From: Porphyridium purpureum
Taxonomy: Eukaryota; Rhodophyta; Bangiophyceae; Porphyridiales; Porphyridiaceae
Length of the DNA stretch: 64,000 bases
NCBI GenBank assembly: GCA_008690995.1
Contig: VRMN01000007.1
Span: forward strand, 186,001 to 250,000
Direction of reading: 5' to 3'
Part shown: piece after piece, positions 1-64,000 of the stretch
Layout: the number at the start of each line of letters is the position of its first letter
Numbering within the stretch: the first letter of the stretch is position 1
Notes under the pieces: generated by a model
Told to the model about the DNA's origin: nothing
The model's database searches: none
What the model saw: the letters and a program-made list of their open reading frames with translations, nothing else
Program-made: the position numbers and the translations under genes

Positions 1-2
1 AG

Positions 3-155
3 AACCTGCTTGTTCATGCTGCGCGGCTACAAAGCTGGAACCATCTTTACGAATCATGGAATGAAATCGTCGGTCAACGCAGTGGCGGTGGCGGCGGCAG
101 TGGTGTTAACGACGACTTGGCGGCCGAAACGCATGCAGCCGTTCAGGACAAGTGA
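3..155 (+). CDS. C-terminal end of an unknown protein (partial)
   Basis: An open frame enters from the left edge and runs 50 codons to a TGA at 153-155. The peptide ends in a glycine-rich linker (five glycines in a row) followed by an acidic/alanine tail. I do not recognise a domain. It converges on the MCU gene, whose stop lies about 80 bases downstream. It could be a chance frame, but it has no stop over the available length and its base composition resembles the neighbouring genes. Confidence 0.45.
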   Translation, partial: NLLVHAARLQSWNHLYESWNEIVGQRSGGGGGSGVNDDLAAETHAAVQDK

Positions 156-233
156 CCAAAACTGAACGAAATGATGATTGTATATATAATAGCTGCTCGC
201 GTCGCACAGGCATTTAACCTTTCCACGCCGATA

Positions 234-1037
234 TCAATCGACAAGCGAATCTTGCTCGCGCTCCACTCGGGCGATTCTGAGCAGGGAGAGCCGCTGCTTG
301 ATTTCAGCGTTCATGTGAACGACCCATTCGTGGTCAATGCCCTGCGCCTGCAAAAGCTTGTTGCGATACGAGTGATACACAACAGACCACATCCCACCTA
401 CAGTGTGGTCCTTCTTGAGTAACAGAAAGTAAATGTAAGACATGATCAGCAATGACTGACCAAAAAAGTACGTCCAGGGCTCCATGATGTCCCACGAAAA
501 CTCGACATACGTCAAGTAGCCGAACCCGCCGATCTGCGCGGCCAAACCGATCAGGCCCGATCGCATCCAGAAGTTGGCGCGCGCCGTGGCCTGCTTCTCT
601 ATGAGCGCAATCCTATTTTTGAAGGGCTCATACTGCGCTTCTAGCCGCTTGAGCTCGCGCTGCGCGAGCGACTCTACACACAATGAAAGAGTCGAGCTGA
701 GCTCCGCCTTCAAGTGCTGCCGAGCGCGCGGCGTCAACACCTGACTGCTCAGCTTTCTATCCAACGTTGACGCGTGGTCAAGCAGCAACACGTCACTCTT
801 CTCCAGCTCTTGCCGCGCTTCATCTGCGCTCAAACCAAGTGACGCTCCGATCTGCAGCGTCTCGTCCAGCGCGAGAACTGAGCTGCGGCTATTCCGCACG
901 CGTTCACGAAACTGTTCGGCAGCCGCCGAGGCCGCAGCTGTGGATGTGGCGGAGGTTGAACTGAACCTGGACGGAGTCCACCACTTTGCGCAATGGCGGA
1001 CCGCCACTCGCCGGAATCCATCCATCCAGACACGCAT
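234..1037 (-). CDS. MCU: Mitochondrial calcium uniporter pore subunit (MCU family)
   Basis: Predicted 267-residue pore-forming subunit of the inner-membrane Ca2+ uniporter, which imports calcium into the mitochondrial matrix using the membrane potential. The diagnostic selectivity-filter motif WDIMEP is at residues 182-187, between two hydrophobic segments (about 156-178 and 190-206). The acidic D and E of this motif bind Ca2+ in the known family. A coiled-coil-like stretch rich in R, K, E and L (about 108-150) precedes the first membrane segment, as in other MCUs. The first 35 residues are rich in R, S and T and lack acidic residues after position 6, fitting a mitochondrial presequence. An ATG four codons inside is an alternative start. 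It is divergent from the MAPEG gene, with 46 bases between start codons. No MICU or EMRE partner is seen here. Confidence 0.9.
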   Translation of the reverse strand: MRVWMDGFRRVAVRHCAKWWTPSRFSSTSATSTAAASAAAEQFRERVRNSRSSVLALDETLQIGASLGLSADEARQELEKSDVLLLDHASTLDRKLSSQVLTPRARQHLKAELSSTLSLCVESLAQRELKRLEAQYEPFKNRIALIEKQATARANFWMRSGLIGLAAQIGGFGYLTYVEFSWDIMEPWTYFFGQSLLIMSYIYFLLLKKDHTVGGMWSVVYHSYRNKLLQAQGIDHEWVVHMNAEIKQRLSLLRIARVEREQDSLVD

Positions 1038-1083
1038 ATCGTCCGTGTCCTCTCACGCCGCCCTCCATCCAATCTCGCAAACG

Positions 1084-1563
1084 ATGTCGAGAACGTTGAG
1101 AAGACCGGGCATGGAGTCGACGGCGTCCTTTGGAGGCGCGGTGACGCTATGTACGGCAGGTATGCTTGGCCTTCTGCACGTCATCCTGTCTGCCAATGTG
1201 ATCCGCACGCGCGGGGCGACGGGCGTGACAACAGGTGTCGGCGCAGAAGACTCGCTGCTCGCGCGGCGAGTCCGTGCGCACGCGAATAATGCCGAGCACG
1301 CGCCGATTTTCGTTCTTCTGCTCGGACTGGTCGAAGGGAAGGCGCGGTCGGGTGCTATGAATGACTACGTCGCTCCGGGATCGGGCCTTGGCATGTTCGT
1401 GCCGGCTCTCGCAGTCATGTTTGTGACGGGCAGGATCATGCATGCGGTCACGTTCTCGACCTTGCGCAAATCCGTCGTTGGACGTGTTGGCGGGACAGCG
1501 CTGACGCTTACGTGCATCAGCGCGGCTTCGTTGGCGGCATTGGCAACCACGATATTCTCCTGA
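1084..1563 (+). CDS. MAPEG-family membrane protein
   Basis: Predicted 159-residue integral membrane protein of the MAPEG superfamily (membrane-associated proteins in eicosanoid and glutathione metabolism). The central block RAHANNAEHAPIFVLLLGLVE-like, about residues 64-84, is the family signature: an Arg-Ala-His-x-Asn motif followed by a Glu and a hydrophobic helix. Four hydrophobic segments fit the usual four-helix fold. The open frame extends upstream, but the first ATG is at 1084; another in-frame ATG at 1111 is possible. Eukaryotic MAPEG proteins include microsomal glutathione S-transferases, but this looks closer to the short bacterial-type (YecN-like) members, so the substrate is unknown. 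It shares a promoter region with MCU on the opposite strand. Confidence 0.8.
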   Translation: MSRTLRRPGMESTASFGGAVTLCTAGMLGLLHVILSANVIRTRGATGVTTGVGAEDSLLARRVRAHANNAEHAPIFVLLLGLVEGKARSGAMNDYVAPGSGLGMFVPALAVMFVTGRIMHAVTFSTLRKSVVGRVGGTALTLTCISAASLAALATTIFS

Positions 1564-1564
1564 T

Positions 1565-1580
1565 CGGGTTCGTGAACCCG
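1565..1580. other. Short palindrome after the MAPEG stop codon
   Basis: The inverted repeat CGGGTTC-GT-GAACCCG begins two bases after the TGA of the MAPEG gene. It could form a short hairpin in the 3' UTR. No function is claimed. Confidence 0.4.
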
Positions 1581-1801
1581 AGCGTCGATGAGAAATCGAA
1601 CCCGGGCGTAGATGTCGCTCGATGTCACAGCAGGTCAAAGATACATTTCCTTTTTTATTTTATTTCCCCTTCCACAATGCAATGGTTCATCACGAGCGGG
1701 CTGCCATGAAACTATGCCTGCGACGGCTGCGTCCAAAGGGGACGTTCATCAGATACACTATTTTTCGCACTTGAAGTCTGCGCACAATGTGCGTTTTTGG
1801 A

Positions 1802-2584
1802 TCAAATGATCTTTTTCCCAGGCTCGATTTTTTTGCTTTCCAAGCTCAACACGTACAAGCTGTCATTCTGCCTCTTGCATCCAATGGCCTGCAGAAGGGC
1901 CGCATCTACACCGAGCACCATTCCGTGCGGATTGATTCCTAGCTCGACGGCGCCCGCTTCCTGCGCCTGGGCGGCGACGCCGAGCAGCAGCGTCTTGAGC
2001 GCATCCGCACGATACGACGACGCGGTCAGCTCATCCGCGATGACAAACGCACACATCTCAGCGCGCTGAACAATTGTGGCGTCCCCGCTGCTGCGTGCGC
2101 CGCCCTTGCACACCGCCAGCCCGGCTCCTAGCACGCGCTTCTCTACCTTGATCTTGGTCATGATGGAAAAGTCCGCCACCATCACAAGCGCATTCTTCAC
2201 CAAACTCACCACCAACGACCGACTGCTTCCGTACGGCGAGGGTAGAATCGACATGAGTGCGTCCACATCCTCAAGACGCGCACGACGCAAGTCCCACACA
2301 GGCTTGCCCTTGATATTCAACGCAAACTTGACCTCTTCTGGGGCCTTTGCATTCACGCCCTTCTTCTGGTTCACCTCCTTTCCCGCGCCAGCCGCACTCT
2401 TCTTCTCTGCCTCGACCCGCGATCGCAGCACCCGCGCAGACGGTGCGCTGGCCACACGCCCGTGTATTCGCAACGCCGACGCCACACGCAGAGTTTGTCG
2501 CTGCTGCCTCAACGGCGTGACACGCATCCAACTGCACGCCGCGTCAACGTCCACATTTCTCGGCACGGCGGCCACGAACGCCAT
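1802..2584 (-). CDS. Possible plastid-targeted GNAT-like protein
   Basis: A 260-residue protein if the ATG at 2584 is used. That start gives an N-terminus rich in A, R, V and S with few acidic residues (about 60 residues), like a plastid or mitochondrial transit peptide. In-frame ATGs at 2740 and 2746 would add a charged extension. A lysine- and alanine-rich linker follows, then a domain beginning with a VWDLRRARLEDVDALMSIL-type block. The C-terminal half has a helix (ADALKTLLLGVAAQAQEAGA) that resembles the acetyl-CoA-binding and helix-4 region of GNAT N-acetyltransferases. The canonical Q/RxxGxG/A loop is not clearly present, so catalysis is uncertain. It is convergent with the MAPEG gene. 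The frame is well supported by length; the family call is tentative. Confidence 0.6.
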   Translation of the reverse strand: MAFVAAVPRNVDVDAACSWMRVTPLRQQRQTLRVASALRIHGRVASAPSARVLRSRVEAEKKSAAGAGKEVNQKKGVNAKAPEEVKFALNIKGKPVWDLRRARLEDVDALMSILPSPYGSSRSLVVSLVKNALVMVADFSIMTKIKVEKRVLGAGLAVCKGGARSSGDATIVQRAEMCAFVIADELTASSYRADALKTLLLGVAAQAQEAGAVELGINPHGMVLGVDAALLQAIGCKRQNDSLYVLSLESKKIEPGKKII

Positions 2585-2752
2585 TTCAAGCCTCATGCGC
2601 AGGCACCTGCCAAAGCGGGCGCGTATCAAGCACCTCCGCCTTACCTCAAATCGCCAAACCTCAGCTCTGTTTCCTCCTCTCCTCCCTCTTCTGCTCTCAC
2701 TCCACTCTTCAACCTCACCATGCTCCGCTGGAAGGTTCATGTTCATATACAA

Positions 2753-4693
2753 ATAACGCCTTTTTATCAGATAATTTCATCGATTCTACTGAAAACCACG
2801 TATTAATCAGACCCCCATCTACTGTACACGTAACGCCAATTCAGGTGAAACGAACCGATGCATTTTCGGGTCGAGCGGGCGAGTGCGCGGGTGCGTGAGC
2901 TCGCATGCGCATGCTACATCACTCTCGACAAGACCAAGAGATGATGGTTAGCGCATGGCCAAGGCGCGCTTGTGTGGCTGCGCGTGAAATAGCACGTGAT
3001 GCGTGCTCGTAGCTTGACGTGCACGGTGTGAACAGGTGTCTTGTCGTGGCAGTTCTGATAAAAAAGTCAGGCAGATTTGGGAGTCGCTTCAGCATGTGGG
3101 GGTTTGATCTAAGAGAGAGACTCTTGCGTGCTGGTCGCGGTTCCTTGGGTGCCTCTTGTGACAAGATTTACGAAACTCGGACAACAGAATTCGGGCTCGG
3201 TGTGCTGGGATGCGCGAGAAAGTGAACCGGGAGCTTTTTTGTTCGATAGAGAGACGTTTATGGACCTGGTCTCAATCGTGATGCGAATGTGCCCTCATCC
3301 CTTTCTTGGAATACCCCACGATTTGAGTTGTACTCGGAAAGGCATTTGAGGGGAGAAGCATACCTGGCGGAGCTTTTGATGGGCCCGTGGCAGTCAGACA
3401 CAAACACTTGCTCTGATGAAGACCGTCGCATAGACATGTGGTCTCGAAGGCATCAGGTTTGGGTCATTGAAACTGGAGTGATGGCCATCCTGCAAGCATG
3501 TGCAAATGCATATTGGACGAAGGTTAAAAACTTTCGTGGGCTCAGAACAAGCGCGATCAGATTGAACTTTTTGTCCTTGATTAAGTATCGCAGACTTGTG
3601 GTTTGCTCCGTAGCCGTTCTCGATGAGCAGCTGGCTTGCGTTGTGCCGGCATTGGGAAAAAGCGCTCCGGTAGCTGGAAAGAGGGCGAATATATCAAGTC
3701 ACTCTCTGAAACGCCGAAACATTGCACGGTAAAATGGTGCGAAACTTCAAGAACAGAAAGACTTTCTGCGAAATTCTCGTTCACCGTCGGAAAGTGTGCA
3801 TGAGCAGTACGAAGTGAAACTGCAGGAATTTCCTCCTTTTAACCGCCTTTTTTCGCTGTTTTAAACTTGCCCTGCTTGCTTCGTTCGGGAAAGGCAGCTT
3901 AAGAGCTACCGAAGGAGGATGCAGCTCACGAAAAGCAAGGTGTTCCTCAAGCAATGCTTCTTTGAAGATTGCAAAGGAAAAGTCCGATTGTTGTCTGGGA
4001 GAAATCAGGAATGCATTTTCCGAGGGAAAGCCACTTCCAATATGGCAAAGTGTTCGTAGCCCGAATGCGCGTTGGTCGAGAAACGTGACTAGTGATGCAC
4101 AGCGTTGCATAAACATGACAACCAGGCGATGGTCAATGACCGCTCCACGAAAAAGAAGCCATACCTTTCCGTTTCCAATTTTTCTCCTCTTCCCTCGAGC
4201 AGTGCCATTTTCACCGCGGCTCGTGCGACTCCAAGTGTTTACCTCAAGGCCAGCGAGTGATAAAGCTCGACGCAATGAGCTGAGTGCAAATGCGTGAAGC
4301 AGTTGCATCGTTTTTTCCATCCAGTCTACATTTGTCTCACTCCCAGCAGACCCAAGCACCAGCAGCAGCAGCAGCTTGCACTTGAGCCAAAACGGTTTCG
4401 CTCGAAACATTTTTTTCCATATTAAAACAACCCCGTTTTGATAAACAGGGGTACAGCGCTGCCGCCCGAAATTGAGCGGTTTAAGCCGGTAACAATTTAC
4501 CTTCAAAATCATCTGTTTTGTCAGAGAGATGAGGTGCGCCGTTAGACCGTTTAAAGTATGTGGTTGAGCCGTTAAACCGTTTTTGACGAACCGATTGCGC
4601 GCGTGGATGCTGGGGCGGGAGAAAGGGCGGAGCAAGAGCGAGAGACAGACTGGTGTGTCGAGAGAGCGGTGGCAAGCGGCGTTGGCGGGAGGC
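2753..4693. other. Gene-poor interval upstream of 5-oxoprolinase
   Basis: About 1.9 kb lies between two divergent genes. It is less GC-rich than the genes and holds only short or antisense frames with no recognisable domain. Its right end carries the paired CCGTT block listed separately. It may hold UTRs, promoters or an RNA gene that I could not identify. Confidence 0.6.
4539..4592 (+). promoter_or_regulatory. Paired CCGTT (MYB-type) sites upstream of OPLAH
   Basis: Four CCGTT pentamers lie at 4539, 4547, 4569 and 4577, as two pairs with exactly 8-bp spacing (form GCCGTTARRCCGTT). They are followed by an AACCGAT at about 4588. CCGTT is the complement of the AACGG core bound by plant-type MYB repeats. 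The same paired arrangement plus AACCGAT recurs upstream of the RecQ gene (23701-23726). The site lies about 110-155 bp before the chosen ATG. A regulatory role is inferred. Confidence 0.35.
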
Positions 4694-7600
4694 ATGGAAG
4701 CGCTGAGCGGCGCCGCAGACGGCGGAGATCGGAAGGTTCGGTTTTGCATAGATCGCGGAGGCACATTCACCGACGTGTATGCGGAATGGTGGGAGGAGCA
4801 CACGCCGTGGTGTGTGCACCCCGTGCAGCTCAAGTTGCTGTCCGTGGACCCGCAGCATTACGTGGACGCGCCGGCTGAAGGGATTCGGCGTGTGCTGGAG
4901 GCGCATGTATTGCGTCGTCCGCTGCCAAAGTCGCAGCCGATTCCGTCGGCTTGCGTCACGGCCATTCGGATGGGCACCACCGTCGCGACAAACAATTTGC
5001 TCGAGCGAAAGGGCGAGCGTGTGTGTCTGCTTATCACGCGCGGCTTCCGTGACATTTTGCAGATTGCGAATCAGGCGCGGCCGCACATCTTCGACCTGCA
5101 AGTCCGCAAACCTGGCGTGTTGTACGAGCACGTAATCGAGTGTAACGAGCGGGTGGCGCTGGCCGAGTTTGTGTTGCCCATGCATGCGGACATGCAAAAG
5201 ACGCAGGGCTCATCAGCGGCTCAAGATGATCACGAGTATGCTCCGCCAGGGCAAGTCGTTACAGGTATCAGCGGGGAAGATGTGGTGGTGCTGGAAAAAT
5301 TGGATGAGGACGATCTGCGAGCCAAGTTGCAGCATGTGTACGACACCACAGGGATCCGCTCCGTGGCTATAGCATTTGCGCATAGCTACACGTATCCTGA
5401 GCATGAGTGCGCTGCGGCACGCATCGCCACAGAAATAGGATTCACGCACGTTTCGACCAGCGCGATGCTGATGCCCATGGTCAAGCTCGTGTCGCGTGGA
5501 ATCACGAGCGTGGTCGATGCGTATCTGACGCCTGGCATCCAGGCGTACATACGCGGTTTCTTTGCATGCTTTGACTCGGGCATCAAGAAAATACCAGTGT
5601 ACTTTATGCAGAGCGACGGCTCGCTTGCGCCCGCCAGCGAGTTTTACGGCTTCCGCGCCGTGCTGTCCGGTCCCGCGGGGGGTGTCGTTGGGTTTGCGCG
5701 CACCTGCTACGGTAGAAATCGCGGTCAAGACCAGAGTGAGCCTTTACTCAGTCAGCAGCCGGTGATTGGATTTGATATGGGCGGCACGTCCACAGATGTG
5801 TCGCGCTATGACGGCGAGTACGATATTATTTTTGAGAATAACAACTTGGCTGGCGTCACAGTTCAGGCACCACAATTGGACATCAACACCGTAGCGGCGG
5901 GTGGTGGCTCGCGCTTGCTCATTGAAAACGAAACTTTTGTGGTTGGTCCAGAATCGGTGGGCGCTCACCCAGGTCCTGCGTGCTACAAGAAGGGCGGCGC
6001 GCTCGCCGTGACCGACGCAAACCTTGTGCTAGGTCGCCTCGACGCAGATTTCTTCCCGCGCATCTTTGGGCCGAACGAGGACGAGCCTCTAGGCGTGGAT
6101 GCGTCGCGCGTGGCGTTTGAAAAATTGTATGTGGATTTGGAAGGTACCTCTCTGCATACAAATTTATGCGGTACGGCCCACCCTCTCGAAGAACTTGCTC
6201 TGGGCTTTCTGAATGTTGCCAATGAGGCCATGTGTCGTCCCATTCGCGAACTTTCCGAGTCGCGCGGGCACGACCCGGCGAAACATGTGCTGGCCGTCTT
6301 TGGCGGTGCGGGCGGGCAGCACGCATGCGCCATTGCTCGCATCTTGGGTATGCGTGCTGCCTTCGTGCATCGCTATGCTGGTATTCTGTCCGCGTACGGA
6401 ATGGGCTTAGCGGACGTCGTGTCCGAACAGCAAGAGCCCATCGCGATAGAATTATCTGCAGACGCGATGCCCGCCCTGTGTGAACGGTATAAAGTGTTCG
6501 AGTCTCGTGCGCGCGCCTACTTTCGCGAAGCGCTCGGGTTCGATGAGCAGGCAGAGAACGGCAGTGTGGATGATGTGGGTGGTGCACAGATGCGCCAGCA
6601 GCAGCACGAGCTACACGAGGGGCACCGACAGCGGCGCATTCAGATGAATCATTTCCTAAACTTGAGGTACGAAGGGACAGACACGGCGTTTATGGTTCGC
6701 GTGCATGGAATCGATGATGGCGATATGGACGTTGCAAACACAAATCATGCGGCGACGACGAACAAAAATCGTATGCAGTCTCGTGCGGAGAAAATGGTCG
6801 AAGAATTCGAGACACGTTTCCGAGCACAGTACCGGCGTGAGTTTGGGTTTGAGCTCACTGGGCGCCGCATACTCGGTGACGACGCTCGTGTCCAAGCGGT
6901 GCTCAAGTCGCCAACCGCGCAGAGTCCCAAAATTGCGGCACTTGGCCCGGATGAGAATCCTGAGTCAGCGCCAGTCTTTAAAACGCGCAATGTATATTGG
7001 GAGGTCCATCCTGTTGGCATAGCCTCGAGCGATGGAAATCAACATCAGCGTGGTATGTGGATGGAGACCAGGTGTTATCTGTGGTCGATGCTGAAAGCCG
7101 GGCACGTCATTGCTGGCCCGGCTGTGATAGTCATGGACGGTGCGACGGTGGTAATAGAGCCGCGCTGTGAAGCTATTGTGGACGAAGAAGGGAACATTGA
7201 CCTGCTCATTGCAAAGGCTCCCTCGGTCAGAGTCGACGCGGGAACCGCGGCCAAAACCGAGGCAGACGCTGTGCAATTGAGTATTTTCAATAACCGCTTC
7301 ATGAGTATTGCTGAGCAAATGGGTCGTGCATTGCAGCGTACATCAATCAGCACAAACATCAAAGAGCGCTTGGACTTTAGTTGCGCCATTTTTGACCCGA
7401 CCGGCGGACTGGTAGCGAATGCGCCGCACGTGCCGGTGCACCTAGGTGCAATGTCAGAGACCATCAAGTGGCAGTTGTCGTACTGGAACGACCCTGACAG
7501 AGAGGCCTTACAGCCGGGTGACGTGCTTTGCTCCAACCATCCCAACGCTGGCGGCAGTCACCTCCCGGACATCACAGTGATCACGCCAGTCTTCGAGCAT

Positions 7601-8938
7601 CAAGAGACTGCACCAGACGGCAGCAATGGCTTCAATCAAATCGTGTTTTTTGTGGCAAGTCGTGCACATCACGCAGACGTGGGAGGCTCAACCCCGGGCA
7701 GCATGCCGCCGTTCTCGACTTCGCTGGACGAAGAAGGCGCAGCGATTTTGTCCATGAAACTCGTCCGGGGCGGCGTGTTCCAGGAAGACGCTGTTCGCGA
7801 CTTGCTCCTGGCTGCGCATACCCGCAAAGTTGCGGATAATCTGTCCGACCTCAAAGCCCAAATCGCTGCAAATCAAAAAGGCATAGCTCTGATTCGTGAG
7901 CTTATTCGCGCTTACACACTTCCTATAGTGCATGCTTACATGCGCTTTGTACAAGACAACGCCGCACTTGCCGTCCGAAACATGTTGGGCGCGTTGGTGG
8001 CTTCGCGCAGCGCGACCGCCTTGTCCGCAGTATCCTCAGCGGAAAAACACGACGAAACTTCACCAGAAGCAGGCGAGCCGACCGGGCATCTTGTGCTCCA
8101 GGCGGATGATTTCATGGACGACGGTACGCGAATTGCTCTCAAAGTGACCATTTCGCGGGAGCAAGAAGGCTACGGCGCCGAGTTTGACTTTTCCGGGACG
8201 GGTTCGCAGGTGCGCGGGAATTGGAATGCGCCGCGAGCCATTACTATGGCAGCCGTAATCTACAGCCTGCGTTGTCTGGTGGATAAGGATATTCCGCTGA
8301 ACCAGGGCTGCATGATGCCTGTGCGCGTCCATATTCCGGCAGGCAGCGTGCTTGACCCGGCCCCTGGCGCCGCCGTGGTAGGCGGGAACGTGATGACGTC
8401 GCAGCGTGTCACGGACGTAATCCTCAAAGCGTTTGGCGCTGTCGCGGCGTCGCAGGGCTGCATGAATAATTTTACTTTTGGCGATGCATCGTTCGGTATG
8501 TATGAAACAATTGGCGGCGGTTGCGGCGCCGGGCCGTCCTGGCACGGCACGTCGGGTGTCCAAACACACATGACGAACACTCGAATCACCGACGTCGAGG
8601 TGCTTGAACGTCGCTATCCAGTTCTGGTGCGGGAGTTTTCGCTGCGCCACAATTCGGGCGGTCGCGGCACATTCAATGGTGGCGATGGGCTTTGTCGAAA
8701 AATTGAGTTTTTGAGACCCATGGTCGCCAGCATATGCTCGGAGCGGCGAGGCCAGTACGTTCCCTTTGGCATGGCCGGCGGCGAGCCCGGACAACGCGGC
8801 GTGAATACGTGGGTGCACAGGCAGACGGGCCAGGAGGAGAACATCGGCGGGAAAGCCTCTTGCCATGTCATTCCTGGCGATGTGTTTTGTATTCTGACAC
8901 CTGGCGGTGGAGCGTGGGGTCGCGCAGAAGGTTTCTGA
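4694..8938 (+). CDS. OPLAH: 5-oxoprolinase (ATP-hydrolysing), fused HyuA-HyuB type
   Basis: Predicted 1414-residue cytosolic enzyme of the gamma-glutamyl cycle. It hydrolyses 5-oxo-L-proline to glutamate with ATP and so returns glutathione-derived pyroglutamate to metabolism. The N-terminal hydantoinase-A part starts with an IDRGGTFTDVY ATP-binding loop near residue 17 and has a second FDMGGTSTD loop near residue 357. The hydantoinase-B part begins near residue 860 (RFMSIAEQMGRALQRTS, then the DFSCAIFD block) and ends with the glycine-rich PGGGAWG motif typical of the family. At 1414 residues it is slightly longer than animal OPLAH (about 1290), mainly through low-complexity insertions rich in Q, H and D around residues 620-650. 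The open frame continues upstream but lacks another ATG until 4694, which sits just before the first conserved strand. It looks complete. Confidence 0.95.
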   Translation: MEALSGAADGGDRKVRFCIDRGGTFTDVYAEWWEEHTPWCVHPVQLKLLSVDPQHYVDAPAEGIRRVLEAHVLRRPLPKSQPIPSACVTAIRMGTTVATNNLLERKGERVCLLITRGFRDILQIANQARPHIFDLQVRKPGVLYEHVIECNERVALAEFVLPMHADMQKTQGSSAAQDDHEYAPPGQVVTGISGEDVVVLEKLDEDDLRAKLQHVYDTTGIRSVAIAFAHSYTYPEHECAAARIATEIGFTHVSTSAMLMPMVKLVSRGITSVVDAYLTPGIQAYIRGFFACFDSGIKKIPVYFMQSDGSLAPASEFYGFRAVLSGPAGGVVGFARTCYGRNRGQDQSEPLLSQQPVIGFDMGGTSTDVSRYDGEYDIIFENNNLAGVTVQAPQLDINTVAAGGGSRLLIENETFVVGPESVGAHPGPACYKKGGALAVTDANLVLGRLDADFFPRIFGPNEDEPLGVDASRVAFEKLYVDLEGTSLHTNLCGTAHPLEELALGFLNVANEAMCRPIRELSESRGHDPAKHVLAVFGGAGGQHACAIARILGMRAAFVHRYAGILSAYGMGLADVVSEQQEPIAIELSADAMPALCERYKVFESRARAYFREALGFDEQAENGSVDDVGGAQMRQQQHELHEGHRQRRIQMNHFLNLRYEGTDTAFMVRVHGIDDGDMDVANTNHAATTNKNRMQSRAEKMVEEFETRFRAQYRREFGFELTGRRILGDDARVQAVLKSPTAQSPKIAALGPDENPESAPVFKTRNVYWEVHPVGIASSDGNQHQRGMWMETRCYLWSMLKAGHVIAGPAVIVMDGATVVIEPRCEAIVDEEGNIDLLIAKAPSVRVDAGTAAKTEADAVQLSIFNNRFMSIAEQMGRALQRTSISTNIKERLDFSCAIFDPTGGLVANAPHVPVHLGAMSETIKWQLSYWNDPDREALQPGDVLCSNHPNAGGSHLPDITVITPVFEHQETAPDGSNGFNQIVFFVASRAHHADVGGSTPGSMPPFSTSLDEEGAAILSMKLVRGGVFQEDAVRDLLLAAHTRKVADNLSDLKAQIAANQKGIALIRELIRAYTLPIVHAYMRFVQDNAALAVRNMLGALVASRSATALSAVSSAEKHDETSPEAGEPTGHLVLQADDFMDDGTRIALKVTISREQEGYGAEFDFSGTGSQVRGNWNAPRAITMAAVIYSLRCLVDKDIPLNQGCMMPVRVHIPAGSVLDPAPGAAVVGGNVMTSQRVTDVILKAFGAVAASQGCMNNFTFGDASFGMYETIGGGCGAGPSWHGTSGVQTHMTNTRITDVEVLERRYPVLVREFSLRHNSGGRGTFNGGDGLCRKIEFLRPMVASICSERRGQYVPFGMAGGEPGQRGVNTWVHRQTGQEENIGGKASCHVIPGDVFCILTPGGGAWGRAEGF

Positions 8939-9151
8939 ACAGCCACGGCGGGGAGCGGATATTGTTCTTTTGTCCTCGTGACTTGTAAATAAGGATCGGA
9001 GGGGATATTTGGACCCCTTCATGATATAGAGAAACTAAGCGTCAATGCGGAATACTCTTCGGATCTTGAGTTTGATTGATCATGTGAGACAAAAAGGCGG
9101 AGCGCTTGCGCTTCGGTGGATATCTTTAAGACGCCCTTCTAGATTACTGCT

Positions 9152-10207
9152 CTATTCCTGGGCAGCGCTGCTGCTGTCATCCTTTGCTGAGCTACCGCCA
9201 TTTGAAACCTTTTTCATGGCGCCCCTCATATAGAGTGCCGGGTTATTGTTGGAGAAGCCTGACCCGACCCGAGGGGTATCGATAGAGATCTCTCCGATAC
9301 CGCCGTCCGGCGTGTTGATTTTGGCCGCCACACGGTACTTTTGAAGCGCGTCGTTAAGCTCCTGGTAACTTGCATTTGCCTTGGCGGCGTCCTTCTTCTT
9401 GATTGCGGTCTTGAGCTTCTTCAGATTGGCCTCGTACACGTCGGCAGAGGCAGCCATGTCCTTGGCAAACGACACCGACAAAGACAGGCCCTGCCCGGAT
9501 AGGGACGACGTGTACAACCTGAGCGGCAGCAGTGCATCATCGATTGAGCCATTTACCAGGCGGCTAGCCTCCGCCCAATCCTGGTTGGCCAGTGCTCGCT
9601 CCAGCGCCGGCATCTCGTCATTCGCCAACTTGATGCGGGGCAGATAGCGCAGCTTGTTTGTGTTGAAATAGTAGTTTCCTCGCAAGTTGCTGCCGATCTG
9701 AGACTCCCTACTCTTTTCCTTTTGCTCCGCCTCAAACTCCTTGATGCGTTCCAGCCGCCGCTTGCGCTCCTCGGCCAGTGCTGCGCGCTTTTCCTCGATT
9801 TCCTCGGGGCTCAACTTCTTCTTTGACTGCTGAAGTTCCTGCATCAACTCCTCTTTTGACTTGGGTAACGCGAGCTCGGCGCGTGCCTGGAATAAGCTGC
9901 CGTCGATCATGACCGCACCCACCGCGCCAGCGAGGGACAGCAGAGCGCGCCGTCTACTCAAGATACTGAGCTCATCGATATTCGCATCCCGGGACACAGG
10001 ATCGGCGCCCTCTTCTCTTTCGGACGCTGCACAGCAACGTGGCGCGACGCGCCGCAGAGACACCGCTGTCTTTGCCCCGCCGTACGTAGACTCTCCACAT
10101 CTCCCTGCTTTTGCCGGTGCCGCCGGGCACACATTCCACCCGCCCCGCTGCACGCTCTGCCCCGTCAGAGGCGCCGACCCTGCCGTAACCCAAGCCACGC
10201 GATCCAT
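9152..10207 (-). CDS. Thylakoid-lumen helical-bundle protein, PsbQ/Psb31-like
   Basis: Predicted 351-residue nucleus-encoded plastid protein with a bipartite targeting signal. A transit peptide of about 75 residues is followed by a twin-arginine signal (SRRRALLSLAGAVGAVMIDG, ending in FQARA), pointing to Tat-dependent import into the thylakoid lumen. A K/E-rich coiled-coil segment (SKEELMQELQQSKKKLSPEE and onward) comes next, then a C-terminal part of amphipathic helices that resembles the four-helix bundles of PsbQ, PsbQ' and Psb31, the extrinsic subunits of the photosystem II oxygen-evolving complex. It is about twice the usual mature PsbQ' length because of the coiled-coil insert, so it may be a distinct lumen protein. 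The first well-placed ATG (10207) was chosen; the frame remains open upstream. A copia element sits about 460 bp upstream and could affect expression. Confidence 0.8.
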   Translation of the reverse strand: MDRVAWVTAGSAPLTGQSVQRGGWNVCPAAPAKAGRCGESTYGGAKTAVSLRRVAPRCCAASEREEGADPVSRDANIDELSILSRRRALLSLAGAVGAVMIDGSLFQARAELALPKSKEELMQELQQSKKKLSPEEIEEKRAALAEERKRRLERIKEFEAEQKEKSRESQIGSNLRGNYYFNTNKLRYLPRIKLANDEMPALERALANQDWAEASRLVNGSIDDALLPLRLYTSSLSGQGLSLSVSFAKDMAASADVYEANLKKLKTAIKKKDAAKANASYQELNDALQKYRVAAKINTPDGGIGEISIDTPRVGSGFSNNNPALYMRGAMKKVSNGGSSAKDDSSSAAQE

Positions 10208-10663
10208 GACCACCACAGCTTCCCAAAAACCTCGTGCTTCTCTTCCTCTCTCACCCAACTCCACACACCTTTCTCTTCTAGATCCTTCCACCAGGTTCGT
10301 TTTTCTCAGCACAGAGCGCTCCACCCAGACAACCAATCGCGCAGACCTCTGGCCGCCGTGTCTCGGCGAGTCTTGTTCTTCTTGTCGGCGGCTCCAAACC
10401 TCGTGTGCCCTTCCGCATCCACACACAAACACGCGCGAACACTCCTTCCCTCTCTCTCTCTCCCTCCGTCTCTCCTCCAAACACGCACGCCCGCGCGCCA
10501 ATGCCAATGAGATTTCGATTTTTAACTCTTTTATTAACGATTTTGAGCTCGCGCGTCGCGGCGGACCAAAGGCGACGCATGGTACAGACGTCGGAAAGAC
10601 ATTGGTACAAGGCTCTGTGATGGCCAGACCACCGAGCTGTGGTGCTCCTGAGAAGTATGAAAC
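10208..10663. other. Promoter interval of the lumen-protein gene
   Basis: 456 bp separate the lumen-protein start from the copia insertion. The stretch contains CT-rich and CA-rich low-complexity tracts (about 10445-10490). No gene is recognised. Confidence 0.5.
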
Positions 10664-10972
10664 TGTCGCAATACTCGGGATTGCGTCCCGGAAGATATCT
10701 TCAAGAGCGTGGGAGTGAAACTACGGGGCCGAGGACCGTCTGGTCATGGGCCCCGTGGTGTTCCTGCGCGTTCCGGGTAGTCCCCTCTTTCGCACTTTGA
10801 ACTCTACCGTAAGATTTCTCTCGCACACTTTACTAAATTCTTATCTTCCTTTTTTTCCCTGCGCGTGACCGCCAAGATAATGGCCGCGCTATTTATATTG
10901 TTCAGGAACTTGAACCAACCGACAGTTGTGAGACGCCTCTGAAAATACATGAGTACAGTGATCACGACGACA
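10664..10972 (-). repeat. 3' LTR of copia copy 1
   Basis: 309-bp long terminal repeat. On the plus strand it runs from TGTCGCAATA to CGACGACA. It is the downstream LTR for this minus-strand element and matches 15628-15936 base for base as far as I could compare. Confidence 0.95.
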
Positions 10973-10989
10973 CTGGAGCCTTTTTGTTT

Positions 10990-11014
10990 TTGCACCTTGT
11001 GCACCAAGGTGCAA
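10990..11014. repeat. Hairpin next to the polypurine tract, copia copy 1
   Basis: A 9-bp perfect inverted repeat (TTGCACCTT with AAGGTGCAA) surrounds a 7-base loop. It lies between the end of the polyprotein and the purine-rich tract beside the LTR. The same structure is present in copy 2 at 61846-61870. Confidence 0.7.
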
Positions 11015-11053
11015 CCTCTTCCGGAAATTTGGAGGTGTGATCATGTGCGTTCT

Positions 11054-14000
11054 TCAGAGGGTTCCATGGGATGCAGAGTGGATATGATGGTGTGGGATTT
11101 CTTGATCGTTGCAGAAATAAACTCGTGACGTTTCGTACCTGGGCAAGATTCCGTCGGTCATAATTGCTGTCCAGATGTCGCTCCGCATGATTTTGGTTAA
11201 AGGATCAGCAACATTGAGACGCCCAGGAACCAATGCTAGCTCGTCGATGTGTCGTTGGTCAAAGCCCTCGCGGAGCACGAGCAAACGAATCATTAGCCTC
11301 TTTTCGTCCAACGTGGTCTTGCTCGCGATGCAACTGAACAGGCTTTGTGAGTCTGTTGCCAAGCTAATTGGGATGTCAGCTCCCAGTAAATGTTGAAGCT
11401 CCACTTGTAGTGACTCCGCCCAGTCAAACGCTACACACAGGGCTAACAATTCGGCACCCAGGACGCTGTACGTGACGCGGTTGGTTTTGTTGCTATTCAT
11501 GACCAGCGGATGGACCCGGTCACCACTTCGCGTTCCCAAAAATACGGCGACGCCCATTTGCGATGACTTGTCGGCATTTGTAGCATAACTAGCATCTCCA
11601 AAAGCGCGAATACAAAAGTCTGTCCCTTGCAGCGGAACGAATACCAGCCCTCTATCTGGAGACTCCAGAAGTTCGCGGACTTTCCTATTCAGAGGAGTCA
11701 TGTGGCAAGGGTGGAATTGTTCCTCCGTAACTTGAGACGAGATGGCTGCAGTTGCAAGGCAATCAGGGCGGACAGCATGCGCGACGTAAGATAGTTGGCC
11801 GCGGAGGCTTCGGAAGTCTCGAAAGCTGGCTCCTTTCCGACGAGCGGACATGCCAGTTATGTAGTTGGCTTGAGAAAGCAGGATACATTCTCCGCGCCGG
11901 GAGTATTCGATGCCTGAGAAAGTAAACGGCGGTCCAGTTCGCCCCTTGTTGTCGAAGTTTTTGGCACACTGAGCTTCTGCCTCCATGACCAACGGCGATC
12001 CGCAGACGATCACGTCGTCGACGACCGTACCTGCGGCTCCTTCATTGGTTTCATGTCGAAGAAATGCACTGTCGAGCGCGGTCGGGCGGAATCCATTGTT
12101 CTGTAGCTGGGCCTTGAGCGACGAATACCAGTAAGTCCCGCTCTCTTGCAGACCGTATAATGGGTAGACCAATCGGCACGGATTTGGCATCGGACCGAGA
12201 ATGTCCTCCAGATCGCGTTGGTCTTGCGGACGGAACCGCACGAAGACGTCGCGGGATAACTTGTACGTGGATTGTACGTATGCCTGTGAGTAGTCTCGGT
12301 AGGCGATTGGTACCTTGAACGTCACGGCCAAGCTTGCCAGGACACGCTGACTCACGCGTGAAACGGTAGGAGATTCAAGAGAGATCTCGCCGCGCTGACG
12401 ATCGCGTTGGTCGCCTTGTACAACCAGTCTGGATTTCATTGTTCCGTCTGCTTTTCGGGTTCGTATCATTCTGGTTGAGAGAACGTTTGCACCATTTGAC
12501 GCGAGTGTCTTTGTGTCGAAAAGACCTCGCCTTGCTAATCCTTGCAGTTCTTTCAGGTCTGCCTCGCGAAAGTCGTCTGAAGGGTCCAAATAGTAAAGAG
12601 TGGGTTCGAGCCCATATACCGTGCCTGCATGCGGATCCCCCGTGTCATTTTCGGGTTGGAAAATTTTAACATTGCATTCATGATAGGTCGCACGCCGACC
12701 ACGCGGAGGGAGTAGCACTGAGACCTGAGGAGGATTGACTCCGGCGCAGTGATAAGGTCCGCTCCATTCATGCCCGCTTGTGCGCCTAACTAGTACGGCC
12801 TTTCCGGGGAGAGGCCCGTCTTTTTGCCTCGGAAACTCCGGGGTCTGAGCCCTGCGCGCCTCTCGAACTCGACGAACGGCTACATGTCGCTCGTATTCGT
12901 CGCGAGCAGCGAAGGCAACCGCGAGGCGCTCTGCCTGAGTGGGTGGAACTGTCCCTGGATGTAAAGGGACTCGTGGGATTGTTCCGAACGCCAACAGATA
13001 TGGCACGAGCCCATCAATTCCTTGAATGGAATTGACGGCAAACACGGACAGTGAGAGAGCCTCTGCTCGAGATGCAGCGTCTCGTTCCAAGTTGGGAGCA
13101 TCTCGCAGCACTCGAGAAAATACTTTCCTTAAGGGGCCATGCTGTCGCTCGATCAGTCCGACGGACCAATGCGCTTCTATAGCGACGGGCTCAACTTGAG
13201 TCCCTAAATTTGTGCAGGCTCGTATGAATTCTTGACTGCTCATCAGATTGTCTTGATCGCAGTGTAGCTTGCGCGGGAGACCGAATGGAACAAACCAACA
13301 GGACAAGATGCGGCGAAACGTGTCTAGTGCTGTATCAGTGGTGGGAACAAAGAAAGCAACTTGCAGACGCGTACCGGCGCAGATGATGTGCAAAACCTTT
13401 TCCTTGCGGACTGGCTCTCCATGCTCAAGCCAGAAGAAGTCGGCGACGATGTGATCATTAAACTCGACCGAAATGTCTGCGCTTGCACGATATCGAGAAC
13501 GGCGGCCTGCGTACCATTGACAAACTGGGCATTCTGCACACAATCGCTTCAATTCCTTGGCTTCCTCATTTGTCAGTGGCTCGCCCGCTCTGGACAATAC
13601 TGCGCGCAACTGTTCATGGTGCGCGTGGCCAAATCGCCGGTGCAACGTAGATAATTCTGGGGTTGTGTAACAAATTACGTCGCAGTCGCTTGCGCGTATC
13701 CAGAGCTTTCCTTGTGCGTGAAAAAGATGAACTGGGTCGTGGCCAGGAATTTCTAGTTTGGCAGATGCAGTGTCCACCTTGATGTTATGTGCTTGCATAA
13801 GGTCCAGCCCGACAAGCATTGGTAAATCATGTTGCACAATAGGGACATTCCAAGACAGGAATTTGGCGTTGGTGACTGGTATGCGCACGCTGCCACAGCC
13901 GATTGCTTTCTGCGCAACACCCCAAACGAGCGTGCGGTCGCAAGGAAGCAGGGTATTGGGCTGGCCTGTTGCGTCGCAATATGCTTTCCATTGTTCGAGT

Positions 14001-15559
14001 CCGCAACACGATGGCGCGCCTGTGTCGATACAAAATCCACGAAATGCACCAACGGAGAAAACGGATCCCGTACACTGATACACATCCCGGCTGCTATAGA
14101 TTGCGTCTGATACAAGAAATGCTCCGTCGTTGTCTAGTACGTCGGTCTCCTCTGTGCGCTCACTGCTGGCTTGTTCATGTTCGTCTTGGCCGTCAACTCC
14201 ATCGACCAAGGCCACTTTGGCGAGGGGGCGTCCATATTTCTTCCAGCACCGCGGCTCCTCGTGGCCGCGAAGGCCACAGAACGAGCATGTTTGTACGGTC
14301 TTGTGTTTGTTGTCGTCCCTTTTGCGTGGACCGCTAGGGCCATTGTATTTCTCATGCCCTAAATAGACCCCTGATGTTTCGTTGCCCGGCAGTAATCGGC
14401 CTTTACGGGCGTCCAATTGACTCAGGAAAACGCGAAGTTCAGCGAGCGTGTCCACACTATCACGTGTTTTGACGAGTGAAAGCGCTGGTGCGTAATCGGA
14501 CGCATACATCGCTTGAATCACATAGTCTGCAACTTGGTCTGGGCTATCATATGGTTGCCCAAGAAATGAACAGATGTTCTCTACGTGTTTGACCAAGACG
14601 TCGAAGGCACGCTCACGTGTCGTTTCCTCCCGCTCGAAAGTGGCAAAATTTGCACTTTTAAGCATTTGTTTGTAAGCGCTTCTCGCACTCTCGGACGAAA
14701 AGGTCTTTTCCAGCAAGGATAGTTTTTGTCCAAGTCTGCGGCATTGATCAGCCCGAGAATGAAGCAGTGACTCGGCTTGTCCAGCGGTAATAAGCGGTAA
14801 TGCGTTGGAAACTTGCGCGTCAGTCACGCCAAAGATCTCGCGTGCAGATTTCAGACGATTAACCCACTTACTGAAAGGAACAGAACCAGGCTCTCCTGTG
14901 AATCGCGATTCTGCCATGAATCTTATGAAGTTGTACGAAGCACCAGGAGGTGCTGATCCAGACGATTCGGTCATGGTGCCAAGCTCGTTCGAGCCTGTGG
15001 TTCCAATGGGCTGCTGTAACTCGGGCCTCGTCGCAGGTTGTTGCGACGCTGCTCTAGCACCAGGAGTGCTCGATGCATTTGCTCCGGGAAGTTCATTCAG
15101 ACCATTGGCCATTGCCACGTGGGGTCCCGTATGGTGCAGCTCATCTTGAATGGAAAATATAGAAAATCGTTGGAACGACGTGCGAACGCTCGTGCCTGGT
15201 TCAAAATTCGGAATCCCTCTCTCCCGGCAGAATTCGATCCACGCCTGAACAGACACAGGGCCGCCACGCGCCATGAGCCAGTCGATCGTGACGACCTGCT
15301 CAACCATGAGCATTTCAATGAAGTCGTTGGGAGCGGCTACGGCCATTTGGAGGAGGTCGCCCACTTCGTCATTAATGCGTAGTGAACTCGGCCACCATGC
15401 AGGCGCCACTACGCCCGTGTCCAAAAGGCTACGCGAATCGCCACTGTTGCTCGACTCGCGTACCGGCGGTCGGGATTCTCCGCTGGCGCGCGCGACTTCC
15501 GCAGCCCGTGTCGGGGTCGCCCGTCCACTCGAGCTGCGTGGTGTGTGTTGATCACTCAT
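11054..15559 (-). CDS. Copia gag-pol polyprotein, copy 1
   Basis: One 1501-codon frame encodes all parts. They are a gag-like N-terminal region with a CCHC zinc knuckle (CSFCGLRGHEEPRCW, near residue 425), an aspartic protease (CIDTGAPS, near 510), a GAG-pre-integrase HRRFGHAHH block (near 640) followed by the integrase core, a copia-type reverse transcriptase (about 1015-1230), and RNase H ending near the ADPLTK motif (about 1300-1460). No separate gag stop or frameshift site is seen, as in many single-frame copia elements. It differs from copy 2 at only a handful of residues. Confidence 0.95.
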   Translation of the reverse strand: MSDQHTPRSSSGRATPTRAAEVARASGESRPPVRESSNSGDSRSLLDTGVVAPAWWPSSLRINDEVGDLLQMAVAAPNDFIEMLMVEQVVTIDWLMARGGPVSVQAWIEFCRERGIPNFEPGTSVRTSFQRFSIFSIQDELHHTGPHVAMANGLNELPGANASSTPGARAASQQPATRPELQQPIGTTGSNELGTMTESSGSAPPGASYNFIRFMAESRFTGEPGSVPFSKWVNRLKSAREIFGVTDAQVSNALPLITAGQAESLLHSRADQCRRLGQKLSLLEKTFSSESARSAYKQMLKSANFATFEREETTRERAFDVLVKHVENICSFLGQPYDSPDQVADYVIQAMYASDYAPALSLVKTRDSVDTLAELRVFLSQLDARKGRLLPGNETSGVYLGHEKYNGPSGPRKRDDNKHKTVQTCSFCGLRGHEEPRCWKKYGRPLAKVALVDGVDGQDEHEQASSERTEETDVLDNDGAFLVSDAIYSSRDVYQCTGSVFSVGAFRGFCIDTGAPSCCGLEQWKAYCDATGQPNTLLPCDRTLVWGVAQKAIGCGSVRIPVTNAKFLSWNVPIVQHDLPMLVGLDLMQAHNIKVDTASAKLEIPGHDPVHLFHAQGKLWIRASDCDVICYTTPELSTLHRRFGHAHHEQLRAVLSRAGEPLTNEEAKELKRLCAECPVCQWYAGRRSRYRASADISVEFNDHIVADFFWLEHGEPVRKEKVLHIICAGTRLQVAFFVPTTDTALDTFRRILSCWFVPFGLPRKLHCDQDNLMSSQEFIRACTNLGTQVEPVAIEAHWSVGLIERQHGPLRKVFSRVLRDAPNLERDAASRAEALSLSVFAVNSIQGIDGLVPYLLAFGTIPRVPLHPGTVPPTQAERLAVAFAARDEYERHVAVRRVREARRAQTPEFPRQKDGPLPGKAVLVRRTSGHEWSGPYHCAGVNPPQVSVLLPPRGRRATYHECNVKIFQPENDTGDPHAGTVYGLEPTLYYLDPSDDFREADLKELQGLARRGLFDTKTLASNGANVLSTRMIRTRKADGTMKSRLVVQGDQRDRQRGEISLESPTVSRVSQRVLASLAVTFKVPIAYRDYSQAYVQSTYKLSRDVFVRFRPQDQRDLEDILGPMPNPCRLVYPLYGLQESGTYWYSSLKAQLQNNGFRPTALDSAFLRHETNEGAAGTVVDDVIVCGSPLVMEAEAQCAKNFDNKGRTGPPFTFSGIEYSRRGECILLSQANYITGMSARRKGASFRDFRSLRGQLSYVAHAVRPDCLATAAISSQVTEEQFHPCHMTPLNRKVRELLESPDRGLVFVPLQGTDFCIRAFGDASYATNADKSSQMGVAVFLGTRSGDRVHPLVMNSNKTNRVTYSVLGAELLALCVAFDWAESLQVELQHLLGADIPISLATDSQSLFSCIASKTTLDEKRLMIRLLVLREGFDQRHIDELALVPGRLNVADPLTKIMRSDIWTAIMTDGILPRYETSRVYFCNDQEIPHHHIHSASHGTL

Positions 15560-15627
15560 TTTCGCTTGACCCCGAACCTTTTCTTACGCGAAATTGTTCA
15601 GCCACACTTCTTCAGCGAATTTGCAAA

Positions 15628-15936
15628 TGTCGCAATACTCGGGATTGCGTCCCGGAAGATATCTTCAAGAGCGTGGGAGTGAAACTACGGGGCCGAGGAC
15701 CGTCTGGTCATGGGCCCCGTGGTGTTCCTGCGCGTTCCGGGTAGTCCCCTCTTTCGCACTTTGAACTCTACCGTAAGATTTCTCTCGCACACTTTACTAA
15801 ATTCTTATCTTCCTTTTTTTCCCTGCGCGTGACCGCCAAGATAATGGCCGCGCTATTTATATTGTTCAGGAACTTGAACCAACCGACAGTTGTGAGACGC
15901 CTCTGAAAATACATGAGTACAGTGATCACGACGACA
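15628..15936 (-). repeat. 5' LTR of copia copy 1
   Basis: 309-bp LTR with TG/CA ends, upstream of the polyprotein start for this minus-strand element. The flanking duplication GAAAC follows at 15937-15941. About 70 bp of leader separate it from the polyprotein start. Confidence 0.95.
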
Positions 15937-15941
15937 GAAAC

Positions 15942-18068
15942 CGACCACAACCATGTACCCGTCTCATTATGAAAGATCTTGGCTTGAGTCCTAGCCTGGA
16001 ACAAACAGCGGTCAGCGGTCGGAATAACCAAAAAAAAAGGAAAAAAAGAACAACAACATTCCTTGCCTGGCAAGAAAGTGCGTCGCGTCCGACGCGAGCT
16101 TGTGAGTTTACCATTGTGTCACGTTGCGCGACTACACGCTTCGCTGTTCCTCCCTCGCTTTCATGACGCTCAAACGGAAAATTTCTAGCAGTGATGCAAA
16201 GGGACAAATCGAATGGTGACAAATTTTGTTTGACGGACAAATGAACCTGTGGTACAACGTGCAAGAAACGAACACAATCGGTCCAGTTATTCGTGGCGGA
16301 AGTGCATCGTGTGATCATAAGTCACTGCTAGTATTTCGGTTGTTTCTTGCGCTGAATTGATAGGTCTTCATCGTTCCATTAAACAGCCCCGTACTGGGAC
16401 CGAAAGACAAGCCCACAGGCGAAGGAAATGGGAGACGAGGACACAAGCAAGTAAATTATCGACTGGGTGAAAAAATCCCATATCGAGCGGGATTGCAGTT
16501 TGCTCTTCTCGTCGGCAGCCGCAGAGCCGGTTTTGCCAGAGGGAAGCCTGGCGTGCGAAGATCCACCCTTGATCAGCCGCATGGAGTTTTAATCGTTTTC
16601 TGGTCCTTTCTGTATTTGTCCAAAGCCTATTCCAGTGGACATCGTGATTTTGATACAGCGCACGGGCCCCCAAAATAACTGGGCGGTCCGGTCAGCCTCA
16701 GTGTTTCGTAGTAGAGCACTGAGGCTCCGGCGCTTGACTGCTGGGATGAGAGAAAAAAAGGGAAGGCAAAGGAAGTAGGTCAGTGAGTGGCAAGATTTGG
16801 GTTTGCATGCTTGAGGTCTGGGACATGGGCGGACGATTGGAGTTTCCCCCCCAAATCGTGAAACAAAATGCAGGAAAGAAATGCACAGTTTCCTTTTTGA
16901 CGTCAAGATTCAAATTCGCTCTGATCTTCAAGCCACTGCGCCTTTGGCTGACAAGCGGGGTTGGCAGAGTGAGATGGCAACGACGCATCTAATTGCACAA
17001 AGCATATCATTTCTTCGGTGGACACGCACACCTCCAAGTCGGCATGCTTGTACTGGAAAGTTTGGACATATGTCGTCTTTTTTCTGCTGTGCCGGCACGT
17101 TGATGTATCCTTAAGTTGATCCGTAAATTACTGCCATGTGTATGTGTCCAAACGCTTGGCAGTCGAAGGCACAGCCGGACAAGAGGTTGGCTTCTGCTAC
17201 TTCATTTGTCGAGTCCTTGGGAAGTCGTTTTCTGAGTTGTCGACCATTCAATCTGTCTGTCACAAGTGTGAAGATTCTTCTTGACCCCTTTTCTCTCGCG
17301 CTCCCTCTCTCAAACAAACGCAATCCGGCAAATCAAGGGCTAAACTTGATTTCTGTCGCCCGCGCAGCTATTCCTTCGTGACCTTCGATTATGTACGCGC
17401 ACACCGGTTATCAGACAGCAGTGGGCTTCGGCCAGTCCCAGCTCTGTGGCACCTTCATCTGCGTGCAGCTCTTTGCCCTCAGTCCTGGCATTCTTCCTGG
17501 GATACTGCTCCTCAAATTCCCGCTCATGGCGTTCTCTCACTCTGTCGTGAGGTGTTTGCACTAGGCTGCGGCAGGTGAGGAACACAATAATTCATAGGTG
17601 GTGGTCTTGCGCGGAGCCAGGTGACATTCTGAATTACCACGGGACCGGTTCGCCTCTAACTGTGGCTACTTGTGCTCGCAAAACACAATCAATGTCGCTC
17701 TAATGGCTGTATAGGCTCGTCTCGTCGTTCCTGCTTCACAATGACCCGCTCAGTCTGCCCTTCTGCCGCTCGCTTCTCCATGGCCAGACTCACGTGCTGC
17801 AACTTGTGAGTCATTAAACTTTCGACCGGCACCCACGAAACGAGCGCTACAGGTTGTAGAGCGCGTGTGAACATGTAGGTAGTTGAGACCAGGACGTGAA
17901 TTGAAAGCAGCGAGCCGATCCTCATGGCGGTGTTCAATGATGATGATCGTGGTAGTGATGGTGGTGATGGTGGTGATGGTGGTGATGGTGGTGATGGTGG
18001 TGATGGTGGTGATGGTGGTGATGGTGATGATGGTATTTACAGATGTGGAGACTGCACATTGCTCCACA
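15942..18068. other. Gene-poor interval right of copia copy 1
   Basis: About 2.1 kb with no convincing coding frame on either strand. It has short homopolymer runs (A-runs near 16030) and ends in the microsatellite at 17955-18035. Only short frames with no recognisable domain are present. Confidence 0.55.
17955..18035. repeat. GGTGATGGT 9-bp tandem repeat
   Basis: About eight to nine copies of the unit GGTGATGGT lie just beyond the stop codon of the WD40 gene, so probably in its 3' UTR. Frames across it give only Thr-Ile-Thr or Gly-Asp repeats and are not taken as genes. Confidence 0.9.
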
Positions 18069-19865
18069 TTAAGCAGGTGGTGGCAGGTTGTCGATGGTTG
18101 TTTGGTCTTGGTCTAGCTCTAGGTCTAGGTATTCGTCGCTGTCGCTATCATTGTTGTTGTTGTCGTCGTCGTCGTCTTCGTCGCGATCGTCGTCGTCATT
18201 GTCGACGTCTTGAGACGTTGAGAGATGCTCGCTGGCGTCGCCGCGTTGGTGGTGTGGCGCGCGAAGCATTCTGAGGCTGGGTTCGTCTGCAGAGGAGGTG
18301 TCCTCGCTGTCCGCACTTTCTGCGTTCATCTGAATCAGATAGTCGAACATGGAAATGGTGCGAGGGGATTCGTCGGTTGTTGGAAGGTCTGCAAAGAGGC
18401 GTGCGCCTTGCGTGGCAGCCGCGCCATCGTTCTGAGCCTCGCCAAGGTCAAGGAAGCCATGCCGTGCCACCTCGCGAGGCTGCAACAGGTTCCGAAATTC
18501 GTCTGCGTCCGTGCCTGCAAATGGAAGGGCACTCCAGAGGCGGACCATTTTCTCCACTCCCGCAGATGCGATCCACGGAAACACAGGATGCATGCGCACA
18601 TTGTTCACAATGGAGCGGTGGCCGTGCAGCACGTACAGCTCGCTCGAATGCTCAGCTGCGGCGTCCTGCTCTTCCGCTATCGCAGTTTGGCCGCGATGGT
18701 TCTGCAGCTTCGGAGTTCGCCACACATACACGCCAAAATCGTCGGAGCCTGCCAAAACGAACGAGCTGTCTGCGCCACCAAAACTCACCCCTTTCATGGT
18801 CGTCCGATTCAAAAACGTGCTGGACTGCAGCACGTGCGCGTCATCAGGATCAAACGTGCCAAACACGACCGGCGAAGAATTCTTCGCCAGGCACACTAGC
18901 TGCTCACCCGTGTGGTCAAAGTCAATACCTGTGATTTCCTTGCCTTCGACCATCGTTCTTGCTCTCCTGCCAGACTCAAAGCCCAGACCAAGAAGCTTGA
19001 CGCCATAGTTCTGCACCATATCAGGCGTGTGGCGCTGCTGCTGCTCTGATACGCTCGGCGCGCGTGCGACAGTCTGCATAGAATTCCGAACGTCAAATAA
19101 CGCACCGTTGCCATGCGTGTCACAGGCCGCGTACAGCTCGGGCATCGTCGGGTGCCACTTGACCGATATGAAAGAGGCAGTGGGATCGGGGTTCCAGTGG
19201 AACAGCTGAGGGTGTGCGCCCGCTCGAAAGTCGATCAGAACAACTGCATTGCCCATCGCAGCCAATGTAAGGACGTGTGCGTGTGGCGCCACGGCCACAT
19301 CCGACACCGAGTCCTCGTGATAGCAGCCGCACTGCTCACTGAGCGTTGACTTTTCGAGGTCAAATCTGAGCACGTAGCCGTCGATGCCGCACGAGATCAA
19401 GTGCTCGTTCGGGCCGTCAAACGCGAGACCAAACACCGAATTGACATGCCCGGGCAGCTCAGACACCACACGCGGCCCGCTCGGCCTGAACAGATCCCAG
19501 ACCAATACGCGCGTGTCGTCCGAGCCGGACGCCAGCCACGAGCCCGCGCCGTTGGAGAACTCAATACAATTCACACATCCCAAGTGCGACACCAGATCGC
19601 GCACATACTCGGGCCTTCCGCGACTCAATTGACGATGCGTGAACCACGTACGCAGAGGCTGTGCACGACATTGCCCCACGTCAGTCTTCTGATACTGCAT
19701 CAACCTGCGCAACACCGAGTCATGTTGGAACGACACGTCAAAGTGACGTGCCGACTCGCGCGTTGCCTGTGCGTCATTCCAGCACTGCCCACTCCACACC
19801 CGCTCGCCACGCTTCTGCAACGCATTCACTGCTTCCTGCCGCCGCCGCTTGTACACGCCGCTCAT
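18069..19865 (-). CDS. WD40 protein, DCAF5/DCAF8-like CUL4-DDB1 substrate receptor
   Basis: Predicted 598-residue beta-propeller protein. The first repeat (HLGCVNCIEFSNGAGSWLASGSDDTRVLVWDL, about residues 95-125) closely follows the DCAF5/DCAF8 pattern. At least six further WD repeats are readable, the last being GHRSIVNNVRMHPVFPWIASAGVEKMVRLW (about 455-485). In animals and plants these proteins bind DDB1 and bring substrates to CUL4 ubiquitin ligases; that role here is inferred from the family. The C-terminus is strongly acidic, with Asp and Asn runs coded by GAC/AAC triplet repeats (about 18145-18210). The ATG at 19865 was chosen because it opens a basic MSGVYKRRRQEAVNALQKRG helix; upstream codons in frame have no conserved content. 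Confidence 0.85.
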   Translation of the reverse strand: MSGVYKRRRQEAVNALQKRGERVWSGQCWNDAQATRESARHFDVSFQHDSVLRRLMQYQKTDVGQCRAQPLRTWFTHRQLSRGRPEYVRDLVSHLGCVNCIEFSNGAGSWLASGSDDTRVLVWDLFRPSGPRVVSELPGHVNSVFGLAFDGPNEHLISCGIDGYVLRFDLEKSTLSEQCGCYHEDSVSDVAVAPHAHVLTLAAMGNAVVLIDFRAGAHPQLFHWNPDPTASFISVKWHPTMPELYAACDTHGNGALFDVRNSMQTVARAPSVSEQQQRHTPDMVQNYGVKLLGLGFESGRRARTMVEGKEITGIDFDHTGEQLVCLAKNSSPVVFGTFDPDDAHVLQSSTFLNRTTMKGVSFGGADSSFVLAGSDDFGVYVWRTPKLQNHRGQTAIAEEQDAAAEHSSELYVLHGHRSIVNNVRMHPVFPWIASAGVEKMVRLWSALPFAGTDADEFRNLLQPREVARHGFLDLGEAQNDGAAATQGARLFADLPTTDESPRTISMFDYLIQMNAESADSEDTSSADEPSLRMLRAPHHQRGDASEHLSTSQDVDNDDDDRDEDDDDDNNNNDSDSDEYLDLELDQDQTTIDNLPPPA

Positions 19866-21367
19866 TCCGCGCGCCCGCAACACTGGCCAACACACAGACA
19901 ACACAGCACACACACTCTCACGATCTCGCTTCCGCTCCACTTGGTCACTGCCACACACACAAACACTCCGCGTTGTCCTGTGGAAAATCACGCATGACAT
20001 TGACATCATTAAGTAGAATACGGCATCCTTAAACAAAACTGTCATCTATAAAGCCGTATAAAGATGAAATGTTCATCCCCATTGAAGTCACGCATGACTG
20101 TTATCCTTAAGATTCATGCAGATGACATGACATCACTGGGCGATCAAGGCAAAATGGTCGGGGACGGAATGAGACGTGCTGCGTCCTGCAAGCATTTCGT
20201 TGGCGCCAATCTGTCTTGCGTGTACAGCCTTGCCGCGGAATTTCTGCGAACCCGAAAGCTCGGCTCGACTTGCCGACTTGCCGACTGTGCCCCTGTGCCC
20301 CTGTGCCCCTGTTCCCATCTATCTGTCGGTCCATCTCTGTGCACGTGTGTGTATGAACGTAAATGTGTTCGATGCGCTGCAAATCAGCATCAACACCCAT
20401 TCAGTCTGTCACAGATTTGAAACACCACAACAACGCATCACTTGATATGGCTGCACCTGCTCTTTCCTGTCACACATATCCACCTATCATTTACACACAC
20501 ATCGCATGGCATGGCTGCTGCTGCTGCTGCTGCTTCCTTTAACCTACATCGGCGCTCCATTTCCACACATATGTACTGTATATCCATATCCACATACCCA
20601 CCATTCACATTCTCATCTCTCTCTCTCTCTCTCGTTACCGCGACCTGTGCCGGACCCTCCGTTCAATTAGGGCCTCGCACCAACTGTACACCCCCTTAAC
20701 CCTATAATGTACACCCCCAAACCTTCACCCCCACCTTAGAACGGCCATCACGCCATTCGCCGCGTCGCCTTCAACCACGTGCGTGCGAGCAAGCGAGCAT
20801 CACGCCCACACAAAACAATAACGCGCCGCACCGCTTGCTCTTCCCTACACAAACACCATGGAAAACCACCACCGAACACGGCGCGCACCCGTTCGGATTT
20901 TTTTTTGTCGGGGTTTCGGCCTTATTCCCTTTTTCGTGGCTCGTGTCAGGGGGGCGTTTTTTTTAATGGTACAAAAAAAAACCCTGTGCGTGACGCTCGG
21001 TGGTGGTCGTTATGGAGAAGGAGAAGGACGACGACTGTACACACTCACCCGATTTGAAAAAGCCTCGACGACTCGAATGCTTGAACACTCAAAAGTGCGC
21101 CTGAAGGCAAGAGCACGGGACAAGGGAGAGGAGAAGGAGAGGAGAAGGAGAGGAAGAGGGAACGAGTGAGGGAAGGACAGACTCGGCCGGGAAAGTGGGC
21201 CTGTGGAGGAGTGTGGCTGTACGTCTGTCTGAGTGTGAGCGTCCGGAAGTGGCGGTGCGGTGGACGAGGGTGAGTGGCGATCTGGCGTGAACGGAGACAG
21301 GAGGACGACGGACTGGACGGGTGTGTGGTGGAGGAGAGAGCAAGTAGCTGGGCATCGAAGGGTGAGC
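19866..21367. other. Shared upstream region of the WD40 and CDKB genes
   Basis: 1.5 kb between two divergent starts. It contains a (TGC)n tract at about 20514-20534, a CT dinucleotide run at about 20617-20632, poly-T/poly-A runs at 20900-20985 and a purine-rich tract of GGAGAA type at about 21120-21165. No gene was recognised. Confidence 0.6.
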
Positions 21368-22279
21368 ATGGAGAATTATCAGAAGATTGAGGTGCTGGGC
21401 AAGGGGACGTACGGAAAGGTGTACAAGGCCGTGCACATTCCGACGAACCGCACCGTCGCGTTGAAGAAGACCTTGCTGACAAATGAGGAGGAGGGCGTGC
21501 CGCCCACAACGCTGCGCGAGGTGAGTATCTTGCGCACGTTGGATAGCCCGTACGTCGTGTCGCTGCTGGATGTCGAGCACACGGAGAGTCGAGATGGAAA
21601 GCCGCTTCTGTACCTCGTGTTCGAGCATATGGACCATGACCTCAAGCAGTACACGCAGCTCACCAAGGGCCGCAACGTGCCGCTCGAGCTCGACGTGTCC
21701 AAGAATTTCATCTATCAGGTGCTCCTCGGCTTGCGCGAGATCCACGCAAACTCCATCATGCACCGCGACCTCAAGCCGCAGAACCTGCTGGTCTCCAAGG
21801 ACGCCAAGCAAATCAAGATTGCCGATTTCGGCCTGGGACGCGTCTTTTCGGTGCCCGTCGGCAAGTACACGCACGAGATCGTCACGCTGTGGTACCGCGC
21901 CCCCGAGATCTTGCTTGGAACGCGGTGCTACTCGACGGCCGTCGACGTGTGGAGCACCGGATGCATCCTCGCCGAAATGGTGCACGGCAGGAGCATCTTT
22001 TGCGGCGAGTCCGAGATTGAGCAGCTCTTTGCAATCTTTCGCGTGCTTGGCACGCCCAACGCTCAGATCTGGCCGGGCGTCGAGGATCTGCGCGATTTCC
22101 ATGAGTTCCCGCAGTGGAAGCCCCAGGAACTGGAGAGGATCTTGCCCGCGCTCGGCTCGCAAGGCTGCGACCTGGTAGGCCGCATGCTTATGCTCGACCC
22201 GGCAAAGCGCATCTCGGCCAACCAGGCGCTCAAGCATCCGTTCTTCGACGACATCCGGGCGAATTACCCTGAGAGCTAG
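21368..22279 (+). CDS. CDKB: Cyclin-dependent kinase, plant B-type (CDKB)
   Basis: Predicted 303-residue serine/threonine kinase of near-minimal CDK length. The glycine loop GKGTYG (11-16) places inhibitory-type Thr14 and Tyr15 exactly as in CDK1. The catalytic lysine is at 33, HRDLKPQN at 132-139, DFG at 153-155 and the T-loop threonine at 168 (KYTHE). The cyclin-binding helix reads PPTTLRE (45-51), not PSTAIRE. PPTTLRE is the hallmark of plant and algal CDKB2-type kinases, which act at G2/M with cyclins. The T-loop VPVGKYTHEIVTLWYRAPE is also CDKB-like. The first ATG of the kinase domain is at 21368; the frame is open upstream but has no ATG. Confidence 0.92.
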   Translation: MENYQKIEVLGKGTYGKVYKAVHIPTNRTVALKKTLLTNEEEGVPPTTLREVSILRTLDSPYVVSLLDVEHTESRDGKPLLYLVFEHMDHDLKQYTQLTKGRNVPLELDVSKNFIYQVLLGLREIHANSIMHRDLKPQNLLVSKDAKQIKIADFGLGRVFSVPVGKYTHEIVTLWYRAPEILLGTRCYSTAVDVWSTGCILAEMVHGRSIFCGESEIEQLFAIFRVLGTPNAQIWPGVEDLRDFHEFPQWKPQELERILPALGSQGCDLVGRMLMLDPAKRISANQALKHPFFDDIRANYPES

Positions 22280-22876
22280 GGGCCGGCCGCGTTCCGCACG
22301 CTCACGACATGTGCATAGGTGTGCTAGACTCATCAACGCGATTCGAGCCCAAGCGCTCTTGCCACACTCGCGTGCTTGCGATCGAGTCTGTATTTATGAC
22401 GTGGCGCGGAAGGGTTAAACGTAGGTGACCTCTTTCACGCAGTTCGTCTCGGACGTGTACCTGTTTTTATTCTCAAATCGCGCATGAAAGACATAAATTC
22501 TTCACCGACAAGCCCTCCTCCAACGCGGTCATGTGCGCGAGCTCTCGTGGTATGGATCTGACCCGTAGGCGACAGAACCATTCCAAGGAGGAGTGACTGT
22601 TGCTCCGGCTTGGCCAACTCTGAGCTCTTCTACATTATCGTCAGAAAATGGAACAAAGAGATCATGAGCGACGGGACCAATCCACGCCAACTCGGCCACT
22701 TTCCCGCACGCTGCAATTCGCATGCGACATTCTTCCGTTCTCGATCGGTCCACCGTGAGTTCACTGTACACCTCCTAACTACCGCAAAAAAATGAGAACC
22801 CCACAAGTGTACACCCATCCTCAGCTAACTCTAAGAATATATTATCTAATTTCCGCGCCCTTCATCAGAGCTGCGT
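22280..22876. other. Interval between CDKB and the permuted tRNA
   Basis: About 600 bp. Two short overlapping minus-strand frames (about 22435-22615 and 22529-22770) have protein-like composition but no ATG-defined start or known domain. They could be a decayed or spliced small gene, or noise. Confidence 0.4.
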
Positions 22877-22889
22877 CCGAAGATGTGTT

Positions 22890-23013
22890 TCGCAGTGGGA
22901 AACCGCGCGAGTTCGAATCTCGTCGACAGTAATTCGTGTGGAAGTTCATCCCGCAGGGAATGAGCTTTCGCAAGCGCTGTCGTGGCCGAGTGGTCTAAGG
23001 CGCTGTGTTCAGG
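22890..23013 (+). tRNA. Circularly permuted tRNA-Leu (anticodon CAG)
   Basis: The gene is written back to front. First comes the 3' half (22890-22931): anticodon-stem 3' strand CGCAG (22891-22895), an 11-base variable arm, T arm GCGAG-TTCGAAT-CTCGT (22907-22923), acceptor 3' strand CGACAGT (22924-22930) and discriminator A. A 44-base spacer follows, then the 5' half (22976-23013): acceptor 5' strand GCTGTCG, D arm with GGCCGAGTGGTCTAAGGC, anticodon stem CTGTG and loop start TTCAGG with anticodon CAG. All stems pair between halves: acceptor 7 of 7 (one G-U), anticodon 5 of 5 (one U-G), T stem 5 of 5 (one G-U). The halves meet between positions 37 and 38, and the joined anticodon arm matches the usual eukaryotic tRNA-Leu(CAG). 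The B box (22911-22919) therefore precedes the A box (22983-22993). Confidence 0.93.
22932..22975 (+). other. Intervening spacer of the permuted tRNA
   Basis: 44 bases between the 3' acceptor end and the 5' acceptor start. In permuted pre-tRNAs this segment is removed by RNase P and 3'-processing enzymes after the halves are ligated into a circle. No CCA is encoded after the discriminator A at 22931. Confidence 0.8.
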
Positions 23014-23028
23014 ACTTCGGCCCTCCTC

Positions 23029-23034
23029 TTTTTT
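23029..23034 (+). terminator. RNA polymerase III terminator
   Basis: A run of six T residues lies 15 bases after the end of the tRNA 5' half. Its position after the 5' half, not after the 3' half, supports a single permuted transcript spanning both halves. Confidence 0.85.
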
Positions 23035-23948
23035 GCCGGTGCACAACTCAGCAAACTGCAAAATCCAGCCGCCGCTTTGAAAGTATCGCGCAGTGGTTTA
23101 ATCCATGCCTACCGTTTACAGAACAAAGTCCCGCCGGCATGTCTATTTTGGTTTCCAGCACTCACGCTGCGCGGGAAAAGAATTTATCGTTGGCATGGTG
23201 GCTGCGGTCGCCGGCTTTTGGACCGGGCCGTGGAAGTCCCATGCTATGCAGCACATGAATGAATTGTGCTTGGTCTGCGCGCCGAGGTTGCATGGATGCC
23301 TTTGGTGTTCCCGGGGCAGATTTCCACGTGCACGTCTGCAGAGGAAGATACTGTGGCCTGGCTGCGACGGAAAACGACTTCTTGATAGAATGAAGATACG
23401 TCGTCGAGCTTTTGTACTCTCCGTGCTTGGCTGTGCGCGATGCGAACCCGAGGTGCCACGAATATCAATTCTGCTCGGCCACAAGGGACCCCCGTGCCAG
23501 GACTTGATAAACTGCGCTCTACTTGAGTGCCCGATCGCTAAGAATACATGAAAACCCCCAAGACTGATGCGCCGTCGTCTTTATTCACAAAGAACTCTTC
23601 CACAACCACGCGCGCCTGCTTGACGCACCACGCGCACAGCTCGCCTGCTCGATCCGGAGGAAAAACACGTCGCAATCCGAAAAACCGATAAACTGTTACG
23701 CCGTTAAGCCGTTAAGCTTCGTCAACCGATGAGCCGAGAAACCGAAAAACCGGAACTGAGTTTTCGCGCCAAACGCGCGAGCGCACGTGCGGCGCGGAGA
23801 GCAGAACGACATGACGACGCGGAGCTACCGCGCTACATTGTGTCTCCCGCGGTAAGTGTTCAGTATAGCGCGCTCTGCCCTGGCCGTGGTACGGATACCT
23901 GCTTGTCTTCGACGCCTGTGTGCTCTGCATCGGCCGTGGACGCGTCCG
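23035..23948. other. Interval between the permuted tRNA and RecQ
   Basis: About 0.9 kb without a recognised gene. Short plus-strand frames (about 23105-23550) have no known domain. The right part holds the RecQ upstream region with paired CCGTT sites. Confidence 0.5.
23701..23726 (+). promoter_or_regulatory. Paired CCGTT (MYB-type) sites upstream of RecQ
   Basis: Two CCGTT pentamers at 23701 and 23709 (8-bp spacing, form CCGTTAAGCCGTTAAG) are followed by AACCGAT at about 23722. The arrangement mirrors the block before the 5-oxoprolinase gene. The core AACGG complement is a MYB-repeat target in plants. A role in cell-cycle or stress control is inference. Confidence 0.35.
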
Positions 23949-26900
23949 ATGGCGGAATATGACTGGTCGGATGAGTACGATGCCGCCATGTTGTCCGTGG
24001 ACCTCGACGCCTGCACACCGGAAAGAAGGCACCAGGTAGCGCCAGTGCCGGCCTTTGAGAAGGGAAATGTCGAAATGAAAGCGCTGGACGGCAAGCCGCG
24101 CGTTCCGTTGGAAACGTCGCCCTGCAGGGCTTCGCCTGCAGACATCGCTTGTGGGTACACAGATGCGCAATTGGAAGCCGAGCTGAAGCGGCTGTTTGGA
24201 TACTCGTTTCGCGGGAACCAGCTCGACACAGTCAAGCACGTGCTGATGGGCGATGACGTCAACGTCTTATGGGCGACCGGCTCGGGCAAGTCGATTTGCT
24301 ACCAGTTTCCTGCGCTGTTGACTGGCAAGATCAGTGTGGTGGTCACGCCGCTCATCTCGCTCATGGAAGACCAGTGCATCTCTTTAAACAACCGCATGCA
24401 GGATATATTCGGGCGTGATGTGGCCTGCTTTCTTGGCTCGGGACAAACAGACAAGTCGATTGAAGCCCGCGCGCTCCGCGGAGATTTCTTGCTGGTGTTT
24501 GTCACGCCTGAAAAAATGTGCGGCACTGACGTGTCCATGCCTTTTGCCGAAGCGCTTGCGCGCAACCTCGGGAATCTGGGCACCAGTGCTTCCTCTTGGC
24601 AGCAAAGCAGGATCGGCTGGATCGCAGTGGACGAGTCGCACTGCGTCAGTGAGTGGGGCCATGATTTTCGACCGGCATACCGGCGTCTAGGCGAGATGCG
24701 TTCAAACATGGCGCTCAGCACAGTGCCCATCATCGCGCTTACGGCTACTGCGACGCCGAGCGTGACCGCAGATATTGTGCGCTGCCTAAAGATGCGCGAA
24801 GCATGTCTGTACGAGTCACGCCGGAGCGCCGATCGTTCCAACTTGTCCATCAAAATCCGAAGCTTCAAAGGCGAGTCGGACTTGGCGCCGTACGAGTTGA
24901 TTAAGACTAGTGCTGAATCCGGAGCATCGCGCGGGAAAATCCCCAGCACCATCGTGTACTGTCCGACACGCAACATGGTGGAGAATACCGCCACACAGCT
25001 GCAGAGCATGGGCGTGAACGCCGTGGCGTACCATTCAAGCTTGGACACCGCGCAGAAGTCCAGGCATCATCGCGACTTTTTGACGGGTAAAGTACCAGTG
25101 ATTGTGGCGACAATCGCGTTTGGCATGGGCATTGACAAGCCAGATATTCGGCGCGTGGTGCACATCAAGGCGCCGAAAAGCATCGAGGAGTACTACCAGC
25201 AGATTGGTAGGGCAGGTCGTGACGGATTGGCTAGTGAGTGCGTGCTCTTTTACCAATCTTCGCTGCTCGCAGAGTACTCTACTTCATTCTACACGCAGAC
25301 CAAGAGCGCGCAGGGTTTGGAGTCACACACGCGCGCTCTCAAAGCCATGGCTGCATTCTGTACGCAACGCAGTTGCCGCCGTGCCGCGCTGCTGGACTAC
25401 TTTGGTGAAGTGTCGCGTTCCAAGGCGTGCTCAAATTGTGACGTGTGCGAGGCGCACCGTAGTTCCAATGCGGGCACAAGCATGCATGCCAACGTGGACC
25501 TCATGCTCGAGGCGCACTGCATTGTTTCTGCCCTGTCCACGCTCGGCGCCAACAGCGAGTACGGTGCAACCACCGTCACCAAACTGATGGAGTTCCTTAC
25601 TTCAGCGCGTAACGCGAAGGCGTCGGTGTTGATCCGCAAGTATGGTAGCAAGGAGGCAATTAAGCAGGCTCTATTCAGTTCGATGCACAATGTGATGAGC
25701 TCGCTGGTGCAAGAGGGCTACGTAGAAAGCGTGGTGAAGCGCATGGAAATGGCAGGCCACGCCAAGTTTGAACGCTCGTGGACAGCGTACTACCTCAATT
25801 CGAACAAGCGCGGCACGGCCGCGCTGGCGGCCGACCAGACATGCAACCTTGTCAAGCTCATGCTTGCTGTTCCTGAAAGCGTTCGCGATGCGCAGCTCGT
25901 GCTCGCGCGCGAGGCGGACGCGCGGCGAAAACGCACCAGGGATGAATTGGAAGCCGACGCCGTGGATCTTGCGCAAGTGCCCGTGGAAGAGCTGGAGCAA
26001 GGGCGCGGGCCATGGATCGAATGGCACCGCGCGATGCGCGCACTCCGGCAGCGCGGCCTACACGCAGCCGCTGACGCAAAGGAGGGCGTGCTCGCTGCCA
26101 TTGAGAGATGGCGGAACACATATGCTGAGCAGCACGGCATGGCGCCCGGGAGCGTGCTGTCTGAAGCGCTTGTACGACACATCGCGCTACGACAGGTGGA
26201 CTTGCGAGCCCCATCCAGCGAGGCCGAGCTAATAGAAATGGGCGTCCGTGTACGCGGAGGTGCTGCAGCTCTCGCAGACGCCATGAAGGCGTATGCACGC
26301 ACCGTACCCAGCACGGAAACCGTGCCGGGCTCGGCGCGCGTTCTCGACGGCCTTGCGGTGGACGGCATTGCTTTCGACACATCAAGAGCCTCAGTTCCAA
26401 GCGACGAGCTCGAGTCTGGAGACGGACCGTGGCTACGGTTCCACCGCCGCGTGCGAGCACTCCGTGAAAAGAGCTGTCACGCTCATGCAGACGCGTACGA
26501 AGCCAGGCTTGCAGTCATTGTTGGCTGGCGAGAACGCCAAAATCAGACGAAGCATTGCGTGAACCTTTCAGATGCGCTTGCGTGTGCAATAGCACTGCGG
26601 CAGATCTCGGACGCTGGTGCGCTGGAACACTTGGGAGTGTGTGGAACCGTTGATGAAAATCACGCGTCCGCGGCGGAGTCTCTATCGGCCACGCTATGCG
26701 CGTACGAGCGCTTGCGGGTGTCTGGACTCGGCCGCACAAGTCCTGGCGCCAATGGGAACAACGGGGTAGGTGACTCGAAGATGCTTGGCGCAACGCCCTC
26801 GGGATGCAGAACCATGCGGGTTCCGGAGCACCTCGTTCATACGCGACCTGGAGCCAAACCTTGGCACTTTGCGCGTGTGCGCAAAAGCAAGGGCCTGGCT

Positions 26901-27449
26901 TCATATCAAATCTCGTACGACATGTATATGAAGGAAGGAAAGACGATGCAGGTCATTGCAGCCGTGCGGAGCGTTCAACCAAGAACAGTACTTGGCCACT
27001 TGCTGCAAAGTATGAGCGAGCATGGTTGCGAGCTTCCGCTCGGCCGTGTTGTGCAGGAAGCGCGAAGTGCGAGCGCAACCGCACTGCGCCTAGAGCCCCC
27101 GCTCGCGTACGAATGGGAACTTGTACAAGACGCTGCTCACAGGGCGTTTCCACACGCGCCAGATCGCAACCCTGCTCTAACGCTCCAGCCGTCTGAATGC
27201 ACCGTGGCCGCTATCGGCAGGCATGTAGACGATCCTTACGGCATGTGTGCGGTTGTGTTTGATACGTCACGCGACTATGGCACCTTGAGCGAGGAGGAAC
27301 TGGTCGTGCGCTCGTTCTGGTCGATGAAAATCGAATGGTACATACACTTAAATCGCGCATGCTTTGAGGTCACCTTTGGGGTCAACGACAGCGGCGACGC
27401 GGTTGATCCTGGCACCGTTGGTGGCGACGCAAAGCGCTTTCGTCGATGA
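23949..27449 (+). CDS. RecQ-family DNA helicase with tandem HRDC-like domains and C-terminal HTH
   Basis: Predicted 1166-residue 3'-5' DNA helicase acting in recombination and replication repair. Motif I ATGSGKS is near residues 109-115; motif II reads DESH (near 227) in place of the usual DEAH, followed by the RecQ-specific CVSEWGHDFRP aromatic loop. The helicase C domain ends with motif VI (QQIGRAGRDG). The RecQ zinc site (CRRAALLDYFGE...CSNCDVC) and a winged-helix region follow. The C-terminal part has two HRDC-like modules (about 710-785 and 847-920), then a helix-turn-helix block (SYQISYDMYMKEGKTMQVIA, about 985-1030) of the type found in WRN and some bacterial RecQ proteins. The frame extends upstream without ATG; those codons would resemble a mitochondrial presequence if a non-ATG start were used. 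BLM/WRN-like assignment is not resolved. Confidence 0.93.
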   Translation: MAEYDWSDEYDAAMLSVDLDACTPERRHQVAPVPAFEKGNVEMKALDGKPRVPLETSPCRASPADIACGYTDAQLEAELKRLFGYSFRGNQLDTVKHVLMGDDVNVLWATGSGKSICYQFPALLTGKISVVVTPLISLMEDQCISLNNRMQDIFGRDVACFLGSGQTDKSIEARALRGDFLLVFVTPEKMCGTDVSMPFAEALARNLGNLGTSASSWQQSRIGWIAVDESHCVSEWGHDFRPAYRRLGEMRSNMALSTVPIIALTATATPSVTADIVRCLKMREACLYESRRSADRSNLSIKIRSFKGESDLAPYELIKTSAESGASRGKIPSTIVYCPTRNMVENTATQLQSMGVNAVAYHSSLDTAQKSRHHRDFLTGKVPVIVATIAFGMGIDKPDIRRVVHIKAPKSIEEYYQQIGRAGRDGLASECVLFYQSSLLAEYSTSFYTQTKSAQGLESHTRALKAMAAFCTQRSCRRAALLDYFGEVSRSKACSNCDVCEAHRSSNAGTSMHANVDLMLEAHCIVSALSTLGANSEYGATTVTKLMEFLTSARNAKASVLIRKYGSKEAIKQALFSSMHNVMSSLVQEGYVESVVKRMEMAGHAKFERSWTAYYLNSNKRGTAALAADQTCNLVKLMLAVPESVRDAQLVLAREADARRKRTRDELEADAVDLAQVPVEELEQGRGPWIEWHRAMRALRQRGLHAAADAKEGVLAAIERWRNTYAEQHGMAPGSVLSEALVRHIALRQVDLRAPSSEAELIEMGVRVRGGAAALADAMKAYARTVPSTETVPGSARVLDGLAVDGIAFDTSRASVPSDELESGDGPWLRFHRRVRALREKSCHAHADAYEARLAVIVGWRERQNQTKHCVNLSDALACAIALRQISDAGALEHLGVCGTVDENHASAAESLSATLCAYERLRVSGLGRTSPGANGNNGVGDSKMLGATPSGCRTMRVPEHLVHTRPGAKPWHFARVRKSKGLASYQISYDMYMKEGKTMQVIAAVRSVQPRTVLGHLLQSMSEHGCELPLGRVVQEARSASATALRLEPPLAYEWELVQDAAHRAFPHAPDRNPALTLQPSECTVAAIGRHVDDPYGMCAVVFDTSRDYGTLSEEELVVRSFWSMKIEWYIHLNRACFEVTFGVNDSGDAVDPGTVGGDAKRFRR

Positions 27450-27935
27450 CTCAACAAGCTCGGATGCTAGGTTTCAAGCAATCGATGATTCTGCTGGTGA
27501 GAACGGGCGGCATTGCTGCGCACTGAGCAACCACTCCAACACACAAACACACATAAACGCAGGCAACCGGAGACGGAGGTCTCATCACCGGCGAGCTCCG
27601 CACTTGACTCTGTTGACACCCTATAACAGCTCAGATCTCCTCCATAAAAGACGAGTGAACACTGACCGGCGCATACGACTGAGTGCCATTGTGGCGTCAA
27701 GGCGTCGTGACGTGCGCCCATGTTGGCTGCCGTGATATCGGTGAGCTAAAGTCTGCATCCATTCGGTCTACCTCACCTTGCGCGCACGCTAGTGGACAGC
27801 CTCCATCATCGTCGCTCAGGCAAACGCAAGATAAAACCGGAAAGGACAGCCTGACATGCGCGGGGACGATGTGTCTTGCCGAGGCGGCACGGGCGCGCGA
27901 CACACTTTCATCCCACGCTCGCGGTAAGTCTTACG
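27450..27935. other. Interval between RecQ and the SNase gene
   Basis: 486 bp between two genes on the same strand. No coding frame or RNA gene was recognised. It must hold the RecQ 3' end and the SNase promoter. Confidence 0.5.
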
Positions 27936-29204
27936 ATGTCTGAGTCGTTGCGCACTCCGCGCGGGCACAGATTCGGCCCGATCCGAGCCGCAGCGCGCGC
28001 GCCAAGCCCAAGCAGCGCCGGATTCTGCAGCTGCGCGCCAGCGCTCCTGGCGTCGGTGCGCCGAGCCCAGCACGTCGTTGCGCGGCGGCACGTCGAGGCG
28101 CGCCAGCGTGTCGCGACAGCAGCGCCAACGTGCCGTGTAGACGTGGCACGCGACGGCAGCCGCTGCGATGCGTTGGAAGCGGCGCGCGAGGCGGCGCCAA
28201 TTCCGGAAGCACGGGGTGCGCAAAGTGGGTCAACGTCCGTGACGCGGCGTGGTTTGTTGGTGTGGCTGGGCGTGGTTGCGTTTATTGTGGCGGCGCGTGT
28301 GGCGGACGGCGTGCAGGAAGGCGCGCTTGAAGAGCTCAGGCCGTGGGAACAGATTGGCGCCGGCGCTGAACAGGACGCGGGGCTGTGCGGGATGGGTTGT
28401 TTCGGTCGACGTAAGAAGAAGGACCAGGCCGCCAAAGCGGCGGCACCGGCTCCGGTAAAGGAGAAGAAATGGAAGCGCTGGTTTAAGCGCAAGAACGCAC
28501 GGGCTGCGACAGTCACCACGGAAAATGCCCAGGGCAGGAAGGCGGCGAGCAGCACAAGTCGTCAAGGGAACCAGGGCACGTCGGTTTTGTTTGTCAAGGA
28601 GAATGTGCTGTGCACGTCGGTCGCAGACGGCGATACCGTGACGGTGCGGTACGTGCCAAAGGGCGACGAGCTGCCCAAGGAGGCGTGGGATATGGTGAAC
28701 GAGCTGGCGCAAGCTGCAAGCGTGTTCGACAATAAAAAGAAGGAACAGCTGCAGAAAAAGCTGTTGACGGTGCACGACGTCAAGTGGAACGAGCACCCGA
28801 TGGGAGTGTACAAGGAGATGCGCATTCGTCTGCGCGCAGTGGACACGCCAGAGGGTAAACAGGCGTTTGGCGAGCAGGCTCGTGCGTTCACTGCGCAGCG
28901 CTGTTTGAACAAGGCCGTGACTGTTCGCGTGTACGACGTGGACCGATACAACAGGTATGTGGCGGATGTGGTCACCAGCGAAGGCAAGCTGCTCAACGAG
29001 GAACTGCTGGCAGCCGGCTGGGCCTGGCACTACAAAGCGTACGACGACCGCGCTAATATGGCACAGCTTGAGCAGGAGGCAAGGCGCGCTGGCCGAGGGC
29101 TGTGGGTCGACGAAAATCCAACGCCGCCGTGGGACTTTCGCGCCGCGAATCGGAACGGCAATGGAAATGGCAAAGCCAAGGGTAAAGGGGAAGCAAAGTC
29201 TTGA
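27936..29204 (+). CDS. Membrane-anchored staphylococcal-nuclease-like (SNase/TNase) protein
   Basis: Predicted 422-residue nuclease. The N-terminal 100 residues are rich in A, R and S and fit a plastid or mitochondrial targeting peptide. One hydrophobic segment follows (GLLVWLGVVAFIVAARVADG, about 104-123), then a Lys/Ala-rich basic linker. The SNase domain spans about 218-392. The family catalytic residues are visible: SVADGDTV (first Asp), RLRAVDTPE (Arg, Asp, Thr, Glu) and DRYNRYVADV (second Arg). SNase domains cut DNA and RNA with Ca2+. There is an insertion (about 235-285) between the first strands, longer than in bacterial nucleases. The ATG at 27936 is the first in frame. Organelle identity is inferred; a membrane-tethered nuclease in the plastid is one option. 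Confidence 0.85.
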   Translation: MSESLRTPRGHRFGPIRAAARAPSPSSAGFCSCAPALLASVRRAQHVVARRHVEARQRVATAAPTCRVDVARDGSRCDALEAAREAAPIPEARGAQSGSTSVTRRGLLVWLGVVAFIVAARVADGVQEGALEELRPWEQIGAGAEQDAGLCGMGCFGRRKKKDQAAKAAAPAPVKEKKWKRWFKRKNARAATVTTENAQGRKAASSTSRQGNQGTSVLFVKENVLCTSVADGDTVTVRYVPKGDELPKEAWDMVNELAQAASVFDNKKKEQLQKKLLTVHDVKWNEHPMGVYKEMRIRLRAVDTPEGKQAFGEQARAFTAQRCLNKAVTVRVYDVDRYNRYVADVVTSEGKLLNEELLAAGWAWHYKAYDDRANMAQLEQEARRAGRGLWVDENPTPPWDFRAANRNGNGNGKAKGKGEAKS

Positions 29205-29543
29205 TGCGCGTATGTGCTTGTGCTCGATTCTCGAGACCTTTTTCCAAGCGCACGTATGCAGCACAGCAATACAAGATATAGCGTCCTCCTGGGAGCGCTG
29301 GTCATTCTTTCAATTCTTATACAAAATCGAATAATGCTCGGGCCGTCCACCGGCGTTTGATTAATCCAATGGGGCTTTCAAACTGTCCCGGTGTACGCGG
29401 TCCGGAGCAATCCGGACACAATGCGTTAGGATGAATAGTAAATAAAGCTAGCACGCAAGTTGCGCAGTTATGCACGTCCCACTGTCCCGATGCACTGCGT
29501 GTTTCCGATGCGCCAAGATTGAGCATGAGCGGTAGCACGATTC
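29205..29543. other. Convergent 3' interval
   Basis: 339 bp between the convergent SNase and homeodomain genes. No gene was recognised; it presumably holds both 3' UTRs. Confidence 0.5.
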
Positions 29544-31877
29544 TCAGGTCGCGTCATTTTTGTCTGATGAAGACAACGGGGATGCAAGGTCATCCGACGC
29601 CTCTGCGCTACTCACGAGGTCGGACGGCACGCACATGCCACCATGCTGCTGACTCGGTGCCGTCTGATTCGTACCACCTGCCACTGCTTCACCCGAGCCA
29701 GATGCCGAGGCGGAACCCGAGCCCGAACCCAAGCCGGACCCAGCCGCGATCTTCCCTCGTGGCTGTGTAGGTTTCAGGCGCCATTTTGTCATGTCCGGCT
29801 CCGGGTCGCGTCCCTGGATGGCGAGCACGAGTTGTTTCCAGATCCGTTTGCGCATGTTTTGGAACCAGCGTACGACCTGCGAGTACGCAATGTTTGCTCG
29901 CGAAGCAACGACCTCAAACTCGGTACTGGATGGGTACGGGTGCTGAAACATTCCGAATAATGCAGTGAACAGTTCCACATGGGCCTGCTTGGAAAAGCCA
30001 AGCTTGGCAGACATGCCTAGAAAGCCACGCTTAAACACATTCTTCGCGCGTAGCGCTTCGAGCGCCTCCCCGCGGGCCTTGTAGTCCGCGGTTAGTGCGG
30101 TGATTGCATGCAACCGACCGTGCTTTTCGGCATCCCTCACGATCCGAAACTCGGCTTGCAGTCTGAGTTCATGCTCCATGAGGTAATGGTATCTCAAGCG
30201 GATTTCTTTCAGCTTTTTTTGCACATGGTGGTCGAGTGACTCGGACAATTCCAGGTGGCCTGGTTTGACATTGGTGTTCCACAGCATTTCGCGCGGGGTG
30301 ACCAAAAATACTTGACTGCTGTCTGGCAGGCACTCCAACCCGAAAGGTTTTGCAGCGAAGATTTCCCTCAGCCTAGCCTCCATGAGCCCAATGTGGTATG
30401 CGCGCGGCGGCGTACGGTTGTATGACGCCACACCCGGCGCACCAGGCATCGCCACCCCACCCATACCAACAACACCTTGGTGGTGCATGCTATTCATGTT
30501 CACATCCATACCAGTCATCACCTGCATGTGATGACCAGGATGTGAACGCAAGTCCAAACCAAAGGGATTCTGCATGCCGGTAAAGCCTTGTCGTTGTGGA
30601 TGCACCGGTATGCCTTGCAGTGCATGACCGCCGTGGCTAGACATATACGTCGGCGAAGCGTGCGCATTCATCGCGCTCCCAGTCAGGGGGCGGATATGAC
30701 CAGCGGGAAAGGAAACATCATCTTCCACGTACGATGACAGCCATGGCTGAGCCCTAGAACCAGGTGGATAATTGTACGTCGTCCCGATGCCAACACCTGC
30801 ATTTGGAAACAACGCACCGTGCACAGCATACGGATTGGAATACGCTGCACCGAATGGGGCAGCGTATGAGGGTTGATGCGCCATAACCAATGGATCCCGC
30901 AGGGCCTGCGCATGTATTTGAGCGCTTGCGTACGCACCATGCGCCGCTGGAGGCGGATGATATCCGGCAGGATATGGGACTAAGTTTGCATTTCCTGCAC
31001 TCGCATGACCGCCTCGGCCGCTTGAAGGGGAGGCGGACGGCTGCTTCCGCGACTGCGGATGCGACTGTGACAACGACTCGAGACTGGCGACGGTATTCCG
31101 GCCCAAAGTTTCGCTGGATTGGGGCTTCGTTGCTTTGCTCTTGCCTTTGCCATCACCCGCAACTTTGCCCTTACCCTTAACCTCAACCTTGTCTTTGCTT
31201 TGCCCTTTGACTTTGGCATCGACGCCTTCAGAGGCGGCAAGGTGCGAACTGAGCTGAAGAAGCATGTTTGCAGCACTTGGCGACTCATTTGTAACGTCCG
31301 TCGCGGCCACTGAAGCAGTGACTGAAGGTAAGGACGCAGATGGCAAGGCTCTGGGCGGTACTGATACGACGTGATCGCCAGCGACAGACGCTGACGCAGC
31401 TCCAGCTCTTCCGCGTCTAGTTTGCAAAGGTTGTGACCTTGGTGCAATCCTAGAGACACTTCCACCGGCGGCCGACCGTGACAGCTGCCCGTGTTCCTGA
31501 TGCTTTTGCTGGTGGTTCGTATGCGGATGATCTTGTCTTGAAGGTCTGTTAAGAACTGCAGGGGAGAATGAGCTCGAACGTACTTGATGGTCTATCGCAC
31601 GCTGTTTGTCAGACGAATCCGACTTGGCCTTGCGCGGCTGCTTCAACGCCTTTCGTTTTGTGCCCTCATCCGCGTGATGAGCAAGTCCGGCCTCGCCGCT
31701 TTCGCCAGTGTCGCGTACCGACGCACTCCGCTTGCGCGACGACGCCCGTCCGGAGGGCCGGGCTTGATTCAGCGACTCACCAATGACTGCTTTCTCCGGC
31801 TCTGGAATCACGCTCGTTCCTACGCCTGAAATCTGTGAGATTGGTTTGCGAGGCATTGTCGTACGCTTTGGTGCCAT
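29544..31877 (-). CDS. Homeodomain transcription factor, TALE-like
   Basis: Predicted 777-residue nuclear protein. The homeodomain lies near the C-terminus (about 625-685): helix 1 HVELFTALFGMFQ, a PYP tripeptide (HPYPSSTEFEVVA) between helices 1 and 2, and recognition helix VVRWFQNMRKRIWK with the invariant W-F-N-R residues. The PYP three-residue loop extension marks the TALE class, whereas glutamine in WFQN is more typical of non-TALE proteins. The first 500 residues are low complexity: basic and S/P/Q/G/H/A-rich, with lysine-glycine repeats (KGKGKVAGDGKGKSK) that look like an activation or localisation region. A helical block (about 505-620) precedes the homeodomain and may be a dimerisation region. 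In green algae TALE pairs control the haploid-diploid switch; any such role here is inference. The start is an ATG at 31877. Confidence 0.88.
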   Translation of the reverse strand: MAPKRTTMPRKPISQISGVGTSVIPEPEKAVIGESLNQARPSGRASSRKRSASVRDTGESGEAGLAHHADEGTKRKALKQPRKAKSDSSDKQRAIDHQVRSSSFSPAVLNRPSRQDHPHTNHQQKHQEHGQLSRSAAGGSVSRIAPRSQPLQTRRGRAGAASASVAGDHVVSVPPRALPSASLPSVTASVAATDVTNESPSAANMLLQLSSHLAASEGVDAKVKGQSKDKVEVKGKGKVAGDGKGKSKATKPQSSETLGRNTVASLESLSQSHPQSRKQPSASPSSGRGGHASAGNANLVPYPAGYHPPPAAHGAYASAQIHAQALRDPLVMAHQPSYAAPFGAAYSNPYAVHGALFPNAGVGIGTTYNYPPGSRAQPWLSSYVEDDVSFPAGHIRPLTGSAMNAHASPTYMSSHGGHALQGIPVHPQRQGFTGMQNPFGLDLRSHPGHHMQVMTGMDVNMNSMHHQGVVGMGGVAMPGAPGVASYNRTPPRAYHIGLMEARLREIFAAKPFGLECLPDSSQVFLVTPREMLWNTNVKPGHLELSESLDHHVQKKLKEIRLRYHYLMEHELRLQAEFRIVRDAEKHGRLHAITALTADYKARGEALEALRAKNVFKRGFLGMSAKLGFSKQAHVELFTALFGMFQHPYPSSTEFEVVASRANIAYSQVVRWFQNMRKRIWKQLVLAIQGRDPEPDMTKWRLKPTQPRGKIAAGSGLGSGSGSASASGSGEAVAGGTNQTAPSQQHGGMCVPSDLVSSAEASDDLASPLSSSDKNDAT

Positions 31878-33458
31878 GCTCCACGAAATGCGTTTTGGAC
31901 TTTACGCTTTCAGAACACGTAGGCACGGGCCTTGGCTCCCTACCCGGATCGATGGGAAGTGGATGCCCACGCATGCGCAGCCGATTTTCCCCTTGCGTTC
32001 CCAAACTCGTTCGTCGCAAGAAGTCCAACCTCCTTCTCGGCGTGTTCGTGACCGAGTAGATGACTACCAATGCATGCATTCTGCGTAGTAAAACGGCCCT
32101 GTCGGTAGAGTAGGTTGGCTAGCGCGGCCAGCCGCTCGCGCTAAAACCTTCCACTCACTCTTAAAAAAGCATCGCCACAAAGGCTTAAATAAACAGTCCA
32201 ACCTCATCCACAAAGTCAGGTCACATCCCATCGCTTCACAAGTCTGAGCCGGGGCGTGCCGCGGCCGCGCGATTGACGAGGAATGATGCAGACAATACAC
32301 TTATCTTGCGAATTATAGGAATCATGAGTAAGCGCAATGTCCACTTTTGCACTCAGGTGACTATCTGTCCACGTGCGGTTCGAGCATCGTGCATGTTTCC
32401 AAATCAAACCGTCCGACCGCATCACTGCTGGTGTCGAACACTGAAACCGGGATTTTCTTCGTCTCTTCTGATTGCAGCAGTAGCAGGAATGTATCATGAG
32501 ATCTTCTGTTCCTGTCCTCGAGTGTCTCAAAATCACACGTCCAAACGCATCTCACGCAACATCGACCACGTTCACCGCGGCCACCGTTTCTGCCTTGCCT
32601 GCACAACACATCGACACAACCCACGCACAGCGGGAGCTCCCTCAGCTCCAAGATCATTTTCAAGTCCAGCAGAAGAATTGCAAGGGTCCGGCCACGATTC
32701 AATGTCCACGACACACACAGAGAGAACCCTTCATTCGCGCAAACACACGCAGATCCCCATCTCGGCCACCAACTTTCACGCGCTCAAAAGCTATTCAGCC
32801 CTATCACCTCATTCACAGTCCTGTGCACCACGTGCGTCGTCTATCATCCCACTTGTTCCTGCATCTCATGCGCGCTATCAATCCCTCTTCGCCCTCGTCT
32901 CCTTGTCCCTCTTCTCCAACTCGTCCGCGCGTGTGTTCGCAACATCGCCAGCTCTAATCATGACAATACAATGTCACTTACGTTATTCATCAAAATACCC
33001 GTTTTTACATATTATCATTCACCATCACGCATTACATAGAAAACCTTTAAAGATGATAAAACAATTCCAAAAACTTCGTATATGTAATATTCCCTTTTCA
33101 ATATAGCCAAATTCTAACAAGCATTACCTCGATACTGTACACATTGTACAGTGTTCGATGCCATTTGCTGAGCGACGCGCACGTGCTGAGCAGAAGCGAG
33201 CCGAGCAGAGAGAGTAGACATACGCATGACCAGATGGAAGGATGGATCGATGGATACAAGGTTATAAGACGGATGTAACTGCGACGCGTCAAGTACTAGG
33301 AAGAATGTACTAAGATTTATCACGTATCATTGGAAGTTTGGAAGCACAATGAAAACATATTCAAAGGCAAGAAAGGATCAGACGCGATGGATGGTGTTGG
33401 TCCGTTGTATCAGCAGGAAAAATAAATAAAAAATCAAGGCTGTATTTACATGGAATGG
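31878..33458. other. Upstream region of the homeodomain gene
   Basis: 1.6 kb between the homeodomain start and the end of the SET gene. The part from about 32940 to 33120 is clearly AT-rich against the GC-rich background. A long plus-strand frame (32273-33106) is dominated by S, H, R and T and has no domain, so it is not called. A GGAT-rich patch lies at about 33232-33260. Confidence 0.55.
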
Positions 33459-35408
33459 CTAACGTTCCGAGCCCAAAGAGTTTTGGGAGCTTGGTGGGTC
33501 GCTCACTGCCGCGGGGTGATTTGGCATCGGTGAAACGTCGCCGTGTCCGTTCGGGTCAGAGTCACGAGAGAAGCGTCGAGGTAGAATAGACGGTCGAGTG
33601 CCATTGATCCCCTCGATCTGCCCCGTGCAATAATTCGCGCCACAAAAGCAAGGCTGGCCGGGCGCATGGGTCAGTTGAGCAAGTTTTCTCACGTTGTAGC
33701 ACAGCACAAGTTCGCCTGTCGGCGGAATGTCTTGAAGTGCAGAAATCATCATGCACAGCGCGCCATTTTTGCAACGCCGCGATATTTGCACGTTCGGACA
33801 GCAACTGTGATTAATGAAGCGCGACTTGTTGCCGCACTTGGATGTGTCTAGATACACGCCCGGTATTCCGGTTTCAACCACAAACCACCGGTCTCGTTCA
33901 GACACGCGGCGCTGTTGTTTGACCAAGTTTATCGCCGCATGCTCGTCAACGATATCACCGACGTACTCGATGATGGTTGCACCGCGAGGGATGGACGCCA
34001 AGGTCATCACTCCCCAGCCGCGCCGGTCGCCAGTGTAGAACACTTTCAGCATCACTTCGTGTGAAGCCGGTTCCGCGTGTGTGTCATCAAGCCAGCTCTC
34101 CGACAGAAAAGCAGCGCTGATCGGGGTGCCTAGCATGTTGCGACTGCTAAGCAGCGGCTTTTCACGGTCCAGCACCATCGAATAGTCACACTGCGTCGCG
34201 AGTTGCATTCTTGTTTCTTCGGCATCTTCCTGCCCGCTCCATATGCGCTGCGCTTCCGCAACGGCTCGCTGGAAGTCTTCTTGACAGACTGAGCTTGTGT
34301 CAAAACGCTGGTTCGATATGTGGCTCACAAAGTCGCAGGGAACCCACGCGTATGCATTCTCAATCCCAAACCACTGAATGGGAAGGTAGTGGTCCTTGTG
34401 CCGCTCCTCCATCACACGACTGGGAATCTGCGCGCGGTGCACAATGCGCGCTGGCCAGTAGACGTGGGCATTTTTACGGTAAATCATGGCCCAAACCACA
34501 TCGTAGTCGAGCGGCAAGCGGCCCTGCCGACATGACCAGCACGAGAAAGGTTCTGCCAACGCCATTCTTGCCTGCCACACGGCGAGCGTCCGCAAGAGAG
34601 GCGACAAGCACTTGCGATGATAGCTATTGGGGCAGCTGTTGCAAAGAAAGCTGTCCTCATCTCCATCCTCATCATCGGGACAAGACTGGTCATTCTTGAC
34701 GTCGCGGTCGCAAAGAACGCACCTCGGGAATGAGCGCGGTATCGTGGTGATCCAACTACACTCTGTTTTCAGGTGCTTGGGGCAAATAAACTGCGATAGG
34801 CTGTCTCGGTTGTCGCACATGTACAAGTTTGGCGGCTGGCAATGCCTATGGTACGCAAGCGGACACCGAATGCAGCGGGAAAATGAGCCCGTTTCGTTTT
34901 GGATAGGCAAAGCGCACTGCGCGCATGTGTGCCGCGGGCATATCACATGGCTGCCGTCATGGCGATTTCGCGTCAGTGGCAGGCTTTCCAAGCACGTCCT
35001 GTGGAACCGCTTTCCGCAATGCTTATCTTGACATTTGATCAATACGTCCGTTTCGTCGTCCGCGCCTCCCGGGGCGCGCAAACACAAGGCGCAGTACCAA
35101 CTGCTGGATCGACACAAGCGGCACAAAAAGATGGCGTCTGGGCCCTCCGACGCTGGGCACCCGGAGCCGTCTTTCTCTGCGCAGCTGTCATGAAACACTC
35201 GGAAACAGCCGCCATCACAGAGATACAAATAACTTCCGTGCTCGCAATGATCACCGTGCTCGCACACACAGCACACGTCATCCGACGCGTCAAACTGAAT
35301 CTCCTCTTCCGACTCTTCTACATGCACAAGAGCCGGCCGAGGACGCCGTCGAGCCAACACGTGCGACACGCGGCTGGACGCCGCGCCTGCTTTCCGCTTG
35401 TACGGCAT
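33459..35408 (-). CDS. NSD-like histone methyltransferase (PHD-PWWP-SET)
   Basis: Predicted 649-residue chromatin enzyme. Domains in order: several Cys/His-rich PHD-type fingers (about 45-295, including CCVCEHGDHCEHG, CALCLRAPGG, CAQCALPI and CVLCDRDV starts), a PWWP-like module (DVVWAMIYRKNAHVYWPARIV, about 300-325), then a SET domain (about 455-575) with GWGVMTLASIPRGATIIEYVGDI, the catalytic RFINHSCCPN block and a C-terminal CYNV. A post-SET zinc motif CFCGANYCTGQIEG follows. This order matches the NSD/ASH1-like H3K36 methyltransferase group. Methyl-lysine target choice cannot be read from sequence alone. The AWS pre-SET cysteines are not obvious, which is unusual for NSD enzymes. The ATG at 35408 is the first in frame. 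Confidence 0.9.
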   Translation of the reverse strand: MPYKRKAGAASSRVSHVLARRRPRPALVHVEESEEEIQFDASDDVCCVCEHGDHCEHGSYLYLCDGGCFRVFHDSCAEKDGSGCPASEGPDAIFLCRLCRSSSWYCALCLRAPGGADDETDVLIKCQDKHCGKRFHRTCLESLPLTRNRHDGSHVICPRHTCAQCALPIQNETGSFSRCIRCPLAYHRHCQPPNLYMCDNRDSLSQFICPKHLKTECSWITTIPRSFPRCVLCDRDVKNDQSCPDDEDGDEDSFLCNSCPNSYHRKCLSPLLRTLAVWQARMALAEPFSCWSCRQGRLPLDYDVVWAMIYRKNAHVYWPARIVHRAQIPSRVMEERHKDHYLPIQWFGIENAYAWVPCDFVSHISNQRFDTSSVCQEDFQRAVAEAQRIWSGQEDAEETRMQLATQCDYSMVLDREKPLLSSRNMLGTPISAAFLSESWLDDTHAEPASHEVMLKVFYTGDRRGWGVMTLASIPRGATIIEYVGDIVDEHAAINLVKQQRRVSERDRWFVVETGIPGVYLDTSKCGNKSRFINHSCCPNVQISRRCKNGALCMMISALQDIPPTGELVLCYNVRKLAQLTHAPGQPCFCGANYCTGQIEGINGTRPSILPRRFSRDSDPNGHGDVSPMPNHPAAVSDPPSSQNSLGSER

Positions 35409-35658
35409 ACGCGCAGCGTTGCATTGACTGAGCGCAGGGCGCAGATCACGGACGTCATGCGACGCGCCTGTGCCTCACTCAACGCGCTACATGCGTTGAC
35501 CAGCGCGACCGAGGCGCGCGCACACTCATGCTCGACTGCGCGCTCTCGCGCGCAACCTTACTACCTCGCCGCATCCGTCACTACGTATGTCACACTGTAC
35601 CTCATGATGGGCACTGTACTTGCAAAAATATTAAACAAGTCATTAATTAATGTTCTCC

Positions 35659-35697
35659 TCTTTCCTTTTTTTTTTTTTCCTTTTGTTTTTTTTTTTT
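35659..35697. repeat. Poly-T/poly-A tract at the 3' end of the C2H2 gene
   Basis: Two T-runs of about 14 and 13 bases separated by a few bases. On the coding (minus) strand this is an A-rich tract starting at the stop codon of the C2H2 gene. It may be a polyadenylation region or a retroposed-like A tail; the sequence does not decide. Confidence 0.7.
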
Positions 35698-37888
35698 ACG
35701 GGTGGCCTGCAGTGACAAGCGGCGCTCGCGAAGCATTTGCTTCGGAGCGCGGCGTACTGGTAGACGCATTGCCGGCCTGTTCGCTGTGCTGAGAACGCAC
35801 ATGTCGCGCGAGGTCTGACTTTTGGGCAAACTGCATCGCGCAAGAATCGCAGTTGAACTTCTTCTCGCCCAGGTGGACGATGCGGATGTGTTTGCGCCGG
35901 TTGCTGGATGTGCTGAACATGGTGCCGCAGTAGGAGCACTCGTGAGTCTTACTGCTATCCTTGGGAGGCACGCTTCCATTCCCACTGCTTCTCATGCCCG
36001 CGGCTGCTGAGCTGCGCGGGTCCGACGACACGGGCACTTGTACATTGGACGCGGAGGTCAGGTTATGCACCCCGCACAGCCGGAATGGCGTGCACGATTC
36101 ACATTCTAGAAGCATGGCAAGCGACTCGGCGCCCGCGTCGCGCATCATCGCAGCAAAGTCTTGATCGCACACTGCGCCACTAGGCGTATCGTCCCCGCTT
36201 ATTTGCTCGTGCGAAGGTTGGAACGCGCTGCCGCTATCCAAGCCCGGCGCGATCAGTCTGAGCAAGTCCGCGCCATGCTCCTTACCGAGTTCAACAGGCG
36301 GCAGGATCGCATCGGTCCCCAACTCGCCATCGACGCCGCTCGAAAGCTCAGCAAGCCAACTGTCAAATTCGCCGCTCGTGTGAAGACCAAGCATGGGATC
36401 TGACTCTGCCAAGCCGTACGTGTCGCTTTCGCCCGTCAACGGCTCGTCCAGAATGGGTTCCATTTTCAGCCGCTGGCGCGAGGCGTGATACTTGCGGTGC
36501 GGCACATGGTGCTCCACCACAATATCTCTTTCCACGAAAGTCGACGCCGATTCGTTGCCCTCTGTCGAAGATTGTGACTGGGCCACTTCTTGCTCGTCGC
36601 CGACGCCCGGCGAGGCGGCAGTAGCGCCCCGCGACCGCTTGGCGGCCGTGCCGGATCCGGATGCGGACTGCGAGTTGCGATCATTCAACGACAGCTCGGC
36701 GAGCGCGTTGACATCAAACTCGAGGCGGCACACCTTGTTCGCTTCCGGGCGGCACGCCACGTCGTCCATGATGCGGCCGACGTCGGCCCACGTGGCGCGC
36801 ATGTTGGCGCGCTCCAAGACTGACATGACGTACTGCCGCTTGAGGAGGTCGAGTTTGGCGTCTGCGTGCTCGTCAAACGGAAAGGTTTCGACGATCACGT
36901 AGCTCGGCGCGTTGAAATGGCCGGAAAACATATTAAATGCCTGGTTTTGGATGAGCATGTTCCCTTGCCGTACCGCGTGGAACTGGCGCGTCCAGTTGTA
37001 CCACGACGTGACCGGTGCGACGATCTGTTCGGTGAAGCCGCTTCCGACACTGCTCGCGCTCTTCCCGCTGTTTACGCGCGACAGGCTGCCGGAGCCGTGA
37101 CCGTTGGAATCATGCTCGCACGAGCAGAGGCGCCGCTGTTCTGTGCAGCTCGCGCATCCTTTGCGCAGGTCTCGGATGTTACAAATGCGACGCAAGTTGG
37201 AGGAGAGGAATCCCTTTGCCGAGTCGCCAAACACAAAGCCCGACGCGGTCATAATCCCGCCCTGCTTCACGTGGAACACGAACAAGAGCACCTCGCCCGA
37301 GCGCAGCCACGCGACCTCGATGAACTCGAGGCCGTCTGGGCACGCGAGGTCGACGCAGAACCGTCGACAGAACGAGTGCTGTATTTCCGGCACGAGCTCG
37401 GGCTCGAGCACACCTTCGGCGACGCTCATGAGCAGGTGCGGGCTGTCGTTGCCAAACACCGTGCCCATGATAAACCGCGAGTGGCTGCAGCGCGCCGGGA
37501 TAAAGAGGGACTGCACGCGCTTGAACGGCGCGGCCAACGGCTGCCCGAGCACGACCGACTGCTCCGGCACGACGCTGTACGCGGTCTCCATCCGGAATGA
37601 GCAATCCATTGCGCCGGGGCACATGCGTCCGTCCAAATTCATGGAGCACGGCGTGAGGAGCCACTCGCGCACGTCGTCGTGCGCAAAGTACCGCTGCACG
37701 GGCTCGAGCGCCTTGAACCCATTCGCGCGGACCTCCATTGTCGGCTGCCTCTTCCGCGCCGTCGGATCCTCCTGCCGGTGCTGCCGGTGCTGCTGCTGCT
37801 GCTGCCCTTCTTCCCGCCGCTGCGCATGCTGCCGCAACCGATGCGGCACGGACGCCGACGACGCCGCGGACGACGCCGACGAGTCCAT
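35696..37888 (-). CDS. C2H2 zinc-finger protein with two C-terminal fingers
   Basis: Predicted 730-residue putative transcription factor. Two adjacent C2H2 fingers lie at the C-terminus (about 650-710): HECSYCGTMFSTSSNRRKH-IRIVH and FNCDSCAMQFAQKSDLARH-VRSQH, joined by a near-canonical linker LGEKK. The N-terminal half (about 50-270) is a folded-looking domain with many conserved-type cysteines (CPGAMDCSF, CSHSRF, CRRFCVDLACP) that I do not recognise. A cluster CNIRDLRKGCASCTEQRRLCSCEH around 250-275 may bind zinc. Poly-Gln/His runs occur near residues 15-30. The ATG at 37888 is the first in frame. It is tandem with the NSD-like gene. Confidence 0.85.
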   Translation of the reverse strand: MDSSASSAASSASVPHRLRQHAQRREEGQQQQQHRQHRQEDPTARKRQPTMEVRANGFKALEPVQRYFAHDDVREWLLTPCSMNLDGRMCPGAMDCSFRMETAYSVVPEQSVVLGQPLAAPFKRVQSLFIPARCSHSRFIMGTVFGNDSPHLLMSVAEGVLEPELVPEIQHSFCRRFCVDLACPDGLEFIEVAWLRSGEVLLFVFHVKQGGIMTASGFVFGDSAKGFLSSNLRRICNIRDLRKGCASCTEQRRLCSCEHDSNGHGSGSLSRVNSGKSASSVGSGFTEQIVAPVTSWYNWTRQFHAVRQGNMLIQNQAFNMFSGHFNAPSYVIVETFPFDEHADAKLDLLKRQYVMSVLERANMRATWADVGRIMDDVACRPEANKVCRLEFDVNALAELSLNDRNSQSASGSGTAAKRSRGATAASPGVGDEQEVAQSQSSTEGNESASTFVERDIVVEHHVPHRKYHASRQRLKMEPILDEPLTGESDTYGLAESDPMLGLHTSGEFDSWLAELSSGVDGELGTDAILPPVELGKEHGADLLRLIAPGLDSGSAFQPSHEQISGDDTPSGAVCDQDFAAMMRDAGAESLAMLLECESCTPFRLCGVHNLTSASNVQVPVSSDPRSSAAAGMRSSGNGSVPPKDSSKTHECSYCGTMFSTSSNRRKHIRIVHLGEKKFNCDSCAMQFAQKSDLARHVRSQHSEQAGNASTSTPRSEANASRAPLVTAGHP

Positions 37889-39483
37889 CCCACTCGCCGC
37901 GCGCACCCTGCTTCTTCCTTCACACCCGCGCGTCGCCACCTTTCCCACAGCACACCGTCTCTACCCTGCCCGCTCCACAAATATTCCCACGCATGCACCC
38001 ACCCACGCACCCACCGAACCTCCCTCCAACACACGCACACACATACACACACACAAACTGCCTTCCCTCCTGCAAGCACCCGAACGTCCCCTCCACCTCC
38101 ACCAACGCGCCCGCGTCCTTCCTGTTCCTTCTTCCCCCTTTCCTCACGCGTCAACCTCACGTCTTCCACCTCGTCCTCCCTCCTCTCCGTCCACTTTCTC
38201 ACCTTCCCACTCCAATTTCTGCTTCCCACGATCGATCCCTCCCCCGCACTACTCTCCGGGACGCTTCTACCAAATCACGCACACCTTCATATAAAGTGTA
38301 CGCGCCACAAGAAACGCTATACCGCGTCCACCCCTTTACAGCGCACTCACACACGCGCGTGCACGTGCTTGTGCAAGCGCCGCGCGCGTAGAATGAAATG
38401 TCACACCAGACACGCACGCAACGCAAACACAAACACAAACACAAGCACTGTACAAACAAGTGTACCTTATCGTTTGTAGCCGTGCTCGCTCCTCAAGTTT
38501 ACAGCAGCGGAAAGGTTACAGAAGAGGAGGGAGGAAGGGAGAGAGGTGTGGGGATGAGTCGGGGGGAGTGGGGAGGAAGCGGGTGTGGGGGAGTGGGGAT
38601 CATGTTCGACTTGCTATGGATGTTTGTGGATGTTTGTGGATGCAGGACAGAGAGGTTTGTAGTAAGTGAGAGAAATGAGCAGTGGGGAACGGAAGAGGCG
38701 GAAAGGTATTTGAGTGCACCGTGGTCATCGTGGGTGGGTGGGTGGAAGTACAGTTGTGATGTGCGTGATAATTCTACGCTGCATGTGCGTGGAGACGCGG
38801 CGATGCGCGGGTTCCCGCTGCCGGAATTAGGGTGGTTCGGGTGCACGGGTGCATGGGCACGCAGTGCTCGAGTAAGGTGTTGGTGAGCAGAGGCACATGA
38901 CGTGTACGGACAGAGTGTGTGTGTGATGTTGCATACGGTATGACTAGGTAATTCCGACACCTGCGGGAGCCATAGGGAAACGGCAAGAAGTCATAGAGCT
39001 ACAGGGAGCCACAAGGAACGGCAAGAAACCTCAGCTAACCACAGGAAAGCGGCAAGAAGTCATACAGATACGCAGGGAGCCACAGGGAGCCACAGGGAAC
39101 TGTAAGAAACCACGGCCAACCATAGGGAAGCGGCAAGAAGTCATACAGAGCTACAGGGAGCCAAAGGGAAACGGCAAGAAGTCATACACAGCCGCAGGGA
39201 GCCACAGGGAGCCACAAGGAACGGCAAGAGACCACGGCTAACCATAGGGAAGCGACAAGAAGTCATACAGAGCTACAGGGAGCCACAGGGAACGGCAAGA
39301 AACCACGGCTAACTGTGGGGAAACGGCAAGAAGTCATAAAGAGCCACAAAAAAACCTTCGCGGAGCGACAGGGAGCCACAACAGAACTAAAATAGACGAG
39401 CAAACCCGTGGGTAATGGGTAATCAAGGGTTGAAACAATTGGATTTACAGTTGGAGAAGCTACAGGCGGAGCTACAGGCCAGT
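37889..39483. other. Interval between the C2H2 and ABCG genes
   Basis: 1.6 kb. The left part (37920-38240) is C-rich with CA and CT tracts, as expected of a promoter for the C2H2 gene. The middle has G-rich low-complexity DNA (38520-38600). The right part is the minisatellite listed separately. No gene was recognised. Confidence 0.6.
38962..39375. repeat. Irregular minisatellite (GGGAGCCACA / GGCAAGAAGTCATA units)
   Basis: At least six repeats of the core GGCAAGAAGTCATA, spaced about 41-80 bp, are interleaved with AGGGAGCCACA and AACCACGGCTAACC-like elements. Units vary in length and order, so this is a degenerate minisatellite. It has no spacer-repeat regularity of a CRISPR array. It ends about 110 bp beyond the stop of the ABCG gene. 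Confidence 0.85.
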
Positions 39484-41469
39484 TTACGCGCGTTTGCGGC
39501 CGGTGATGAAAAAGTGCGTGTACAGAGCGGTGACCACACGCAGGACAACCGAGATAGCGATCAGCGCGACGGCGTTCACCCAAATGCGCACCCCGGAAAA
39601 GTTGTAGAACGCAAGGATGTCGTCGCCGGACAGTGCCGGGCTGGGCTGGCCCCATTGCACGCCGGCAGAGAACACGCGCCCGTCCACCTCGTTCACAACC
39701 ATCGCAGAGTACGCATAGTACTCCCAGTTGATGAACTTGGTCCATTGCCACCACCACCCGAGCGTGTTAAAGTTCACAAGATACCCAAGCGTGATCATGA
39801 ACATCCCGTAGTTCGCCGCGCCGGCAAGCAGCCCCAGCAGCGCATAGTCCGTCGCCGCACCGAGGAGAAGCATAAACGACTCACCCGCAAAGAGAGTTAG
39901 GAACAGCAGCGCAATGTAGATGAAAAACTTGCCCGCGTCCGCCTGCATACCGATGAGCCAGTACGCAACTGCGCCGGGGCCGAGCGCGAGCACGAACTGG
40001 AAGGGCAGGTCCACAATCACTTTGGCCGTGAACATTGCCGAAACAGAATAGTAGCCGTTCGCTCGTTCTCGCGTGCACACGTGCCGCTCCTCAATGTACG
40101 CCGGAATGGCCGCCACGCCCATGAACACAAAGAACGCCACAATGTAGAAGATGCCGCCGAGCAGGTCGCGCACAATGGCAACATTGTCGCCAAGCTGCAG
40201 CCAGACCAGGCCGATAAAGAGCCCAAGCATGAAGTACATGACAAAGCGTAGCCACACAAACGCTGGGTCGCGGAACACGGTCAGGAAGCCGCGCCGCACC
40301 AGCGTCGTAAACTGCGACACCCAGCCCACCCGGAACTTGGTGTCCATCTTGAGCGTTGCCTTGACCCCGGACACGTTGTACGACGACATCAACGCGTCGC
40401 TCCCGCTGCCGCCCTGCCCTTTGCTGCCAAACTCGCGATCAAACAGCTGGATCTGATTATTGAGTATTGAGCACGCGCGGGTGTTGGGCCACTCTGAACA
40501 AATGCGCTCCGCCGTCGCCGCTGTCTTCTCGTCAAAATCCGTGTTGGTGATGCGCAGCAGCCATTCTGCCGTGGCCGTGTTCTCCATCGGCGTGAGGCCC
40601 AAGCTGATCATATGCTCGCGCGCCTCGCTCACAAGCCCATAGTACGCCGTGCGGCCCTTGCTGAGGAGCAGCAGCTTGTCGGCCATTTCAAACACCAGCT
40701 CGGATGGCGAGTGGATCGTGGCAATCACGGTAACCCCAAACGCTGACGCAATATTTCGAAACGACTTGACAATGTAGTACGCCGCGGCGGCATCCAGCCC
40801 TGTGGTCGGTTCGTCCAGAAACAAAATACCAGGCTGCGCAATCAGCTCGCACGCCACGGACAGGCGGCGCTTCTGGCCGCCAGACAACCCGCGGAAAAAC
40901 ACGCCGCCTACCTTGGTATCGCGCTGCTCGGCGAGCCCAAGCACGGTCATCACATCCTCCACGCGCTGCACGAGCCGGTCGTGCGGCTCTTTGAAGCAAA
41001 GCGTTGCGCAAAACATGAGCGTCTCAAACACAGTCAAGCTGGCGTACAACGAGTCATCTTGCTGCACATAGCGCGCAATTTCCTTGAGGCGGTACGCGTC
41101 CACTTGCGCATGATCCACGTACACGTTTCCTTGCACGGGCAGGCCGAGCCTGCTCGACACGGCGTCCAGCAGGGTGCTCTTCCCCGAGCCCGACGCGCCC
41201 ATTACAAACAGCACCTCGCCGGGCTCGGCATACCCGGACACCTTGTTCAACAGCGTCTTTTCCCGTCCGGTCTTCTTCTGCACCAGACCCATCATCTTGG
41301 GCTCCTTTTCCTCCACGACGACGTGAATATTCTCGAAGCGCAGGTGACTGCCTCCATGCTCCCTCGCGGACGGCACGCGTCCTGCAACCCAGTCACCATC
41401 TTCCACCATCTCCTTCGCCGACGCCTTGCGCGTCACCGCCGCGGCATCCAGCCCTCCTTCCTGCGCCAT
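39484..41469 (-). CDS. ABCG (WHITE-type) half-transporter 1
   Basis: Predicted 661-residue ABC half-transporter with the reverse NBD-TMD order of the G subfamily. Walker A GASGSGKST is at about 91-99, the signature LSGGQKRR at about 195, Walker B ILFLDEPTTGLD at about 215 and the H-loop ATIHSPSE shortly after. The C-terminal half has about six hydrophobic segments, including FVMYFMLGLFIGLVWLQL and an NGYYSVSAMFTAKVIVDLPF block typical of ABCG proteins. Such proteins dimerise to export lipids, sterols or metabolites; the substrate here is unknown. The ATG at 41469 is the first in frame. It is head to head with a paralogue at 42589 across a 1.1-kb spacer, so the two may be co-expressed and may pair. 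Confidence 0.93.
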   Translation of the reverse strand: MAQEGGLDAAAVTRKASAKEMVEDGDWVAGRVPSAREHGGSHLRFENIHVVVEEKEPKMMGLVQKKTGREKTLLNKVSGYAEPGEVLFVMGASGSGKSTLLDAVSSRLGLPVQGNVYVDHAQVDAYRLKEIARYVQQDDSLYASLTVFETLMFCATLCFKEPHDRLVQRVEDVMTVLGLAEQRDTKVGGVFFRGLSGGQKRRLSVACELIAQPGILFLDEPTTGLDAAAAYYIVKSFRNIASAFGVTVIATIHSPSELVFEMADKLLLLSKGRTAYYGLVSEAREHMISLGLTPMENTATAEWLLRITNTDFDEKTAATAERICSEWPNTRACSILNNQIQLFDREFGSKGQGGSGSDALMSSYNVSGVKATLKMDTKFRVGWVSQFTTLVRRGFLTVFRDPAFVWLRFVMYFMLGLFIGLVWLQLGDNVAIVRDLLGGIFYIVAFFVFMGVAAIPAYIEERHVCTRERANGYYSVSAMFTAKVIVDLPFQFVLALGPGAVAYWLIGMQADAGKFFIYIALLFLTLFAGESFMLLLGAATDYALLGLLAGAANYGMFMITLGYLVNFNTLGWWWQWTKFINWEYYAYSAMVVNEVDGRVFSAGVQWGQPSPALSGDDILAFYNFSGVRIWVNAVALIAISVVLRVVTALYTHFFITGRKRA

Positions 41470-42588
41470 AACGCTATCCACTAGTCGTCCCCTTGCACCA
41501 ACATTCACACACGCCGTTCCTGCCGTTCGACCTAATTCCTCTTTATATCTTCAGCTCCTCTCTACTCGTCCTCCAAGTGCTCCCAAAACATTGTCACACC
41601 GTCACACATTTCTCCATCCGCGTTCTCCACCGTCTCTCCTCTTCCTCACATCCAACCTTGCGTCATTCTTCCTTCTTCTCCTCCTCTGCGCCATCAACAA
41701 CTCACACCACATTCCGTAAACCAGTTTAAGCACGCACTCGTTTCAGGAAATCCGGCGGGTGAACCGAAATCCTCATTCCGATGAAATCATCCATATTTAC
41801 TACGCGTCTACAGTTGAACCGCTCAATTTCGACGCCTGTGTAGCCGTTTTTTTCTTATTTCTGTTCTAATTTTTTATATTTTTATTCCCACAGGCGGAAT
41901 CGGCGTGAGTGGAAAAAAGAGGAAGAACAGGAGGAAACACACAACCAGTGCGGACGAATCACTTGGAGCCGGGGGCTGCGAGCGGAACGATGCGGAAGCG
42001 GAGCAACGCGTGTGCGACCGTGAATTCTGTGGGCATGTGTGTGTGTGAGTGTGTGTGTTGGTTCACGGAAACTGTTGGTGTTGTTGCGCGGTGGTTGCAG
42101 TGGTTGCAAGGAGAAGGTCATGGAGGAATTTTGGATGGTGACAGGTGAGTATGCGCGGAATGTGCCAACCGTCCGGAAAAACGGGAACATCTGGAACACG
42201 CGGAACAGGAGGAATAGGACGAGCAGAGAAAAAGGGATTGTTGCTTTGGGTTCTTGCAGCTGGTGGGTCGCGTATTGCACAGAGGCAAAGTGAGTGAGAG
42301 TCGGAACGGTGGGAGAAAAGAAAGAGAGACGCGCGCTCGTGCCGTGCGTTCATACTGGTTGGCGTGCGGTTGCGCGTGCGTTGCGAAAGTGCTGGTATAT
42401 ATGGCGTTGAGCGAGGGAGTGCAAGACACCCGAGACGCGTGCTTAGTACCGGTATAGTAGCGGCGTGGGCAGACGTGGGTTCAAGCGGGGTACCCGAGCG
42501 CGACGCGAGAGGTGGGTGATATCCTGCGGGCGCGTTGGGAAGAGACGGGCGGCGGCACGCAGCGCTGAGATACCAAGAATAAGTGGCG
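41470..42588. promoter_or_regulatory. Bidirectional spacer between the two ABCG genes
   Basis: 1.1 kb between two divergent starts. It has an AT-rich patch at about 41850-41885, a GT repeat at about 42030-42060 and otherwise no gene-like frame. A shared promoter is inferred from the geometry only. Confidence 0.5.
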
Positions 42589-44592
42589 ATGGCGACTGTA
42601 GTAGGGGTTGGACAAGATGGAGGAATGGCGGACGTTTCGCTCGACGTCAAGGAACCCGAGTCGGGAACGTCGTCGTCGGGCGAGATGACCGTGGACATGA
42701 TGACGGAGCAGGTGCTAAAAGGCACCGAGCTCGCGTTCCGCGGGATTACCGTCGAGGTGCAGCGCACAGACCCAAACAAGCCGCTGCTCTCGTTGCCGGC
42801 GACGCGAAGGCAAAAGGCAGAGCTGGGCATGAAGAAAATCTTGGACGACGTGAGCGGCGTGTTCCGGCCGGGCGAGCTCGTGTATATCATGGCTCCCAGC
42901 GGTGGCGGCAAGTCGACGCTGCTGGACACGCTGGCGTCTCGCATGGCGCAAAAGATGAGCGGAAGTATCTACGTGAACCGGGCACTGAAGGACGAGACCG
43001 CGTTTAAGCGAGTGGCAAAGTACGTGCAGCAAGAAGACAACTTGTACGAAATGCTCACGGCGCGCGAGGCGCTCGAGTTTGCACACGACTTTTTCCGCGG
43101 CCTGAAGGAGCGCGCGCGCCGCACAGAGCGCGTGGATAATATGCTCAAGACGCTCGGACTGATCGAGCAGGCCGAAGTGCGCACGGGGGGCCTGCTCTTC
43201 AAGGGTCTTTCGGGGGGCCAGCGCCGCCGCCTGTCGGTCGGCGAGGCGCTCATTTCCGTCCCGCAGATCCTGTTCTTGGACGAGCCCACATCCGGGCTCG
43301 ATGCGTCGTCCGCCTTTTACCTGATGAAGTTCCTCAAGAGCGTGGCGCATCGCAACAACCTGTGCGTGGTTGCAACCATCCACCAGCCGTCCGAGGAAAT
43401 CTTTGACTTTGCCGACCAGCTCATGCTGCTGAGCGCGGGGCAGGTGGCGTATTGCGGGCCGAGTCATGACGTCAAGCAGCACATGGAGTCGAGCGCCGTC
43501 GGCCTCACCATGCCGGTCGACATGTCACTGGCCGAGTGGCTGCTCTTTATCATCAACAGCGACTTTGAGGACGCAAAAGAGAGCAAGCAAAAGGTGCTGA
43601 ACGGATGGAAGGGCTCGGCCGCGCACAGAGAACTGGAGCGCACTCTTGACGAGATCGAGGAGACCGCCGGCACAGCGCGCACGGATGAGGTGGGCATGCA
43701 TGTGTCTGTTGCCAACATGATGAGCAATCAGGTGCCCAAGGACGTGTACGCGTGCAGCTGGTTTGAGCAGGCGTGGATTCTGTCCAAGCGCGGCTTTCTG
43801 AACGTCGCGCGCGACCCGGCGGTGGTGTGGGTGCGCTTGATTTTGTACCTGGGTCTTGCGTTCTGCATTTCGACCGCATGGGTGCAGCTGCCACGTACGG
43901 CCGCGCAGTTCTTCGACTGGGTCTCGGTGATGGCCTACACGAACGGGTTCTACATCTTCATGACGATCGCGGCGGTGCCGGCGCAGTTCATTGAAAAGGG
44001 CATTGTGATCAAGGAGCGCGCGAACGGCGCGTACGGCACATCGGCATACGTGTGGTCGCGCGGCTTTGTGGACGTGCCCTTCCTGGCGGTGATGGTCGTG
44101 CTGTGTGTGAGCATGATCTACTGGGTGGTCGGGTTCACGGCCGACGCAGGTCGGTACTTTTTCACGCTGCTGGCCTTCTTGTGCGGCTTCCTTGCGGGCG
44201 AGAGTCTGACGTTCTTCGTCTCGGCCGTGACGCCGTTCTACCTGCTCGCGATCCTTCTCGTGGCGTTCATCTACGGCAGCTTCATGACGGTGATGGGAGT
44301 GATGATCCGCCTTTCGGAGATTGGTTGGTGGCTTCGGTGGCTGCAGTACCTGTCGCTGCAGTTCTACTTGAACATGAGCGTGATGGTGAACGAGTTTACC
44401 GGGAACACGTATGCGGCGAGCCCGGACGTGATTCCGCCGCAGCTCGAAAGCAGCGGCGAGCAGTTCCTGGCGGTGCTGGGCATCGACGGGTGGAACAAGT
44501 GGATTGGCATTGGCGTGCTTGTCGCGTACGCCATCGTGTACCGCATTCTGGCGTCCATATGGATCTATAAATTCCACACGGGCAAAAAGTGA
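42589..44592 (+). CDS. ABCG (WHITE-type) half-transporter 2
   Basis: Predicted 667-residue ABC half-transporter. Walker A APSGGGKST is at about 102-110, the signature LSGGQRRRLSVGEAL near 203, Walker B ILFLDEPTSGLDASSAFY near 223 and the H-loop ATIHQPSEE follows. About six membrane segments occupy the C-terminal half, including GFYIFMTIAAVPAQF and an ERANGAYGTSAYVWSRGFVD block. It is a clear paralogue of the divergent gene at 39484-41469 but not a recent copy: shared motifs are conserved, while the flanks differ. The first ATG is 42589. Heterodimerisation with the neighbour is possible but inferred from position only. Confidence 0.93.
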   Translation: MATVVGVGQDGGMADVSLDVKEPESGTSSSGEMTVDMMTEQVLKGTELAFRGITVEVQRTDPNKPLLSLPATRRQKAELGMKKILDDVSGVFRPGELVYIMAPSGGGKSTLLDTLASRMAQKMSGSIYVNRALKDETAFKRVAKYVQQEDNLYEMLTAREALEFAHDFFRGLKERARRTERVDNMLKTLGLIEQAEVRTGGLLFKGLSGGQRRRLSVGEALISVPQILFLDEPTSGLDASSAFYLMKFLKSVAHRNNLCVVATIHQPSEEIFDFADQLMLLSAGQVAYCGPSHDVKQHMESSAVGLTMPVDMSLAEWLLFIINSDFEDAKESKQKVLNGWKGSAAHRELERTLDEIEETAGTARTDEVGMHVSVANMMSNQVPKDVYACSWFEQAWILSKRGFLNVARDPAVVWVRLILYLGLAFCISTAWVQLPRTAAQFFDWVSVMAYTNGFYIFMTIAAVPAQFIEKGIVIKERANGAYGTSAYVWSRGFVDVPFLAVMVVLCVSMIYWVVGFTADAGRYFFTLLAFLCGFLAGESLTFFVSAVTPFYLLAILLVAFIYGSFMTVMGVMIRLSEIGWWLRWLQYLSLQFYLNMSVMVNEFTGNTYAASPDVIPPQLESSGEQFLAVLGIDGWNKWIGIGVLVAYAIVYRILASIWIYKFHTGKK

Positions 44593-44873
44593 GCCCGAGC
44601 GCGACTCACCTGCCGCATGTAACATTTCCCGCCGTGTTTTTGATTGAACAATCTACGCTTCGATCGTTGTCCGCCTCTTTCCACATGGTCTGGCGCATCT
44701 CGCAGCGCCGCACCGCGCCCGCGCATTTCCCGACCTACCGCATTGCGAATTCCGCAGGTCGCTCGACGCCCGCGTCGCGCAATCATCGCGCTGCCTTGCT
44801 ATCGCACCGGCACCAGCACAACCACCGGCGCGACCACAGCCGCGGCAACGTCATACCCAAAGACTAACTCGAT

Positions 44874-44943
44874 GCGCGGTGGACGCGCGGTGGACGCGCG
44901 GTGGACGCGCGGTGGACGCGCGGTGGACGCGCGATGGACGCAC
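44874..44943. repeat. 11-bp tandem repeat (GCGCGGTGGAC)
   Basis: About six head-to-tail copies of GCGCGGTGGAC, the last slightly changed. The array is nearly perfect, suggesting recent expansion. Confidence 0.95.
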
Positions 44944-45038
44944 GCACCAAAGCTCTTCCCTTCCTTCCCACCTATCTTTCACCACCACCTATGAGACGAC
45001 CCTTAAAAGCAAAACTTATTGGCGTATCGGCTACCGCT

Positions 45039-45381
45039 GGATCGATGGATCGATGGATCGATGGATCGATGGATCGGTGGATGGATTGATCGGTGGATTG
45101 GTAGATGGATTGATCAGTGGATCGGTGGATCGGTGGATTGGTAGATGGATTGATCAGTGGATCGGTGGATCGGTGGATTGGTAGATGGATTGATCAGTGG
45201 ATCGGTGGATCGGTGAATCGGTGAACGGATTGATCGGTGGATCGGTGGATCGGTGGATCGGTGGATCGGTGAATCGGTGAATCGGTGAACGGATTGATCG
45301 GTGGATCAGTGGATCGGTGGATCGGTGGATCGGTGGATCGGTGGATGGATTGATCGGTGGATCGGTGGATCGGTGGATCGG
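45039..45381. repeat. GGATCGGT / GGATCGAT 8-bp tandem array
   Basis: About 340 bp of 8-bp units, first GGATCGAT, then GGATCGGT, with higher-order blocks such as GGATTGGTAGATGGATTGAT that recur three times. Frames across it give only Trp-Ile-Asp-Gly-type repeats. Confidence 0.95.
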
Positions 45382-45717
45382 CTATCGCCACAAAGATGTC
45401 TCGGCGCATTGGCGCATCGGGTTATCGGCCTTTGGTCACTGGCTCCTAGTTCATTTGGTTCTCGGGTTCTCGGGCGATTGGCTGTGAATTCTTGGGTCAG
45501 CGTTGTCAGTCAGTCTGCCGTTTCTCGTTCCTCGTTCATCAATTAATCAATTAATCAATTCATCAATTCATCGGTTGTCATCTACCGGTTCCAGCTTCTT
45601 GGCTTCTACTATCTTCTTGGCTTCTTAGCTTCTTGGCACCTGGTCTCTGCGCTATGACGACGCATGAACTGATCCCCACACCCGCACCAGTGATGAACCG
45701 ATGAAGTGATGCAACCA

Positions 45718-45882
45718 TTAACCATGAACCATTAACACATTAACACATTAACCATTAACCATTAACCATTAACCCATTAACCATTAACCCATTAACCCAT
45801 TAACCCATTAACCATTAACCATTAACCATTAACCATTAACCATTAACCATTAACCATTAACCCATTAAACCCATTAACCGAG
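45718..45882. repeat. CCATTAA heptamer array
   Basis: About 20 copies of CCATTAA, with 8-bp variants CCCATTAA, in one orientation. The complement TTAATGG superficially resembles a telomere-type repeat but is not the AATGGGGGG type known from Cyanidioschyzon. Confidence 0.95.
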
Positions 45883-46295
45883 TCAACCCAGCGATCCTTC
45901 ACCCGAATTCCTGCGCGTGTGAGAGCAAACGCGAGCGAGCGTGTGTGCATGCGTGTGCGTGTGTGCGCGTGGGGGCGTTTTAGTGGGGTTGCGGTGGTAA
46001 CGGGAGAGAAGGGCGAGCGCGCGCGGTGGTGCGGCTTCTCGCTTGGAGTCTCACTGTACCGCGAGCGCGTGTATCAACGCGGCGCCGTTTAGTACACGCG
46101 CCGCACGGAGGTTCAGCTGCGAGTGCGTGTGGGGCGCGCGGATCACAATCTCTCGGACAAGGCGGCAAGAACGCGAGGAGAATTCACACACGCACGGAGA
46201 GAGAGAAGAGAAGAGAGGAGAGAGAAGAGAAGGAGTGGCAGTGGGAGAGAGAGGGTGGTGTAGGGAAGTGGTTGGACGGCGGGGGGGCGTTTGGG

Positions 46296-47219
46296 ATGGC
46301 GTTTGTGGGAGGAGCGGGAGTATGGGCAGCGGCGGCCGCGGGGAGGGGAGTAGGGGGTGCGCGGGTGTGCGCGCTCAGCAGGGATGGCGCGGAGCGGCGC
46401 GCGCGACACGCGCCCGTGCGCCACCGCGTGAGCCGCGTGAGCATGGCAAGGACCGAGACCGCGCAGGACACCCCCGTCAAGCTGATCGAGGGCGAGGACG
46501 GCGAGATGCAGTGGGAGAACAAGGGGCGCGTCATCAAGCCGAGCTTGGCGGAGAAGGAGAACATGTTTGTCGACGCGCTGTACTCGTTCTACGCAGGCAA
46601 GCCGCTCATGTCCAACGACGATTTCGACGCGCTCAAGGAGGACCTGTCCTGGCAGGGCAGCCAGACCGTCACGCTCAGCAGGGACGAGCTCACGCTCCTC
46701 GCCGCCGTGCGTTCCTACTCTGAGGGCACGCCCATCATGAACGACAAGGAGTTTGACGAGCTCAAGGATCGGCTGCGCAAGCAGGGCTCCAAGGCCGCGA
46801 TCCAGGTCGAGCCCAAGTGCTCCATCATTCAGCAGGCGTGCTGGAGCGACTGCGTCGAGGACAACACCCGCAAGACCGTGCTCTACCTGCCCGGCACCGG
46901 CATTGGCGCGCTGATCTGGGCCGTCGTCGCGTTCGAGTTTACGCCGCTGCGCGACGAGTCGCCGCTCATCTCGCTGCTCGTCGGTATGCCGTTCATCCTC
47001 CTCATCGGCAGGATTCTCACGGAAACCATCCTGCCCGATCCGCTCATCCTGCAGGGCAAGTGCCCCAACTGCGCGTCAGATCAGCACGTCTACTTTGGCA
47101 CCATCGCAACCGTCGAGGGCTACACGGACATGGCCGAAGTCGTCTGTACAAATTGCTCCAGCAAACTCACGCTCGACCGCGCGCAGCGCAGGTTCCGCCT
47201 CGACATGAGCAAAAAGTAG
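46296..47219 (+). CDS. PGRL1: PGRL1-like thylakoid protein
   Basis: Predicted 307-residue plastid membrane protein. It resembles PGR5-like 1, which with PGR5 mediates antimycin-sensitive cyclic electron flow from ferredoxin to plastoquinone around photosystem I. The first 50 residues (A/G/R/V-rich, no acidic cluster) fit a transit peptide. Two repeated blocks (DALYSFYAGKPLMSNDDFDALKEDLSWQGS and AVRSYSEGTPIMNDKEFDELKDRLRKQGS) match the paired N-terminal helices of PGRL1. Two membrane segments follow (about 193-213 and 222-245). The C-terminus has two CxxC pairs, CPNC (about 255) and CTNC (about 284), matching the redox or metal-binding cysteines of PGRL1. Further cysteines flank the first membrane segment (CSIIQQACWSDC). 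The ATG at 46296 is the first in the open frame. Confidence 0.88.
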   Translation: MAFVGGAGVWAAAAAGRGVGGARVCALSRDGAERRARHAPVRHRVSRVSMARTETAQDTPVKLIEGEDGEMQWENKGRVIKPSLAEKENMFVDALYSFYAGKPLMSNDDFDALKEDLSWQGSQTVTLSRDELTLLAAVRSYSEGTPIMNDKEFDELKDRLRKQGSKAAIQVEPKCSIIQQACWSDCVEDNTRKTVLYLPGTGIGALIWAVVAFEFTPLRDESPLISLLVGMPFILLIGRILTETILPDPLILQGKCPNCASDQHVYFGTIATVEGYTDMAEVVCTNCSSKLTLDRAQRRFRLDMSKK

Positions 47220-47623
47220 GCGCTCCGGACGTCCGTTCTGTTCGTTCGTTTTGTTTTTAATGTGGTCACCCTGACTCGCACGCCGTGGGTGCGAGTAGCA
47301 AGTGTGTCGGCAACACATTCCAACCTCCCCCTTTAAGAAACTTAGACTACGCCGGTGCCGCATGTGTAAAGAGCCGAGATCCGCATCCTTCCTGCTGCGT
47401 CGTTGTTCGACGAGGAGAATAAGAAAGAAAAAAAATTTCCATTGCTACCCACGCGCCATCGCTCCGACCCGAGCGGAGGCGCGCGCAGTAAGCGCGGCAA
47501 AGCTTGGCGTCCGCGTGCGCTCGCACGACGACTCACCGATAGCTGTAATCGTTCAGCAAGCTGCGGCCACGAGCGGCTGCGTCAGAGGGCGGCGACGCCA
47601 GCGCAAGGATCCTATCAATAGTC
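47220..47623. other. Interval between PGRL1 and the DEAD-box gene
   Basis: 404 bp between two genes on the same strand. A 24-base A-rich patch near 47418-47440 is the only notable feature. No gene was recognised. Confidence 0.5.
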
Positions 47624-49138
47624 ATGTCGTTTGCCGAGCTGGGCGTGAATGCGCAGCTGTGCCACGTTTTATCCGAGCTCGCAATGGTGACGCCGACGCC
47701 GATCCAGACGTCGCTGGTGCCGAGCATTCTCAGTGGGCGGAAGCATGTTGTTGGCGCCGCGCCGACGGGCGCCGGCAAGTCGGCTGCGTTCATGCTGCCA
47801 ATCTTGACGCGGCTGGCAGCCGAGCCGCGCGCGTTCTACGCGCTCATTCTGACGCCCACGCGCGAGCTCGCCGTGCAGCTGGACGAGCTCGCGCGCGCGC
47901 TGGGCGTGTTTATGCGTGCGCGTACCGCGCTGCTAGTGGGGGGCGGGGACGTCACCGCGCAGCGCGCCGAGCTTCATGCACGCCCGCATCTCGTGATTGC
48001 GACGCCGGGAAGAATGGCCGCGTTTCTACGAGATGATGATGATATCGAGGTCGACTCGAGCCATCTGACACGCTCGGTGAAGCGCCAGCTGCGCAAAGTT
48101 CGCGCATTGGTGCTGGACGAGGCCGACCAGCTGCTGATTCCCGACTTTGCCCAAGAGCTCCATATGATCATGGACTGTGTGCGGCAGCAAGACGCCGCAC
48201 CCGCCGGGTTTGTGCGGCAGACCGTGCTGGTGTCGGCCACCATGTCTGGCGTCATGCGCTCCTTGGTTGAGCAAGGTTGGCTGCAGAATGCAGATGTGTT
48301 CGACCATACCAACCCGGCGGCTCGAATGGCCGAACTGCAGCAGCTCGAACACTGGCATCTGCTGGTGCCGCAGCGCGTGAAAGAGGTCTACTTGGCATAC
48401 ATCCTTTTGAACGACATCGGCCTGCCGCGCTCGATGACTCAGGTCGAGTTGGAAAACGACAAAGCCGCCAACCGCCTAGGCCACAAACGGAAGCGCGAGC
48501 GCGCCGCGGCCGCAAAAATCATCTTTGTATCAACCTGCTTCATTGCAGAATGGCTGACTCTGACTCTCCAGGCGTTCGGGATGAACGCCGTGCGCCTGCA
48601 TTCGCGCATGCCGCCCAAGCACCGCACGCGCGCGCTGCACGAGTTTCGCGCAGGTCGCGCGGAAATTCTGGTGGCGACCGACCTTGCTGCGCGTGGGCTG
48701 GATATCCCGCACGTGCAGCTCGTTATCAACTATGACATACCGTCGAGCGGCGAAACGTACGTGCACCGCACGGGAAGGACGGCGCGCGCCGGTCGCGCCG
48801 GAACAGCGCTTTCTCTCGTCAGCGAGATGGACGTGCTTCGTTTCCATGCCGTCGAGGCGTTCCTCGGCGGTGACCATGGCACCAGCGGCGGGAACAGCAA
48901 TGGCACTCACAGCAAGAGCCTGAGTTCAGCAACCTCTTCCATCCCAGAACTTCGTGCTGGTATCGAAGAGGACGACGTCATGCAGAATCTCACTGCGGTC
49001 CTCAAGGCAAAACGTCTCGCGCGTGTGTCTCTGGCGCAGAGCGGCATGTGGGAAAAGCAGCTCATTCAGCACGGCAAGTCGCTTGAAAAGCAAAAGCGAC
49101 TGAATCGGCCGGGGCAGGCGCAGAATATGAATGGCTGA
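47624..49138 (+). CDS. DBP8: DEAD-box RNA helicase, Dbp8/DDX49-like
   Basis: Predicted 504-residue ATP-dependent RNA helicase. Motifs in order: Q-motif region FAELGVNAQLCHVLSELAMVTPTPIQ, motif I APTGAGKS, Ia PTRELA, Ib ATPGR, II DEAD (LVLDEADQLL), III SAT, IV region KIIFVSTC, V ATDLAARGLDIP and VI HRTGRTARAG. The spacing and the VGGGDVTAQRAELHARPHLVIATPGRMAAFL stretch resemble the Dbp8/DDX49 group, which works in small-subunit ribosome assembly in the nucleolus. An Asp-rich insertion (DDDDIEVDSSH) lies before motif II. The C-terminal tail is basic. The ATG at 47624 sits directly before the conserved N-terminus. Confidence 0.92.
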   Translation: MSFAELGVNAQLCHVLSELAMVTPTPIQTSLVPSILSGRKHVVGAAPTGAGKSAAFMLPILTRLAAEPRAFYALILTPTRELAVQLDELARALGVFMRARTALLVGGGDVTAQRAELHARPHLVIATPGRMAAFLRDDDDIEVDSSHLTRSVKRQLRKVRALVLDEADQLLIPDFAQELHMIMDCVRQQDAAPAGFVRQTVLVSATMSGVMRSLVEQGWLQNADVFDHTNPAARMAELQQLEHWHLLVPQRVKEVYLAYILLNDIGLPRSMTQVELENDKAANRLGHKRKRERAAAAKIIFVSTCFIAEWLTLTLQAFGMNAVRLHSRMPPKHRTRALHEFRAGRAEILVATDLAARGLDIPHVQLVINYDIPSSGETYVHRTGRTARAGRAGTALSLVSEMDVLRFHAVEAFLGGDHGTSGGNSNGTHSKSLSSATSSIPELRAGIEEDDVMQNLTAVLKAKRLARVSLAQSGMWEKQLIQHGKSLEKQKRLNRPGQAQNMNG

Positions 49139-49458
49139 AAGCGCTCGCGGCGACTGACGTACATGAATACGGCATGTTTGTGTGTGTGCGTGAGATGTCA
49201 ATGCTGGCTTTTGTGCTCGTGTTTATGCGTTCGACAAAACCTGCCTGTCTGACCATCCACACAGCTCGGCGATGCGGCTATTGTACATCTACAGCCGCGC
49301 CATAGAGGTCGCTCAAAAAGACTCCCTCGTGCGCATGAGCTTGGAACGCGGAGTTGCTGCGGAACAAAAATTCGTCAAGAAACAGCCCTTCTCTCGCGCG
49401 CAAGTGCATGGACAACATTAGATTTAGAAATTTCCCGTACGAGGCCAACCCGAAACGC
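49139..49458. other. Convergent interval between DEAD-box and SUMO-protease genes
   Basis: 320 bp holding the 3' ends of two convergent genes. No coding frame was recognised. Confidence 0.5.
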
Positions 49459-52032
49459 TCATGCATGTTGTTCTGCTACGTTCAACTCGGTGGTGCTCCT
49501 ATCTTGATCACGGCTGCATTCATCTTGTATTGTATCTCCGGGACTTGCGCTATGGCTCTCATGCTGGTCTTTGTCCTCCTCTGTACCTTCGCCTCGCTTC
49601 TCATCGCTCCCGTTTTGCTCCCGATACTCGGTGTGCTGCTCTTGCTGCAGCTGCTGCTTCGGGCTGGTCGTCGCCAGGTCGCCTTGAATCGACGCGAGCC
49701 CGAGGATCAAATCCTCGAGCTCCACTTTAAAGTGATCCACCATGTCATGTGTGTACCAGTCTTCGAGCGCGACGGCTTTCTTTCGGCGCTCCGGCGACCT
49801 GCCCATGTTCAGCAGTGCACGCTGCCGTCGGTGGTCACGGAAAAAGTACGTGATGGACATCATCAAGAAGAAACCGCAATCAATAAAATTGGACTGCTGC
49901 GGCACGTCCACGATAACCGTATCAATGCCGAGACAAGGCGATAAACGCTGTGTATGCGCCGCCTGGCCCGAGGTCTTCCCGCACAGGGCTTGAAGCTTGG
50001 TGAAATCGTCTGGCCGGCGGTGGCGCATCTCGTGCGCGATGTACTCTTCCAGCTGAGCGACATGAGCCGCATGGCTGTTGCCAGGTAACGAGTCGAACAC
50101 CAAAATTTGAGGACTGGCGCCGATGGCCGCAGTGTCAGGCGTGCGGCTGCTGTCATTGCTGTTCGCGCGAACCACAAGGAGATTCAGATTTGTGATCAGA
50201 TACAAGTTCCAGTGGGACTGTGAGCACACGGGCACAAAAACCACCTGCTTGGTAAATAAATCCACGTCTGATGTCCAGCGCCTCACGCCTTCGTAGTCAA
50301 TCAAAGGCGGCGGCGGATCTGAACGGCTACCGGCAAACCCATTCGCCAGACGGCTGTGCCGCCTTGTATCGTGCACCACATCGGGCAACGTGTCTTGCTT
50401 GGTCGCTTGCGAGCGAGTCAGGCGCGGAAAGAAGAACGAGCTGAAGAAATAAACGTCCTGCTGGCGGTCAGCACCCAGAATCACCCACCAATAAAACTTG
50501 AGGTAGAAATCAATCAGCGAGTCGTTTGCAAATTCGCCCGGCTTGATGCGGTCCAAGTCAGCGGGCAAAATGGGCACTGCACCTCGCTCGCCACTGAACG
50601 GAAACACAAGCACTGCTTTCTGCGCAGCGGCCGCATGGTCCTCGTCCGCGGTCCTCCCCTCTGTGGCAGCGGCAGGCGTGGCCGAACGAGTCGCCTCGCG
50701 TGAAGGCAAGGACGCGGCTTCTGTTCCTGTGTAATCTTCGCTTCCTTCGTCACCTTTTCGTTCTTGTCGGAGCTCTTCTGACAAGAGTGCAGCCTCTTTC
50801 ATATCAGTGACCTCCTTCCCGCGTAAATCGGACAAAGTACCATCGCACAAGTCGACAACCACGATCTCTGGTGACGGAGCATTCTGCGTCGCGGCACCAA
50901 CCCGTCTTTTTCCCTCCACGAACCCGGGGAGCTCGCGGCGCGACTGAGCATCAGTCGCAGCATAAACGCGTTTCCGCCTGACGGGCGGCTCAGAGTCTTC
51001 TTGTCCGTCCGAGCTCTCGGATATCGGCTGTGGGTTCTCCTGATGCTCCGGAACAATATGTGTCGAATCATCACCAGGAGCTTCGAGCCGGGTACGCGAG
51101 TAAGTACGGATTCTGTCCTGCCTGCGACCATTCTTCTGCGTGCCTGGGGAATGCTTCAGATTTCGTTTCTTTCCCCTCTCAGTCCCATCTTGAACGACGT
51201 CAATGTCCATCGCGTCTGCCGCCTGCTTCACATTTTCGTGCTTGAGCACCAACTTTTCTGCACTTTGTGGCAGCACCAAGCTTCGCCGCTTTGGTGTACT
51301 CTTACGTGAGCGCGGTGCATGCTCTGCTGTGGCCTTCGCGGTTGTACCATGAATCTCTTCGTCTGCGAGCTCCACCCACTCTAAATGTGACACGCCTGTG
51401 GCGAGCGCTTGTGTCGACGAGGCGGAAGCGGATAGCGACTTGCGCTTGCGTGGATCAGCACCAGGACTGCAAAGTATGGCTGGGCTTGCGCTGTGAAGTC
51501 TTGCAGGACTTTCACGTGCGGCGCTTGATCCATTTCCCGCTGGCGCTTGTCGTTCTCCGTTATCCGCGAGGACAGCTTCCGCCCGAGTCGGCTCAATCAA
51601 GCGCGGCACACTTGTCGCAGGTACAGGCTCATCCGCCCAAGTTTGCAGCGACCGCTTTGTGCCGGCTTTTCCTAGCCCGGAGACCCTCCGCTTCCGTCTC
51701 AAGTCGTCGCTCTCATGCTTGAACTTGTCAAATTCAAGTTTGGTCGCTGAGAAGTCGTCGTGCTTGTCTTCACCCGAAGAATCCCTATCCACTGCGGCTA
51801 CAGCACGCACACCTCTACCTCTCCTACTGGCGGTGCTTATCCACAAACCCGAACCCATCCGACCTGCATCCTCCGTCGCAGCGACGTCAGGGGCCGTCTT
51901 CTCACGGCCCTTCTTCCTCTTCTGCGTCGATTCCACCCGCGTTCTCACCTCTGCTGATCGCGAATCGGGCACCATTCGATCTGCCCTAAAAAACTGATCA
52001 GGAGGAACGCCTCCGCTCAGCCTTTCCCGCAT
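49459..52032 (-). CDS. SUMO-specific protease, Ulp2/SENP6-7-like
   Basis: Predicted 857-residue cysteine protease that removes SUMO from proteins. The C48 catalytic domain is C-terminal (about 510-800): FPFSGERGAVPILPADLDRIKPGEFANDSLIDFYLKFYW at its start, catalytic His in CSQSHWNLYLI, Asp in LVFDSLPG and Gln/Cys in PQQSNFIDCGFFLMM. An insertion separates the Asp and Cys segments, which is typical of the Ulp2/SENP6-7 branch. The N-terminal half is basic and low complexity with many K/R-R clusters, likely disordered and nuclear. The C-terminal tail is Q/E-rich. I used the ATG at 52032 because the next upstream ATG (52185) lies inside an AT-rich promoter-like patch; 52185 remains possible. Confidence 0.88.
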   Translation of the reverse strand: MRERLSGGVPPDQFFRADRMVPDSRSAEVRTRVESTQKRKKGREKTAPDVAATEDAGRMGSGLWISTASRRGRGVRAVAAVDRDSSGEDKHDDFSATKLEFDKFKHESDDLRRKRRVSGLGKAGTKRSLQTWADEPVPATSVPRLIEPTRAEAVLADNGERQAPAGNGSSAARESPARLHSASPAILCSPGADPRKRKSLSASASSTQALATGVSHLEWVELADEEIHGTTAKATAEHAPRSRKSTPKRRSLVLPQSAEKLVLKHENVKQAADAMDIDVVQDGTERGKKRNLKHSPGTQKNGRRQDRIRTYSRTRLEAPGDDSTHIVPEHQENPQPISESSDGQEDSEPPVRRKRVYAATDAQSRRELPGFVEGKRRVGAATQNAPSPEIVVVDLCDGTLSDLRGKEVTDMKEAALLSEELRQERKGDEGSEDYTGTEAASLPSREATRSATPAAATEGRTADEDHAAAAQKAVLVFPFSGERGAVPILPADLDRIKPGEFANDSLIDFYLKFYWWVILGADRQQDVYFFSSFFFPRLTRSQATKQDTLPDVVHDTRRHSRLANGFAGSRSDPPPPLIDYEGVRRWTSDVDLFTKQVVFVPVCSQSHWNLYLITNLNLLVVRANSNDSSRTPDTAAIGASPQILVFDSLPGNSHAAHVAQLEEYIAHEMRHRRPDDFTKLQALCGKTSGQAAHTQRLSPCLGIDTVIVDVPQQSNFIDCGFFLMMSITYFFRDHRRQRALLNMGRSPERRKKAVALEDWYTHDMVDHFKVELEDLILGLASIQGDLATTSPKQQLQQEQHTEYREQNGSDEKRGEGTEEDKDQHESHSASPGDTIQDECSRDQDRSTTELNVAEQHA

Positions 52033-52351
52033 GACGCGACCCACAAGGCCGTGTCTTTCTTCGTGTCGCTGTTGTTCGTGGCTCGCACACCCCGGCTTCA
52101 CGCCTGCACGACCCGTGTCTGTGACACACAGAGTGACATGTTCAAATGAGGCTTCCACTGTACTTTTATATATTACAATAACCATGTTTTTTATATTAAA
52201 GTTCGTTTTTGGAGGATGCAAAGTGTCCCGGACGGACAGACATGGGTTGGAGGCTTTGAGCGTGTGAGGGCGACAGGAGAGGGAGACGACAGAGATCTCG
52301 CGTGTGTCGACGCTGAGTGAGGTTTGAAGTGGGTGACTGAGCGCGTTGACA
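52033..52351. promoter_or_regulatory. Shared promoter region of SUMO protease and prolidase
   Basis: 319 bp between divergent starts. An AT-rich patch at about 52160-52205, with TTTATATATTA at its left edge, stands out from GC-rich flanks and could hold the core promoter. Confidence 0.45.
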
Positions 52352-53938
52352 ATGTCCGCCACGACGCTCGATGGTGTGTTTAGTATGGGGCAGCGCACGT
52401 TGCGTGTGCCATACGCCCTTCATGCCGAAAACCGTCAGAGGTTGGTGAAACGGCTGGTCGAGCGTGCATTGCCGACGGTCGGGGCGGCAGATCATGATCA
52501 TTGGGTGCTACTGGAAGGTGGGAAGGCAACCACAAGGCATGCGACAGACCATGAACATGTTTTTCGGCAAGAGTCGTTTTTTCAGTGGTGTTTTGGAGTG
52601 CGAGAGCCTGACTTTTATGGCGCCTTGCTGCTGTCGGGCGAGTCGTACTTGTTTGTTCCGCGAATGCCGACAGAGTATAGCATCTGGATGGGCGCGCTTC
52701 CTACCAACGCGCAGCTCCAGACAACGTATGGTGTCGACCATGTCATGTACATCGACGAGATGAAGCAGTGCCTTTTGGACCGAGGACCCGGCAAACACGT
52801 CACGCTGCACGTCATGCATGGCGTCAATTCAGACTCGGGCAATACGCACGCGCCTCCATCTGTGGTGAGCGATTGGATCACGCAGCCAGATAAATCCTTC
52901 AGTCCAGTCACTGTAGACGCTTCGTCCTTGCTTTTTGAGGAGATGAGCGCGTGCCGAAGCATCAAGACGGAAGCCGAGCTTCGCGTCATGCGATACGCGT
53001 CGCTCGTATCTTCACGCGCGCACGTCAAGTGCATGCAACTCGTAAAGCCAGGTATGTGTGAGTACGAACTTGAGGCTGCATTCTTGCACTCTGCGTACTC
53101 GGAGGGTGGCTGCCGTCATGTCAGCTACACGTGCATTTGTGCTGGCAGCGGCGCCAACTCGGCTATCCTGCACTACGGCCACGCGGCACGTCCCAATGAT
53201 GGCCTCATTGGACGGGACAGTATGCTGCTCATGGACATGGGCGCTGAGTATCACTGCTACGCGTCTGACATTACGTGCAGCTACCCGGCCAGCGGCACAT
53301 TCTCGCCCATTCAAAAAGTCGTGTACACTGCCGTGCTCGACGCGTCCAAAACCGTGCTGACCGCTTTACGACCAGGCGCGAGCTGGCTCGACATGCACAT
53401 ACTCGCGGAGCGTGTGATCCTGTCCCATCTTTTGGAGCACAATATCGTGAAAGGCGGCTCTCTGGATGAACTCGTAGAGGCCCGCGTTGGCGCGCTCTTC
53501 ATGCCACACGGTATGGGACACCTGATCGGTTTGGATACGCACGACGTGGGCGGCTACCTGACTAAGAACCCACCACGCTCGACACTGCCAGGTCTCAAGT
53601 CACTGCGTACTGCGCGGTTGCTTGAGGAGCATATGGTCGTGACCGTCGAGCCGGGATGCTACTTTGTGCACGCCCTGCTTGATGCGTCCGTACCTCTGAG
53701 CGAGGAGTACGTCAATTTGCGTAAGTTTCTCAACCTCGAGAAGCTCAGGGATGAGCTGGATCTAGTTGGCGACGGCAAAGGGTGGGGTGTGAGGATCGAA
53801 GACGTCGTGCACATCACTGCTGACGGCTACGAGCTCTTGTCCTGTGTGCCACGCGAGATTGAAGACGTTGAGGCCGTAATGAGTGGCAAATCATGGCCGG
53901 CGTTGGATGCGAAATGGCAATCCATGTTACAAAACTGA
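52352..53938 (+). CDS. PEPD: Xaa-Pro dipeptidase (prolidase)
   Basis: Predicted 528-residue cytosolic metallopeptidase that splits dipeptides ending in proline, so releasing proline for reuse. The N-terminal half is the creatinase/prolidase-type domain. The C-terminal pita-bread fold carries the dinuclear metal site: Asp residues in MDMGAEYHCYASDITCSYP, His in HGMGHLIGLDTHDVGG, and two Glu in TVEPGCYF and RIEDVVHITADGYELL. The HxxGxxxGLxxHD motif is complete. Length matches eukaryotic prolidases (about 490 residues) with a slightly longer N-terminus. An ATG at 52352 opens the frame. Confidence 0.95.
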   Translation: MSATTLDGVFSMGQRTLRVPYALHAENRQRLVKRLVERALPTVGAADHDHWVLLEGGKATTRHATDHEHVFRQESFFQWCFGVREPDFYGALLLSGESYLFVPRMPTEYSIWMGALPTNAQLQTTYGVDHVMYIDEMKQCLLDRGPGKHVTLHVMHGVNSDSGNTHAPPSVVSDWITQPDKSFSPVTVDASSLLFEEMSACRSIKTEAELRVMRYASLVSSRAHVKCMQLVKPGMCEYELEAAFLHSAYSEGGCRHVSYTCICAGSGANSAILHYGHAARPNDGLIGRDSMLLMDMGAEYHCYASDITCSYPASGTFSPIQKVVYTAVLDASKTVLTALRPGASWLDMHILAERVILSHLLEHNIVKGGSLDELVEARVGALFMPHGMGHLIGLDTHDVGGYLTKNPPRSTLPGLKSLRTARLLEEHMVVTVEPGCYFVHALLDASVPLSEEYVNLRKFLNLEKLRDELDLVGDGKGWGVRIEDVVHITADGYELLSCVPREIEDVEAVMSGKSWPALDAKWQSMLQN

Positions 53939-53996
53939 GCTGATTGCTGCAGAAGCGCTCGCGCACCTTGAAACACGCCGAAAGAGGCATCACCAG

Positions 53997-55439
53997 CTAG
54001 GCATAGCGATCAGTGAGGGCGTTGGCAAGCACTGAAAACTCACCCCGGGCATTAAAGCGTAGAGCGAATGAGCGTTTTGTCAAGCTCTCACTTAGCTGAC
54101 TGCGGCCGAGGCTCCACTCCAGTTCACTCCACAAGTCCAGCGTCTTCCAGTCCGTTGGCCGTAATTTGAGCGCGCGCTGGAAACTCCTTCGTGCGACAGC
54201 TGGCTGCCCGAGTGCACGCATGACACATGCATGATGGCTCCACAACATGGCATCGTTAGTATCCGCACGCAAGGCTCGCTCGACGATTCTTCGTGCGCGA
54301 CGAGGGTTGCGCCCTGCCTCGAGCTCAAATATGCTCCACGCGTGGAGGAGCTTAATATCCGTTCCATGCGACTGGATGCGAGCCGCGCGCTCAAAGTACC
54401 GGCGAGCCCGATGGAGGTCCCGCTCTCCGCCACATTTCCAGTACGCCATTGCCAGTGCGAGTAAAACGTGCGTATTCCTTGGGGCACAACTTTTAGCATG
54501 TTCCAGTACATGCACAGCTTGGTCGTGTTCTCCGCGCTGACCATGCAACCGCGCCAGCTGATGCAGTGCATATACACTATTTTCACCTTGCCTCGAACGC
54601 AGGATAGCTCGTGCGCAACGTTCAGCCTCGTCCTCGTTCCCACGCTGCAGCTGGACGTCACTCATCAAAGACAACATGCGGATTTTCTGCATCGGATCTC
54701 GCTTGCACTCATCCAGCATCAAGCCTTGTTCGAGCACTTCCATCGCCCGATCTAGAAAAGGAATAGGAGGCGAGTGGTCTTGTACGCCGGTCTTCATGTA
54801 CGTCTGGTTGCGAGAGTGAGAGCGGCGGGTCTGCTGGTGTCGATGCCTCGCCAGCAGAACGCGCGCAAGGAGTGTATACATGCCAGAATGGCTTGGATAT
54901 TGAATCATCATCTCATCCAGAATCTGCTCAGCGTCGGCAAAGTGGCCTGACTCATACTCGGCCATCGCCAGCGCATGCTGCAGAAACGCCGCATGCTTCG
55001 GACGCACGTGGGTGAGGGCGAGGCGCAGAATCCGCCGTTTCGCGCGCATGTTTGTGCTATACGTCGAAGCCAGCGCCTGCCACGCCTTACCATACGTCCT
55101 TGAAACTTCAATTGCGCGCTTGTACGCCAAACGCGCTCGCCGCACCTGGTTATCTTCCTGACGCGCGCGGCTCCGCTGACCCGATGCTGATGCGTTCCGA
55201 CGCTTCAACACGGCACCTTTCGAGTCGTTCACCACGGCACGCGCCACCGACTTGCCCGCTTCCAGTCGCTTTCCTGCTTCCACCAACCGCCGCACATTTC
55301 TCGCCGTGCGCGCCGAGTCCATACCACGCTTCTGCGCTGGGCGAGTCGCGCATGCCGCAGCTTCCATGCGCCCATGGGACATCGATACTCTCAGGGTTGC
55401 GACATACCCATACGACGCCGCGCATCGCATGGTTGTCAT
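53997..55439 (-). CDS. TPR/HAT repeat protein, possibly organellar RNA-related
   Basis: Predicted 480-residue helical-repeat protein. Residues from about 85 to the end are made of consecutive 34-residue-like helix pairs, for example ARLAYKRAIEVSRTYGKAWQALAS, AVARRSFQRALKLRPTDWKTLDLW and RARRYFERAARIQSHGTDIKLLHAW. The mix of TPR and HAT-like spacing resembles the Mbb1/HCF107-type factors that stabilise plastid mRNAs, but splicing and processing factors have similar repeats. The N-terminus (about 45 residues, R/A/S/T-rich, with several Met) fits a transit peptide. An R/S/H/Q-rich loop interrupts the repeats at about 200-220. The ATG at 55439 is used. Function is tentative. Confidence 0.75.
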   Translation of the reverse strand: MTTMRCAASYGYVATLRVSMSHGRMEAAACATRPAQKRGMDSARTARNVRRLVEAGKRLEAGKSVARAVVNDSKGAVLKRRNASASGQRSRARQEDNQVRRARLAYKRAIEVSRTYGKAWQALASTYSTNMRAKRRILRLALTHVRPKHAAFLQHALAMAEYESGHFADAEQILDEMMIQYPSHSGMYTLLARVLLARHRHQQTRRSHSRNQTYMKTGVQDHSPPIPFLDRAMEVLEQGLMLDECKRDPMQKIRMLSLMSDVQLQRGNEDEAERCARAILRSRQGENSVYALHQLARLHGQRGEHDQAVHVLEHAKSCAPRNTHVLLALAMAYWKCGGERDLHRARRYFERAARIQSHGTDIKLLHAWSIFELEAGRNPRRARRIVERALRADTNDAMLWSHHACVMRALGQPAVARRSFQRALKLRPTDWKTLDLWSELEWSLGRSQLSESLTKRSFALRFNARGEFSVLANALTDRYA

Positions 55440-56918
55440 CGAGCTCTACGAAGTGACACTGATAACCCCGGCGCTGTTGCCTTTGACCGAGACCGGTCGA
55501 GCACACCGAGGAGCTGACGGAACGCTTGAGTGCGAGCTGTACCTCCTCCTGCTCCTTCTCTAATTCTGTCAGAAATCACAAATGAGATAAACTCACTTTT
55601 TCTGTGTGGAACTCATTTTGGTCGTCTGCTGTCCGACGGACGGTTTTGAAGGACGATGGCGGGGGTTGAAAGACATGTTTTCTTGGTTTCTCTCTGATGA
55701 GGATAAGCGGTAATGTAGGCAAATGATGAACTCAGTAATTCGGAAACAATGAGACTTTCTTCCTCAACTTTGTCACCATTTTCACTTTTTTTGCGCGAGG
55801 ACTGGGACTGCTCGTAGAGCGCCGCGTGCTGTATTTATGCACGTGGCAGGCGAGTGCGAACTAAAGAATTATGCAAACAAAGTGTAAGAGATTCATGTAA
55901 AATCTGCGCAAATGCAACTTGGATGTGCTGTTGGAATCTCTCATCCCAGGTGTATTCTGTGGATGAAAGGCTTGCTTCCAGTCCGCTTTACACCTGGGAT
56001 ACACCAAATCCAAGTTGGTACCCACAAGTGACTCCACTAACTCTTTTATTGTAGAATGGAGAATGGAACTGTCCAACAAAATGAGAGTACTTGTGAGGCA
56101 AAGCAAAGCTACACACAGAACAGGGCAGTCAACTTCTACCCCAGTATCGAGCGCGTGTGCACGACCGTGCGCCCGGCCTCAGCGACAGCACAGCTGTTGT
56201 CGGCCGTCGTCGGCGGCGTAGCCACGCGAGTATGTAAAAAAACACAGAGCTCTACAAATGCCACAGGCACCTCCACTCGGCTTTTGGTTGACGAGAGGTC
56301 TTGGTGCGCAGACTAAGCAGATTCCCAAGGTATCTAAATTGTCCGGGTACTTCGGCATAGAACTTTGGTTTATTGTTCCACCACACGGACGAAGCTTTCC
56401 ACGTCGAAGACATTGTTTGAACAAGCTGTACCGCTGCGTCAATCCAATTTGAATTGGCGAATTTGAATGCGCCAGCACACAGGCACATGCATGAATGCAT
56501 CCCAAACGCGTCGTTCTCGCGCATCCTTGTCGAGCACCCCGACGCAGGGCGGAGCAGCTTGGCCGCATACACACAGACGCTCATAAGGAAGTGTACGCAC
56601 ACATGCGTGCATGCGTGCTCATCGGAGAGCGGCGCATGGACCTGCTTGAGCGTAGGAATGCCGGCATTCTCCACGCTTCCCCCCTTTCCCCTCTATCGGT
56701 AGGCAGGTATACTCCTCACCGTCAGAATTGGTTTATCAGTTTGTCCTTTCACTCTACCTTCTTTCAGTACAGTGACCAGAAGAGGTCCAAATCGCACTCG
56801 TGCTCGGCGTTGGCCTGCTACCGACAAGGAGTCGCCCCCTGTTGGCCTTACGAGGTTGTCCCTTCTCTAAATCTTCTCTAATTCACCGCTTTAGGTTTTT
56901 TTCCTTGCACAGCCGCTT
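55440..56918. other. Gene-poor interval left of copia copy 2
   Basis: About 1.5 kb with no convincing gene. It contains the long imperfect hairpin at 55916-56016. Other short frames are without domains. Confidence 0.55.
55916..56016. other. 101-base imperfect hairpin
   Basis: Two nested inverted repeats share one axis. AACTTGGAT (55916-55924) is the complement of ATCCAAGTT (56008-56016), and ATCCCAGGTGTA (55943-55954) is the complement of TACACCTGGGAT (55989-56000). Extra pairing (GTTGG with CCAA) is possible between them. It could be a small-RNA precursor or a fold-back insertion remnant. Confidence 0.55.
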
Positions 56919-56923
56919 CTCTC

Positions 56924-57232
56924 TGTCGTCGTGATCACTGTACTCATGTATTTTCAGAGGCGTCTCACAACTGTCGGTTGGTTCAAGTTCCTGAACAATA
57001 TAAATAGCGCGGCCATTATCTTGGCGGTCACGCGCAGGGAAGAAAAGGAAGATAAGAATTTAGTAAAGTGTGCGAGAGAAATCTAACGGTAGAGTTCAAA
57101 GTGCGAAAGAGGGGACTACCCGGAACGCGCAGGAACACCACGGAGCCCATGACCAGACGGTCCTCGGCTCCGTAGTTTCACTCCCACGCTCTTGAAGATA
57201 TCTTCCGGGACGCAATCCCGAGTATTGCGACA
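56924..57232 (+). repeat. 5' LTR of copia copy 2
   Basis: 309-bp LTR from TGTCGTCGTG to TATTGCGACA. An AATATAAATA sequence near 56996-57005 could act as a TATA box for the element transcript. The first bases after the LTR (TTTGCAAATTC) are not the TGG start of a standard tRNA 3'-end primer site. Confidence 0.95.
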
Positions 57233-57300
57233 TTTGCAAATTCGCTGAAGAAGTGTGGCTGAACAATTTCGCGTAAGAAAAGGTTCGGGGTCAAGCGAAA

Positions 57301-60300
57301 ATGAGTGATCAACACACACCACGCAGCTCGAGTGGACGGGCGACCCCGACACGGGCTGCGGAAGTCGCGCGCGCCAGCGGAGTATCCCGACCGCCGGTAC
57401 GCGAGTCGAGCAACAGTGGCGATTCGCGTAGCCTTTTGGACACGGGCGTAGTGGCGCCTGCATGGTGGCCGAGTTCACTACGCATTAATGACGAAGTGGG
57501 CGACCTCCTCCAAATGGCCGTAGCCGCTCCCAACGACTTCATTGAAATGCTCATGGTTGAGCAGGTCGTCACGGTCGACTGGCTCATGGCGCGTGGCGGC
57601 CCTGTGTCTGTTCAGGCGTGGATCGAATTCTGCCGGGAGAGAGGGATTCCGAATTTTGAACCAGGCACGAGCGTTCGCACGTCGTTCCAACGATTTTCTA
57701 TATTTTCCATTCAAGATGAGCTGCATCATACGGGACCCCACGTGGCAATGGCCAATGGTCTGAATGAACTTCCCGGAGCAAATGCATCGAGCACTCCTGG
57801 TGCTAGAGCAGCGTCGCAACAACCTGCGACGAGGCCCGAGTTACAGCAGCCCATTGGAACCACAGGCTCGAACGAGCTTGGCACCATGACCGAATCGTCT
57901 GGATCAGCACCTCCTGGTGCTTCGTACAACTTCATAAGATTCATGGCAGAATCGCGATTCACAGGAGAGCCTGGTTCTGTTCCTTTCAGTAAGTGGGTTA
58001 ATCGTCTGAAATCTGCACGCGAGATCTTTGGCGTGACTGACGCGCAAGTTTCCAACGCATTACCGCTTATTACCGCTGGACAAGCCGAGTCACTGCTTCA
58101 TTCTCGGGCTGATCAATGCCGCAGACTTGGACAAAAACTATCCTTGCTGGAAAAGACCTTTTCGTCCGAGAGTGCGAGAAGCGCTTACAAACAAATGCTT
58201 AAAAGTGCAAATTTTGCCACTTTCGAGCGGGAGGGAACGACACGTGAGCGTGCCTTCGACGTCTTGGTCAAACACGTAGAGAACATCTGTTCATTTCTTG
58301 GGCAACCATATGATAGCCCAGACCAAGTTGCAGACTATGTGATTCAAGCGATGTATGCGTCCGATTACGCACCAGCGCTTTCACTCGTCAAAACACGTGA
58401 TAGTGTGGACACGCTCGCTGAACTTCGCGTTTTCCTGAGTCAATTGGACGCCCGTAAAGGCCGATTACTGCCGGGCAACGAAACATCAGGGGTCTATTTA
58501 GGGCATGAGAAATACAATGGCCCTAGCGGTCCACGCAAAAGGGACGACAACAAACACAAGACCGTACAAACATGCTCGTTCTGTGGCCTTCGCGGCCACG
58601 AGGAGCCGCGGTGCTGGAAGAAATATGGACGCCCCCTCGCCAAAGTGGCCTTGGTCGATGGAGTTGACGGCCAAGACGAACATGAACAAGCCAGCAGTGA
58701 GCGCACAGAGGAGACCGACGTACTAGACAACGACGGAGCATTTCTTGTATCAGACGCAATCTATAGCAGCCGGGATGTGTATCAGTGTACGGGATCCGTT
58801 TTCTCCGTTGGTGCATTTCGTGGATTTTGTATCGACACAGGCGCGCCATCGTGTTGCGGACTCGAACAATGGAAAGCATATTGCGACGCAACAGGCCAGC
58901 CCAATACCCTGCTTCCTTGCGACCGCACGCTCGTTTGGGGTGTTGCGCAGAAAGCAATCGGCTGTGGCAGCGTGCGCATACCAGTCACCAACGCCAAATT
59001 CCTGTCTTGGAATGTCCCTGTTGTGCAACATGATTTACCAATGCTTGTCGGGCTGGACCTTATGCAAGCACATAACATCAAGGTGGACACTGCATCTGCC
59101 AAACTAGAAATTCCTGGCCACGACCCAGTTCATCTTTTTCACGCACAAGGAAAGCTCTGGATACGCGCAAGCGACTGCGACGTAATTTGTTACACAACCC
59201 CAGAATTATCTACGTTGCACCGGCGATTTGGCCACGCGCACCATGAACAGTTGCGCGCAGTATTGTCCAGAGCGGGCGAGCCACTGACAAATGAGGAAGC
59301 CAAGGAATTGAAGCGATTGTGTGCAGAATGCCCAGTTTGTCAATGGTACGCAGGCCGCCGTTCTCGATATCGTGCAAGCGCAGACATTTCGGTCGAGTTT
59401 AATGATCACATCGTCGCCGACTTCTTCTGGCTTGAGCATGGAGAGCCAGTCCGCAAGGAAAAGGTTTTGCACATCATCTGCGCCGGTACGCGTCTGCAAG
59501 TTGCTTTCTTTGTTCCCACCACTGATACAGCACTAGACACGTTTCGCCGCATCTTGTCCTGTTGGTTTGTTCCATTCGGTCTCCCGCGCAAGCTACACTG
59601 CGATCAAGACAATCTGATGAGCAGTCAAGAATTCATACGAGCCTGCACAAACTTAGGGACTCAAGTTGAGCCCGTCGCTATAGAAGCGCATTGGTCCGTC
59701 GGACTGATCGAGCGACAGCATGGCCCCTTAAGGAAAGTATTTTCTCGAGTGCTGCGAGATGCTCCCAACTTGGAACGAGACGCTGCATCTCGAGCAGAGG
59801 CTCTCTCACTGTCCGTGTTTGCCGTCAATTCCATTCAAGGAATTGATGGGCTCGTACCATATCTGTTGGCGTTCGGAACAATCCCACGAGTCCCTTTACA
59901 TCCAGGGACAGTTCCACCCACTCAGGCAGAGCGCCTCGCGGTTGCCTTCGCTGCTCGCGACGAATACGAGCGACATGTAGCCGTTCGTCGAGTTCGAGAG
60001 GCGCGCAGGGCTCAGACCCCGGAGTTTCCGAGGCAAAAAGACGGGCCTCTCCCCGGAAAGGCCGTACTAGTTAGGCGCACAAGCGGGCATGAATGGAGCG
60101 GACCTTATCACTGCGCCGGAGTCAATCCTCCTCAGGTCTCAGTGCTACTCCCTCCGCGTGGTCGGCGTGCGACCTATCATGAATGCAATGTTAAAATTTT
60201 CCAACCCGAAAATGACACGGGGGATCCGCATGCAGGCATGGTATATGGGCTCGAACCCACTCTTTACTATTTGGACCCTTCAGACGACTTTCGCGAGGCA

Positions 60301-61806
60301 GACCTGAAAGAACTGCAAGGATTAGCAAGGCGAGGTCTTTTCGACACAAAGACACTCGCGTCAAATGGTGCAAACGTTCTCTCAACCAGAATGATACGAA
60401 CCCGAAAAGCAGACGGAACAATGAAATCCAGACTGGTTGTACAAGGCGACCAACGCGATCGTCAGCGCGGCGAGATCTCTCTTGAATCTCCTACCGTTTC
60501 ACGCGTGAGTCAGCGTGTCCTGGCAAGCTTGGCCGTGACGTTCAAGGTACCAATCGCCTACCGAGACTACTCACAGGCATACGTACAATCCACGTACAAG
60601 TTATCCCGCGACGTCTTCGTGCGGTTCCGTCCGCAAGACCAACGCGATCTGGAGGACATTCTCGGTCCGATGCCAAATCCGTGCCGATTGGTCTACCCAT
60701 TATACGGTCTGCAAGAGAGCGGGACTTACTGGTATTCGTCGCTCAAGGCCCAGCTACAGAACAATGGATTCCGCCCGACCGCGCTCGACAGTGCATTTCT
60801 TCGACATGAAACCAATGAAGGAGCCGCAGGTACGGTGGTCGACGACGTGATCGTCTGCGGATCGCCGTTGGTCATGGAGGCAGAAGCTCAGTGTGCCAAA
60901 AACTTCGACAACAAGGGGCGAACTGGACCGCCGTTTACTTTCTCAGGCATCGAATACTCCCGGCGCGGAGAATGTATCCTGCTTTCTCAAGCCAACTACA
61001 TAACTGGCATGTCCGCTCGTCGGAAAGGAGCCAGCTTTCGAGACTTCCGAAGCCTCCGCGGCCAACTATCTTACGTCGCGCATGCTGTCCGCCCTGATTG
61101 CCTTGCAACTGCAGCCATCTCGTCTCAAGTTACGGAGGAACAATTCCACCCTTGCCACATGACTCCTCTGAATAGGAAAGTCCGCGAACTTCTGGAGTCT
61201 CCAGATAGAGGGCTGGTATTCGTTCCGCTGCAAGGGACAGACTTTTGTATTCGCGCTTTTGGAGATGCTAGTTATGCTACAAATGCCGACAAGTCATCGC
61301 AAATGGGCGTCGCCGTATTTTTGGGAACGCGAAGTGGTGACCGGGTCCATCCGCTGGTCATGAATAGCAACAAAACCAACCGCGTCACGTACAGCGTCCT
61401 GGGTGCCGAATTGTTAGCCCTGTGTGTAGCGTTTGACTGGGCGGAGTCACTACAAGTGGAGCTTCAACATTTACTGGGAGCTGACATCCCAATTAGCTTG
61501 GCAACAGACTCACAAAGCCTGTTCAGTTGCATCGCGAGCAAGACCACGTTGGACGAAAAGAGGCTAATGATTCGTTTGCTCGTGCTCCGCGAGGGCTTTG
61601 ACCAACGACACATCGACGAGCTAGCATTGGTTCCTGGGCGTCTCAATGTTGCTGATCCTTTAACCAAAATCATGCGGAGCGACATCTGGACAGCAATTAT
61701 GACCGACGGAATCTTGCCCAGGTACGAAACGTCACGAGTTTATTTCTGCAACGATCAAGAAATCCCACACCATCATATCCACTCTGCATCCCATGGAACC
61801 CTCTGA
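57301..61806 (+). CDS. Copia gag-pol polyprotein, copy 2
   Basis: A single 1501-codon frame with the same domain order as copy 1: gag-like region, CCHC knuckle, aspartic protease, integrase, reverse transcriptase and RNase H. It differs from copy 1 at about five residues overall. The element looks whole. Confidence 0.95.
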   Translation: MSDQHTPRSSSGRATPTRAAEVARASGVSRPPVRESSNSGDSRSLLDTGVVAPAWWPSSLRINDEVGDLLQMAVAAPNDFIEMLMVEQVVTVDWLMARGGPVSVQAWIEFCRERGIPNFEPGTSVRTSFQRFSIFSIQDELHHTGPHVAMANGLNELPGANASSTPGARAASQQPATRPELQQPIGTTGSNELGTMTESSGSAPPGASYNFIRFMAESRFTGEPGSVPFSKWVNRLKSAREIFGVTDAQVSNALPLITAGQAESLLHSRADQCRRLGQKLSLLEKTFSSESARSAYKQMLKSANFATFEREGTTRERAFDVLVKHVENICSFLGQPYDSPDQVADYVIQAMYASDYAPALSLVKTRDSVDTLAELRVFLSQLDARKGRLLPGNETSGVYLGHEKYNGPSGPRKRDDNKHKTVQTCSFCGLRGHEEPRCWKKYGRPLAKVALVDGVDGQDEHEQASSERTEETDVLDNDGAFLVSDAIYSSRDVYQCTGSVFSVGAFRGFCIDTGAPSCCGLEQWKAYCDATGQPNTLLPCDRTLVWGVAQKAIGCGSVRIPVTNAKFLSWNVPVVQHDLPMLVGLDLMQAHNIKVDTASAKLEIPGHDPVHLFHAQGKLWIRASDCDVICYTTPELSTLHRRFGHAHHEQLRAVLSRAGEPLTNEEAKELKRLCAECPVCQWYAGRRSRYRASADISVEFNDHIVADFFWLEHGEPVRKEKVLHIICAGTRLQVAFFVPTTDTALDTFRRILSCWFVPFGLPRKLHCDQDNLMSSQEFIRACTNLGTQVEPVAIEAHWSVGLIERQHGPLRKVFSRVLRDAPNLERDAASRAEALSLSVFAVNSIQGIDGLVPYLLAFGTIPRVPLHPGTVPPTQAERLAVAFAARDEYERHVAVRRVREARRAQTPEFPRQKDGPLPGKAVLVRRTSGHEWSGPYHCAGVNPPQVSVLLPPRGRRATYHECNVKIFQPENDTGDPHAGMVYGLEPTLYYLDPSDDFREADLKELQGLARRGLFDTKTLASNGANVLSTRMIRTRKADGTMKSRLVVQGDQRDRQRGEISLESPTVSRVSQRVLASLAVTFKVPIAYRDYSQAYVQSTYKLSRDVFVRFRPQDQRDLEDILGPMPNPCRLVYPLYGLQESGTYWYSSLKAQLQNNGFRPTALDSAFLRHETNEGAAGTVVDDVIVCGSPLVMEAEAQCAKNFDNKGRTGPPFTFSGIEYSRRGECILLSQANYITGMSARRKGASFRDFRSLRGQLSYVAHAVRPDCLATAAISSQVTEEQFHPCHMTPLNRKVRELLESPDRGLVFVPLQGTDFCIRAFGDASYATNADKSSQMGVAVFLGTRSGDRVHPLVMNSNKTNRVTYSVLGAELLALCVAFDWAESLQVELQHLLGADIPISLATDSQSLFSCIASKTTLDEKRLMIRLLVLREGFDQRHIDELALVPGRLNVADPLTKIMRSDIWTAIMTDGILPRYETSRVYFCNDQEIPHHHIHSASHGTL

Positions 61807-61845
61807 AGAACGCACATGATCACACCTCCAAATTTCCGGAAGAGG

Positions 61846-61870
61846 TTGCACCTTGGTGCACAAGGTGCAA
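61846..61870. repeat. Hairpin next to the polypurine tract, copia copy 2
   Basis: A 9-bp perfect inverted repeat with 7-base loop, identical in form to that of copy 1. The purine-rich tract AAACAAAAAGG (61871-61881) follows just before the 3' LTR. Confidence 0.7.
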
Positions 61871-61887
61871 AAACAAAAAGGCCCCAG

Positions 61888-62196
61888 TGTCGTCGTGATC
61901 ACTGTACTCATGTATTTTCAGAGGCGTCTCACAACTGTCGGTTGGTTCAAGTTCCTGAACAATATAAATAGCGCGGCCATTATCTTGGCGGTCACGCGCA
62001 GGGAAGAAAAGGAAGATAAGAATTTAGTAAAGTGTGCGAGAGAAATCTAACGGTAGAGTTCAAAGTGCGAAAGAGGGGACTACCCGGAACGCGCAGGAAC
62101 ACCACGGAGCCCATGACCAGACGGTCCTCGGCTCCGTAGTTTCACTCCCACGCTCTTGAAGATATCTTCCGGGACGCAATCCCGAGTATTGCGACA
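61888..62196 (+). repeat. 3' LTR of copia copy 2
   Basis: 309-bp LTR matching 56924-57232 in my reading. The target duplication CTCTC follows at 62197-62201. Confidence 0.95.
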
Positions 62197-62201
62197 CTCT
62201 C

Positions 62202-63143
62202 TTTTTTTTCGCTAGCTTTGACAAAACGCTTCTCACGACCGACCCTTTTATGCTTTGGCTTTCACTCCCAAGCTCCTTTGACCTGGGTACTTCGCACCTC
62301 GGGAGGGGCACGCATTGCGCCCAAGAGCGCATCTGGAAGTGCACTCGACGCACGAGCATGGGGTTCGTTGTTTTTGCGCTGGCGCTTCAAAACAGCGCGC
62401 TCCGGCTCGGCTCCGCTTTTGCACTTCAAGACTGCTGTCTTTAGCTCCTGCAAGAAGCCCGTATGCGTTGGAGATGTCAGAAAATATGAAGGACGACAGT
62501 ACACACCGGGCGTGCTGCCGCTGCGAACATGCGGGAAAAGACGGTGGTGTCTTCGGTGGCGCCAGGCGTGACGGGTTGGAATATTTAGCCGGAGCAGCCA
62601 CTCGAGGTGCCCGCGCGCTCGCGGAACTGCGGACGAGCGCACTTAAATTAGAGCGCGGCGAAAATCGTCGCCGAGCGAAAAATAATTGGCTTCTAGCCAC
62701 GGTTAGAAGGAGTGAGTATGATGCCTTCAGTCCATACGGGTAAAGTCTAGTTTTTCTTCATCCACTTGGGTCTCCCCACTGCGTGGATCGCAGTTCGCCA
62801 GGAGCATGGGCGTTCGCATAAGGTACAGTGCTATCACTGGTAGTGTACAGTGCAGTAGTCGTGAGCGTCGTGATGGAGGCGCGTGCTTGGGCGGCAGAAA
62901 AGGTTGCGCCCTGGGTCTTGCACGACACAGTAGTTTCGTGGACCGTGCCCGTCGCACTGGAGTAAAGTGTGCGTCTGCTTTTGTGCTGTGGCGGCTATCT
63001 GCTCCTTCGCCCCACGTGCGGGCTCTCTATACGTATGTGACCCCGCGGCCCGCCCCCACCCGCTGTCGCTTCGGCAAGGTCAGATTCCACTTATACCGTG
63101 CGAATAGAACTTCGACGAGCATGGTGGACGTGCCCTCTTGAAC
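62202..63143. other. Interval between copia copy 2 and the ankyrin gene
   Basis: About 0.9 kb. Only one small plus-strand frame (62474-62743) looks faintly protein-like and is listed separately. The rest shows no gene. Confidence 0.5.
62474..62743 (+). CDS. Possible small hypothetical protein
   Basis: An 89-codon frame from an ATG, with a CCRCEHAG cysteine cluster and an R/A/L-rich helical C-terminal half (ATRGARALAELRTSALKLER). No family was recognised. Its even composition is the only support, so it may be a chance frame. Confidence 0.25.
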   Translation: MSENMKDDSTHRACCRCEHAGKDGGVFGGARRDGLEYLAGAATRGARALAELRTSALKLERGENRRRAKNNWLLATVRRSEYDAFSPYG

Positions 63144-64000
63144 ATGGACACGAGCGACGACACGCAGAGGACGCCATGGGGCGCGTTGCCCGGGGAGCGG
63201 ATGGTGTGCCGTGCTTCAGAATCGGGAGATGTGCGTGAACTGGTGCGGCTGTTGAACCTTGGCGCGCCTGCAGAGGAGAGGGACAACGAGGGGAGGACAC
63301 CGCCTTTCCATGCTGCTGTTAATCAGCGTGCAGCTTGTGCCCGCGAGTTGTTGGAGCGCGATGCAAAAAGTGCACGCAAGGACCAATGAAGGATCGGAGT
63401 TGGAATACAGTGGAATGGTTAGTGACGAGTGGACACCATTGATGGTTGCTGCTGCGAATGGGGATATCGACTCGCTTCTTCCACTTCTCAAGAAAGGAGC
63501 GAGCGTGGGCGTACCTAGACAACTCGGCAAGGCATTGGTTCGGGCATTGTTTAGTAAGCTTGCGTGGCTGCCTTGATCGATTATGGGGCAAATGTGAATT
63601 TCGAGGATGAAACTTTCAGGGTCCCGGTTTTGGTTTCCGCCATCGTGTTGAAAGATAGCAGTTGCCTCCGTTTGCTGCTCAAGGCGGGTACAGACGTTAA
63701 TGCGACGGGACCCAACGGAATGACAGCATTGATGTGGGCTGCAAAGGTCAACAATTCGGATTGGCTGGATTTGCTTGTGGAGAAGAAGGCAGACTTGAAC
63801 GCCAGAGGTGACCGGCTCAGAACGGCATTACGACATTGTGTCATGGATCAAAATCAATCATGTGTCGAAAAGTTGATCGAACTTGGATCAAACGTGAATT
63901 ATTTTGATGATAAGGGTAGCGGCCCCTTGGTGATGGCTGCTGAAAAGGGGGATATCGATTGCCTTCGTCATCTTCTCCAGGCGGGAGCTAGTGTGAACAT
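63144..64000 (+). pseudogene. Ankyrin-repeat protein gene, interrupted and cut by the window end
   Basis: Ankyrin repeats run to the window edge, but in more than one frame. From the ATG at 63144 the first frame gives VRELVRLLNLGAPAEERDNEGRTP and a second helix pair, then stops at 63387-63389. The next repeat (WTPLMVAAANGDIDSLLPLLKKGA) is in the +1 frame and stops at 63574-63576. From about 63558 the original frame resumes (ACVAALIDYGANVNFED, later MTALMWAAKV and GPLVMAAEKGDIDCLRHLL) and stays open to the end. The first change lies near an A5 run (about 63365-63369), the second near 63550-63558. This may be a decaying gene, short introns or sequence errors. Ankyrin repeats mediate protein binding; no partner domain is visible yet. 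Confidence 0.7.

Follow-up and report, generated by a model that had tools for sequence, protein, structure and literature searches.

Two halves of a tRNA-Leu(CAG) sequence lie in reversed order on one strand of the 64-kb stretch of DNA analyzed here (the window), which raises the question of whether they make up a working gene or are what is left of one. From its sequence, we consider it very probable that the region at 22877-23034 is a circularly permuted nuclear gene for tRNA-Leu(CAG), intact and of type II (junction 37/38), from the compact genome of an alga, perhaps a red one. The gene itself (22890-23013) is most likely functional.

An earlier note on this DNA had placed the 3' half of the tRNA upstream of the 5' half across a 44-base gap, enclosed both halves in a CCGAAG/CTTCGG helix with six Watson-Crick pairs, put a T6 after the 5' half, and described the promoter boxes as reversed, with B before A. 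The coordinates agree with each part of this layout (Table). When joined, the halves give a complete 80-nt tRNA that ARAGORN calls tRNA-Leu(cag), the identity that had been proposed. The further claim of an exact join between positions 37 and 38 holds in that the usual Leu(CAG) anticodon loop (TTCAGG plus T) is present by sequence, but it is loosened by one base, as position 38 could be supplied by either 23014 (A) or 22890 (T).

Table. Features of the candidate permuted tRNA-Leu(CAG) gene, of two retrotransposons in the same window, and of a virus locus (L120) discussed in the text. Positions are those of the window, or of L120 where stated.
Feature	Position	Strand	Remarks
TATA-like element AATATATTAT	22836-22845	+	core TATATTA at 22838-22844; core starts 39 nt 5' of the outer helix
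Outer helix, 5' strand (CCGAAG)	22877-22882	+	6/6 Watson-Crick pairs with 23015-23020
Leader portion of junction loop (ATGTGTT)	22883-22889	+	presumably lost on splicing
tRNA-Leu(CAG) 3' half, positions 38-73 (42 nt)	22890-22931	+	T38 to A73; T arm 22907-22923; B box GTTCGAATC from 22911; discriminator A73 at 22931
Intervening sequence (44 nt)	22932-22975	+	links the 3' end of the tRNA to its 5' end; hairpin 22937-22972
tRNA-Leu(CAG) 5' half, positions 1-37 (38 nt)	22976-23013	+	G1 to G37; A box from 22983; anticodon CAG 23010-23012; G37 at 23013
Outer helix, 3' strand (CTTCGG)	23015-23020	+	pairs with 22877-22882
T6, probable Pol III terminator	23029-23034	+	T6 common in window and weak alone; position fits
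Copia-type LTR retrotransposon	10664-15938	-	RVT_2; about 7 kb from the tRNA; 1501-aa frame intact
Copia-type LTR retrotransposon	56922-62196	+	RVT_2; about 34 kb from the tRNA; 1501-aa frame intact
L120, units 1 and 2	2033-2378 of L120	-	apparently an outer tRNA with encoded CCA around a permuted inner tRNA
L120, unit 3	1847-2007 of L120	-	readable as an outer tRNA with encoded CCA around a permuted inner tRNA

The acceptor, anticodon, and T stems, which were said to pair across or within the halves, are complete. The acceptor stem has 7/7 pairs with one G-U (1-72), and the anticodon and T stems each have 5/5 pairs, again with one G-U. The D stem is 3/3, the variable stem is 2 bp long, and the G-U pairs in all stems number three. 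Consensus nucleotides are found at T8, A14, G15/C48, G18G19, T33, T54T55C56, A58, and A73. The joined tRNA combines the eukaryotic consensus positions with complete stems, and its CCA is not encoded, since ATT comes after A73.

Read in its linear order, the DNA gives no such tRNA. At normal settings ARAGORN finds no tRNA in the linear 64-kb window, whether introns (to 1500) are allowed or not, and at a lowered score it makes 48 calls of doubtful worth. Rfam has no match in the window, nor in the tRNA region even at E 10, and this null at the tRNA region is expected for a permuted gene. An ordinary intron-containing tRNA gene was rejected because the 5' half is not located 5' of its 3' half and ARAGORN reports 0 genes with introns to 1500. 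Ordinary partners for the separate halves were also sought nearby. In the 1.5 kb that follow the 5' half, no site matching its acceptor strand (≥6/7) is preceded by a T arm, and none of the 11 acceptor-matching sites upstream of the 3' half (in 21400-22890) resembles a 5' half by eye.

The earlier note had called for a permuted-tRNA search of the region. A strict scanner, devised after the locus had been seen, demands a 7/7 acceptor stem, a 5/5 T stem with G53-C61, a 3/3 D stem, and a 5/5 anticodon stem, together with T8, A14, GG in the D loop, T33, a purine at 37, and a gap of up to 120. It returns one locus on both strands of the window, the tRNA-Leu(CAG) locus, and none in 1000 dinucleotide-preserving shuffles. 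Relaxing the scan (acceptor ≥6, anticodon stem ≥4, gap to 400) again yields this locus alone, in two registers. ARAGORN also recovers the locus when it is run with introns allowed on circularized 260-base pieces, in three pieces that overlap one another, one of them with a spurious Ala reading. This procedure is permissive and therefore less decisive, for it gives 1 wrapped match in 20 shuffles and 88 matches, 41 of them wrapped, in 400 (approximately 0.1 per window).

The intervening sequence can fold into a 16-bp hairpin with one bulge that is more stable than expected (-20.6 kcal/mol vs -9.2 for shuffled sequences; z = -4.88; 0/200 shuffles as stable). The same is true of the whole precursor from 22876 to 23022 (z = -4.15; 0/200 shuffles as stable). 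Its minimum-energy fold retains the acceptor stem and the intervening hairpin, pairs the trailer with the D arm, and lacks the other parts of the cloverleaf. A structure with the cloverleaf, hairpin, and outer helix has a predicted energy of -53.8 kcal/mol vs -62.5 for the minimum-energy fold, and with this energy model the joined tRNA alone does not adopt a cloverleaf as its minimum-energy fold. At the splice junction, the 5' strand (TTCAGGA) and the 3' strand (ATGTGTTT) could form the central helix of a bulge-helix-bulge motif with a U32-G pair, a U33-U mismatch, and C34-G and A35-U pairs, but adding this helix worsens the energy (-51.4 kcal/mol). With the 6-bp outer helix and a possible 3-nt bulge, the modeled junction is at best a partly formed, relaxed bulge-helix-bulge.

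The flanking signals were compared with chance expectation. Six or more Watson-Crick pairs arise in shuffled flanks with P = 0.015 (20,000 trials; P = 0.10 when G-U pairs are counted), and pairing of this extent (≥6) occurs at 51 of 1711 other places in the window. The outer helix is therefore moderately unusual, which is supportive but is no proof. The TATATTA core is found three times on both strands of the whole window, where 0.47 occurrences are expected, and 1 of 100 shuffles reached this number. By analogy with Cyanidioschyzon merolae, the element that contains it may serve as a Pol III promoter. T6 is over-represented (80 matches in the window on both strands, overlapping ones counted; 30 expected; 0/100 shuffles with as many), so the putative terminator is weak evidence by itself. 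No T run longer than three occurs between 22890 and 23013, and the longest in the intervening sequence is three. By sequence match, then, the signals of a type II gene are present: a TATA-like element on the 5' side, a T stretch on the 3' side, and no termination signal between them.

The best surviving alternative, although an improbable one, is that the locus is a dead remnant in which two intron-bearing tRNA-Leu genes in tandem have lost their outer halves, leaving an unexpressed 3' half followed by a 5' half. Such a loss would leave just the observed arrangement, and loss of outer halves from tandem tRNA genes is itself a proposed route to permuted genes in the available part of a 2014 review (PMC3978253). 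However, no decay is seen at this locus, where the stems are complete and the conserved positions that were checked are kept, and the outer helix, the stable hairpin, and the signals resembling a promoter and a terminator suit an expressed unit. It is far less credible still that the 5' or the 3' half belongs to a split tRNA and is joined in trans to a partner from elsewhere, because the two halves pair fully at the acceptor and anticodon stems and are separated by 44 bp that contain no T run longer than three, a layout that argues for a single transcript. An assembly artifact or a chance resemblance is just as hard to credit, given that the strict scan finds nothing in shuffled windows and that a misjoin would hardly yield an outer helix and an intervening hairpin that both suit the permuted order.

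If the locus is an intact permuted gene, its transcription, circularization, and processing may follow the route known from C. merolae and green algae, on which the following scheme is based. That route comprises transcription from an upstream promoter, splicing at the junction to give a circle, the action of RNase P and tRNase Z, and CCA addition (PMC3978253, available part). Here, RNA polymerase III would transcribe a single RNA from the 5' TATA-like element, consisting of leader, 3' half, intervening sequence, 5' half, and trailer. The halves would be kept together by an acceptor stem that the hairpin lengthens, along with the anticodon stem and the outer helix. The tRNA-splicing endonuclease would cut after G37 and before T38, and a ligase would seal the cut ends to produce a circular RNA. 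RNase P and tRNase Z would then cut out the intervening hairpin, and CCA would be added. That the hairpin would bring the acceptor strands together is our own suggestion.

A permuted tRNA-Leu(CAG) gene of C. merolae was reportedly described by Soma et al. in 2007. In Table 1 of the review (PMC3978253), so far as its text was available, this gene is of type II with a 37/38 junction and a 9-bp intervening sequence. Compared by its Table 1 entries rather than by sequence, it has the amino acid, the anticodon, the junction, and the absence of a further intron in common with the window gene. The intervening sequences differ, since the one in the window is 44 bp long and contains the 16-bp hairpin, but this length is inside the range of 7-74 bp given for permuted genes of C. 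merolae (PMC3978253). Most of these genes are also said there to have a TATA-like element on the 5' side and a T-stretch on the 3' side, both of which occur at the window gene. The earlier note had called permuted tRNA genes established in Cyanidioschyzon and some green picoalgae. It had left it unsaid whether this gene had been described, and the answer has two parts: C. merolae is known to have a Leu(CAG) gene permuted at this junction (PMC3978253), and no description of the window locus was found in the open-licence literature on permuted tRNA (C. merolae, Porphyridium, Galdieria, red algae, and algae), searched mostly by title and abstract.

Other permuted genes share the general arrangement. 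The available parts of PMC3978253 and PMC4494063 describe type II genes of Ostreococcus, Micromonas, and chlorarachniophyte nucleomorphs that have reversed halves and a short intervening sequence like the window gene, and, with a single exception, those in Table 1 of the former have the 37/38 junction. The entries seen for this set are Ser, Cys, Leu(TAA), iMet, Arg(TCT), and Asn, with no Leu(CAG) listed among them. Auxenochlorella has nuclear permuted tRNA genes that were missed by a first tRNAscan-SE search (PMC12633428, in the part available). The archaeon Thermofilum pendens has permuted tRNAs with similarly reversed halves, but unlike the window gene these have a 59/60 junction, an extra intron, and an encoded CCA (PMC3978253). 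The review counted 34 permuted tRNA genes in 2014, and later reports include PMC12633428 and PMC4494063. Porphyridium is used as an outgroup in PMC13353863, which, in the portion available, cites the 2007 paper on permuted tRNA genes. The window gene appears to be a further example of the permuted tRNA genes known from algae.

The genes around the locus indicate its genomic setting. Pfam was used to scan 17 proteins picked from 30 frames, nine at E 0.001 and eight at 1e-6, and a family was found in 13 of them (6/9 and 7/8, respectively). The first set includes mitochondrial calcium uniporter, oxoprolinase, WD40, protein kinase, RecQ-type helicase, and SNase families, and the second includes SET/PWWP/PHD, ABC transporter, DEAD-box, Ulp1-type protease, aminopeptidase P, together with copia-type reverse transcriptases (RVT_2) in two proteins. 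These families point to a eukaryotic nuclear window, which has a GC content of 56%, long intron-free reading frames, and plastid-type proteins. The proteins at 46296-47219 (plus strand) and 1802-2746 (minus strand) have no Pfam match. MAFV at the start of a protein is a habit of red-algal transit peptides. It begins at residue 1 of the 46296-47219 protein, which we take to resemble PGRL1, and at residue 55 of the 1802-2746 protein, where the true start could be. A red-algal origin is suggested tentatively by the GC content, the long frames free of introns, the plastid-type proteins, and this MAFV reading.

The two copia elements share 99.66% identity in an alignment of 5275 nt and differ at 5 of 1501 residues. 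Their LTRs match at 298/300 and 300/300 positions, and the near identity of these repeats suggests that the elements are probably young. C. merolae, in contrast, has almost no recognizable transposons according to the available text of PMC3978253. For this reason, and because of the 9-bp gap in its permuted Leu(CAG) gene, C. merolae itself was rejected as the origin of the window DNA. The same review raises the ideas that disrupted tRNA genes may protect against mobile elements and that reverse transcription may give rise to permuted tRNA genes. A window that contains copia elements is compatible with either, a guard against mobile elements or an origin by reverse transcription.

Pattern scans of virus and prokaryote contigs for relatives of the window gene, including three prokaryote stretches, provided a control set of at least 143 and later at least 263 loci. 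Among the matches listed for 143 loci, the strict permuted scan has matches in two, L115 and L120, and it has none in the three prokaryote stretches. Two adjoining ordinary tRNA-Ser genes account for the match in L115. ARAGORN with introns of 10-250 makes 315 calls among the matches listed for the 143 loci and is thus too permissive to count alone.

L120 is part of a 322,570-bp virus record (IMGVR_UViG_3300010224_000001); the tRNA model gives 13 matches, 10 of them above the cut-off. The locus apparently contains two, perhaps three, successive nested units in which the inner order is 3' half, short loop, 5' half. In all three units the inner acceptors, which differ in sequence, are fully paired (7/7), and the outer ones pair 6/7. 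In unit 2, the best of the three, joining gives tRNA-Ser(gct) for the inner part and tRNA-Asn(att) for the outer part, and no tRNA comes from either ordinary reading. The minimum-energy fold of this unit is an outer cloverleaf within which the acceptor, T, and D arms of the inner tRNA are formed, with the inner anticodon stem in another register. The folding energy of unit 2 is no better than that of shuffles (z = 0.4), and units 1 and 3 have z-scores of -1.4 and -2.7. Unit 3 can instead be read as two ordinary tRNAs at 1940-2007 and 1847-1936 (234850-234917 and 234757-234846 of the record), each above the tRNA model cut-off, and another reading of the units is a decayed tRNA fusion. In trial joins many positions yield some tRNA call, as do three of six control combinations of halves (two from unit 3, one from unit 1, and none from unit 2). 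If the nested arrangement is real, then on a bold reading excision of the inner part would turn one RNA into two tRNAs. This stretch has no match among phage records, a neighboring protein has no relative but itself in the virus collection, and no paper on such an arrangement was found in the literature searched. L120 may be a more novel lead than the window gene.

Among the matches listed for 263 loci (L001-L143 and L146-L265, with two repeats of the L120 record left out), 37 of 2965 neighboring T-arm-then-D-arm combinations have 7/7 acceptors vs a mean of 9.7 after partners are swapped, a comparison that leaves related tRNAs within a contig and overlapping contigs uncontrolled. The swap maximum in 200 trials is 20, and shuffled DNA gives 0 in 10 rounds. 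For 28 of the 37 fully complementary pairs, neither half is in an ordinary tRNA gene, and many of these 28 are without a credible anticodon arm. At 5191-5251 of L222, a capped acceptor is situated between T and D arms and seems to be without an anticodon arm. At 9662-9719 of L182, a unit of T arm, capped acceptor, and D arm starts 44 nt past the end of a ROOL RNA.

Standard tRNA searches overlook permuted genes, and this is true of the window gene as well. Each added permuted gene helps to decide between an ancient and a repeated origin and to learn how such genes are dealt with by RNA polymerase III and by the splicing endonuclease. A second Leu(CAG) gene with a 37/38 junction, in a genome with recent retrotransposons, would be usable for comparison with C. 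merolae. We advance one broader interpretation tentatively, as it is more doubtful than the gene assignment itself. The same isoacceptor may be permuted at the C. merolae site in a distinct lineage of red algae that does not belong to the Cyanidiophyceae of hot springs and has young copia elements in its genome, in which case the permutation would be old or recurrent at this gene, and the intervening sequence may have turned into a hairpin, lengthening the acceptor stem and helping to hold the circle for processing. If this is true, then together with the transposon-rich Ostreococcus (PMC3978253, available part) it would counter the idea that permuted tRNAs accompany transposon-free genomes.
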